Of a stretch of DNA of 42,521 nt, positions 1 through 42,521 are shown one piece after another. Made by a program: the position numbers and the translations under genes. The notes beneath the pieces were generated by a model, which was not told where the DNA came from, did no database searches, and saw nothing but the letters and a program-made list of their open reading frames with translations. The stretch is from an uncultured cyanobacterium (lineage in GTDB: Bacteria; Cyanobacteriota; Cyanobacteriia; Thermostichales; Thermostichaceae): NCBI GenBank assembly GCA_937944885.1, contig CALFBB010000009.1, forward strand, positions 1 to 42,521, in the 5' to 3' direction. Positions within the stretch are counted from its first letter, which is position 1. Every line of letters begins with the position of its first letter.

Positions 1-1689
1 GCTGTGCGGGAGCTGGTGGAAAATGCTATTGATGCCCAGGCCACCCGCATTCAGGTGGAGGTTTGGCCCCAGTGCTGGCAAATCCGGGTTGGGGACAATG
101 GCCAAGGGATCCCAGCTTCTCAACTGGAGCAGGTGGCGCAACGATACACCAGCAGCAAACGGGATCCCTCTACCCTGGGGTTTCGCGGGGAAGCCTTACA
201 CAGCTTGGCCCGCTTGGGATCCCTGAGCCTACAAACTTGGCACCGGTCAGATCCCCATGGCTGGAGGGCTGTCTACAACCGGGAAGGATGCCTCACCCAC
301 AAGCAACCGGCAGCCACAGCTCTGGGAACAGTGGTTACGGTGGCCGATCTCTTTTCGGAGTGGCCCTTGCGTCGTCAGACACCATCCCCCACCCGCTCAC
401 TCCCCATGTTGCTGGAGAATGCGGCCCTGGCTCATCCCACCCTCAGTTGGCAGTTTTATCAGGAGGAGCGCTTGCTCCTCAGCCTCTGGCCAGGAGAAAA
501 CCTACAGGACATTCTATTGCAACGGTTGCCCCACCTGGATCCCTCTGATTTGCGCTACCGACGGCTACAGCAACAGGAAGCTGATTGGGAACTGCTGCTG
601 GGTTTACCGGATCGGGTGCATCGTCCTCGACCCGACTGGATCCGGCTGGCGGTGAACGGGCGCTTTGTTCATCTGCCGGAGTTGCAAGGGGTGATCCAGT
701 CGCGGTTTCAGGGCACCTTGCCCCGCCACCGCTACCCACTGGCAGTGGTGCATCTGCGTCTACCGCCTGAGCAGGTGGACTGGAATCGTCACCCGGCCAA
801 AAGTGAACTTTACTTACAGGATCTGGCCACCCGCCAGGAGCAGCTACACCAACATGTAAAAGACTTACTGCAGAGCGGATCCGAACTGAGCAGCCGCCGT
901 GCGCTTCAACTGATGCGGGCCAGCGAGGCCAAGCAACCCTATCGGCTCTCCTCTTTCGCTTCTCAGGGGGCAACTGTCCAGACAGCCCCAACAGGAGCGG
1001 GATCCCTACCCCCTCTCAAGGCTCTAGCGCAACTGCACCAGACCTATATCCTGACGGAACACCCGCAGGGGTTGTGGCTGGTGGAGCAACACCTGGCCCA
1101 CGAGCGAGTGCGCTACGAGTATCTACAACAGCACTGGCAGTGGGTGGAACCGGATTTTCCGCTCATCCTGGAGGGTCTTTCAGCGCAGGCTTTGCAACAG
1201 CTGGAGCACTTAGGGTTGGAGCCGGAACCCTTTGGCCCCCACGTCCATCGGTTGCGACGGATTCCCCTAGCTTTGGTGCAGGAAGATCCTGAAGAAATTC
1301 AAGGATCCCTGTGGGAACTGAGCCACTGTCAAGATTTGCAGGCGGCGCAGGTGATGGTGGCCTGTCGGGGTGCCCTCCGCAATGGGGTAGCCCTCACCTT
1401 GGAGCAGATGCAGCAGTTGCTAGATGCTTGGCAGCGTACCCTTAACCCCCATACCTGCCCCCATGGTCGCCCGGTCTATCTGGCTTTGGCGGAAAAGGAT
1501 CTGGCTCGTTACTTCCATCGCCGTTGGAGCCTCTGCGATCGACCGAGGTCAGGTCAAGGGGTGGGATCCCGGTTAGAAACACTGCCTCTAGGGGATGAGC
1601 TGGCGGCCCAAGTACGGCGGACAACAGACCCTTCTGAGCCCAGGCCAAGGACGGGGCCAACCTACCCCTACTATAATCGGGAGTGTTGA
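1..1689 (+). CDS. mutL: DNA mismatch repair protein MutL (5' end missing)
   Basis: MutL couples MutS mismatch recognition to strand incision. The window opens inside the gene: the reading frame is open from base 1 and the first codons encode AVRELVENAIDA, the GHKL ATPase motif I that normally lies some 30 residues in. DNGQGI (motif II), a TSK segment and GFRGEAL (motif III) follow. The C-terminal domain has EQHLAHERVRYE, a variant of the metal-binding endonuclease motif DQHAxxExxxxE, plus ACRGALRNG and CPHGRP. Cyanobacterial MutL proteins commonly show this EQHxAHE form, so nicking activity is probably retained. The linker between the domains is short. The stop codon lies 23 bases before the next gene's preferred start. 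Confidence 0.95.
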   Translation, partial: AVRELVENAIDAQATRIQVEVWPQCWQIRVGDNGQGIPASQLEQVAQRYTSSKRDPSTLGFRGEALHSLARLGSLSLQTWHRSDPHGWRAVYNREGCLTHKQPAATALGTVVTVADLFSEWPLRRQTPSPTRSLPMLLENAALAHPTLSWQFYQEERLLLSLWPGENLQDILLQRLPHLDPSDLRYRRLQQQEADWELLLGLPDRVHRPRPDWIRLAVNGRFVHLPELQGVIQSRFQGTLPRHRYPLAVVHLRLPPEQVDWNRHPAKSELYLQDLATRQEQLHQHVKDLLQSGSELSSRRALQLMRASEAKQPYRLSSFASQGATVQTAPTGAGSLPPLKALAQLHQTYILTEHPQGLWLVEQHLAHERVRYEYLQQHWQWVEPDFPLILEGLSAQALQQLEHLGLEPEPFGPHVHRLRRIPLALVQEDPEEIQGSLWELSHCQDLQAAQVMVACRGALRNGVALTLEQMQQLLDAWQRTLNPHTCPHGRPVYLALAEKDLARYFHRRWSLCDRPRSGQGVGSRLETLPLGDELAAQVRRTTDPSEPRPRTGPTYPYYNREC

Positions 1690-1712
1690 GTTGCCCCGAC
1701 CGTCCAAATCTG

Positions 1713-2588
1713 ATGGCCTACTACCTTAAAACCCAGGAAGAGCCGTGGCTGCACCGCCATTCCCGTACCCTTTTGGCAGTTCTGGCAGGGTTGGGATCCC
1801 TGTTGACAGCTTACCTCACCTACAGCAAGCTAACGGCGCAACCTGCCGCCTTCTGCACCGGAGATGGGGGCTGCGATTTGGTGCTCTCCAGCCGTTGGGC
1901 AGAGTTTCTCGGCATCCCGACAGCTGCCGTGGGTCTGTTGGGCTTTTTGGCAGTCTTGGCACTGGCTTTGCTTCCCGATGGGATCCCCTGGGTGAAGCAG
2001 TGGCGCTGGCCGGCTTTGTTTGGCTTGATTTCCGCCATGACCGCCTTTGAGATGTACATGCTCTACCTGATGGTGGCGGTGCTGCGGCAGTTTTGCATGT
2101 ATTGCACAGCAGCCATCCTCTTGGTGGCAGGGCTGTGGCTGGTGACGGTGTTGGGTCACCGCTGGCTAGATTGGGGCAAGATGGGCTTCGGCTACATCCT
2201 AGTGAGCGTATTGACCTTGATCGCCACCATTGGAGTGTATGCCAATCAAGTGCCTCCCCCTAGCCCCTTTGCTCTCGGGTTGGCTGCCCACTTGCGGGAA
2301 ATAGGTGGCACGATGTACGGGGCTTACTGGTGCCCCCATTGCCTTGATCAAAAGGATCTATTTGGGTCAGCTTTTGCCGAGGTGCCCTATGTAGAGTGCT
2401 CCCCCAATGGCCCGGGTACACCCCAGGCGCAAGAGTGCAATGAGGCCGGTATCACCAGCTACCCCACCTGGATCATTAACGGTCGCACCTACACAGGGGT
2501 TCGCTCTCTGGAGGCTTTGGCCGTGGCTTCCGGCTACCGGTTCAATCCCGAAGAGCAGACAACAAGATCTCCAGGATCTAGTAAGTAG
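1713..2588 (+). CDS. Vitamin K epoxide reductase-thioredoxin fusion (disulfide-forming membrane enzyme)
   Basis: This membrane enzyme takes electrons from cysteines of exported proteins and passes them to quinone, as DsbB/DsbA do elsewhere. Residues about 20-190 form the membrane VKOR domain and about 195-280 the periplasmic thioredoxin-like domain. All eight expected cysteines are present: loop pair C48/C54, active CMYC (C128/C131), thioredoxin CPHC (C207/C210) and C229/C242. Each is offset by two from the numbering I recall for the Synechococcus JA-2-3B'a VKOR structure. ATG at 1713 was chosen because MAYYLK matches that protein's start; a GTG at 1683 would overlap mutL by seven bases. It is probably co-transcribed with mutL. 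No membrane anchor is needed for the fused partner. Confidence 0.95.
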   Translation: MAYYLKTQEEPWLHRHSRTLLAVLAGLGSLLTAYLTYSKLTAQPAAFCTGDGGCDLVLSSRWAEFLGIPTAAVGLLGFLAVLALALLPDGIPWVKQWRWPALFGLISAMTAFEMYMLYLMVAVLRQFCMYCTAAILLVAGLWLVTVLGHRWLDWGKMGFGYILVSVLTLIATIGVYANQVPPPSPFALGLAAHLREIGGTMYGAYWCPHCLDQKDLFGSAFAEVPYVECSPNGPGTPQAQECNEAGITSYPTWIINGRTYTGVRSLEALAVASGYRFNPEEQTTRSPGSSK

Positions 2589-2762
2589 AGTCTGAGTAAG
2601 GCCACGGTCGGTCAGGCCTCTACCCCAGAGTCTGACTTCGGTCTAGGGATTCGCCTGACTGCCTGGAGTAGTGAAATCGCGACTCACGTGCACAGGTGTT
2701 GATGAGCTCAGTACAGCAGCCTACCGAGGAAACGTTTGTCCAAGCTCCCGGCTGAGCTCAAC

Positions 2763-2791
2763 TTGTTACACAAATTTAGAATCGTTATAAT
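2763..2791 (+). promoter_or_regulatory. Sigma-70-type promoter for the DoxX gene
   Basis: TTGTTA (2763-2768) and a perfect TATAAT (2786-2791) are separated by 17 bases, 35 bases before the DoxX start codon. It is the best promoter match I found in the window. The 5' leader would be short and has no clear Shine-Dalgarno sequence. The rest of the gap from 2589 shows no recognisable feature. Confidence 0.75.
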
Positions 2792-2826
2792 AGTTAACAT
2801 CTCTTTGCATTGCAGGTTTTCTCATC

Positions 2827-3405
2827 ATGGCACTCATGCAGCGGTTGCCGGTGCTGCTGGCATCGGTTTTAAGACGGGACAGTGTGACCCTGCGCTGGTC
2901 TCAACTGGGTTGGGCAGTTCTGCGGGTGGTAGCAGGGCTATTCATGATTCACAACGGCCTTGACAAATTGGCTGATATCGAAGGGTTTGCCGTAGCCTAT
3001 GTTGAGGTTATTGGCTTGCCTTTCCCGATCTTCTTCTCCTACGTAGCTGCCTTAACCGAGTTGATCGCTGCGCCGATGGTAGCGCTAGGCTTGTTTACCC
3101 GTGTAGCAGCCTTGGGTTTATTTAGCACCATGGCTGTGGCCATGTTTCACCACATTAAGGTGGCGGGCTTCAGCATTCCTTACCTGGAGCTATCGGCCAT
3201 TTACGCGGCCATCTTCTTGGCCTTCACCATAAATGGTGGGGGAGTTTTCTCTTTGGATCAGCTGTTGGTGAACGGTATCGAAGCTGCGTTAAACCGCTCT
3301 AGCCGTCAAAAGTTAGAGAGTTTACAGTCTTCTTTAGAGGCCAGCGAGCGGGTGATGGCGTTGGGGCAAGAGGAAGCTGAGGCTGCTAAGGCCACTCAAC
3401 TCTAG
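2827..3405 (+). CDS. DoxX family membrane protein
   Basis: The product is a 192-residue integral membrane protein. The N-terminal half matches DoxX: a first helix with LRVVAGLFMIHNGLDKL (about residues 37-53), then the typical run of helices around PIFFSYVAALTELIAAPMV and a final helix near IYAAIFLAFTINGGG. This is the usual four-helix layout. The last 40 residues are charged and helix-prone, rich in Glu, Gln and Ala, and look cytoplasmic. DoxX proteins are small quinone- or redox-associated membrane proteins whose exact reaction is often unknown, and I cannot assign a substrate. Next to the VKOR fusion a redox link is conceivable, but the gene has its own promoter. It converges on ppk1. Confidence 0.85.
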   Translation: MALMQRLPVLLASVLRRDSVTLRWSQLGWAVLRVVAGLFMIHNGLDKLADIEGFAVAYVEVIGLPFPIFFSYVAALTELIAAPMVALGLFTRVAALGLFSTMAVAMFHHIKVAGFSIPYLELSAIYAAIFLAFTINGGGVFSLDQLLVNGIEAALNRSSRQKLESLQSSLEASERVMALGQEEAEAAKATQL

Positions 3406-3429
3406 GTCCTACAGTTCTTGCTGAGTTGA

Positions 3430-3520
3430 TGCAGAGCATGAGGTTTTGACCTCCTCCCCGGCCTGTTAGCTTGCGCCCGCGTAGCGGTACGGCGGGGCTT
3501 GCCGTGCACCGGGTCAAGGC
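3430..3520. mobile_element. Remnant of an IS200/IS605-type element end
   Basis: The 289-base gap between the DoxX gene and ppk1 holds no gene. From about 3439 it reads TTTTGACCTCCTCCCC, a string I associate with ends of TnpB-carrying elements, followed by GC-rich inverted segments (CGCGTAGCGGTACGGCGGGG around 3479-3498). Its reverse complement contains AAGCCCCGC followed by GTACCG, which also occurs at 21384-21400 beside the TnpB pseudogenes. I read it as a solo end or a much-deleted copy. The similarity is short, so this is an inference. Confidence 0.4.
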
Positions 3521-3694
3521 TCTTGGTTGGGCATTGATTTCTTTGCACGGGTTGTATGGATACTGTGTCGCTACCGCGTCAGTACTTCTTCGGTACTTCT
3601 GATGAAAAAAAGCTGTATCTGTGGCTTAACCACCTCTAGGGATCCGCTCGGCCATGGGCAGGATCCCTGTTTTCTACCGGGCATCCCCCCAGCC

Positions 3695-5851
3695 TTAAAT
3701 CCGACCGGCGGAGCGCTCCATCAAGCGCTGGTGAGTAGCGCGCACTTCTTCTCCTGGCCGCGGTTGTCGCTGCACATAACTGCCATCTGGGCGCAGCTCC
3801 CAGGCTTGCCGGTTATCACTTAAGCAAATGTCCAAAATCGCCTTTAGCTCCTGCTGCAACAAGGGATCCTCCACAGGAGTAACCACCTCAACCCGCCGAT
3901 CCAAATTGCGGGTCATGTAGTCAGCACTGCCCATCAAGTACTCTTCTTGGCCATCGTTGTAGAAATAAAAAATGCGCGAGTGCTCCAAAAAGCGCCCAAT
4001 AATGCTAATCACGCGGATATGCTCGCTTAGGCCGGGGATCCCCGGCTTCAGACAACACATCCCCCGCACGATTAAATCAATCTCCACCCCTGCTTGGCTG
4101 GCTTCGTAAAGCACCTGGATCATCTGTGGATCCACCAACGAATTGACCTTGACGATGATGCGGGCGGTTTTGCCCGCCTGAGCATGGCGGATCTCCCGTC
4201 GGATCAGGGCTTCCATCCCCTGGCGTAGGGTTCTAGGGGCTACCAGCAGCTTGCGGAACTGCCGTTGCCGTGAGTAGCCCGTTAGTAGGTTGAACAGATC
4301 AGTGGCATCATGGCACAGGGTCTCATCACAGGTAAATAGGCCCAGATCGGTATAGATGCGGGCGGTTTTGGGATTGTAGTTGCCGGTGCCGATGTGCAAG
4401 TAGCGCCGCAGGGATCCCCCTTCTTGGCGCACCACCAAAGCCAATTTGCAATGGATTTTCAGACCTGGTAGGCCATAGGCCACATGCACCCCAGCTTTTT
4501 CCAGCTTTTTGGCCCAGAGGATATTGTTTTCTTCATCGAAACGGGCCTTCAGCTCCACCAGGGCCGCCACCTGCTTGCCATTTTCTGCCGCCTGAATCAG
4601 GGATCCCACCACTGGCGAATCACCGGATGTGCGGTAAAGGGTTTGCTTAATGGTCAGCACCTGCGGATCATTGGCGGCCTCTTCCAAAAAACGCTCCACA
4701 CTGGCACTAAAAGAATCGTAGGGGTGATGCACCAGCAGATCCCCCTCCCGAATAATAGAGAAGATATCCACCGGATCATCGCTGACCGAGGGTGTGCGCA
4801 GGCGGACAGGGGTGACCGGCCCCCAGGGGGAATCCTTCAAGTCCGGTCGATCCAGGTTCATAAAGGCCATCAGCCCCCCCATATTCAAGAGCCCATCCAC
4901 CGCATAGACTGAGTCACCATCGAGGCGCATCTCTTCGCACAGGCGTTGACGGATGGCCATCGGCATGTGGCTAGCGATCTCCATGCGCACCACCGAGCCA
5001 AAGCGACGTTTGCGCAGCTCCTCTTGAATGGCGGAGAGCAGATCGTCCGCTTCATCCTCTTGGATCTCCAAATCGGCATCGCGGGTGATGCGGAAAGGAT
5101 AGTATTCCAGCACCTCCATACCGATAAACAGGGACTCCAAGTTGTGGGCAATCACCTGCTCCAAGGGCACAAAACTCAGTCCATCCTGCAGGGGTACAAA
5201 GCGAGGTAAGGTACTGGGAACCTTCACACGGGCAAAGTGCTCCCGACCGGTTTCCGGATCCCGTACCACTACCGCCAAACTGAGGCTGAGGTTGGAGATG
5301 TAAGGGAAGGGATGCCCTGGATCTACTGCCAAAGGAGTGAGCACCGGAAACACGCGACTCTCAAAGTAGTCCCGCAGCTCCTGCCGTTCCGACTCGGCCA
5401 GATCAGAAAAATCCCGAATGTGGATCCCCTGCTCCGCCAGCTTGGGTAAGATATCTTGCCGGAAGCAATGGTGCATCTTCTGAATCAAAGGCCGCAGATG
5501 CTGGGAGATCTGCCGCAACTGCTGCTGAGGCGTCAGTCCATCCGGCGTCAAGGCCAACACCCCCGTCTCCAACTGGCGGCGAATCACCGCCACCCGCACC
5601 ATAAAAAACTCGTCCAAGTTGGTCTCGAAAATAGCCAGAAACTTCAATCGTTCCAGCAGGGGCGTGCGTGCATCCAGGGCCTCATGCAAAACCCGGGCGT
5701 TAAACTCAATCCAGCTCAGCTCCCGGTTGAAATAGTGATCCGGCAAAGCATAGCCTTCCTTGATGGGAGTGGTCGGGATCCCTAGATGACCAGTGGAAAC
5801 CTCTGGGCTTAAGTCCAACGATGGGTCAATTTCCTTAGGGTGCGAGGTCAT
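3695..5851 (-). CDS. ppk1: Polyphosphate kinase 1
   Basis: PPK1 makes long-chain polyphosphate reversibly from ATP. The 718-residue length is normal. The N-terminal domain begins at YFNRELSWIEFNARVLHEA (about 40), followed by the DEFFMVRVAVIRRQ segment. In the catalytic half, LKIHCKLALVVR carries the autophosphorylated histidine, HIGTGNYNPKTARIYTD follows, and the second catalytic histidine lies in FLEHSRIFYF near residue 630. ATG at 5849-5851 is the start; no strong ribosome-binding site precedes it. A proline- and acid-rich leader of about 35 residues comes before the conserved domain. The gene stands alone between livM (58 bases upstream, same strand) and the convergent DoxX gene. No Pho box was recognised. 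Confidence 0.96.
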   Translation of the reverse strand: MTSHPKEIDPSLDLSPEVSTGHLGIPTTPIKEGYALPDHYFNRELSWIEFNARVLHEALDARTPLLERLKFLAIFETNLDEFFMVRVAVIRRQLETGVLALTPDGLTPQQQLRQISQHLRPLIQKMHHCFRQDILPKLAEQGIHIRDFSDLAESERQELRDYFESRVFPVLTPLAVDPGHPFPYISNLSLSLAVVVRDPETGREHFARVKVPSTLPRFVPLQDGLSFVPLEQVIAHNLESLFIGMEVLEYYPFRITRDADLEIQEDEADDLLSAIQEELRKRRFGSVVRMEIASHMPMAIRQRLCEEMRLDGDSVYAVDGLLNMGGLMAFMNLDRPDLKDSPWGPVTPVRLRTPSVSDDPVDIFSIIREGDLLVHHPYDSFSASVERFLEEAANDPQVLTIKQTLYRTSGDSPVVGSLIQAAENGKQVAALVELKARFDEENNILWAKKLEKAGVHVAYGLPGLKIHCKLALVVRQEGGSLRRYLHIGTGNYNPKTARIYTDLGLFTCDETLCHDATDLFNLLTGYSRQRQFRKLLVAPRTLRQGMEALIRREIRHAQAGKTARIIVKVNSLVDPQMIQVLYEASQAGVEIDLIVRGMCCLKPGIPGLSEHIRVISIIGRFLEHSRIFYFYNDGQEEYLMGSADYMTRNLDRRVEVVTPVEDPLLQQELKAILDICLSDNRQAWELRPDGSYVQRQPRPGEEVRATHQRLMERSAGRI

Positions 5852-5909
5852 GGTGGCGGGGAGTTAGGTTGCTTACAACACATCGACAAGCGTGGGAGCT
5901 GCCCCGATC

Positions 5910-6887
5910 CTACTCTGCTGGATCCCGCTTGGGGGAGAGGTCCTGCCTGCGGCCCGCCGACGGGAGCCAAATCGGCTTAGGGGGGCGTTCCGGCAGCAAA
6001 CCCTGGGAGCGAGTTAAAAGAATCACCTGCAGCAGGATCCCGATCAACAAGACCCGCACAGGACCGGCCCGTGTCGTCCATTGGGCCGGCAAGCGGTTGG
6101 TCAACAGCTCGCTCCCTGACCACACCCCCCAGATCACCAGTGCCCCTAGCAGCGCCCCGCGATTGTTGCCACTGCCCCCGGCAATCAGCATCACCCAAAC
6201 GATAAAGGTGGCAAACTCCGGTTGAAAGGCTTCCGGGCTGATGAAATTGACAAAATGGGCATAAAGAGCTCCTGCCAGGCCCATGAGCATCGACCCCAGA
6301 ACAAAAGCTTGCAGGCGAAACTTCAGCACATTTTTTCCTGCAGCCATTGTCGCCGGTTCATCTTCTCGAATTGCCCGTAACACTCGCCCCCAAGGGGAGC
6401 AATAGGCCCGCTCACTGGCCCAGTACACCACCAGCAAAATCAGCAGCACCAACCCCAGGTAGAGCAGCGTATCCTGACCCGGGATCCAACCGCGGAAAGG
6501 GCGGGGGATGCGGGTAATGCCGCGCACCCCGTTGGTGAGCCAGCGCTCATTTCTGAGAATCTGGCTGATAATCTCGGCAATACCAATGGTGGCAATGGCC
6601 AAGTAATCGGAGCGTAGGTTGAGGGTAATCAAGCCGATCAAGAAAGCAATCGAGCCCGCAGCGGCCACAGCCATGAGAAACCCTACCCAAAAGGGCAAAC
6701 CAAAACCCCCCAAGTGCTCGCTGCTTAAGGGAGTGGTGACAATGGCGCTGGCATAGGCTCCCACCGCAAAAAAAGCACCCACGCCGATGTTGAACATGCC
6801 GGCGTAGCCCCACTGTACATTTAGGCCCAACACCAACACACCGTAAATGCCAACCAGAATCAGAAAGAAAATGCTGTAGTTGAGCAT
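5910..6887 (-). CDS. livM: Branched-chain/neutral amino acid ABC transporter permease, LivM type
   Basis: This inner-membrane permease belongs to the LivM family, which takes up branched-chain or neutral amino acids; the cyanobacterial Nat system is related. The 325 residues hold many hydrophobic segments, starting with YSIFFLILVGIYGVLVLGLN. The conserved GYAGMFNIGVGAFFAVGAY and the cytoplasmic EAA-like loop LRAIREDEPATMAAGKN are present, as is the family's GGSGNNRGALLGA. The last 40 residues are a charged tail. Its ATG shares one base with the livH stop (TGATG), so the two are translationally coupled. No ATPase or binding-protein gene is adjacent, so the substrate cannot be fixed. A urea permease (UrtC) seems less likely because no urt genes are present. 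Confidence 0.88.
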   Translation of the reverse strand: MLNYSIFFLILVGIYGVLVLGLNVQWGYAGMFNIGVGAFFAVGAYASAIVTTPLSSEHLGGFGLPFWVGFLMAVAAAGSIAFLIGLITLNLRSDYLAIATIGIAEIISQILRNERWLTNGVRGITRIPRPFRGWIPGQDTLLYLGLVLLILLVVYWASERAYCSPWGRVLRAIREDEPATMAAGKNVLKFRLQAFVLGSMLMGLAGALYAHFVNFISPEAFQPEFATFIVWVMLIAGGSGNNRGALLGALVIWGVWSGSELLTNRLPAQWTTRAGPVRVLLIGILLQVILLTRSQGLLPERPPKPIWLPSAGRRQDLSPKRDPAE

Positions 6888-7744
6888 CAGGCCCGCCCTC
6901 CCAACAAGCCGGTAGGCCGCACAATTAACATCAGCACCAAAATGGCAAAAGCAACCCCCGTCTTGTAGGCCGGGTTAATCACTAGTGTGGAGAGTTCTTC
7001 CGCTACACCGATGACCAACCCTCCAGCAATGGCTCCATAGGGACGGCCAATTCCCCCCAAAATGGCTGCTGCAAAGACCGGCAACAGCAACCGCCAACCC
7101 ATGGTCGGGTGCAAACGGGTATCCATACCCAAGAAGATGCCGGCAGCACAGGCCAAAGCCGCACCAATGGCCCAGGTCCAAAGAATAATCCCTTCCGTAT
7201 CAATGCCGGTGATCCTGGCCAGATCAAAGTTATCGGCCATGGCTCGCATCGCCTTACCCACCCTTGTCCGTTGCAGAAAAACATGTAGCGCCACCACCAA
7301 GAGGGTTGTCCCCAGCAGGATCACCACCCAATCGGGCTTGAGGCGTAAACCCCACAGCCGCCAGGGCAGCTGAATACCGCTGCGGTACACCTGGTTGTTA
7401 GGGCCCCAGAAGATTTGCACCAAGCTGCGTAAAATTAAGGCCACACCAAAGGAGGAAATCAGCAAAATCACCGGTGCCTCCCGGCGCAAACGTCGGTAAA
7501 TGAGCTGATCGATCACCACAGCACAGAGTGCGGTAGCCAGGGCCGCCGGGATCCCACCCAGGGCAATCGGCCAACCCAGGGAGACAAAACTCAAACAAAA
7601 GTAGGCCCCCAAGGTCATCAAATCTCCATGGGCAAAATTGGCAAAGCGCAAAATGCCAAAAGTCAGGGAAACCCCGATCGCCCCCAGAGCATAAATGCTG
7701 CCCAAGACCAGGCCATAGATGAGAAGCTGCAACAGATGACTCAC
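6887..7744 (-). CDS. livH: Branched-chain/neutral amino acid ABC transporter permease, LivH type
   Basis: This is the partner permease of the downstream LivM-type protein, 285 residues and almost wholly hydrophobic. Recognisable LivH features are the N-terminal LIYGLVLGSIYALGAIGVSL, the segment ILRFANFAHGDLMTLGAY, and the EAA-like loop TRVGKAMRAMADNFDLARITGID. The C-terminal half contains PVFAAAILGGIGRPYGAIAG. The chosen start is GTG at 7742-7744, which begins at the usual point of the family; no clear Shine-Dalgarno precedes it. The upstream gap to the divergent lptC gene is 176 bases and must hold the promoters for both directions. I found no NtcA-type GTA-N8-TAC site in it. Confidence 0.88.
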   Translation of the reverse strand: MSHLLQLLIYGLVLGSIYALGAIGVSLTFGILRFANFAHGDLMTLGAYFCLSFVSLGWPIALGGIPAALATALCAVVIDQLIYRRLRREAPVILLISSFGVALILRSLVQIFWGPNNQVYRSGIQLPWRLWGLRLKPDWVVILLGTTLLVVALHVFLQRTRVGKAMRAMADNFDLARITGIDTEGIILWTWAIGAALACAAGIFLGMDTRLHPTMGWRLLLPVFAAAILGGIGRPYGAIAGGLVIGVAEELSTLVINPAYKTGVAFAILVLMLIVRPTGLLGGRA

Positions 7745-7775
7745 ACTGATGTCATGGGTAGTGATGTTGCCTTGA

Positions 7776-7799
7776 TAATGACACGGGTAATGACACGGG
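7776..7799. repeat. 12-bp perfect tandem duplication
   Basis: TAATGACACGGG occurs twice in direct succession (7776-7787 and 7788-7799), in the divergent livH/lptC intergenic region, 32 bases upstream of livH. It could alter promoter spacing or be a binding-site pair; nothing seen decides this. Confidence 0.9.
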
Positions 7800-7920
7800 A
7801 TCCACCTGAGCGGGGATCCAACTCAGGGATTGGCCAAGAAAAGCAAACGGCTGAGGGATCCCTTGCTCTTGCTCCAGAGGCTAGGGTAGCGATGAGGGAT
7901 GAAAGAGCCAGGGAGGTTTA

Positions 7921-8904
7921 ATGCAGCCAATACCTTTGCGGATGGTGGGTTTACTTGGGGTTGTCACCTGGGTGAGTATACTCTTAGGGTGTGGTGGGCC
8001 AGAACCTCCATCCCGCGAGGATTCCCCTTCTCCTGAACCTGTTTCCCCTCCCCAGCTGATCTACGAAAACATTACCCTCACAGAAGCCAAACCCGATGGC
8101 AGCATCCTGTGGCGCCTACAAGCTCGCCTGGCAGAATACGCAGCCGCTGAGGATAACGACAACAGAACCGAGGTGCGCTTGGGGTCTGCTCATCTGCAAT
8201 TGATTGAAGGAGAATTGTTTGATACCAACAACCGTGCCATCCGTACCCGGGCCGAACGGGGATCCGTCTACCCCAGCGAACGGCGACTGGAATTGACCGG
8301 CCAAGTGCAAGTGGAATCGGAACGGGATAACCTGCGGCTGCAAGCAGAGCAGGTGGAGTGGCTGCCGGAGGAACGCCTCCTACAAGCCAATGGGCAAGTC
8401 CAGATTGAACTGCTGGATCGACGGGGATCCCTGCGGGGGGAGCGGCTAGTGATCGATTTTGGCCGAGATCAAATGGAATTGCAGAACCTGAATCCTGAAC
8501 AACCCATACAAGCGGAGTATCAGGATCCCAGATTGGAGTTGACAGCCACGCGCTTGCTTTGGCAGATTGCCAGCGGGGAAGTCCAAGCGCTGGGGAAGGT
8601 AACGGTCTATGCTCCCGAACAGGCCCTGCGCCTCAAGGGTGAACGGCTGCTTACCCAAGTGCCCTTTACAGAGCTACGCCTGTTGGAGAATGTAACAGGT
8701 CAGGCGGAAAAAACCGGCCAAGAAATCGAAGCGCAGGAAATCCTTTGGCGCATCGGCTCCACCCAGCTGCAGGCCAGAGGCAATGTCCGCTACCGGCAGC
8801 CGGGCCAAACCCTCACCATTAGCGGTAACCAAGCCCTTCTGGACTGGCAAACCAACACCGCTCAGGTGCGGGGCAATAGCCAAACCCAATTCACGCTGCC
8901 TTGA
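7921..8904 (+). CDS. lptC: LPS export periplasmic protein LptC, cyanobacterial lipoprotein form
   Basis: LptC bridges the inner-membrane LptBFG transporter to LptA and carries lipopolysaccharide through the periplasm. The 327-residue product starts with a lipoprotein signal: a hydrophobic stretch ending in ILLGC, giving a lipid-modified cysteine near residue 23, then a Pro/Ser-rich linker. The rest is a series of beta-strand repeats of the OstA/LptC type, such as LRLQAEQVEWLPEERLLQANG and LRLKGERLLTQVPFTELRL, repeated about every 50-60 residues as in the jellyroll-like Lpt fold. The start is set by a good Shine-Dalgarno AGGGAGG five bases before ATG. It lies 56 bases ahead of the sulfatase-like gene, probably in one transcript. 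Confidence 0.85.
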   Translation: MQPIPLRMVGLLGVVTWVSILLGCGGPEPPSREDSPSPEPVSPPQLIYENITLTEAKPDGSILWRLQARLAEYAAAEDNDNRTEVRLGSAHLQLIEGELFDTNNRAIRTRAERGSVYPSERRLELTGQVQVESERDNLRLQAEQVEWLPEERLLQANGQVQIELLDRRGSLRGERLVIDFGRDQMELQNLNPEQPIQAEYQDPRLELTATRLLWQIASGEVQALGKVTVYAPEQALRLKGERLLTQVPFTELRLLENVTGQAEKTGQEIEAQEILWRIGSTQLQARGNVRYRQPGQTLTISGNQALLDWQTNTAQVRGNSQTQFTLP

Positions 8905-8960
8905 GAATACCCTGACAGGAAGGCCAGCCAGGGGCTGTTCAGGATACTCTAAAAAAAGTT

Positions 8961-10697
8961 TTGGGTGAGTGCGTGGTGAATCTTCAAGAAAGAGTCAATG
9001 CCGGCTCCAGAGAGCGTCCGAACATTCTGCTGATTGTCTTGGATACCCAGCGGGCGGATCGCCTCTCCTGCTACTGGTCTGGGGAGGAGCGGGCCAAGCG
9101 CCCCCCTACCAGCCCCAACTTGGATCGGCTGGCGGCAGAATCTACCCTGTTCGAACGGGCCATCGCCCCGGCCCAGTGGACGATCCCCTCCCATGCTTCC
9201 CTGTTTACCGGGGAATACCCCAGCACCCACCAGACGGTACAGGCGGATGTTGAGCTCAGCCCCTCTTTCCCCACCCTGGCAGAGCTGCTCAAGCTCAGCG
9301 GCTATACAACGGTGGGCTTTTGCAATAACCCCTTGGTGGGGATCCTCAAAAACGGCCTCAGACGCGGATTTGAAACCTTTTACAACTACGGCGGCGCCCT
9401 GCCCACCCGCCCCGCCGAAGGCAACCCTCTGCCCCAGCCCTTCAATCGGCTGATAGCTGCTTATACCCAGTTTTGGCGCAAGCTCTCCTACCCTATCCAA
9501 AACGCCTTTGCTCGCTCCGATCGGCTGTTTCAGCTGGCTTTGCAGCCCTGGCTGGCACCCCTCTGGACCCGCTTGGTGAACTTTAAAGGCAATACGGCGG
9601 CTTCCATTGCCGATTTGAATCGGTACTTGCAGCAGATGGCCCGCCGGCAGTCGGATCCCCGTTCTCCGGCCCGCCCCTTCTTTTGCTTTGTCAATTTAAT
9701 GGAGCCCCACCTGCCCTACTGGCCACCGGAACCCTTTGTGCAGAAATTTGCTCCCTATTTCAAAAGCAACCGTGCTGCCCGCGATTTTTTGCGCCAGTAC
9801 AACAGCCAGCCCTACCGTTGGATGGCCCCCCTGCCGGAGCCGCTCTCACCGCTACAGGCCCAGGTGCTCAGCGATATCTACGATGCAGAAGTGGCCTATC
9901 AAGATCACCTGCTGGGATCCGTCTTTGAAACCCTACGTAGCACCGGCCTGGAGGAAAACACCCTAGTTGCGGTGGTAGCCGATCACGGAGAGGGCTTAGG
10001 GGAACATGGGTTTGTTGGCCATGCCTTTGTGGTTTACGAAGAGCTGATCCGAGTGCCGCTGCTGCTGCGGTATCCTGGTCATCTTCCTGCCGGACAACGG
10101 ATTACCACACCGGTTTCCACCCGCCGGCTGTTTCATACCCTTCTGGAAGCAGCAGGCTTTAGTCCCAGTCTGTCTTTAAGCCAAAACCGCCCTTTCCAGG
10201 TCAGCCTGAAGATCCGCCGCGAGATTGCTCGTCTGAGCCTAGCCCGCACCCTTGCCGGAGAAGACCCAGAACAGGGAACCGTCTTGAGCGAAGCCTTCCC
10301 GCCTCATCTTTTGATTCGTGCCATGGAAAACCGGAATGACCAGCTGCTGCGGGAACGAGCCTGTTACGATACCCGCCGTGCCCTTTACGAAGGCATGATC
10401 AAGTTGATCCAAACAGGAGAACGCTCCAGTCTCTATGATTTGAGCCAGGACCCGGCAGAGCTGCGGGATCTCCTCTTGGCAGGCCACTGGGATCCCCAAG
10501 CAGATCCCGGCCAATTGTCTCCCCAAACCTGGTTGGCTCAACTGCAGCAGGAGTTAAGACGGTGGATAAACTGGGCGGAGTCCCGTCGGCCCAGCATAGC
10601 ACCCCGCAAGGTAGATGTAGAGAGTGATAGCGAGTTGGTGCAGCGCATGCAGGAGCTGGGCTATTTGGACTCTGTCCCGCTCACGCGACTGGAGTAG
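8961..10697 (+). CDS. Sulfatase / alkaline phosphatase superfamily protein with Thr at the nucleophile position
   Basis: The 578-residue protein has the superfamily core. NILLIVLDTQRADRLSCY near the N-terminus supplies the first metal-binding Asp. TIPSHASLFTG stands where sulfatases have C/S-x-P-S-R. VVADHGEGLGEHGFVGH supplies the later Asp-His metal ligands. Threonine replaces the Cys/Ser that would become formylglycine, so ordinary sulfate-ester hydrolysis is doubtful; Thr is the nucleophile in phosphoglycerol and phosphoethanolamine transferases of this superfamily. No signal peptide or membrane segment is evident. The start is uncertain: TTG 8961 is the longest, while GTG 8976 has GGTGAG at good spacing. 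It follows lptC, which hints at an envelope substrate (inference). Its last codons contain a dispersed repeat. Confidence 0.85.
   Translation: MGECVVNLQERVNAGSRERPNILLIVLDTQRADRLSCYWSGEERAKRPPTSPNLDRLAAESTLFERAIAPAQWTIPSHASLFTGEYPSTHQTVQADVELSPSFPTLAELLKLSGYTTVGFCNNPLVGILKNGLRRGFETFYNYGGALPTRPAEGNPLPQPFNRLIAAYTQFWRKLSYPIQNAFARSDRLFQLALQPWLAPLWTRLVNFKGNTAASIADLNRYLQQMARRQSDPRSPARPFFCFVNLMEPHLPYWPPEPFVQKFAPYFKSNRAARDFLRQYNSQPYRWMAPLPEPLSPLQAQVLSDIYDAEVAYQDHLLGSVFETLRSTGLEENTLVAVVADHGEGLGEHGFVGHAFVVYEELIRVPLLLRYPGHLPAGQRITTPVSTRRLFHTLLEAAGFSPSLSLSQNRPFQVSLKIRREIARLSLARTLAGEDPEQGTVLSEAFPPHLLIRAMENRNDQLLRERACYDTRRALYEGMIKLIQTGERSSLYDLSQDPAELRDLLLAGHWDPQADPGQLSPQTWLAQLQQELRRWINWAESRRPSIAPRKVDVESDSELVQRMQELGYLDSVPLTRLE
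10667..10694. repeat. Copy of a 28-bp dispersed repeat at the end of the sulfatase-like gene
   Basis: This stretch ends one base before the TAG stop. It matches the pair at 12451-12478 and 12493-12520 in about 24 of 28 positions, sharing the core GGACTCTGTCCCGCTCAC. Here it encodes the C-terminal DSVPLTRL of the sulfatase-like protein. In the kinase gene the coding strand is the other one. Confidence 0.65.
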
Positions 10698-10716
10698 GGT
10701 GGCCAAGAGCAGGAGA

Positions 10717-11205
10717 CTACGCTAAATCTTCTTCTCGGTGATCCTGGACGTAACCGTTGTAGTTGTTGTAGTCGTAGTGAGCGGTTTCCTCCAGCTCAGC
10801 AGTGGGCCAGTCTTCATTTTGCCCACCGATAATCACCCGCACCAGGTTAATGTACTCTAGGCTAAGGGTGCGCAAAGCATTGATCAACACATCCAACGCC
10901 AAAGCATCGACGGTACCTAAATCAAACCAGCAGCGGGCCCAATTTCCTTGCTTTTCCAGGGATCCCATATTGTGCATCAAGGAAGGCAAGGGATCCGACT
11001 CATTGGGGTACTCCAGATAGCTCAACTCCACATCAGCTTCTTGAGCAATTAGGAACTCGGCATTGAACCCCCCCAGCTTGCCCAGCACATACCAAGATTC
11101 CAACACTTCGTTGAGGTACTCCAGTTCTGCTTCTACCGGCGGATCTGAAAATTCAAACCAGATCCAGAGATTGGCTGGATCACATTCCCGAAACTCCACC
11201 CGCAT
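10717..11205 (-). CDS. DUF3531 family protein
   Basis: A 162-residue acidic, probably soluble protein that I recognise as the cyanobacterial DUF3531 family. Landmarks are EFRECDPANLWIWFEF at the N-terminus, SWYVLGKLGGFNAE near residue 40, LMHNMGSLEKQGNWARCWFD in the middle and VRVIIGGQNEDWP towards the end. The function is not known. The tail is Tyr/Asn/Asp-rich (HYDYNNYNGYVQDH). The ATG start is supported by GAGGAAG six bases upstream. It stands alone, convergent with the sulfatase-like gene 20 bases away. The family is widespread in cyanobacteria, which suggests a housekeeping role, but nothing here narrows it. Confidence 0.85.
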   Translation of the reverse strand: MRVEFRECDPANLWIWFEFSDPPVEAELEYLNEVLESWYVLGKLGGFNAEFLIAQEADVELSYLEYPNESDPLPSLMHNMGSLEKQGNWARCWFDLGTVDALALDVLINALRTLSLEYINLVRVIIGGQNEDWPTAELEETAHYDYNNYNGYVQDHREEDLA

Positions 11206-11608
11206 GGATTCTTCCTCTGGTCAGCCTAGCTCTCGATCTTAATCTGTGATTGGAAGAGGAGCCTAACTCTGCAGATAAGCCCATGTTCGCTGAAAGTATC
11301 GATGCCACCGCTCGGGTGTCTGGCTGTTAAAATCCCAGTAACCGATCAAACACTAGAGCCCTTACCCAACTTCTAGAGCAGAACCCAAGTTGAGGGGGGA
11401 TCCCTTATGCACTTGCAACCAAATGGGGCCTTGGATGACGGCTTGCTCCTGCAGAGGCTGTGATACAAAAAAATGCGCTGTGCCGAGATTGGGAGCCGAG
11501 GCGGGTTATTTTTTCCACCCAGCCTATCTGTATGATGGACTAGCCCTCAGCTGGACAACTAGGGACAAGGAGGCCCAGCTGATCAATCCCAGCTGTGCAA
11601 TGAGTAGG
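11206..11608. other. Gap without a recognised gene
   Basis: About 400 bases between the DUF3531 gene and the end of the large kinase gene. It must hold the DUF3531 promoter, but I cannot point to a convincing one. Short open frames here lack homology, codon bias and ribosome-binding sites. I saw no tRNA, known small RNA or strong terminator. Confidence 0.6.
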
Positions 11609-14600
11609 TTAAGGGTGTGATGGCGGCAAGGGTACGAGCAACTCCACCACCGTGCCACTGCCAAAGCGGCGGTTGCGCCAAGTAATCGTTGCCCCGATCA
11701 ATTCCGCCCGGTAACGCATGTTCAGCAATCCATGTCCAACGCTTGGCAGAGCAGTAGGATCCGTTTCATTGTTCAATTGCGGCATACCCCGGCCATCATC
11801 AATGATTTTTAACTCCAAGTGGGTGTAGAGCTGCTGGGGTGCCGAAAGGGCACCCTCCTCTCTGGCTAGGGGGGTATCTGTTCCCAAGGCTCGCGGCTGG
11901 ATGGTGACATCAATGCGTTGAGCACCGGCATGTTTGATAATGTTGTTTAGGGCTTCTTGCACAATACGGAAAAGGCTGCTTTGACAGGTGGTGCTGAGTT
12001 GGGAGAGCAGCCCATCGGCGCGATTATCAAAACGGGTAACCAGGGGATGAGGGGAGCGTTGGGCTGCACGTTCCAGGAGGCTGTGCAGGGCCGGCCCCAG
12101 GTTAAAGGCCCGCATGGCAGTGGGTTGCAAATCCTCCACAATACCTCGCAACTCGGTAATGGTCTCCCGCAGTTGAGCGCTCATGGCCTGCAATTGCTCC
12201 CGACCTGATTGCCCAAGGGTGGGATCCCTGGAAAGCTCTTGAATCTGCCGGGATAAGGCCCCCAGATCCGCCAGAGTTTGGTCATGGAGATCGGCTGCTA
12301 GGCGACGGCTTTCTGCTTCCCGTCCCTCCGCGAGACCCCGCAGGGCTGCTGCGGTTGCTTCCTGCCGCCGTACCCGTTCATAAAACAAGGCCCGTTGCAG
12401 CCCCACGGCTGCAATATCGGCCAGTGCCTTCACCAAATCTGTATCACTGAAGGACTCTGTCCCGCTCACGGGAACGGACACTCTAGCCTCTGAGGACTCC
12501 GTCCCGCTCAGGCGAACGGAGCGGGTGAAGGTGCCACGGGTCCCGCCGGCTTCTGCTGATGAAATAAAAGCACAGAGAACGCCTGCCACCTGATGATGCT
12601 CTGCACCTTGTCGAGCCAAATTGGCATCGGTAGTCATGGGCACACACAGCAAGGAGTGGATCCCGGCTTGCAGCAGATGCTGCCGGGTCTCGGCGGGCAA
12701 TGGAGACTGCTCCACATTCTCAACCCGCAGAGTATCCCGCTTGCCATAACAATTCTCCAGGAGCAGCCGGCTCAACTCAGGGGGGATGACCTCTCCCAAA
12801 CGAGAAGGGATCCCCGGTTGACGGCGATACTCCTGCAGGATCTGGAGAGTTACCCTAGGCGGAGTAGAAGAGGAGGAATCCCCAGCAGCTGTACGAGGGG
12901 ACAACCCGGCAGCCTGGGAATTCGGCAACGCCACAAAGCAACATTGACTCACCTGCAAAGCATCCGCCATGCCTTCCAGGGCAATCTGCACCACCTGATG
13001 AGGGTCATAGGTAGCGCTGAGGCGTTGGGCAACCTGGCGGAGAAGGCTCTCCCGCTGCGCAGAGATGCGGGTTTGCTCATACAGCTGGGCTTGCTTAAGG
13101 GCAATCCCCGCTTGCTCAGCCACGGCCATGGCCAGAGACAATTCCTCTGGGCGAAACTCCCGCGGCTGAGGAGAGGTGATCAGGGCAATGGTGCCGATCA
13201 ACTCCCCATCCTGACGAATCGGGATCAAGGCCATGCTGCGAATCGCCAAGACCTGAAACAGGGCTCGCAACCGCTCAGTGATTTCTGCTCCCAAATCGGG
13301 AAACAAGGGATCCCGCTGCGTATCCTTCAGTATAAAGGGCTGCCCCTGCCGCAACAGCGCATAGGGATGTGGGGGCATCAGACAAAATTCCAGCCGAGCC
13401 TCCAAAAAGTGTTCTTGTGAGGACTCCATCCCGCTGTCGCTCAAGCGTTGCGTAGCAACAACGCGAGCGGCAAGGTACGGAGCACCATCCCCTGATTGCC
13501 CCTGCGCCGGAGTATGCAGCACCACACGCGGATCCCGAAAAGAATGAAAAGGGATCGGCACTTCACTTGGAGGTGAACCGGATTCCAACTCCTGCAGATC
13601 CTCTGGCATCAGGCCCCGGACAAATATCCCCTCCGACCAGACCATCGGCTGTCCCATCTGGGCCAATCCTTCGCTAAAAGACATTCCATTGCTCAAGGGG
13701 CGGGTATCTATCCAGCGCAGCAAAGACTGACAAGGCTCTACCCAGTTGGCCATGAGACTGGGGGAAGAGCGGTAAAGAATAATCTCACAGCGATCTTGGG
13801 ATCCCTGTTGGCCCCCAAGTCGATTCAAGTTCAGGGCCGCCTCCAAAGAACGAACAATCGAGTAGAGCACCTGGCGCAGCTCCAAAGAGGTGCGGATCTG
13901 GGCCGTCAACTCATTAAGCAAGGTTTCACGACGAGCCTGCTGCTGAGTTTTCTCGTAAAGACGGGAATGGGTAATGGCCAAAATCAGTTGCTCTGCCACC
14001 AAGCGCAACAGCTTTTGATCCGCCTCTGACCAATCCTCCCCGGGTTGCTCCCCAGCTTGACCATAACGTGCATAACAACGGTGGGCACTCAGGACCCCAA
14101 AGGTGCCGGATCCCAGGTACAAACTGGCAGCGATTATCGTTCTTACCCCTGCCTCCTGAAAGCGGCGACGGCTTTCTGGGTCAAAACTTTCCAGACCTGA
14201 CCAGATGCGGATCTCTAGGGGATCCGCTTGCGCCTGCAAGTAAGGAGCAATCGGGTTGTCCCGGATGGGAATGGAGCGACCTTGCCAACTATCAATACCC
14301 GGTCGGGCATAGGCATGACGAAAGGTGCCCGTTTCCTGGGCAGGATCAAAGAAAATAAATTGAGCGCGGCAGGCCCGCAGAGCCTGGCCTACCTCTTCCA
14401 CCGCCGACTGCAGAATCTCATCCAAATCCAAAGACCGGCGAATGCGATCGGTCATGCGGTTGAGCAAGGCAGCCTCTTCCGCCTGTTGTCGGGTTTTTGC
14501 CAGCAGATGCTGGGTTTGCTGCAACAGTCGCGCCTGACCAATAGCCATGGCCGCCTGCTCCGCCACCGCCTCCGCCAGTTGCAAATCCTCCGCCTGCCAA

Positions 14601-16405
14601 GGGGGAGAGAGCTCGGATCCCGCCTGGGGATACCGTAGCAGGGCAATGCACCCCAGCAGTTCCTGCCCATCTGGATCCCCGGCAGTAAAGAGAGGCACCA
14701 ACAGCAGCCCACTGCCCTGGCGATAGGGTTGTATATCCGCCAAAGCATGCACCCTATCAGGACTCCGTCCTGCCATCACAATCGGATCCGGCAGCACCAC
14801 AGGCTCCCGCAAACGGGCCAGTAGACTACCTCCCAGTCGCAACTTGGCTTTGATGGTCTCCGGTAAGGCCTCTGGGATCCCCGGCTCTATCCAAGGATAC
14901 TCTGGGGCTCCCGATCCCGTTAGCGAAGCCATCCCCGGTAGGAGGGCCTCCAATTGAGCCGGGGTCAGCTGCGGGGCATAAATTCCGACAGGATACAAGA
15001 GCTCCTGTTGCGGCTGCCAAAGAGCTAGCGTGCACACATCCGCTTGGAAAGCCGCCCCGATCTGTTGGGTAATAGCATGGAACAGAGTAGTCGGTTCTAA
15101 GCTGGAGCGAATTGCCGCGGTCATGGAGTGCAACAGTGCCAGCCGTTCCGTTTGCTGACGGGCATGCTCAAACAGTCTGGAGCGGGTAAGGGCAATTGCC
15201 AGTTGGTAGGCTACCGAGCGCAGCAGCTCGATCTCCTCCGCCTGCCAGTTGTGGGGGGTAGTCATGTACACCCCCAGTAACCCCATCATCCCCTCCGGCT
15301 CTGGAGCGATACTGGGCCATCCCTCAGGCAACGCTGAACTGCCCAATTGGGGATCCGGCTCGTGTTTCTGCCCCCATGGCCCCAAAAACTCTACCCCCGC
15401 CGAGCCCACCGAATGGATCGGAACCAACACCACCGAGCGAGCCTGCAAAGCCTGAAAAGCTCGCAGCCCTGCTGGCGGTAATAGGGGGGCTTGGCCCTCC
15501 TGGGGCAGAGCCAGTTGGACCACCTCTCCCTGGCGCAACAGCTCACACAGGGGGCCAAAATCCTCTGTTGAATAGACTTGCCCCAGGGAAGGGGTCAACC
15601 CGGCACTACGGGCCTCATGGGTGACTTGAATGGTTTGTTGATGGTGCTGCGCACCTTGCGTAGCAGGATTGGGATTCAACCTGTAAAAACAGCAACGGCT
15701 TAAGCCTTTCAAACCCGAAGGCAGGAGTGTTTGTTGCAGCTCCTGCAGAGCCGTAGTTACGATCTGATCCCAGTGCAAAGAGCGATGAACAGTACTGGTG
15801 ACACGGTTTAACAGGGCCTCACGGGCAGCCTGCCGCTGGCTGCGCTCCAGCAGTTGCGCATTGATAATGGCACTGGCGGTATAGGAACAAAGAAACTTCA
15901 GCACCTCCAAAAAGTTTTCATCCAGGGGGATACGGCTGAACAGAGCCAAAGCCCCCAAGCGCTCCTCCCCACGGTTGATGGGGTAAGCCACAAAGCTGCG
16001 TAGCTGATTGGCCTCCACCCACTCCGGGGCAGGCATCCAGGGTTCCCGGGCAGGATTATTGCTCAACAACGGCAATCCCTGCTGCACCACCTGTCCTAAA
16101 GGGCTGTCATCTGGAAAAATGCGCCGTATTTGTTCTTGCGCCGGACCCACCAGACCGGCATGAGCCACCGACTGGAAACACCCCTGCCGTGGATCGAAAA
16201 ACCAGATGCGAGCCGAGGCAGCCCCTAAGCGGCTGACCACCTGTTGCACCAGCGTTTCCGCCACCTTCAGCAGGCGATGCTCCAGCTCATCCACCTCAGA
16301 AGGCAGTTGGGAAGACAGCAGTACCAATTCCTGCACAATTTGGTTAGCAGCCTGAAGCTGCAACAACAAAGTCGGATCCAAATCCGCAAGCGCAGTAGAA
16401 GACAT
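11609..16405 (-). CDS. Giant multi-GAF sensor histidine kinase (NarL/DegS-type kinase core)
   Basis: A 1598-residue protein with no obvious membrane segment. After a short leader come six GAF-like regions, roughly residues 40-185, 200-415, 425-640, 650-820, 830-1110 and 1120-1350. They are separated by similar linkers such as REALLNRVTSTVHRSL and AALLNRMTDRIRRSL, suggesting internal duplication. The C-terminus is a HisKA_3-type kinase: RRLAADLHDQTLADL with the phospho-accepting His near 1373, LFRIVQEALNNIIKHAGA (N box), IIDDGRGM and GHGLLNMRYRAELIGA. It is probably a cytoplasmic multi-input sensor. No canonical chromophore Cys is identified with certainty and no response regulator lies next to it. 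The fifth and sixth GAF regions carry Ser/Thr/Glu-rich insertions encoded by small repeats. Confidence 0.92.
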   Translation of the reverse strand: MSSTALADLDPTLLLQLQAANQIVQELVLLSSQLPSEVDELEHRLLKVAETLVQQVVSRLGAASARIWFFDPRQGCFQSVAHAGLVGPAQEQIRRIFPDDSPLGQVVQQGLPLLSNNPAREPWMPAPEWVEANQLRSFVAYPINRGEERLGALALFSRIPLDENFLEVLKFLCSYTASAIINAQLLERSQRQAAREALLNRVTSTVHRSLHWDQIVTTALQELQQTLLPSGLKGLSRCCFYRLNPNPATQGAQHHQQTIQVTHEARSAGLTPSLGQVYSTEDFGPLCELLRQGEVVQLALPQEGQAPLLPPAGLRAFQALQARSVVLVPIHSVGSAGVEFLGPWGQKHEPDPQLGSSALPEGWPSIAPEPEGMMGLLGVYMTTPHNWQAEEIELLRSVAYQLAIALTRSRLFEHARQQTERLALLHSMTAAIRSSLEPTTLFHAITQQIGAAFQADVCTLALWQPQQELLYPVGIYAPQLTPAQLEALLPGMASLTGSGAPEYPWIEPGIPEALPETIKAKLRLGGSLLARLREPVVLPDPIVMAGRSPDRVHALADIQPYRQGSGLLLVPLFTAGDPDGQELLGCIALLRYPQAGSELSPPWQAEDLQLAEAVAEQAAMAIGQARLLQQTQHLLAKTRQQAEEAALLNRMTDRIRRSLDLDEILQSAVEEVGQALRACRAQFIFFDPAQETGTFRHAYARPGIDSWQGRSIPIRDNPIAPYLQAQADPLEIRIWSGLESFDPESRRRFQEAGVRTIIAASLYLGSGTFGVLSAHRCYARYGQAGEQPGEDWSEADQKLLRLVAEQLILAITHSRLYEKTQQQARRETLLNELTAQIRTSLELRQVLYSIVRSLEAALNLNRLGGQQGSQDRCEIILYRSSPSLMANWVEPCQSLLRWIDTRPLSNGMSFSEGLAQMGQPMVWSEGIFVRGLMPEDLQELESGSPPSEVPIPFHSFRDPRVVLHTPAQGQSGDGAPYLAARVVATQRLSDSGMESSQEHFLEARLEFCLMPPHPYALLRQGQPFILKDTQRDPLFPDLGAEITERLRALFQVLAIRSMALIPIRQDGELIGTIALITSPQPREFRPEELSLAMAVAEQAGIALKQAQLYEQTRISAQRESLLRQVAQRLSATYDPHQVVQIALEGMADALQVSQCCFVALPNSQAAGLSPRTAAGDSSSSTPPRVTLQILQEYRRQPGIPSRLGEVIPPELSRLLLENCYGKRDTLRVENVEQSPLPAETRQHLLQAGIHSLLCVPMTTDANLARQGAEHHQVAGVLCAFISSAEAGGTRGTFTRSVRLSGTESSEARVSVPVSGTESFSDTDLVKALADIAAVGLQRALFYERVRRQEATAAALRGLAEGREAESRRLAADLHDQTLADLGALSRQIQELSRDPTLGQSGREQLQAMSAQLRETITELRGIVEDLQPTAMRAFNLGPALHSLLERAAQRSPHPLVTRFDNRADGLLSQLSTTCQSSLFRIVQEALNNIIKHAGAQRIDVTIQPRALGTDTPLAREEGALSAPQQLYTHLELKIIDDGRGMPQLNNETDPTALPSVGHGLLNMRYRAELIGATITWRNRRFGSGTVVELLVPLPPSHP
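12450..12520. repeat. Two copies of a 28-bp palindromic repeat inside the kinase gene
   Basis: Copies at 12451-12478 and 12493-12520 match at 25 of 28 positions (AGGACTCYGTCCCGCTCA, then SGSGAACGGA). The reverse complement folds: TCCGT pairs with ACGGA and CGC with GCG. On the kinase strand the pair is translated as two SGTES blocks in the sixth GAF region, within what looks like an inserted loop. A third copy ends the sulfatase-like gene at 10667-10694. Confidence 0.75.
13419..13475. repeat. Palindromic insertion in the fifth GAF region
   Basis: GAGGACTCCATCCCGCT (13419-13435), resembling the start of the 28-bp repeat, runs into a long imperfect palindrome: CGCTC and GCGTTG face CAAC, CGC and GAGCGG around a CGTAG loop, ending at 13470. 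It encodes a loop (RLSDSGMESS) in a poorly conserved part of the protein. TTGCGTAGCAA also occurs in the TnpB end hairpin at 22732-22741. Confidence 0.55.
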
Positions 16406-16587
16406 GACAGCACAAAACCCAACTTGTGCCCTTTCGCCGTACAGGGCCTATACCAGAGTACTCTGCCGCAACCTTGCTAAAGACATCAGCAGGGCTAGAG
16501 GAAACCCACCCTTCCCATCCCAAAAAATAGAGGGGATCCCTTGGCCACCACCGTGTTTTTGCCTGCCGGCTTGTGGGTGCTTCCTCC

Positions 16588-18024
16588 TCAAGCCAGCAGC
16601 CGCTGCACCGCCTCTAGACGTGGCAAGGCCCAACCCCGCCGCTGCAGGAGCACAAACGACTCCATCAAATCTGGCCCCTGTACATCTCCCGTCAGGGCTG
16701 CCCGCAAACTTTTCATCAGCAGCCCCTTTTTCATGCCCTGGGCTTTGGCCACCTGATCCACCAAGGGTTTCAAGCTCTGCACCGAAATCTCCGGTAAATC
16801 CGCCTGAGCCAGAGTCGTAGCCATCGCCCTCATGGCCTCCGCCACACCCGGCAACCGCAACTGCTCAAGAGCAGGCAAGGTATAGCTAATGGGATCCTGC
16901 AGCAGGAAGCGGCTCAAGGAGGAAGCCTCAGTCAAGCGGTCAATGCCATCGGCAATCAGGCGGGCCAGATCCTCTAACCAGGCGGCATCCGGCACCGTGG
17001 TCAAATCAAACCCTGCCGCCTGCCAAAAGGGAGTGAGCCGCTCCACCAACTCAGCCGGCGAGAGCTGCTTGATGTACTGGCTGTTGAGCCAATTGAGTTT
17101 ATCCCAATCGAAGCGAGCCGCCGAGCGGGTCACCCGCTCAAAATCAAACAGGGTGGCCGCTTTTTCCAACGAGAAAATCTCCTCCCCATCAGGAGGTGAC
17201 CAACTCAAGAGTGCCAAGTAATTTTTCAGGGCTTCCGGTAAAAACCCCATCTGCTGAAACTCTGCTACCGATGTCGCCCCATCTCGCTTAGAGAGCTTCT
17301 TGCCCTCCGGGTTCAAAATCAAAGGAGAATGGGCAAATTGCGGCGGTTCATAACCAAGGGCACGGTAGAGCAAAATTTGCTTGGGGGTGTTGGCGATGTG
17401 ATCTTCACCGCGAATCACATGGGTAATGCCCATATCGATGTCATCCACCACCACTGCCAAGTTGTAGAGGGGATAGCCATCTGCCCTAGCAATCACCATA
17501 TCTCCCCCCAAATCTTGAGTATTCCAGGTAATCTGGCCACGAATCAGATCCACCCAAGAGATCTCCTGCGGTTCCTCAATCTTGAAGCGGATCACCGGCT
17601 GCCGACCCTCAGCTTCATAGGCTTGTCGTTGGGCCTCTGTTAGGAATCGGTGGCGGTTGTCGTAGCGGGGAGCTTTACCGGCCGCTTTCTGAGCGATGCG
17701 CATCTCCTCCAATTCCGCCTCACTGACGTAGCAGCGATAGGCCAACCCTTGATCCAGCAGCTGCTCCACCACCGCTTGGTAGCGTTCGATGCGGCGGGAT
17801 TGATAAATCGGCCCCTCATCCCAGTCCAGCCCTAGCCAAGCCAATCCAGCCAGAATGTTGCGAGTATGACGCGGCAGGGAACGGTCCCGGTCAGTATCTT
17901 CAATGCGCAGGATAAAGGTACCGTTGTGGTGACGGGCATAGAGCCAGTTGAAAACTGCAGTCCGGGCCGTACCAATGTGCAGATTCCCGGTGGGGCTAGG
18001 AGCAAGGCGAACACGAACAGTCAC
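16588..18024 (-). CDS. gltX: Glutamyl-tRNA synthetase
   Basis: GltX charges tRNA-Glu, and in cyanobacteria usually also tRNA-Gln for later amidation; the Glu-tRNA is also the precursor for tetrapyrrole synthesis. The 478 residues are of normal length. The class I signature lies at the N-terminus (RLAPSPTGNLHIGTARTA, the HIGH motif) and KLSKRDGA (KMSKS) near residue 245, with LRIEDTDR and VIRGEDHIANTPKQILLYRA between. The C-terminal anticodon-binding region ends in LPRLEAVQRLL. I chose GTG at 18022-18024, which gives the canonical MTVRVRLAPSPTG start; a TTG two codons upstream is possible. The gap of 182 bases to the kinase shows nothing recognisable. Confidence 0.96.
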   Translation of the reverse strand: MTVRVRLAPSPTGNLHIGTARTAVFNWLYARHHNGTFILRIEDTDRDRSLPRHTRNILAGLAWLGLDWDEGPIYQSRRIERYQAVVEQLLDQGLAYRCYVSEAELEEMRIAQKAAGKAPRYDNRHRFLTEAQRQAYEAEGRQPVIRFKIEEPQEISWVDLIRGQITWNTQDLGGDMVIARADGYPLYNLAVVVDDIDMGITHVIRGEDHIANTPKQILLYRALGYEPPQFAHSPLILNPEGKKLSKRDGATSVAEFQQMGFLPEALKNYLALLSWSPPDGEEIFSLEKAATLFDFERVTRSAARFDWDKLNWLNSQYIKQLSPAELVERLTPFWQAAGFDLTTVPDAAWLEDLARLIADGIDRLTEASSLSRFLLQDPISYTLPALEQLRLPGVAEAMRAMATTLAQADLPEISVQSLKPLVDQVAKAQGMKKGLLMKSLRAALTGDVQGPDLMESFVLLQRRGWALPRLEAVQRLLA

Positions 18025-18120
18025 AGGCAAGGGATCCCGAGCAAAGCATTCCGATCCTAGTCGGCAGTGGAATCCTTTGTCATGCTGATACCCTGCGGGA
18101 ATAATTGCTCCCCCCAGAGG

Positions 18121-18148
18121 TTGCCAATTTCGGCATTTCGAGTAGAAT
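18121..18148 (+). promoter_or_regulatory. Possible promoter for the secreted small protein
   Basis: TTGCCA (18121-18126) and TAGAAT (18143-18148) lie 16 bases apart, about 115 bases upstream of the start at 18264. The match is fair and the long leader makes it uncertain. Confidence 0.4.
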
Positions 18149-18263
18149 CAGCTTCACGGTCAACATAGAGGTTTTGTGGGGACAAAGCCTGATTAGCAAG
18201 ATTCAAAATCATCCCTTTTTCTGGTGTTGAGGAATGAGCTGTCGCGCACGAGGAATCACACAT

Positions 18264-18614
18264 ATGCGTCTTACTGTGGCAATTGCTCTGGGTCTAGTGT
18301 CTGCCGGGATCCCTTTGGGATCTGCTTTCGCCCAGATAGCTTACCCTTCTTATCCGGTGGGCGATGCTCTAGATGCCATTCTGTTGGATACTGGCTCAGA
18401 TGTAGATCCGGTCACCTACCCAGAAGAGGTGGTGCGCTCGCAATCCCAACAGGTCACTGCCTACTTCACCACCCTCTTGAATCAGCGCACCGCTGCTCCT
18501 CCGCTGCGCTCTTTGGATTTACCGAGTCCCTATCAAGCTTCGGTGCGCACTCAAGCCGGCTACTACCGCGTCACCCAAACTGAACCGGTTTTAGATTTTG
18601 AAATCTTGCGCTAA
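18264..18614 (+). CDS. Small secreted protein of unknown function
   Basis: I do not recognise this family. The 116-residue product begins with a clean Sec signal peptide, MRLTVAIALGLVSAGIPLG, with likely cleavage after SAFA near residue 22. The mature part of about 95 residues is Tyr-, Pro- and Thr-rich, has no cysteine, and ends in EPVLDFEILR. It is probably periplasmic or outer-membrane associated. ATG at 18264 was preferred over TTG 18234 because it begins the signal peptide, and GAGGAA lies about ten bases upstream. It stands between gltX (divergent) and a small unknown gene, with no functional clue from either. Confidence 0.7.
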   Translation: MRLTVAIALGLVSAGIPLGSAFAQIAYPSYPVGDALDAILLDTGSDVDPVTYPEEVVRSQSQQVTAYFTTLLNQRTAAPPLRSLDLPSPYQASVRTQAGYYRVTQTEPVLDFEILR

Positions 18615-18748
18615 GCAAACATACATATGGCTAGCTCAATGTAGATAAATGGAATAAATCATGTAGAAACCTGTACAAATCTGGCTTTCTGGGGAGAGGC
18701 CTCTGGTTGAAGAGGATAGGATTGAGTTGTAGCGTGTTCAGGCTGCCT

Positions 18749-18973
18749 ATGTCTGCTCGATCTCAGGTTAAAGCCCCGCCCAAGGTGGTGGATCCCTGCC
18801 AGTGTACGGAATCTGAGGTGGCAGCCATTGCAGAGCGGTTAGAACGCAACGATTATCCGACCGTCTTTGGCTGTCTAGAAGACTGGCATACCCTGCGGGC
18901 CATTGCTTTTTATAACCCCAGCTTGGTTGCTCCCTATGCCCACCTGCTGGAATGGGAGGTGGATGAAGATTGA
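18749..18973 (+). CDS. Conserved-looking 74-residue protein, function unknown
   Basis: A small, mildly acidic protein without signal peptide or membrane segment. Notable residues are CQCTESEVAAIAERLERNDYP near the N-terminus and the aromatic, charged stretch EDWHTLRAIAFYNPSLVAPY. The last residues are WEVDED. Its composition looks like real coding sequence and resembles short cyanobacterial proteins I remember seeing, but I cannot name the family. ATG at 18749 was chosen over an upstream TTG because no family-like sequence precedes it; the ribosome-binding site is weak. It is 134 bases behind the secreted-protein gene and convergent with murA. Confidence 0.6.
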   Translation: MSARSQVKAPPKVVDPCQCTESEVAAIAERLERNDYPTVFGCLEDWHTLRAIAFYNPSLVAPYAHLLEWEVDED

Positions 18974-19128
18974 GACAACTTGACTTGGGGGCAAGCCGTT
19001 TCCATTTCCTGAAAAAGCCTGAAAAATGAAAGAGAGTAAGTTTCCAGAGCAATTTGTGGTTGGAGTTTCAGGCTGGATTTTGGGGTGGCTGAGGGGGGTC
19101 ATGCTTGCGAATTAGATAGCGTACCTCC

Positions 19129-20484
19129 TCAAGGGGTAATCGCGATCCGTGCCGGGCATTCCCCCCGATGCACCTTTGCTCCGACATTGCGCAGCTTCTC
19201 GTCAATGGCTTCATAACCGCGATCAATGTAGTGCAAGCCGTGGATGGTGGAGGAGCCTTCAGCAGCTAACCCGGCCAACACCAGAGCTGCACCGGCCCGC
19301 AGATCAGTAGCGACTACCGGGGCCCCGGAAAGAGAGGGTACTCCCCGGATCAAAGCAACACGGTTTTTGAGACGAATATCTGCTCCCATGCGGTTAAGCT
19401 CGGGAATATGGTGCATCCGGTTTTCGAAAACGGTCTCCTCGATGGTGCAACTGCCTTCACTGAGGGCAGCCAAAGCCATAATCGGTGCTTGCACATCCGT
19501 AGGGAAACCCGGATAGGGGAGTGTTTGAATATCCGTAGCCTGACAAAGCCAACCGGATTCCAAATGGGCCGGGGCAATGCGTAGTCGATTGGGGCCTTCT
19601 TCTTCTACCCGTAGTCCCATCGCTTGCAGTTTGGCGATCACCGCCCGCAAATGGTCAGGAATAACGGGGCCAACTGTCAGGATAGAACGGGTGATTGCCC
19701 CCGCAATCAGATAGGTACTGGCCTCGATGCGATCAGGGATAACAGTGTATTCTGTGCCGTGCAAACGAGGCACTCCCACCACCACCAAAGTATTGGTACC
19801 TACACCGCGAATGCGCGCTCCCATGGCCTGGCAAAAATGGGCTAGGTCCGCCACCTCCGGTTCTTGGGCAGCATTCTCAATCACCGTTTCTCCCTCTGCC
19901 AGGGTTGCCGCCATCATTAGGGTTTCTGTAGCGCCGACACTGGGATAGTCGAGGTAGATGCGAGTTCCCACCAACCGGCGAGCACAGGCGTGAACCACCC
20001 CATGTTCGATTTGGACAGTTGCCCCCAAAGCCTGTAACCCACGCACATGCAGATCCACCGGACGGGATCCAATGGCACAACCACCCGGTAAAGGTACCCG
20101 CGCTATCCCCAGACGGGCTAACAGCGGCCCGATGATGAAGAAGCTAGCCCGTAACTGACTAACCAATTCGTAGGGAGCTTGGGAGGTTTTTAGGGAACTC
20201 GCATCCAGGTCAAGGGTATGACCGATATGGGAAACTTTCACCCCTAGTGTGGTTAGAATTTGCCCCATACGTTCAATATCCAGGAGCCGGGGCACATTTT
20301 GAATGCGGCAGGCACTAGGAGCCAAGAGGGATCCCGCCATAAGTGCCAGGGCGGAGTTTTTGGCCCCGCTAATGGGAATATGACCCTGTAGGGGGTACTT
20401 GCCGGTAATGTGCAGAACCGGACCGGCAACTTCGGGCAGGGAGCCAACACTAGTTAAGGTTGGCGAGGGTACAACCCCTTCCAT
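19129..20484 (-). CDS. murA: UDP-N-acetylglucosamine 1-carboxyvinyltransferase (MurA)
   Basis: MurA transfers enolpyruvate from PEP to UDP-GlcNAc, the first committed step of peptidoglycan synthesis in the cytoplasm. The 451 residues show [19 protein letters not shown] near the N-terminus with the conserved Lys-Asn, and [19 protein letters not shown] with the PEP-binding catalytic Cys near residue 136. The Cys form is the fosfomycin-sensitive type. DRIEAST and the C-terminal [20 protein letters not shown] segment are typical. ATG at 20484 was chosen because AGGAAGG lies 12 bases upstream; a TTG at 20496 would sit directly on that site. About 20 residues precede the conserved fold. The gene is monocistronic between a convergent small gene and ndk. 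Confidence 0.96.
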
Positions 20485-20826
20485 GATGTCTTTCAACCTT
20501 CCTCCTCACTCACAAAAATGATCAAGAAATCAAGAAATAATGATCAAGCAACTACGTAGCTGTGCCCAAGGGATCCCTTGAGAGAGGCAGCCAAACGTGC
20601 TAACAGGGACTTGGTGGAGGAAGGAAGAAAAGTGCTCCTGGCTTTGCTTCTATCTTACCGAAAGGAGGGGATTTGCGGCTGCTGCTTGTGGAGATTGTAA
20701 CCCAGACAACCCTTGTGCTAAGCAGAGTAGCACCCCTCTCCGGTTGGAGCCAGGGTGGTTGGTGGGGATGTCAATCCTCCGGTGTATCGCCGTGATCGGC
20801 CAGAGGGGGAAGGCCTTTACTCGCCT
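20485..20826. other. Gap upstream of murA
   Basis: About 340 bases without a recognised gene. It contains AATGATCAAG twice (about 20516-20525 and 20538-20547) in an AT-rich patch 30-60 bases upstream of murA, where its promoter should lie. The rest is GC-rich with no RNA gene or convincing terminator. Confidence 0.55.
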
Positions 20827-20833
20827 TTACTCA
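20814..20833. repeat. 10-bp tandem duplication over the ndk stop codon
   Basis: CCTTTACTCG (20814-20823) is followed by CCTTTACTCA (20824-20833). On the ndk strand the unit reads GAGTAAAGGC and contains the final Glu codon and the TAA stop, so the end of the gene was duplicated behind itself. Confidence 0.8.
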
Positions 20834-21276
20834 TAGATCCAGCTTTGAGCGGCACTGGTCCAGCTCACCAGTTCTGAGTCGCTAAACCAGAGGGCAATTT
20901 CCCGCTGCGCAGTCTCGACGCCATCGGAGCCGTGGATGATGTTGCGGCCAATATCAATGCCGTAATCACCGCGAATGGTGCCCGGTTCTGCATCCAGGGG
21001 GTTGGTTTTGCCAATTAGCTTGCGGGCAGCAGCCACCACCCCTTTGCCTTCCCAAACCATGGCTACCACAGGCCCAGAGGTAATGAACTTCACCAAACCA
21101 GGGAAGAAGGGCCGCTCTTTGTGTTCTGCGTAATGGGCCTCTGCCAGTTCTTGACTCACTTGCAGCAGCTTCATACCCACCAATTGGTAACCTCGGCTTT
21201 CTAGGCGTTGGATGATGGTGCCCACCAAACCCCGCTGCACACCGTCCGGTTTAATGGCAATAAAGGTGCGCTCCAT
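20827..21276 (-). CDS. ndk: Nucleoside diphosphate kinase
   Basis: Ndk equalises NTP pools by moving the gamma-phosphate through a phosphohistidine. The 149 residues have the standard fold from [19 protein letters not shown] onward, and [16 protein letters not shown] carries the active His at residue 115. The conserved PFFPGLV and [10 protein letters not shown] segments are present. The start ATG has AAGGGG eight bases upstream. The gene is single. Its stop codon lies in a 10-bp tandem duplication. Upstream lies the transposon-relic region, so its promoter is confined to about 100 bases. Confidence 0.97.
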
Positions 21277-21379
21277 GTCTTTTCCCCTTGTTGTTACAGA
21301 TCTTCACCGTTATTCTTGTACTGGATTAGGGATCCCCAGCGCAAGAGAGCCGAGCAAGCGCATCCATTAGCTATTAGGC

Positions 21380-21426
21380 GGGAAGCCCCGCGCTGTACCG
21401 GAACCGTCAGCGTCGGGATGAGAGCC
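21380..21426 (+). mobile_element. Relic of a TnpB-element right end
   Basis: GGGAAGCCCCGCGCTGTACC, then AGCGTCGGGATGAG, mirrors the layout of the intact-looking end at 22716-22760 (GAAGCCCGCGCT, stem-loop, GAGCGTCGGGTACTTCAC). This end has no adjacent transposase gene, so it looks like debris of an older insertion at the same place. It also resembles the segment at 3480-3515 in reverse. Confidence 0.45.
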
Positions 21427-21476
21427 GCGTGACTGAGCGAAGCGAAGGAACAAACTATCTAGGAATCGTGACAGAT

Positions 21477-21501
21477 AAGCCTTTATCGCAACGATGGGTT
21501 T
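21477..21501 (+). other. Hairpin in the left end of TnpB relic 1
   Basis: AAGCC pairs with GGTTT (one G-T) and ATCG with CGAT around a CAA loop, 20 bases upstream of the pseudogene. Imperfect subterminal hairpins are the sites recognised by TnpA in IS200/IS605 elements. No TnpA gene is present. Confidence 0.5.
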
Positions 21502-21520
21502 ATGCTAATATAGAGACATT

Positions 21521-22738
21521 TTGAAAGCAGTCAAGGTCAGAATTTATCCCACCAATGAGCAGTCCATCACGCTAGCTAAGCATTTTGGTTGTACTCGATG
21601 GCTGTGGAATCATTGCTTGTCTGTCATGACGGAAACGTACAAGACGACAGGCAAGGGAATCTCTGCTTTCACCCTGAAGAAACAGATTCCCATCCTGAAA
21701 GCGGAGCATGAATGGCTGAAAGAGTGTTATTCTCAATGCTTGCAGCAATCAGTTTTGAATCTGTCTCAAGCGTTCCAAAACTTCTTTGAGAGCAGAGCAA
21801 AGTATCCCAACTTCAAATCAAAACACTATAAATCAAAACACTATAGACAGTCGGTTCAGTTTCCTCAAAACGTCAAAGTCATTTCTGAGTCTGCAATCAA
21901 GTTTCCTGGCTTGCTGGGAATAGTTACAGCCAAGATTCACAGACCTATTGAGGGAACTATAAAAACTGTCACGGTGTCCAGGAGCCTAGACGGGAAATAT
22001 TTCGCTTCTCTGCTGGTTGATGACGGCATAGAAAAGCCTGAATCTTCCAGCGAGGGAAAGGTAATTGGGATCGATTTGGGGTTGACAGACTTTGCTATTA
22101 CTTCTGACGGCTCAAAGTTCGCAAACCCTCGCCACCTCAAAAAATATGAACGCAACCTAAAACGGAAGCAGCGTAAGCTGTCTAGACGGAAAAAAGGTAG
22201 CAAGAATCGCAACAAAGCGCGGTTAAAAGTTGCCAAAGTGCATAGCAAGATTGCACGGGTAAGAAAAGACTTTCATCAGAAGCTATCCCGCAAGATAGTC
22301 AACGAAAACCAAGTGATTGTGGTGGAAGATCTAGCGGTTAAGAACATGGTCAAGAACCACAACCTAGCCAGGGCGATAAGCGATGTCGGTTGGGGGCAGT
22401 TCTGTACCATGCTCAAGTACAAGGCGAAGCTTGAAGGCAAGGTGTATCTGGAGATTGGGCGATTCTTCCCGTCTTCCCATTTGTGATCAAGTACACTGTT
22501 GCCGCTAGAGAAAATGGATCTCTCAGTCCGAGCGTTTGTCTGTCCTCACTGCCAAGAACGGCATGATAGGGACATCAATGGGGCGATCAATATCAGAAAT
22601 GAAGGCTTGCGGATTTGGGCCTCAGGAAGTGGGGCTTCTGCTTTGGGAGGGACTGTAAGACCAAAGGGAGGAAGGCGCAAGTCTACCCTCTCGGAGGCAA
22701 GTCCCGATGAACAAAGAAGCCCGCGCTCTATTGCGTAG
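21521..22738 (+). pseudogene. tnpB: TnpB (RNA-guided nuclease of IS200/IS605), relic 1, nonsense mutation
   Basis: The frame from TTG 21521 encodes KAVKVRIYPTNEQ and a full TnpB body: RuvC-I GIDLGLTDFAI, the arginine/lysine-rich bridge, and RuvC-II VVEDLAVKNMV. At GRFFPSS the first zinc-finger pair is destroyed: the first Cys codon is now TGA (22484-22486) and the second position encodes Thr. The same frame then continues with CPHCQERHDRDINGA, the second zinc pair and RuvC-III Asp, to TAG at 22738. Without readthrough the product lacks the last catalytic residue. A perfect 15-bp in-frame duplication adds KSKHY. AT-rich composition and Lys-rich codons differ from neighbours. No tnpA accompanies it, so it is IS1341-like. 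Confidence 0.9.
21816..21845 (+). repeat. 15-bp perfect tandem duplication inside TnpB relic 1
   Basis: AATCAAAACACTATA occurs twice without a gap. It keeps the frame and repeats five residues (KSKHYKSKHY), which most TnpB proteins would not have at this point. Confidence 0.9.
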
Positions 22739-22760
22739 CAATGAGCGTCGGGTACTTCAC
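22716..22760 (+). mobile_element. Right end and hairpin of TnpB relic 1 (possible guide-RNA scaffold end)
   Basis: GAAGCCCG leads into a stem-loop (CGCTC, ATTGC, loop GTA, GCAAT, GAGCG; 22724-22747), then TCGGGTACTTCAC. This arrangement is typical of the right end of TnpB elements, where the RNA guide scaffold overlaps the 3' end of tnpB. Here the stop codon lies in the loop. The boundary, and thus the first guide base, would be near 22760. This is read by eye from pattern memory. Confidence 0.55.
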
Positions 22761-23927
22761 GTGCGTTCTTCTCAAGTAGAGCTTGTCTCTCATCGTCTAG
22801 GACGCTAGTTCCCAACGCCCAACCCAACATGACTTGTGCTGCCGCCACATCCCTGTCACAGGTGTAGCCGCACTGCTGACAGATATGGGTTCTTTCTGCC
22901 AGTGATTTCTTTTCTTGATGTCCGCATCGAGGACAGGTCTGGGAGGGTTTGACCTTTCCGGTCGGCACCTCCACCAACACTCCCCCTGCCTCAGCCAACT
23001 TGTAGGCAATCGCAGAGCGAAGCATCTCCCAACCCACATCCAAAATGGAGCGGTTGAGCCCTGTCTTCTGTCGCTTGCGGGTACCCCCCTTTTTGGCTTT
23101 GCGAGTCATCTTCTGGGTTTCCAGCTTCTCGGTTGCAACCAGGCTATTACGGCTTACAATCTGTGTTGCTTGCTGGTGTACCCAATTCTGCCGTTGGTTA
23201 GCTACTTTGCGGTGGAGTTTGGCCACCCGCTTTTGAGTTTTCTTCCAACGACGAGAATACTTTTGTTTGCGTCTCAGTTGACGCTGTACTCTGCGGATAT
23301 TGGACTTGGCAGCAAAGCGGGGATTCTCAATTTTGCTACCCTTTTGCTACCCTCACTGAGGGCGATGGCCGTCAAACAACCAAAGTCCATGCCTACCGCC
23401 CCTGTTCCCGTTGTCCTAACAACCTCACACTCAACAGTGATCGAGGCGTACCACTTACCCGCCCAATAGCAGATTGTGCAAGTAGTAGGTTTACCCCACT
23501 GACGCGCCTCACCCCGCATAGGGATAGACCCTAGGTTGGAGAGGGATAACCCACCATGCTTACCGGTTGTATGCGCTTTCCATCCAGCACTACAAGGATA
23601 TGTCCACCCTGAATAACGGCAGGATGCTTTGAATTTTGGGTAGCCACCAAGCCCCTTAAAGAAGCGCTGAAAGGCAAAATCAACTCGCTTGAGCGTTGCT
23701 TGTAGGGCATGAGCCCCTAACACAGCAAACTCTGGCCATACCTCCTTGAATGCGGGCAATCGATTCTGCTGCTCAAAGTAACCGACAGACTTCCCTAGCT
23801 TTTGATAGCTAGATTTCCGATCTGCGACCGCTGAGTTGTACAACAGGCAGTGCAGCTTACGCCACTCATGCAAGACTTTTTCTTGCGCAGCAGTTGGGTA
23901 TAAACGGAGTGTAGTACGTCGTGTTAC
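22760..23927 (-). pseudogene. tnpB: TnpB relic 2, frameshifted and without a start codon
   Basis: This copy is a different TnpB subgroup from relic 1. From 23927 the frame reads VTRRTTLRLYPTAAQEKVL, but the first codon is GTA, so the start appears mutated. The body follows: AFKEVWPEF, SGWTYPCSAGWKAHTTGKHG and RuvC-I VGMDFGCLTAIAL. After EGSK an 11-bp duplication at 23331-23352 shifts the frame. The correct continuation (IENPRFAAKSNIRRVQ, then VAKLHRKVANQRQNWVHQ) is in another frame. The 3' part has RuvC-II ATEKLETQKM, an intact zinc finger (CPRCGH and CQQCGY) and RuvC-III DRDVAAAQVML. The true C-terminus is near 22800; the frame then stays open into relic 1 for about 85 codons. Confidence 0.88.
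23331..23352. repeat. 11-bp perfect tandem duplication that breaks TnpB relic 2
   Basis: TTTTGCTACCC stands at 23331-23341 and again at 23342-23352. Removing one unit restores the TnpB frame exactly (EGSK followed by IENPRF), so the duplication is the inactivating mutation. Confidence 0.92.
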
Positions 23928-24097
23928 CGTGCGCCCAGTATATCGGTTGGGGGCAGGTAATGTGCAACCCAGAAAAGGTTCTTGTTTTCTCTATTCGATT
24001 GAAGGAATACATTAGAAATCAAGACCAGCCGAAAGTTGATTAGTGGTGTTATCGCTCACCCACTGCGGGGTGAATCTCAAACACCGCCCGCTCTACT

Positions 24098-24121
24098 TCC
24101 CCCACCTACAGAGGTGGGGGA
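24098..24121. mobile_element. End hairpin of TnpB relic 2
   Basis: A perfect ten-base stem (TCCCCCACCT with AGGTGGGGGA) and a four-base loop ACAG, about 170 bases upstream of relic 2. There is no T-tract, so a terminator is less likely. The stretch between the hairpin and the pseudogene (23928-24097) has no gene and is probably the left end of the element. Confidence 0.55.
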
Positions 24122-24136
24122 CTGACGCGACTTCGT

Positions 24137-24649
24137 TCAAGGGCGCTCGGTGTAGCCTTGCAAATTCTCCGGTTCGAATTGGCGCAGAATGCGAGTTGCC
24201 TCTCGGATGCGGGCATCGGCCTCTTCCTGCAGGATGAGCAAATACTTGCCGGCGTTCAATCGGTTGCGATAAGCCAAGGCATCTCCCGATCCACTGCTCA
24301 GGCCTACCCCACCCCCGACGAAGAAGCTGCCCATCGCTGCTGCTACCCCACCCAATAGCCCACCGATGAGGTGGTTGCCAACGGATCCTGCCCAAGCAAA
24401 GGTCTCTAACCCGCTCAAGATGCTAAACCCGATCCCTGCTAAGAAGCCAAAGGGCACCAACCAAACTGCCATACGATTCATCAGCTGACGGGCCGACCGG
24501 GCCGGATCGAGCAGACCAAATTCATCGGCAGTTTTGTAACCTCTTCCCAAAAGATTAAGCTGACTGAGGGAAAACCCCGCCTTTTCAAGGGCGCTATAGG
24601 CAGCCTCGGCAGCGATGCGATCCGGCAATACTGCAATCAGGTAGCTCAT
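24137..24649 (-). CDS. Glycine-rich membrane protein, general-stress-like
   Basis: A 170-residue protein. Residues 1-45 (MSYLIAVLPDRIAAEAAYSA, then LEKAGFSLSQLNLLGRG) form a small alpha/beta domain like that of general stress protein 17M, a permease-regulatory type fold. Two hydrophobic glycine-rich segments follow (VWLVPFGFLAGIGFSILSG and a run of GG pairs around LIGGLLGGVAAAMGSFFVGGG), a glycine-zipper pattern. The C-terminal part (AGKYLLILQEEADARIREAT) is soluble. I cannot give a function beyond likely inner-membrane location. ATG 24649 was chosen because GAGGAAG lies close upstream; the ten residues before it look non-native. The stop is just outside the TnpB relic, so the insertion did not damage it. 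Confidence 0.75.
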   Translation of the reverse strand: MSYLIAVLPDRIAAEAAYSALEKAGFSLSQLNLLGRGYKTADEFGLLDPARSARQLMNRMAVWLVPFGFLAGIGFSILSGLETFAWAGSVGNHLIGGLLGGVAAAMGSFFVGGGVGLSSGSGDALAYRNRLNAGKYLLILQEEADARIREATRILRQFEPENLQGYTERP

Positions 24650-24912
24650 AGCTTCCTCAAAATGGGTACAGAATGACATAGCCTATTCCATTTTCAGCTA
24701 AGTTCGAAGGCAGCTCTTGCGCAGGCAGTCGTTCATAGCAGTAGTGCATAAGTAGTTGTGCAGGAATTGCCCAGGAAATTGGGCAAGGCTGGAGATCTAG
24801 CCTCTGCAAGGTAGCGAGCCAAAAGCTGCAGGGATCCTTAAAATAAATCCTGTAAATAGATAAATAGATCCTGCCCCTGCAAATCGTTAATGCCAATCCA
24901 ATGGAGCCTCAT

Positions 24913-25254
24913 ATGCTTCCCCAAAAGCCCTCTATGGGTCTTTACCAGCGTTTTTACGAGGTTGTCCGGCAGATTCCGCCGGGGCGGGTAGCCACCTATG
25001 GGCAAGTAGCCCGTTTGGCCGGTTATCCCGGTTATGCCCGACAGGTGGGCTACGCCTTGTTTCGTCTACAAGGGGAAGATACGGATATCCCTTGGCAACG
25101 GGTAATCAACGCCGGAGGGCAGATCTCCTATTCTCCCTTTCGCCTCGGTTACGATGATTTACAAAAAGTTCTTTTGCAAGCCGAAGGGATCCCATTTGAC
25201 TCCGACAATCGCGTGGATTTACAGTGCTTTGGCTGGGATCCGGGCAAAGCTTAA
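24913..25254 (+). CDS. Alkyltransferase-like protein (ATL, MGMT family without the acceptor Cys)
   Basis: ATL proteins bind O6-alkylguanine and hand the lesion to nucleotide excision repair. The fold is that of the DNA-binding domain of O6-methylguanine methyltransferase: FYEVVRQIPPGRVATYGQVA, the RQVGYALFRL recognition segment, then IPWQRVINAGGQIS. In repair enzymes this last motif is PCHRV with the alkyl-accepting Cys; here Trp (about residue 61) replaces it, which defines the ATL class. The C-terminal FDSDNRVDLQCFGW is usual. ATG 24913 has GGAG six bases upstream; ATG 24901 is possible. About 250 bases upstream (24650-24900) are without a gene and divergent. Confidence 0.9.
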   Translation: MLPQKPSMGLYQRFYEVVRQIPPGRVATYGQVARLAGYPGYARQVGYALFRLQGEDTDIPWQRVINAGGQISYSPFRLGYDDLQKVLLQAEGIPFDSDNRVDLQCFGWDPGKA

Positions 25255-25361
25255 CCCCGGCTTGACCGGACCTTAAACGAACCATAGCAATACCTCCATC
25301 GCAAGCTTGGTAGCCTAAACACGGATGTGCCTTGTCTTACGGATGGAGTGAGCCGATCCTC

Positions 25362-27428
25362 ATGAAAGTGTCTTGTCCTACTCACGGTAAGAGGTTAACC
25401 CCAAAGAGGTGGGCCTTACTCGATTGGAACGCCTGGACCAAAAGGGCCTGGATAAGTTTGGTCTGCCTGGTGATCGGCCTGGCCAGCGCCTGCAGCAGTA
25501 GCAGCAGTAGTTCTGTTCCGACCGGCGGCGGTGCCGGCTTCATTGGTACGGATCCTGGCGTGGTCTTATCCAATCAGCCTCCTGTCTTCACCCTGCAAGT
25601 GCTTCATGCCAGTGACCTAGAGGCCTCCTTAGCTGCTGTGCAGGATGCCCCTCGTTTTTCGGCAGTGGTCAATGCTTTGCGCCCTCAATTTCCCAATACG
25701 GTGGTGCTTTCCAGTGGGGATAACTACATTCCCAGCCCCTTCTACAACGCCAGTGCGGATCCCTCGCTGGCCAGCCGCTACAACCGCACCCCTGGCAAAG
25801 CCGATATTGAAATCCTCAATGCCATTGGGTTTCAGGCGGCGGCTTTTGGTAACCACGAGTTCGATCAAGGGCCTCGTCAAATCCGCGATTTGATCCGACC
25901 GGATAGTGGGCGAGGCTATGCAGGGGCACGCTTCCCCTATTTGAGTGCCAACTTGACCTTTACCCCTGATCCTGACCAGATTACGGCTGCCGATATTGCT
26001 GCAGATGGGCAAGAAGCCAGCAGTATCCCCAACAAGATTGCCCGCACCGCTGTCATCACGGTCAATAGGGAACGCATCGGCTTGGTCGGAGCAACCACAA
26101 CCCGTTTGGCAAGGATTTCTAGCCCCGGCCCCCGCGTGACGGTGGAAGGGGGGTTTGATGAAACCGATCAGGTGAATGCCTTTGTATTGCAGCCCTACGT
26201 GGATCAGCTGACCGCCCAAGGGATCAACAAAATCATCCTGCTAGCCCACCTGCAGCAGCTTCAGAACGAAGTAGCCCTGGCCAGCCAGTTGCGGAATGTG
26301 GATATCATTATCGCCGGCGGATCCCACCGGGTGATTGCCAAACCCGGAGACCGCCTGCGCACCGATTTGCCGGATCGCCGTACCGGTGACTACCCGATTC
26401 TGCGGACTTCCCCCAGTGGACAGCCGGTGGCGGTGGTGAATACGGCTTCCAACTACCGCTATGTCGGTCGGTTGGTGGTTAGTTTCGATGCCAACGGTGT
26501 GATCAGCCGCATCGATCCGGTCAGTGGCGCCTATGCCACCGATGACCAAGGGGTGGCGGCTGTGGGGGGTACCCCCAGTCCTGAGGTAGTGCGGATTGCC
26601 AACGACATTGGTAACATCATCCGCGCCAAAGATGGCCGTACCTTTGGCTCTACCACCAATTTCTTGAATGGGTTGCGGGCGGAGGTGCGCACAGAAGAGA
26701 CCAACCTGGGCAACCTGACTGCCGATGCCAACCTGGCCTATGCAAAAACCATCGACCCCAGCACTGTTATTTCCCTGAAAAATGGCGGGGGTATTCGGGC
26801 GCCGATTGGGGCGACCACGGGCGGCGGTGGCAACGAGCCCGTACAGCGGATCCCACCCTTGGCCAACCCAGATGCCGGCAAACAGTCTGGGGAAATCTCC
26901 CAGTTGGATATTGAGAGTTCCCTGGCTTTCAACAACGGTCTGTCTCTACTGACGGTGACTGCCAATGAGCTGAAACAGGTGGTCGAACATGGGGTAGCCC
27001 AAACCCAACCGGGGGCAACACCGGGTCGTTTCCCGCAAATCGGTGGCTTTGCCTTCAGCTTTGATCCGTCTCGTCCGCCCGGATCCCGCGTGATCTCATT
27101 GCGGGTGGACACCCCCAATGGTCGGGATGTTGTGGTGCAAAACGGCCAGGTGCAAGGGGATCCCAACCGTACCTTCCGCTTGGTTACCTTGGACTTTTTG
27201 GCCAATGGTGGGGATGACTATCCTTTCCCAAGACTCTCCAATCCCAATCGGGTCAACTTGGCGCCTAGCTCCGGTATCACCTTCGATACCCCCGGTAGCG
27301 AGCAGAATGCCCTAGCTTCCTACCTGCGGCAGATCGGGGTGTTCACTGCCCCCGATACCCCAGCGGCTCAAGATACCCGCATTCAGAACCTTTCTGTGCG
27401 TCGGGATACGGTGCTGCAAGGTTCCTAG
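25362..27428 (+). CDS. 5'-nucleotidase/UshA-like metallophosphatase lipoprotein
   Basis: A 688-residue exported enzyme that probably releases phosphate from nucleotides outside the cytoplasm. A long basic leader precedes a hydrophobic segment ending in LASAC, a lipobox, then a Ser/Gly-rich linker. The metallophosphatase domain has LQVLHASDLEASL, VVLSSGDNYIPSPF, AFGNHEFDQGP and IIAGGSHRVI. A second part contains VISLKNGGGIRAPIG, and the C-terminal domain has LTVTANELKQVVEHGVAQ and TLDFLANGGDDYPF, where substrate stacks. The first motif has Leu-Glu where many relatives have NDxH, so one metal ligand may differ. A terminator follows directly. No Pho-type control site was recognised. ATG 25362 starts the signal peptide; no good ribosome-binding site was seen. 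Confidence 0.9.
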   Translation: MKVSCPTHGKRLTPKRWALLDWNAWTKRAWISLVCLVIGLASACSSSSSSSVPTGGGAGFIGTDPGVVLSNQPPVFTLQVLHASDLEASLAAVQDAPRFSAVVNALRPQFPNTVVLSSGDNYIPSPFYNASADPSLASRYNRTPGKADIEILNAIGFQAAAFGNHEFDQGPRQIRDLIRPDSGRGYAGARFPYLSANLTFTPDPDQITAADIAADGQEASSIPNKIARTAVITVNRERIGLVGATTTRLARISSPGPRVTVEGGFDETDQVNAFVLQPYVDQLTAQGINKIILLAHLQQLQNEVALASQLRNVDIIIAGGSHRVIAKPGDRLRTDLPDRRTGDYPILRTSPSGQPVAVVNTASNYRYVGRLVVSFDANGVISRIDPVSGAYATDDQGVAAVGGTPSPEVVRIANDIGNIIRAKDGRTFGSTTNFLNGLRAEVRTEETNLGNLTADANLAYAKTIDPSTVISLKNGGGIRAPIGATTGGGGNEPVQRIPPLANPDAGKQSGEISQLDIESSLAFNNGLSLLTVTANELKQVVEHGVAQTQPGATPGRFPQIGGFAFSFDPSRPPGSRVISLRVDTPNGRDVVVQNGQVQGDPNRTFRLVTLDFLANGGDDYPFPRLSNPNRVNLAPSSGITFDTPGSEQNALASYLRQIGVFTAPDTPAAQDTRIQNLSVRRDTVLQGS

Positions 27429-27444
27429 CTGATCTGAGCTTGAT

Positions 27445-27477
27445 AAGGGGATCCCTGCTGTGTGGGGATCCTTTTTT
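27445..27477 (+). terminator. Rho-independent terminator
   Basis: AAGGGGATCC and GGATCC with four following T residues pair into a ten-base stem (outer pairs include G-T) with an 11-base loop, then TTTTTT at 27472-27477, 17 bases after the nucleotidase stop. The inner stem is the HIP-like palindrome GGATCC used twice. Confidence 0.85.
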
Positions 27478-27591
27478 GTGCTCATTTTTGTAGGCAGTGC
27501 AGGTTTGCTTCTGCAGACGGTGTGGGACGGGCAAGTTGCGGGGGGCACAACTTTAGGGATGGGTTGACCCCGCATTTCCTCTGGCTATTCC

Positions 27592-28971
27592 CTAAATCTC
27601 TCCAGACTCTGCCGGTGTTTCCCCAGCCTCGCTAACCATGACTGGAGTTCCGGAAGGGATCCCTGTGGAGGGGCCAATCCACAGCAAGAACAGCATTGCC
27701 GGAGCTGCCGTCACAGCGGTAATCAAGTAAAACAGCGGCCAATTCACCGCCGCAGCCAGGTAGCCAGATGCGGCCCCGGCCAGTGTGCCACCAACCGCAA
27801 ACACACTGGTGAGCAAGGCATACTGAGTGGCACTGAACTGTCGGTCACACAGACTCATCAAAAAGGCCAAAAAAGCAGCAGTGCCCATACCCCCAGCCAT
27901 ATTGTCAAAAATCGTCGCTCCGACTAACAGTGGGTAATTTTGCCCCACCAGCCCAATCGCCCCTAGGCCCAAGTTGCCAATCCCTTGCAACACCGCAAAG
28001 ATAAACAAGCAGCGATAGGTGCCGAGGCGGCTAACCAACTCCCCCCCCACAAAAGCTCCCGCCAAGGTGGCAAACAAGCCAATCCAGCTGCGGATAATGC
28101 CCAGATCACTGGTGCTGAACCCTGTTTGCAGCAAAAAAGTTGGGGTCATTTGCCCGGCCAAGCTATCCGGTAGCTTGAAACAGACCACAAACAGCAGAAT
28201 GACCAAGGCCAAGCGGTGTTGCCAGAAGGACTGAAACGGCTCGATGATCGCCGCCCGCAAGGAAGTCGGTTTAAGAGCACTGTTTTCCGGTTCTGGCGCT
28301 AGAAAAGAGGTAACTACCCCGATCGACATCAGCAGTGCCATGATGCCGTACACCTGCCACCAGGGTAGGTAGTCTGCCAGAATCAACGCTACCCCACTGC
28401 TCACCAGCAAAGCCATGCGGTAGCCAAAGACAAAGATGGCCACCCCTGCCCCCATCTCCCGCTCTTCCAGCACATCGGTACGGTAGGCATCCACAGCAAT
28501 ATCCTGAGAAGCACCGAAAAAGGCTACCAGCAGCCCCACCAGAAAAATCGGTCGGGTCAGCACCGTGACGCCAGGCCAGGTTTGGGCCAGTTCTTCTAAA
28601 CCCAACCCTTCTAACCAGGTTTGGGTGGGATCCTGAAACCCCAGTAGCCCTAAGCTGAGCAACAGCAGCACCTGTGTCAGGGCCATCCATCCCCGCCGTC
28701 GGCTGCCCCGCAGGGATCCCGGTGCCGGCAGCAAAAACCGATCCAAAAACGGTGACCAGAGAAACTTAAAGGAATAGGGTAAATTGAGCAGGTTAAACAA
28801 ACCAATGGCAATGGTGGTCAGACCTGCTTGCGTCAGCCAAGCATTCAGGGTGGTGTTGATCAACAACAACGGCAACCCCGAGGAAAACCCCAGCAGCAGC
28901 AGTACTCCCATCTTAGGACTGCCGTAAACTCCCAGCAGCCGCTTGAGGCCGCTTGTTGCTGACCAGGCCAT
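27592..28971 (-). CDS. MFS transporter, AmpG-like permease
   Basis: A 459-residue inner-membrane protein with about 12-14 hydrophobic segments. Its start SPKMGVLLLLGFSSGLPLLL and the LFNLLNLPYSFKFLWSPFLD segment are characteristic of AmpG-type muropeptide permeases. It also has FFGASQDIAVDAYRTDVLEE, a strong AmpG hallmark, and NMAGGMGTAAFLAFLMSLCD near the end. AmpG imports anhydro-muropeptides for cell-wall recycling; in cyanobacteria such homologues may have other substrates, so the role is inferred. ATG 28971 was chosen because GAGAGG is eight bases upstream and MAWSATSGLKRLLG starts the conserved part; longer starts add unrelated residues. It is convergent with the nucleotidase gene. Confidence 0.88.
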   Translation of the reverse strand: MAWSATSGLKRLLGVYGSPKMGVLLLLGFSSGLPLLLINTTLNAWLTQAGLTTIAIGLFNLLNLPYSFKFLWSPFLDRFLLPAPGSLRGSRRRGWMALTQVLLLLSLGLLGFQDPTQTWLEGLGLEELAQTWPGVTVLTRPIFLVGLLVAFFGASQDIAVDAYRTDVLEEREMGAGVAIFVFGYRMALLVSSGVALILADYLPWWQVYGIMALLMSIGVVTSFLAPEPENSALKPTSLRAAIIEPFQSFWQHRLALVILLFVVCFKLPDSLAGQMTPTFLLQTGFSTSDLGIIRSWIGLFATLAGAFVGGELVSRLGTYRCLFIFAVLQGIGNLGLGAIGLVGQNYPLLVGATIFDNMAGGMGTAAFLAFLMSLCDRQFSATQYALLTSVFAVGGTLAGAASGYLAAAVNWPLFYLITAVTAAPAMLFLLWIGPSTGIPSGTPVMVSEAGETPAESGEI

Positions 28972-29087
28972 ATTCAACCTCTCCCCACAACCTAACCACT
29001 CTCCCGGATCCCTCGGATCCGCGATATTGCCAGTCACTCTAACAGGTTCATTCCTGAGAATCTGCTCCTCTGGCACCCGACAGCCCT

Positions 29088-29345
29088 CTAGAGACTGCTG
29101 CGAATCACAAACGAATAGCGACTCCCTGGCTCCAGCAAGTAATCTGATTTTTCTAGAAAGCGACTCAAGGGCTCTCGAATCAGGGCCCGGCCCACAGAAG
29201 GTTCAACCTTGAGTTCTCCGGCCCGAAAACACCAGCAAAAGTGCCAAACCCAACCATTGGCATTCACTTCTCCCTCGATAGCGCCATCCTGCCAGGAGTA
29301 GCGAGTAATTTGCACATAGGCAGTGGTTTGGGGCAATCGACTCAT
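29088..29345 (-). CDS. DUF3146 family protein
   Basis: A small 85-residue soluble protein which I recognise as cyanobacterial DUF3146. Characteristic stretches are RLPQTTAYVQITRYSWQDG at the N-terminus, GWVWHFCWCFRAGELKVEPS in the middle and REPLSRFLEKSDYLLEPG near the end. The function is unknown. ATG 29345 is supported by GGAGAG five bases upstream; longer starts add Cys-rich sequence unlike the family. It is 117 bases upstream of the AmpG-like gene on the same strand, so a shared transcript is possible. Confidence 0.82.
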   Translation of the reverse strand: MSRLPQTTAYVQITRYSWQDGAIEGEVNANGWVWHFCWCFRAGELKVEPSVGRALIREPLSRFLEKSDYLLEPGSRYSFVIRSSL

Positions 29346-29464
29346 GAAAACTCTCCAGATCAGCTCCCTGCCGCTGTCATGACACTCACAACTGGACTCC
29401 GGTAACAACTCATCTCGGCCCAGATGCCTGAGCAGTGTGGACTCCTTTGAGGATGCTAGCAAGC

Positions 29465-29487
29465 AAAAACCCCCCAAGGAGGGGGGT
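29465..29487 (-). terminator. Rho-independent terminator of the DUF3155 gene
   Basis: On the minus strand ACCCCCC, a five-base loop and GGGGGGT are followed by five T residues, 40 bases after the DUF3155 stop. It separates that gene from DUF3146. Confidence 0.9.
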
Positions 29488-29526
29488 GCTCTGTGATTTT
29501 ATGCCCCTGGACGTGACGAGGGGCAA

Positions 29527-29868
29527 TTATCGAGCAGCAGTAGCAAGAGTCTTCGATGTTTTTCGCTCAGGCTTCTCAGCTGCAACCTCTGCTAACAAGG
29601 CTCGCAAGCTGGGAAAAAGGAAATGATTTTCCTCAACATACTGAGCCCCAAACAGCCCTTTTTCTGCCCAAAAGAATCGATCAATAGTATGTTCGTTGCG
29701 CCGAACCAGGATGAGTGCTGGCGGCTGGATAGACTGCTCCTGAATATACTTTCGGGCAGCGGTTACAGATTTCTCTTCACCACTATCCAAACTAAATTGA
29801 GGAATATGATCTAAAATTTTGCGCCCCTCTAAACGACGGCGACTCTTACGCTTTCTTCTTCTAACCAA
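29527..29868 (-). CDS. DUF3155 family protein
   Basis: A basic, soluble 113-residue protein of the cyanobacterial DUF3155 family. It begins with an Arg/Lys cluster (VRRRKRKSRRRLEGRKIL), which suggests nucleic-acid binding, followed by TAARKYI and the strongly conserved LILVRRNEHTIDRFFWAEKG and LFGAQYVEENHFLFPSLRAL. The tail is Lys/Ala-rich. Function unknown. The start is TTG at 29866-29868: a perfect AGGAGG lies six bases upstream, which outweighs the rare codon. It has its own promoter and a strong terminator, so it is a single transcription unit. Confidence 0.85.
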   Translation of the reverse strand: MVRRRKRKSRRRLEGRKILDHIPQFSLDSGEEKSVTAARKYIQEQSIQPPALILVRRNEHTIDRFFWAEKGLFGAQYVEENHFLFPSLRALLAEVAAEKPERKTSKTLATAAR

Positions 29869-29908
29869 TGTAAGCCTCCTGTAGAAGGATTACTAAACAA
29901 CCGCACAA

Positions 29909-29937
29909 AATATATCAGCATTCCTTAAGAAAATCAA
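29909..29937 (-). promoter_or_regulatory. Promoter of the DUF3155 gene
   Basis: On the minus strand TTGATT and TATATT are separated by 17 bases, about 40 bases before the TTG start codon. The surrounding sequence is AT-rich. Confidence 0.7.
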
Positions 29938-30588
29938 TAATTACACCCTCTGACCCTTATACTTTTTTACAAAACAACAAACACGAAGACCCAGGAAGGA
30001 GGAGATGCAAGAACTTAAGCCTAATAACTGACTCACCGCTCCCAAGAAACGGTTCATGTTTTCAAGACAATTGCCAACAGGTTTGCAATAGCCTACTCCC
30101 AAAGGGAGGAGCAGCAAAGTATTTGGATGGAACAAAATGAAAGAGGCAAAAAGAGCAGCAGTTGCAGACTCAACACTTGGGAAGACAGGCGCATAGTTGC
30201 TAGGGGGAATTCCCCTCACATTAGCTCCCAGCCTAACATTAACCAAATTGATACTCAACAGAGGATATACCTAGGGGATGCACTAGGTCAGGCCTGCCCA
30301 AAAGCTGTGCCAAGTGCAGACTCTATCCAGACTCTATGCATAAGAAAGAATTGGAAAGTTTGAAAACAGTCCAGCCGGAACAGTGGTAAAAAGTCGCCTG
30401 ACCCGCAGAGAGGGTAATATGAATCTACAACCAACTTCTCGTTTCCACAATAGGTTTTCTACAATACGTTTCCAGCACTGCGCTGAACCGATTAGACGGG
30501 AGATAGACATCTTGCTAGTCTAGCTTCAGGCTGAGCTTAGCTGCTGCAGGGCAGGTTTGGCCGTGGAGTTTGGGAGAAAGTTCGCAGT
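29938..30588. other. Long gap, AT-rich, no recognised gene
   Basis: About 650 bases. A 105-codon open frame on the minus strand (29941-30258) is hydrophobic but has no ribosome-binding site or recognisable family; I do not accept it. A short frame at 30419-30523 on the plus strand (34 codons, starting MNLQPTSRFH) has AGAGAGGG five bases before its ATG and could be a leader peptide, weakly supported. The stem CTCCC/GGGAG near 30092-30104 lacks a T-tract. The small 164-residue gene's promoter must lie in the last part, but no clear one was seen. Confidence 0.5.
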
Positions 30589-31083
30589 ATGGGGAAATGT
30601 TCACTTCTGATGGGTCTGCTGCTGAGTCTGGGATCCCTACCAGCCTGGGCACAAGGGGCTACTCCACTCCCGACTACTTCTCCCGCTTCAGGAGGATTGC
30701 CTCTGTCTGCCCCTCCCAGTCCAGCTCCAGCAGGCCGAGTTTTGCCTACCCCAGGGTTAACAGCAGAGCAGGTCACCGATGAACAGGTGGAGCAGTTGGT
30801 ACAAATTTTGCTGGAGTTGGATCCCTTGATTCGGGAAGCCAGCGACCAACTGCGGGAAACCCAGGATGAAGAAGAGTACGAGCAAATTATGCAGCGGACA
30901 GAGAGCCAGGCCAGCCGCATTGTGGAGGAGCAAGGGCTGACGGTGCTTCAATATCGGGAACTGATGACTCTAGCCAACGAAAATCCCGTTCTCAACCAGC
31001 GGATCCGCGTGCGTCTACAGGAACTCATCAAAGAAAAGGAAGCAGACTCCACTGCTTCCCCAAAACCGGCGGCTACACCTTAG
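30589..31083 (+). CDS. Secreted protein, DUF4168-like
   Basis: A 164-residue product with a signal peptide (MGKCSLLMGLLLSLGSLPAWA), probably cleaved after residue 21, then a Pro/Ser/Thr-rich linker of 30 residues. The core from about 55 (LTAEQVTDEQVEQLVQILLE) to 150 is helical and acidic; EQGLTVLQYRELMTLANENP and RIRVRLQELI resemble the DUF4168 family of exported cyanobacterial proteins. No catalytic residues are obvious. It is probably periplasmic, with unknown role. The last 11 bases overlap the end of the convergent hybrid-kinase gene, so the two transcripts are antisense to each other there. Confidence 0.75.
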   Translation: MGKCSLLMGLLLSLGSLPAWAQGATPLPTTSPASGGLPLSAPPSPAPAGRVLPTPGLTAEQVTDEQVEQLVQILLELDPLIREASDQLRETQDEEEYEQIMQRTESQASRIVEEQGLTVLQYRELMTLANENPVLNQRIRVRLQELIKEKEADSTASPKPAATP

Positions 31084-32890
31084 CCTGGGCTAACTTGTCC
31101 TGACCAGAAGCAGGGAGCACCCAAGGCAACCGTATGGCAAAGCAGGTGTGCTCGGCTTCGCTACTTAGGTGAATGCTTCCTTGCAGTAGGGCCATCCGCT
31201 GCCGTACAAGGGCCAGTCCTAGCCCTGTTCCCCCTTGTCGCCAGGGATCCGCATTGGGTATGCGATAAAACTTATCAAAGACCCGCTCTTGCTCTTGCGG
31301 AGGGATGGTAACCCCCGTGTTCAGGATCTGGATCTCCAGGGAATCGGGATGGTTGTGTACACTCAGGCTGATCAGCTGATCGGGCGGGGTAAACTTGTGG
31401 GCATTTTGCAGCAGCTCGGTCAGCACCGACTGCAGAACCTGCGGCAACGTGCAGATGCGGGGTAAATCAGGAGGGCATTCCAGGCTAAAGATCTGATTGT
31501 GGCTGCGAGCTGCTTCTGCAAATGGTTCGGTGATTTGGGGCAACCACTCTTTCAGATCCAGCCAGTGGGGTTGCTGTGGGCTGCTCAACACCTGCAACTG
31601 TTGCAGTTCTAGTAAATCCTCCACCAACTTGATTTCTCGCTCACACTCTTTGTTCAAAATATCCAAGTAACGGCTCACCTTTTCCAGGTCGGCAGGCTTG
31701 AGGCCGTCGTTGTCAGACAGCAGTGCAGAACTGAGCAGACGGATCCCCATTTTGATGCTGGAAAGGGGGGTGCGCAGCTCATGGGAAACGGTGCTGAGAA
31801 AATCATTTTTCAGCTGGTCTAGCCGCTGCAACTCCTGCACCTGGCGATCCAATTGAGCGGTACGAAGCTTTACCTTTTCTTCGAGGGTGTGATTGAGTTC
31901 CTGGATTTGCTGAAACAGCTCCGCCTGCTGAATGGCAATGGAAAGGTGATCTGCCAAAGACAAGATCAGGTCATGGCTGGTGGCCAACCAACCGGGACGG
32001 ACTGTTTTCAGTTGTAGACACAAACTACCCCAAAGAGTGGAGGATGAAGATTCTGAGCTTTCGCTGCCGCCATAGAGAGGTACCAAGACCCAAGTGCCGG
32101 GGTAGGCTTTGGCCATAGAGGGGATATAGACCCAGTCTTGAGCTTGGCTGACGGCTTCAAGGGTGACCACTTTTCCCTGCTTCAGGAGCTCCGCCATCGG
32201 GTTGTCAGAGTCGGGAAGTGTGCAGCCCAAGTAACCTTCCGGGTGGGTTTGATATTCGCAGATAATACACCAAGCCTGTTGCTGCGGTTGATAGCGGCTA
32301 ATGCTGACCCGATCCGCTTCCAGCAAGTGACAAATCTCCCGGGTGGCTACGGAAAAGATTTGATCCAGCTCCAAGGAGGTGCGAATAGCCCGGATGACAC
32401 GGTTGAGAGCCTGTTCGCGGGCTGCCTGTTGGCGTAGGTTCAACAGATTTTGGCGCGCCTTGATCAGGTGGCGAATCCGTTGACGCATTACCGGCCAGTG
32501 AATTGGCTTGGTGATGTAGTCACTGGCACCGGCGGCAAAGGCTTGATCCACAGAGGCTTGATCATCCAGGCAAGTGATTACCAAACAGGGTAGATCGGCA
32601 TCCAGCAGTTGCAGCCTCCGACAACACTCAAATCCATCCATCCCCGGCATCAGCGCATCCAGCAGGACGATTTGTGGCTGCATCTGGAAATAAAGGGCGA
32701 GGGCTTGTTCCCCATCTTCGGCTTGCACCACTTGATAGCCTTCGTGGGTTAACAGGTGAGCTAAGTACCGCCGTGTTGAGGGGTCGTCATCCACCAACAG
32801 CACAGTCGGAGATGAAAAGTTTGCCAACTGATTCTCAGAAGTGTCGACTGGAGGAGGCTGCACCTGGGGTTGCTCCACATCGCTGGTCAA
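31073..32890 (-). CDS. Response regulator-GAF-histidine kinase hybrid
   Basis: A soluble 605-residue signalling protein. A receiver domain (about residues 28-145) has DDD at the acidic pocket, the phospho-accepting Asp at 78 in IVLLDALMPGMDG, and the conserved Lys in SDYITKPI. A GAF domain follows (about 160-330), then a helical linker, HisKA with STVSHELRTPLSSIK (His near 368), and HATPase with the N box LLQNAHKFTP, a G1-like LNTGVTIPP (weak; usual DNGxGI absent) and GGTGLGLALVRQRM. With an N-terminal receiver it may relay phosphate from another kinase. TTG 32888 is the longest start and GTG 32878 an alternative. No partner lies adjacent; the 190-base gap upstream holds no recognised gene. 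Confidence 0.9.
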   Translation of the reverse strand: MTSDVEQPQVQPPPVDTSENQLANFSSPTVLLVDDDPSTRRYLAHLLTHEGYQVVQAEDGEQALALYFQMQPQIVLLDALMPGMDGFECCRRLQLLDADLPCLVITCLDDQASVDQAFAAGASDYITKPIHWPVMRQRIRHLIKARQNLLNLRQQAAREQALNRVIRAIRTSLELDQIFSVATREICHLLEADRVSISRYQPQQQAWCIICEYQTHPEGYLGCTLPDSDNPMAELLKQGKVVTLEAVSQAQDWVYIPSMAKAYPGTWVLVPLYGGSESSESSSSTLWGSLCLQLKTVRPGWLATSHDLILSLADHLSIAIQQAELFQQIQELNHTLEEKVKLRTAQLDRQVQELQRLDQLKNDFLSTVSHELRTPLSSIKMGIRLLSSALLSDNDGLKPADLEKVSRYLDILNKECEREIKLVEDLLELQQLQVLSSPQQPHWLDLKEWLPQITEPFAEAARSHNQIFSLECPPDLPRICTLPQVLQSVLTELLQNAHKFTPPDQLISLSVHNHPDSLEIQILNTGVTIPPQEQERVFDKFYRIPNADPWRQGGTGLGLALVRQRMALLQGSIHLSSEAEHTCFAIRLPWVLPASGQDKLAQAKV

Positions 32891-33083
32891 GCCCTACTCA
32901 AACTCTAGCATCTGATTTGGGCAAGTCGCCTAGCCTAAAAGAGCTTCGCAGCATCTGACATCGGTCGAAACCCCGATTGTTATGGTTCACTCATCAAGAC
33001 GGGATCCCCTTGGGCAGAAAACCTTGATAGACCTGAGCTTGGCCCACTTTCCGTTAGGATCCATAACGATGTGAGGAGATACT

Positions 33084-34607
33084 ATGGCTACCTTTGAAGA
33101 CGTTGTCCCATCATGGGAGGGGCTCCCGCAGCGGCTACCTGGAGTGGATACAACGGTGGTGATTGGGGCAGGGCCGGCGGGGTTAACTGCTGCCTATGAG
33201 CTCAATCGCAAGGGATGGCCGGTGACGGTTTTGGAGGCAGACCCGGCCCAGGTGGGTGGACTATCTCGCACAGCCGTTTACCGAGGCTACCGTTTTGATA
33301 TTGGTGGGCACCGCTTCTTTTCCAAATCGGCAGAAATTGAGGCGCTGTGGACGGAGATCCTGGGCTCTGAGATGCAGGTTTGTCGGCGACTGTCGCGCAT
33401 TCTTTACCAGGGTGTTTTTTTTAACTATCCCATTCATCCCTTTGATGTTTTCAGTAAGTTGGGGCCGGTATTTACCACCCTTTGTTTACTGAGCTACCTA
33501 AAGGCACGACTGGTTCCCAGATCTCGGATCGTTTCTTTTGAAGACTGGGTGATCGATCAATTTGGGGAGCGGCTTTATCGTACCTTTTTTAAGACCTATA
33601 CCGAGAAGGTCTGGGGGATCCCTTGTAGCCAGATTAGTGCTGATTGGGCGGCTCAGCGGATCAAGGGATTATCCATGGCCTCTTTGATTCGCAAAACCTT
33701 GTTTCCCAAAGGAGAAGGGGTAATTAAAACCCTGATCGATTGCTTTCGTTATCCCCGTTTGGGGCCAGGGCAACTGTGGGAGCGCATTCAAGCTTTACTA
33801 GCAGAATCTGGCCAGCCGGTACAACTGGATCGCAAGGTGGTCCAGATCTACTGGGATAAAGGCGGGATCCAAAAGGTACAAGCCCGTTCTCGAGCAGGGG
33901 AGATCTTTGAGTGGACAGGGCAGCATTTTATTTCCACCATGCCTTTGCGCTCTTTGGTGCGTGCTTTGGTGCCAGCGGCTCCCCAGCCGGTACGAGAGGC
34001 AGCCGAACAGCTGCGCTACCGCGATTTTTTGACAGTGGTTCTGGTGGTGGATGAACCGGATTTATTTCCGGATAATTGGATTTATATTCACGATCCGTCG
34101 GTGCGGGTAGGGCGCATCCAAAACTTTAAGAACTGGAGCAGGGATATGGTGCCTAACCCCGAGGTGACTTGCTTGGGTTTAGAGTACTTTTGTTCTGTGG
34201 CGGATCCCTTTTGGCAACAAACGCAGGCAGAGTTGCTGAGTTTGGCAGAAACAGAATTGCGCCGCTTGGGTCTGTTGAAGAAAGCGAGGGTTTTGGAGGG
34301 TACGGTGATTCGTGCCCCGAAGGCTTATCCGGTTTACGACCATGGTTATCAAACCCATATCCAAGTGATTCGGGCCTTCCTGGAGGAGGTCTTGCCCAAT
34401 TTGCAACTGGTGGGTCGCAATGGCATGCACCGCTACAACAATCAAGACCATGCCATGATGACGGGCCTACTGGCGGCTCGCAACATCTTGGCCGGGGAAC
34501 GGCGCTACGATGTGTGGCGGGTGAATCAGGATGCCGAGTACCTGGAGGAAGGGGATCCCACTGCGGGCGGGCGGGAGGTGCCGCAGGTGATTGGTCAAGC
34601 GGGCTAG
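33084..34607 (+). CDS. FAD-dependent oxidoreductase of the UDP-galactopyranose mutase / amine oxidase group
   Basis: A 507-residue flavoprotein. The N-terminal Rossmann motif TVVIGAGPAGLTAAYEL (about residues 25-41) with VTVLEAD binds FAD. GGLSRTAVYRGYRFDIGGHRF follows, as in UDP-galactopyranose mutase-like and protoporphyrinogen oxidase-like proteins. The segment FKTYTEKVWGIPCSQISADW is typical of the UGM-like subgroup, and GRNGMHRYNNQDHAMMTG near the C-terminus closes the FAD site. The likely function is sugar-nucleotide remodelling for surface polysaccharide, or another flavin reaction; the sequence does not decide. GAGGAG six bases before ATG gives a strong start. The gene ends in the CTAG that also holds the lpxB stop. 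Confidence 0.85.
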   Translation: MATFEDVVPSWEGLPQRLPGVDTTVVIGAGPAGLTAAYELNRKGWPVTVLEADPAQVGGLSRTAVYRGYRFDIGGHRFFSKSAEIEALWTEILGSEMQVCRRLSRILYQGVFFNYPIHPFDVFSKLGPVFTTLCLLSYLKARLVPRSRIVSFEDWVIDQFGERLYRTFFKTYTEKVWGIPCSQISADWAAQRIKGLSMASLIRKTLFPKGEGVIKTLIDCFRYPRLGPGQLWERIQALLAESGQPVQLDRKVVQIYWDKGGIQKVQARSRAGEIFEWTGQHFISTMPLRSLVRALVPAAPQPVREAAEQLRYRDFLTVVLVVDEPDLFPDNWIYIHDPSVRVGRIQNFKNWSRDMVPNPEVTCLGLEYFCSVADPFWQQTQAELLSLAETELRRLGLLKKARVLEGTVIRAPKAYPVYDHGYQTHIQVIRAFLEEVLPNLQLVGRNGMHRYNNQDHAMMTGLLAARNILAGERRYDVWRVNQDAEYLEEGDPTAGGREVPQVIGQAG

Positions 34608-35809
34608 ATTGGCCCTTGCGGATGCCGACCCGTTTTGCCATCCAAGACCTCCAGAATGGCTTTGGCAGCTCGACGCAGCACCCCTGGCTCCCCAAGAGCT
34701 GCTCGCATGGCCGCATAGTCCGCTTGCAGCTGGGCTTGCCGCTGGGGGTTGGTAAGCAGGGTCAGGGCCAGCTCCAGCACCTTTTCCGGTTGGGCCTCCT
34801 CCTGCAGCAATTCCGGCACAATGGCGCGCATCTGCACCAGGTTGGCGGGAGACATGAAGGGTACAGACACCTTCAGCCAGTGGCGGGCAATCCAAAAGGT
34901 GACTGGGTTAAGGCGATAGACCACCACCTGTGGGATCCCCAAAATGGCTGTTTCCAAATTGACGGTGCCGGATTTGGCTAACACCAGATCGGCGGCTGCC
35001 AGGGCCAGGTGATGCGCCTTGTGGGGAGAGGGAAGGGGCAACGACTGGGGATCCAAGAGGGTGAGATCGACTCCAAAGCGGCGGGCCGCACGGGCGATGG
35101 GCCGGGCAAAACGGGGGGAGGCTAGGGGCACCCAAAAGTGCACCTGGGGCAGATGCTCCTGCAACAAGCGGGCGGATTGGAGCAGAATGGGCAGAACCAG
35201 CCGAATCTCCTGTTGACGGGAGGCAGGCACCACCACCACCACGATTGCCTCGGCAGGGATCCCCAGTTGGGCTCTGGCTTGGCTACGGCTAGGCACGGTG
35301 GCCAAAATATCCAGCAGAGGGTGGCCGACATGGCGCACATTGGCCCCGGCTGCTTGATAGTAACGAGCCTCCTGGGGAAAAATCGCCAGCATCAGCTGCA
35401 CCTGGCGGGCCAGTTGGTAGGTCAGGCGGGCATTCTGGGACCACACCCACTCCTGGGGGGCGATGTAGTAAACCGTCGGGATCCCCTGCTGCTGCAACAG
35501 GCGGGCCACACGACTGTTAACGCCGATGTAATCTACCAGCACCGCAACATCCGGCGGATCCTGAGCCAGAAAACGACGAATTTTCCATTCCGTCCACAGG
35601 GCCGGGCCGATAAAGGGGAGGGCCTCTAGGATCCCAATGGAGCTAATCTCGGTGGTGCGGTGCAATAGGTGAGCACCGGCAGCAGCCATGCCCTCCCCAC
35701 CAACGGCGGTGATGCGCAGGTATGGACGTTGCTGGAGTAGTTCACGGATGAGGTGACTGGCCTGCAGATCCCCTGAGACCTCTCCCGTGCAAATGAACAG
35801 GTGGCTCAC
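34604..35809 (-). CDS. lpxB: Lipid-A-disaccharide synthase
   Basis: LpxB condenses UDP-diacylglucosamine with lipid X to form the lipid A disaccharide, peripherally at the inner membrane. The 401 residues include the N-terminal FICTGEVSGDLQASHLI, VGGEGMAAAG, LVDYIGVNSRVA, IAPQEWVWSQNA, and the C-terminal glycosyltransferase part ADLVLAKSGTVNLETAILG with PQVVVYRLNPVTFW. All are standard for the family. The start is GTG 35807-35809; on the minus strand AAGGA from a tandem repeat lies seven bases upstream, so the repeats supply the ribosome-binding site. It is the last gene of the lipid A operon. Its TAG stop shares the palindrome CTAG with the convergent flavoprotein gene. Confidence 0.96.
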   Translation of the reverse strand: MSHLFICTGEVSGDLQASHLIRELLQQRPYLRITAVGGEGMAAAGAHLLHRTTEISSIGILEALPFIGPALWTEWKIRRFLAQDPPDVAVLVDYIGVNSRVARLLQQQGIPTVYYIAPQEWVWSQNARLTYQLARQVQLMLAIFPQEARYYQAAGANVRHVGHPLLDILATVPSRSQARAQLGIPAEAIVVVVVPASRQQEIRLVLPILLQSARLLQEHLPQVHFWVPLASPRFARPIARAARRFGVDLTLLDPQSLPLPSPHKAHHLALAAADLVLAKSGTVNLETAILGIPQVVVYRLNPVTFWIARHWLKVSVPFMSPANLVQMRAIVPELLQEEAQPEKVLELALTLLTNPQRQAQLQADYAAMRAALGEPGVLRRAAKAILEVLDGKTGRHPQGPI

Positions 35810-35811
35810 AC

Positions 35812-35848
35812 GTTATCCTTAGTTATCCTTAGTCATCCTTAGTCATCC
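35812..35848 (-). repeat. 10-bp tandem repeat (about 3.7 copies) carrying Shine-Dalgarno-like AAGGA
   Basis: On the plus strand: GTTATCCTTA twice (35812-35831), GTCATCCTTA (35832-35841) and a partial GTCATCC. On the coding strand each unit reads TAAGGATAAC or TAAGGATGAC and contains TAAGGA. The array spans the lpxA stop codon and reaches to within three bases of the lpxB start. Unit number would not change the frame of lpxB but changes the lpxA-lpxB spacing. Confidence 0.85.
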
Positions 35849-36756
35849 ATCTCCAGATCCTCTCCCTCAGAGGAGTCTTGTCTGCCTCTGCGTAAAACCG
35901 GTAAGGGGCCACGCCGCTGCGGCTGGGTGAGGGAGTCTTCCAAAAATTGCAGCAAATGCTGCAGGGATCCCGTCTCATCCACCAGTTCTTTCCCCTGGGT
36001 AGAGAGGATACGGTCACGGTTGCGCAGGGTTTGCAGGGCTTTTTCCAGAGGTAAGCCGGAGCGGTACAGCAGCCGATAGGCTTCCCGCAGCACCGGTAGG
36101 GATCCCTCCATACCCTTAGCTCGCCGTAACCCCACCAGATTCAAGCCACGAATGCGGGCCGGGTGACCTTCCGCCAACATGTAAGGAGGAACATCCCGAT
36201 CAACGCGGCTCATCGCCCCCACCATGGCCAGCCGCCCCACACGGGTAAACTGATGGATCCCCACCATCCCGCCAATGCGGGCCTGGGACTCGATGTGGAT
36301 ATGTCCGGCCAAAGCAACAGCGTTGGTAATCACCACCTGACTTTCGATCACGCAATTGTGAGCAACATGGGCATAGGCCATGAGCAAATTGTTGTCCCCG
36401 ATCAGGGTGGCTTCCCCCTCATTGGTGGCGCGATTGATGGTGACGAACTCGCGGATGCGGTTACCCCTGCCGATGATCACTTGCGAGGGAGCGCCGTTGT
36501 ACTTGAGATCCTGGGGCTCCGTGCCCAAGACCGCCCCTGGAAAGATCTGGTTGCCCTCACCGATTTCTGTCCAGCCATCGATGACCACATTGGCCCCCAC
36601 CACAGTATGGGCAGCAATGCGGACATGCTCACCGATCACCGCATGCGGGCCCACCTGCACCGTTTCGTGCAACTCCGCTTTCGGATGGATCACCGCCGTA
36701 GGATGGATCCGTGGGGAAGAGTTGGGAGTGGATCCCGCTGAAGCCAACGAACTCAT
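35839..36756 (-). CDS. lpxA: UDP-N-acetylglucosamine acyltransferase
   Basis: LpxA adds a beta-hydroxyacyl chain to UDP-GlcNAc, the first step of lipid A synthesis. At 305 residues it is longer than the 262 of E. coli, with extra residues at both ends. The left-handed beta-helix is visible as hexapeptide repeats from IHPTAVIHPKAELHETVQVG onward, and YAHVAHNCVIESQVVI holds the catalytic His. IGGMVGIHQFTRVGRLAMVG and the C-terminal helical domain (YRLLYRSGLPLEKALQTL) follow. The last 40 residues are acidic and basic mixed and probably disordered. ATG 36756 was chosen; TTG 36774 is possible. The stop lies in the tandem repeat array before lpxB. Confidence 0.96.
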   Translation of the reverse strand: MSSLASAGSTPNSSPRIHPTAVIHPKAELHETVQVGPHAVIGEHVRIAAHTVVGANVVIDGWTEIGEGNQIFPGAVLGTEPQDLKYNGAPSQVIIGRGNRIREFVTINRATNEGEATLIGDNNLLMAYAHVAHNCVIESQVVITNAVALAGHIHIESQARIGGMVGIHQFTRVGRLAMVGAMSRVDRDVPPYMLAEGHPARIRGLNLVGLRRAKGMEGSLPVLREAYRLLYRSGLPLEKALQTLRNRDRILSTQGKELVDETGSLQHLLQFLEDSLTQPQRRGPLPVLRRGRQDSSEGEDLEMDD

Positions 36757-36940
36757 TTCTAACCCAGCTAGCAAATGTGGTTACGCTCCCAACCCTGCAA
36801 ATCATGACAAAGGCTTGATTCTGCTTAGCATCTGTTGCCTGCCTCTATCCCAACACTTTAGCAGGGTCTTTTGGCAACAAGTGGTTGCTCCTACCTTTGA
36901 CCTAGGCCTATGGCAGTACTCTTACTTGCCCCTGCCCTCA

Positions 36941-37441
36941 TCAATCTACCAAGGAGAACATCAGCTCCCCTTCTGTTACCAACTGACCTCCTACCTGAGC
37001 CCGACAAAACATCTTACCAATGCGCTTCTGGCGAATGGTGAGTAAATCGGCAGACAGCAGCAGTTGATCCCCTGGCAGGACCGGGCGGCGGAAACGAATG
37101 CTATCGATGCCGGCAAACAGTGCCAAGCGCCCCGCCACATCCGGCAGCTTGGTGAGCACAATTCCCCCTAGCTGGGCCATGGCTTCAACGATCAACACCC
37201 CCGGCATAATCGGTCGATTGGGAAAATGTCCTTGAAAGAAGGGTTCGTTGAAGGTGACATTTTTCAAGCCTACAGCTCGCTGCCCCGGCTGATACTCCAC
37301 CACCCGATCCACCAGCAAAAAGGGATAGCGATGGGGCAGAATCTCTAGGATTTGCTCGGTCGTAAAAATGGCTGGAGCCGTTGCCAACTGGGCTACTGTT
37401 TCAGCAGAAAGCAGGGGAGTGGAAGTCACGTTGGTGGGCAT
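36941..37441 (-). CDS. fabZ: 3-hydroxyacyl-ACP dehydratase
   Basis: FabZ dehydrates beta-hydroxyacyl-ACP in fatty acid synthesis and competes with LpxA for substrate, which fits its place in the cluster. The 166 residues have the hot-dog fold signature: [33 protein letters not shown] with the catalytic His, and [11 protein letters not shown] with the catalytic Glu. [13 protein letters not shown] follows. The start is ATG 37441, beginning [11 protein letters not shown]; no Shine-Dalgarno is visible and a longer form up to 37537 cannot be excluded. It lies 115 bases after lpxC. The 184-base gap to lpxA has no recognised feature. Confidence 0.95.
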
Positions 37442-37556
37442 GGTGAGTAGGGAGGAGTAAACAAACTGCGCTGGAGGATTCAGATCCAGAAAGACAACTC
37501 CAGAAAGATAAGGCATCTCCACAGCAGCTTTGCCCATTTAGGATCCCTTGCCAACC

Positions 37557-38417
37557 TCACACCCCATGAATGAGGAGGGATCCACTCTCAAGCAGCTGCT
37601 GCGAGAGGCGGTGATGCAGGGTATGCCCCGCCTTGTAGGCGATAATATGCCCCTGCAAGCGGCAGCCCAACAGGCTGAGATCCCCTAGTAAATCTATCAG
37701 TTTATGGCGCACCGGCTCATCCGGATAGCGCAACGGCCCCAACCACTCCGTCTCAGTACAGACAATAGCATTTTCTAAGCTGCCCCCCTGAATCAATCCC
37801 TGCTGCCGAGCCGGTTCCACATCCTGCTGGCGAGTGAAAGTACGCGCCGGGGCAAGGGTCTCGACAAAATCCGCTGCGCTGGCCATCCAGCTCAGCCACT
37901 GTTGTCCAATCGGGGAGTTGGCAAAATCAATGCCATAGGTGAAACGGGCTACCGGGTGAGGAATGGCGCTGACAAAGGACTCTCCAGCCCAAACAGTGAC
38001 GGGTTCTTGGATCACCCCTAGCAGCACCGGTTGATCCTGCGCCAGGATCCCGGCCTGAGCAATGGCCTCCACAAACGGCAAGGCCGACCCATCCAAGATC
38101 GGTAGCTCCGGCCCCTCCACTTCAATGCGGCAGTTGTCGATACCAAGGGTGTAGAGGGCTGCTAATAGGTGCTCTACCGTCTGGACTTGAGATCCCTGCA
38201 CACCTTCTGGGTGCTGCAAGAGGGTGGAAAGATGGGCCGGGGCCAGGGATCCCAACCGGGCCGGGATGGGGGGGGATCCCGCTTGGTCAAGCCGCACAAA
38301 GACCCGACCACTATCCACAGGGGCAGGATGCAGCGTACAACGCACCAAGAGACCCGTGTGGAGGCCAATGCCCTCTAAGGAAATGGAGCTGGCCAGAGTG
38401 TGTTGCAGCAGCTTCAT
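37557..38417 (-). CDS. lpxC: UDP-3-O-acyl-N-acetylglucosamine deacetylase
   Basis: LpxC is the zinc deacetylase that commits the pathway to lipid A. The 286 residues contain the zinc ligands in TVEHLLAALYTLGIDN and VRHKLIDLLGDLSLLG (His and Asp) and the catalytic His in AGHTLHHRLSQ. ISLEGIGLHTGLLVRCTLHP is the usual N-terminus, and LPILDGSALPFVEAI the substrate-binding segment. The ATG overlaps the stop of the upstream secreted-protein gene by four bases (ATGA), so translation is coupled to it. Downstream come fabZ, lpxA and lpxB in the order common in cyanobacteria; lpxD is not in this window. Confidence 0.96.
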   Translation of the reverse strand: MKLLQHTLASSISLEGIGLHTGLLVRCTLHPAPVDSGRVFVRLDQAGSPPIPARLGSLAPAHLSTLLQHPEGVQGSQVQTVEHLLAALYTLGIDNCRIEVEGPELPILDGSALPFVEAIAQAGILAQDQPVLLGVIQEPVTVWAGESFVSAIPHPVARFTYGIDFANSPIGQQWLSWMASAADFVETLAPARTFTRQQDVEPARQQGLIQGGSLENAIVCTETEWLGPLRYPDEPVRHKLIDLLGDLSLLGCRLQGHIIAYKAGHTLHHRLSQQLLESGSLLIHGV

Positions 38418-38977
38418 CGCTCTTGGCCCTGATCCAAAACTCGATAATACAGCTCCCGGTAGCCTACCCGCAGGCTGCTGTGGGCATCGGCTAATTTTTC
38501 TTTGCGACTGCGGTTGCTGTAGGCGCTGAAGACTTCGTAAGTATCTCCCTCAAAGAAAAACGAAGAGACATCCGAAACCTCTTCGCCCCCCAACAACTGC
38601 CAATGTCCCTGGCGAAACTGCAACCGGTAGTGGGCCTTATCCAGAGTACCGGAGGGGCGATCAATAATGGCGTTGATCGTGCCTTCGTACTCCACAGAGG
38701 GATCGGTCTCGGTTCCTGAAACTGGCCTGACCTCCACCGAAATATCCCGGTAGCGACAATTGGGTCGGTTACAGAGGCGGATGCTTTCCATTGCCTGGGC
38801 AATGGCTTCTAGGCGTTGTTGAGCCACGGCCTCAGGGGTAGAAGTCAGCTGCACAGCTGGGGAAAAAACTCTTTCAGCCATTTCTAGAGAGCTTCCGGCG
38901 GGGCTTGCTGGGGATACCCACCCCACCCCAAGAAGCAACAAACAGACCAAGCTGAACCAACGGCAAAGGGATCCCAT
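38414..38977 (-). CDS. Secreted protein of unknown function, first gene of the lipid A cluster
   Basis: I do not recognise this family with certainty. The 187-residue product has a signal peptide (residues 1-26, hydrophobic VCLLLLGVGWV, cleavage near PASPA). The mature part is a mixed alpha/beta domain with a Cys pair in RLCNRPNCRYRD (about residues 68-79), then regular beta-like stretches: VEYEGTINAIID, HYRLQFRQGHWQLLGGEE and SSFFFEGDTYEVF. It ends in LRVGYRELYYRVLDQG. It is probably a periplasmic protein. The ATGA overlap with lpxC suggests it is made together with lipid A enzymes, but a role in LPS is only inference. The start codon is ATG 38975-38977. Confidence 0.75.
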   Translation of the reverse strand: MGSLCRWFSLVCLLLLGVGWVSPASPAGSSLEMAERVFSPAVQLTSTPEAVAQQRLEAIAQAMESIRLCNRPNCRYRDISVEVRPVSGTETDPSVEYEGTINAIIDRPSGTLDKAHYRLQFRQGHWQLLGGEEVSDVSSFFFEGDTYEVFSAYSNRSRKEKLADAHSSLRVGYRELYYRVLDQGQER

Positions 38978-39042
38978 AGGCGCAAACTGTGTGACAGGAT
39001 CAAACTTCTCTACTCTAAGAGATTCAAGGGATCTTGACGGTG

Positions 39043-39882
39043 ATGCAGCCCGAGTCTGGCCATGAGCGACTGGCGCAGGTGCGGATTGTGTTGGTGCAAC
39101 CGGCTGGGCCGCGCAATTTGGGCTCGATTGCCCGAGTCATGAAGAACATGGGCCTTAGCCGCTGGATCCTGGTAGATCCTCAATGCGATCCTCTGGATAG
39201 AGAAGCTCTGACCATGGCCGTCCATGGGGCAGATCTACTTTATCAGGCCCAAAAGGTACAGACCTTACCAGAAGCCCTGCAAGGATGTGCACAGGTCTAC
39301 GGAACAACGGGGCGCATTGAACCCTACCCCCCAGAATGGTACATTCAATCCCCCCGGCAAGCCTTTCCTGCTTTGCTGGCCAAGTTGGACCATGGCCCTG
39401 CTGCCCTAGTGTTCGGCCCGGAAGATCGCGGCTTAAGCAATGAAGAGCTGGCCCTTTGTCACCATCACGTGCAAATTCCTACGGATGCCGCTTACCCTTC
39501 CCTGAACCTGGCCCAGGCTGTGGGTATTTGTTGTTACGAATTGCACATCCTCAACCGTGAAAAACCTAGTTCCATCGACTCCCCTGCACCTCTAGCGCCT
39601 TTCGAGCTGTTGGAAGGTTTTTTTCAGCACCTAGAGAGTCTGCTGCTACAGATTGGTTATCTACACCCCCACACTGCCCGTCGCAAGATGCTTAAGTTTC
39701 GCGCCCTCTTCCAGCGGGCCGGCCTCACGGTGGCGGAGGTAGCTCTGTTGCGCGGGATCCTACGCCAGTTGGGCTGGGTTCAAAAAACCGTGCTGTCCTC
39801 TCGGTTCACCCAGCCAGAAGAGGAACCGCCCAAGCCCGGATCTGGATCCTCTCCCGGCCAGGGCTTGCAGAAATCCCCCTGA
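39043..39882 (+). CDS. tRNA/rRNA methyltransferase, TrmJ-like (SPOUT)
   Basis: This belongs to the TrmH/SpoU superfamily, group like TrmJ, which 2'-O-methylates residue 32 of some tRNAs with S-adenosylmethionine. The 279 residues show motif 1 LVQPAGPRNLGSIARVMKNMG, motif 2 ALVFGPEDRGLSNEEL and motif 3 YPSLNLAQAVGICCYEL, with the C-terminal helical part ARRKMLKFRALFQRAGLT. The last 30 residues are Pro/Gly/Ser-rich. ATG 39043 was preferred to TTG 39034. The ribosome-binding site is poor. The gene is divergent from the lipid A cluster across a short gap of 65 bases. The exact target base cannot be read from sequence. Confidence 0.9.
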   Translation: MQPESGHERLAQVRIVLVQPAGPRNLGSIARVMKNMGLSRWILVDPQCDPLDREALTMAVHGADLLYQAQKVQTLPEALQGCAQVYGTTGRIEPYPPEWYIQSPRQAFPALLAKLDHGPAALVFGPEDRGLSNEELALCHHHVQIPTDAAYPSLNLAQAVGICCYELHILNREKPSSIDSPAPLAPFELLEGFFQHLESLLLQIGYLHPHTARRKMLKFRALFQRAGLTVAEVALLRGILRQLGWVQKTVLSSRFTQPEEEPPKPGSGSSPGQGLQKSP

Positions 39883-40029
39883 AACTGACTACACAGAGGC
39901 CAACCATCGACATCTTCTGCCAACTACGTGGTCTGCTATGCAGTGAGCTACCCCGCATGGTTGCCGAGGGGCAGAGCACAGGGATGGATTTTGGTAGCTA
40001 GGGGAGGGAATCAAATAGGCAAACCCTCC

Positions 40030-40058
40030 TTGACAGTGAAGTTTGTGTTTAATAAAAC
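40030..40058 (+). promoter_or_regulatory. Promoter of the beta-lactamase-fold gene
   Basis: A perfect TTGACA (40030-40035) and TAAAAC (40053-40058) lie 17 bases apart, about 50 bases upstream of the start codon. Confidence 0.6.
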
Positions 40059-40109
40059 CAGGCTGGCTGAAGCCACTTTGGTGAAGTTGCGTTGAGGAAG
40101 TTACCAAAT

Positions 40110-41336
40110 ATGACGAGGAAAAGGGGGGGCAAGGGAAGTAGCCCCACGAAGGTATCGTCTCGGGATTCCTTGCGTCGTCAGCACCGCCCCTTGCCTTTGG
40201 CCGAACGCTCCGCCCCTACAACCAACCTCAACACCGCTTCGGGCTTATCTGCGGAGGGATCCCTGGGATCCTCTGGGTCCCCACCGCTACGGCTTTCCCG
40301 CCAAAGAGCCCTTGCTCGTCTGCGCAAACGGGCTGCCCAGCCCAGCCGTCTCAACCGCTCTCAACCCTTGGCAGGCGTGTTGCTGCGGGGCTTAAGCCTG
40401 AGCATTGTTTTGGGGTTAACTATGGCTGGTCTTTCCCAACTGCTGCAAGCCACCACCCCAGCCCTGCCGGAAGCAGCTCTGAGCAGTGCCGGCCCCGAAC
40501 CCGCCAAGTCAGTCCTATCTGGTCTGCCCACCGACCTTTCTAGTGGAGAAGCAATCCCGGCTTTGCAGGAGCGTTTGCTGGCTTTGGCCGCTCAACCAGG
40601 TTTGACGGTAGGAGCCTTGTTTTGGGATGTGGAAACCGGCCATTTTGCCGGGGTGCAGCCGGATCAGGCTTTTCCTGCTGCCAGCGTGATCAAAATCCCG
40701 ATTTTGTTGGCCTTTTTCCAAGCGGTGGAAACAGGTCAAGTGCAAATGAACGAGATGCTCACTCTGCGGGATGACTTGAAGGGAGGTGGAGCCGGTGTGT
40801 TACAAACTCGGCCTATTGGATCCCAGGTTTCCGCTCTAGAAGCGGCCACTCTCATGAGCACCATCAGTGACAACTTTGCCACCAACCTGATCATCGACCG
40901 TCTGGGTGGAAAAGAAACGTTGAACCAGAAGTTTCGCCAATGGGGCCTGCAACACACGCAAATCTCCTGGTGGTTGCCGGATTTGGAAGGCACCAACACC
41001 AGCAGTCCCCGCGATATCGTTTGGTTGCTCAGCCAAGTGGAACAGGGTCGCATGCTGAACCACCGCTACCGTGATCGCTTTCTGGATATCCTCTGGCGTA
41101 CCCAGCGGCCCTCCTACTTCCGCTCCAACCTAGGCCAAGAGGTGCGCATTGCCCACAAAACCGGTACCCTCCGCTCTGTGGTGGGAGATGCCGGGATTAT
41201 CGACTTGCCCAATGGCCGCCGCTACTTGGCCGCAGTCTGGGTGAAGCGAGAAACCCCCAACGATACCCGCGCAGAAGAGCTAATCGCCAGTCTGTCCCAA
41301 GCCGCTTACGAGTATTGGTCAGCTGCAGGGGAGTAA
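40110..41336 (+). CDS. Membrane-anchored serine hydrolase with class A beta-lactamase fold
   Basis: A 408-residue protein with a basic, Ser/Pro/Arg-rich cytoplasmic leader (1-85), a membrane segment (about 88-113, VLLRGLSLSIVLGLTMAGL) and a periplasmic domain. Penicillin-recognising motifs are present: SVIK (192-195, nucleophilic Ser), SDN (253-255) and KTG (350-352). Where class A enzymes have ExxLN with the deacylating Glu, the sequence reads LEGTNTSSPRD, so the spacing is off and real beta-lactamase activity is doubtful. It may act on peptidoglycan or other peptides. ATG 40110 has GAGGAAG nine bases upstream. A decayed transposase begins right after its stop. Confidence 0.82.
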   Translation: MTRKRGGKGSSPTKVSSRDSLRRQHRPLPLAERSAPTTNLNTASGLSAEGSLGSSGSPPLRLSRQRALARLRKRAAQPSRLNRSQPLAGVLLRGLSLSIVLGLTMAGLSQLLQATTPALPEAALSSAGPEPAKSVLSGLPTDLSSGEAIPALQERLLALAAQPGLTVGALFWDVETGHFAGVQPDQAFPAASVIKIPILLAFFQAVETGQVQMNEMLTLRDDLKGGGAGVLQTRPIGSQVSALEAATLMSTISDNFATNLIIDRLGGKETLNQKFRQWGLQHTQISWWLPDLEGTNTSSPRDIVWLLSQVEQGRMLNHRYRDRFLDILWRTQRPSYFRSNLGQEVRIAHKTGTLRSVVGDAGIIDLPNGRRYLAAVWVKRETPNDTRAEELIASLSQAAYEYWSAAGE

Positions 41337-41900
41337 CCAGCACTCTCAAGCCTCGATGCACATGCTCCCCTCTCATGTGCCGAATCGCTAGCTGCTGATT
41401 CTCTTGCTTTTGCTCCTTTGTCAGCTCTCTAGCTCGTGATTTTTAATGGGCAATCTTACTCTTACCATGCAGCTTTTCTATCCCTTGATAGCCCTTGTCT
41501 ACCAAAACTTCTATTTGTTTTTCTCTTGCTTTACTTGAAAAGCCTAAAATTATGTCCTCTTCCTTTATCATTCCATTAATCCGCTTGCTCCCCTACCTAA
41601 CGGTCACCTGAGCTTTTAGTGTCTGATACTTGTGCTTGCCGCTCTAGTCATACTGCTGGCTGCTCCATCTCAACTTCAGCTACGTCAATAACAATCCAAT
41701 CACCAACAATCACTTCATATCCAGCCTCCCTCAGCCTCTTTTTGCCGGGTAGATGAAACTCTGGACATCTAGCCAAAAGCTTTTCTACTCTGTCTATGGT
41801 CTATCCGATAAACTGTTGATGTTATGGATCCCTCTATCTTGGCTCATGTGCAAGTAGGGGCCATACTCTTGCCAATAACTCAGGCAAATCAGGAGTTCTC
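41337..41900 (-). pseudogene. IS5-type DDE transposase relic
   Basis: On the minus strand several frames give pieces in the right order. First ELLICLSYWQEYGPYLHMSQD (N-terminal helices). Then VEKLLARCPEFHLPGKKRL and GYEVIVGDWIVIDVAEVEM (first Asp). A shifted frame has SGKHKYQTLKAQVTV, followed by INGMIKEEDIILGFSSKA, LVDKGYQGIEKLHGKSK (second Asp) and QQLAIRHMRGEHVHRGLRVL (Glu region). At least four stop codons and frame changes interrupt them. The AT-rich base composition differs from the neighbour. Its 3' end lies against the stop of the beta-lactamase-fold gene, so the insertion probably set that end. No clear terminal inverted repeats were found. Confidence 0.82.
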
Positions 41901-41999
41901 AGGAACACATAGATTATTTTCTTTCCCTCTGTGTCTTTGCCACTGCCGGTCGCAACCCTGAGATTAAAGGCCTCCCACCGCACGCCTGTAAAACGCTTG

Positions 42000-42521
42000 A
42001 ACGCTTTAATGTGGCGTTGGTATCGCAGCACATTTCAACCCCACAATCGATAGGACAGGCATGAGTTCTGGTTGATAGACTTTTCTTGACCCGATGACCA
42101 CAATTAGAGCAGCCTTATAACATTGCCACTGTATTCCCCTTGTTCCTTGCGGTCAGCATCAAAGCAGAACTGGGCATAATAGCCGTCTGCTCTGCGCAGA
42201 ACCCGTACACGATTAATCTTGAGCGTTAAAAGGTCTTCCCTTGTTTCTTTGTTGCAGTACAGAGAGAAGGTGCCGCTGTTGAAACCATCGGTAAACGAAA
42301 TACACATCCCATCTTCCGATAACTTCCAGCCCGATAGCTTGTACTCTAAAGAGCAGCAATGTTTTTGAAACTGAGGGTATCCCTTTTTGCTGTCTCCAGA
42401 CTTGCAACGGCGATAAAAATTAGAGATTGATTGCCAAGCTCTTTCGGCGCTAGCCTGCCTAGCCGCTGAGTTCAACTGCTTTGCGTAAGGGAACTCTTTC
42501 GCTCAATCTTTGCACAGGGAA
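42000..42521 (-). pseudogene. tnpB: TnpB relic 3, middle deleted, continues past the window
   Basis: Reading on the minus strand from the window edge: KEFPYAKQLNSAARQASAERA after a stop at the usual Trp, then SISNFYRRCKSGDSKKGYPQ, SLEYKLSGWKLSEDGM and NRVRVLRRADGYYAQFCFDA, the N-terminal domain of a third TnpB subgroup. At YSGNV, where RuvC-I GIDLG should follow, the sequence changes frame into GCSNCGHRVKKSLSTRTHAC, the C-terminal zinc finger. About 150-200 residues with RuvC-I and II are missing. The finger's second pair is CPIDC, with one residue too many, and RuvC-III DRD has become CCD. It is dead. The IS5 relic lies just beyond its 3' end. Confidence 0.82.

Follow-up and report, generated by a model that had tools for sequence, protein, structure and literature searches.

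Introduction

Intergenic short tandem repeats and long simple sequence repeats, with units of 5-11 nt, have been described in bacteria and cyanobacteria, including TAACTGA heptamers that immediately precede start codons (MacGregor 2015, PMC4679880). Between Cyanothece PCC 8801 and 8802, the heptamer repeats upstream of starts differ mostly by whole units (PMC4679880). Tandem repeats in the 5' region can also phase-vary genes, and the AGAT repeat of Moraxella catarrhalis uspA2 is one of the examples reviewed in the same article. For adjacent genes, reporter constructs in E. coli and Haloferax volcanii showed that translational coupling drops steeply with the distance between them, with almost none left at about 20 nt (Huber et al. 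2023, PMC10666635).

Here we describe a tandem repeat of a 10-bp unit at the junction of lpxA and lpxB. The window is the whole stretch of DNA that was analysed, with a length of 42,521 nucleotides, and the genome to which it belongs (2.82 Mb, 62 contigs) is called the window genome. A sequence-only reading of the window had proposed that changes in copy number of this repeat could serve as a phase-variation device for lipid A.

Sequence and position of the array

The array is located on the minus strand at 35812..35848. Direct reading from 35848 to 35812 gives GGATGACTAA, GGATGACTAA, GGATAACTAA and GGATAAC, i.e., 3.7 units of 10 bp in a total of 37 bp, and copies 1 and 2 differ from the last two copies by one G/A. 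TRF reported the interval 35815-35848 with a period of 10, 3.4 copies and a score of 61. Both the direct reading and the TRF score confirmed the tandem array of a ribosome-binding-site-like unit that the sequence-only reading had placed between lpxA and lpxB. An assembly error is unlikely as its source, because a 37-bp array lies well within one read.

The genes on both sides were identified with NCBIfam equivalogs, each scoring over its cut-off. The lpxA gene (acyl-ACP--UDP-GlcNAc O-acyltransferase; 35839..36774, minus strand, longest ORF from a TTG) matched PRK05289 with 372 bits (cut-off 226), and lpxB (lipid-A-disaccharide synthase; 34604..35809, minus strand, GTG start) matched TIGR00215 with 317 bits (cut-off 190). 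The gene order on the minus strand is lpxC-fabZ-lpxA-lpxB, in which lpxC and fabZ were named by inspection.

In the sense direction, the junction reads GAG ATG GAT GAC TAA GGATGACTAAGGATAACTAAGGATAACGT GTG AGC CAC. The lpxA stop codon TAA (35841-35839) sits in the first repeat unit, so that the array does cover the lpxA stop, as had been claimed. The lpxB GTG is at 35809-35807, which leaves a gap of 29 nt between the stop of lpxA and the start of lpxB in the window genome, with no -4 nt overlap. The earlier description of the unit was also accurate: it carries a Shine-Dalgarno (SD)-like AAGGA, and TAAGGA occurs three times in the array. The AAGGA copies are found 26, 16 and 6 nt upstream of the lpxB GTG (35809). 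The last copy (35816..35820, minus strand) is rightly placed for lpxB, with a spacing of 6 nt instead of the seven bases given before, whereas the copies at 16 and 26 nt are, by the established range of SD spacing, too distant to serve this GTG as SDs. The 16S 3' end used was that of a congener, G002 (GGATCACCTCCTTT), standing in for that of the window genome. The array also contains a mini-ORF of five codons, ATG ACT AAG GAT AAC TAA (MTKDN; 35819..35836, minus strand), whose ATG is 2 nt past the lpxA stop and whose end is 9 nt before the lpxB GTG; judged from its sequence, this mini-ORF appears to be incidental.

The junction across the genus

Six species-level genomes of the genus, one per species, were compared (the window genome and G001-G005). 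lpxB was present in all six, with 82-88% protein identity between the window's copy and the other five, and the lpxA tail was directly upstream in each of them. The array was observed in one of the six genomes, that of the window, and no close match to it was found at the lpxA-lpxB junction of the five congeners. For a more distant relative (G007), the DNA upstream of lpxB contained no lpxA-like tail.

The sister species G005 and G004, with the junction segments GATGAAAAGGACACCGAGTG and GATGACAAGGGTAACGCGTG, respectively, have about one unit (GATGAAAAGGACACCGAGTGAGCC in G005 and GATGACAAGGGTAACGCGTGAGCC in G004), and lpxA reads through it. In these two genomes and in G001, the lpxA TGA and the lpxB GTG share 4 nt as GTGA. 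There is no such overlap in G002 and G003, where the lpxA TAA is followed by an unrelated 26-nt spacer without repeats and with a GGGAG. This spacer contains GGGAGCGTAGCTCTGG, a possible small hairpin enclosing the SD-like GGGAG, unlike the other congeners. A hairpin at the window's own junction was considered and rejected, since the folding was weak (-9.4 kcal/mol for 75 nt), the relatives giving stronger structures.

The window, G004, G005 and G001 have in common a purine-rich SD element located about 6 nt upstream of the GTG, and in G001 it is a GAGGA preceding the lpxB start. This element is independent of the repeat. A tree of the lpxA-lpxB region grouped the window with G004 and G005 (100/100), and G001 with G002 and G003. 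On this topology, an ancestral GTGA overlap costs two changes, and an ancestral TAA with a spacer costs two changes as well; hence either direction of the 1-nt frame change fits, be it the gain of a T on the branch of the window or its loss in G004 and G005. The multiplication of the unit is specific to the window lineage. One genus offers matched natural variants of one junction, at -4, +26 and +29 nt, for tests of coupling.

Tandem arrays in the window genome

A 384 kb sample of the window genome was used as the repeat background, and dinucleotide shuffles served as controls. At a TRF score of at least 61, the sample gave 26 rows, some of them overlapping, compared with a total of two in ten dinucleotide shuffles. 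When arrays with a score of at least 54 were merged, 37 distinct arrays were obtained in the 384 kb versus 0-1 in the shuffles. By a rough ORF call, 21 of the 37 were outside ORFs, and seven of these 21 touched a stop codon or were no more than 40 nt from a start. The array between lpxA and lpxB is beyond chance, yet it is ordinary for the window genome. Its motif occurs at one site only in this genome; a dispersed repeat family was rejected on account of this single site and of the junctions of the congeners, where no close match was seen.

Other repeats were observed as well. At 21815-21845 of the window, there is a perfect tandem duplication of 15 bp x 2.1 (AAATCAAAACACTAT), possibly in frame, in an ORF that on visual inspection resembles a transposase gene. 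Longer arrays at L042:19327-19528 and L029:7967-8150, with units of 36 bp and 33/66 bp, respectively (multiples of three), are probably coding.

Slippage as the probable origin of the array

We propose, with a probability of about 0.8, that the array arose by lineage-specific expansion through replication slippage, and that no switching function is needed for it. The seed would have been an imperfect short direct repeat, consisting of two GATRAC-like hexamers 9-10 bp apart as seen in G004 (GATGACAAGGGTAAC), which replication slippage would have expanded to 3.7 copies in the window lineage. The copy adjoining lpxB, with its AAGGA 6 nt before the GTG, is the sole copy placed to work, and the copies upstream of it would form a passive spacer. 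With lpxA and lpxB now 29 nt apart, lpxB would rely on its own SD and not on termination-reinitiation.

The slippage reading is favored because the sister species holds the seed, because the copy-to-copy differences fit successive duplications, and because a second junction was expanded likewise. The surplus of arrays of this type in the window genome over the shuffles also speaks for it. The two signs of slippage were both found at the lpxA-lpxB junction: the head-to-tail copies exceed chance, and close relatives have fewer units at the orthologous site. The second junction is between thf1 (PF11264; thf1/psb29) and cutA (PF03091) of the window genome: the stretch from the thf1 stop codon to the cutA ATG holds a tandem duplication of 15 bp (L039:11518-11547, on contig C7 of G000). 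In the sister G004, only a few bases lie between the thf1 stop and the cutA ATG, with no duplication. As two unrelated gene pairs show a like expansion, this suggests that the lineage tends to mutate in this way, rather than that the array is a lipid A device. The lpxA-lpxB junction may be a natural example of slippage between a stop and a start that parts two genes overlapping in sister species, with the downstream SD preserved.

Effect of unit number and alternative roles of the array

When the number of units was varied in silico from 1 to 5, the last AAGGA stayed 6 nt from the GTG and lpxA ended at the same TAA. The gap between stop and start was 9, 19, 29, 39 and 49 nt for 1, 2, 3, 4 and 5 units, respectively. 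With the 29-nt gap, coupling between lpxA and lpxB is predicted to be weakened or largely lost and lpxB to depend on its own SD, by analogy with distance rules that were measured in E. coli and an archaeon, not in cyanobacteria. A slow, evolutionary effect of spacer length on lpxA-lpxB coupling is plausible. In this respect, the earlier suggestion that copy number could tune lpxB or its coupling was right in part: the two sisters have about one copy of the unit and the window genome 3.7, so the spacer length has shifted in the course of evolution and coupling may have shifted too.

It could further be argued that the array is a graded tuner, in which copy number sets the coupling of lpxA and lpxB and so adjusts LpxB output, with partial reinitiation at a 9-nt gap and further steps at 19 and 29 nt. 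Each unit does add 10 nt to the gap at a constant SD spacing, coupling is steeply dependent on distance over just this range (PMC10666635), and the length of the junction varies between species. However, the effect would already be saturated at the 29-nt gap found here, slippage is expected to be slow in an array that is short and interrupted, and lipid A is made by a housekeeping pathway. We therefore regard a graded tuner as unlikely. Slightly less likely still is a more elaborate form, where a register-neutral 10-bp repeat carrying its own stop and SD would act as a coupling spacer adjustable by slippage, with the mini-ORF possibly relaying ribosomes, so that LpxB would be tuned stepwise without on/off switching.

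The mini-ORF might on its own take over ribosomes at the lpxA stop and release them 9 nt short of the lpxB start, by which coupling would be kept despite the gap. Its geometry fits such a relay, and most of the pairs measured in E. coli still showed substantial reinitiation at +2 nt (PMC10666635). On the other hand, an AAGG adjoins the ATG of the mini-ORF and leaves no SD spacing, and the peptide arises as a side effect of the repetition and is found in one genome only, which makes the relay very improbable.

In classical phase variation, slippage would turn lpxB translation on and off, as tandem repeats in 5' regions do for other genes. Phase variation via frame or SD spacing is excluded here by construction: the reading frame cannot be switched because the lpxA stop lies in unit 1, and the SD cannot be switched because its spacing is always 6 nt. 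Gain or loss of whole units alters neither the frame of lpxA nor this spacing, and the two AAGGA copies further upstream are out of reach of the start. The array has few and imperfect copies, being short and interrupted, and alike arrays are common and scattered through the genome. We found nothing on point in the literature on phase variation of lpxA or lpxB or on switching by SD copy number. Hence, classical phase variation is extremely unlikely, the proposed phase-variation device was not borne out, and the array should not be taken as a pointer to phase variation of lipid A.

Equally remote is the binding of CsrA, which has an ANGGA motif as its target, or of another RNA-binding regulator to the repeated AAGGAT to block lpxB initiation: three ANGGA motifs, 10 nt apart, do overlap the lpxB initiation region, but the array is absent from the congeners and a CsrA-regulated leader was rejected since a search for a CsrA homologue (PF02599), positive in control genomes, found none in the window genome (95% complete).

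Comparison with known systems

Like the repeats described in PMC4679880, the lpxA-lpxB array consists of short direct repeats immediately before a start, with stop codons, and such repeats sometimes extend over the stop of the upstream gene, as here. A further likeness is that lengths vary among related cyanobacteria by whole units. Unlike the dispersed TAACTGA heptamers, it has a 10-bp unit of another sequence, forms a single array and has a unit that itself holds an SD-like AAGGA. It resembles the poly-G of Moraxella catarrhalis uspA1 and the AGAT repeat of uspA2, as they are cited in PMC4679880, in being a tandem repeat shortly before a start, and differs from both, as summarized there, in that its 10-bp copies are few and imperfect, frame and SD spacing are untouched, and the gene is a housekeeping gene. 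Termination-reinitiation pairs with a -4 nt overlap (GTGA/ATGA; PMC10666635) have exactly the lpxA/lpxB arrangement that is seen in three of the congeners. Unlike these coupled pairs, the two genes of the window are 29 nt apart, a distance that should leave little of their coupling.
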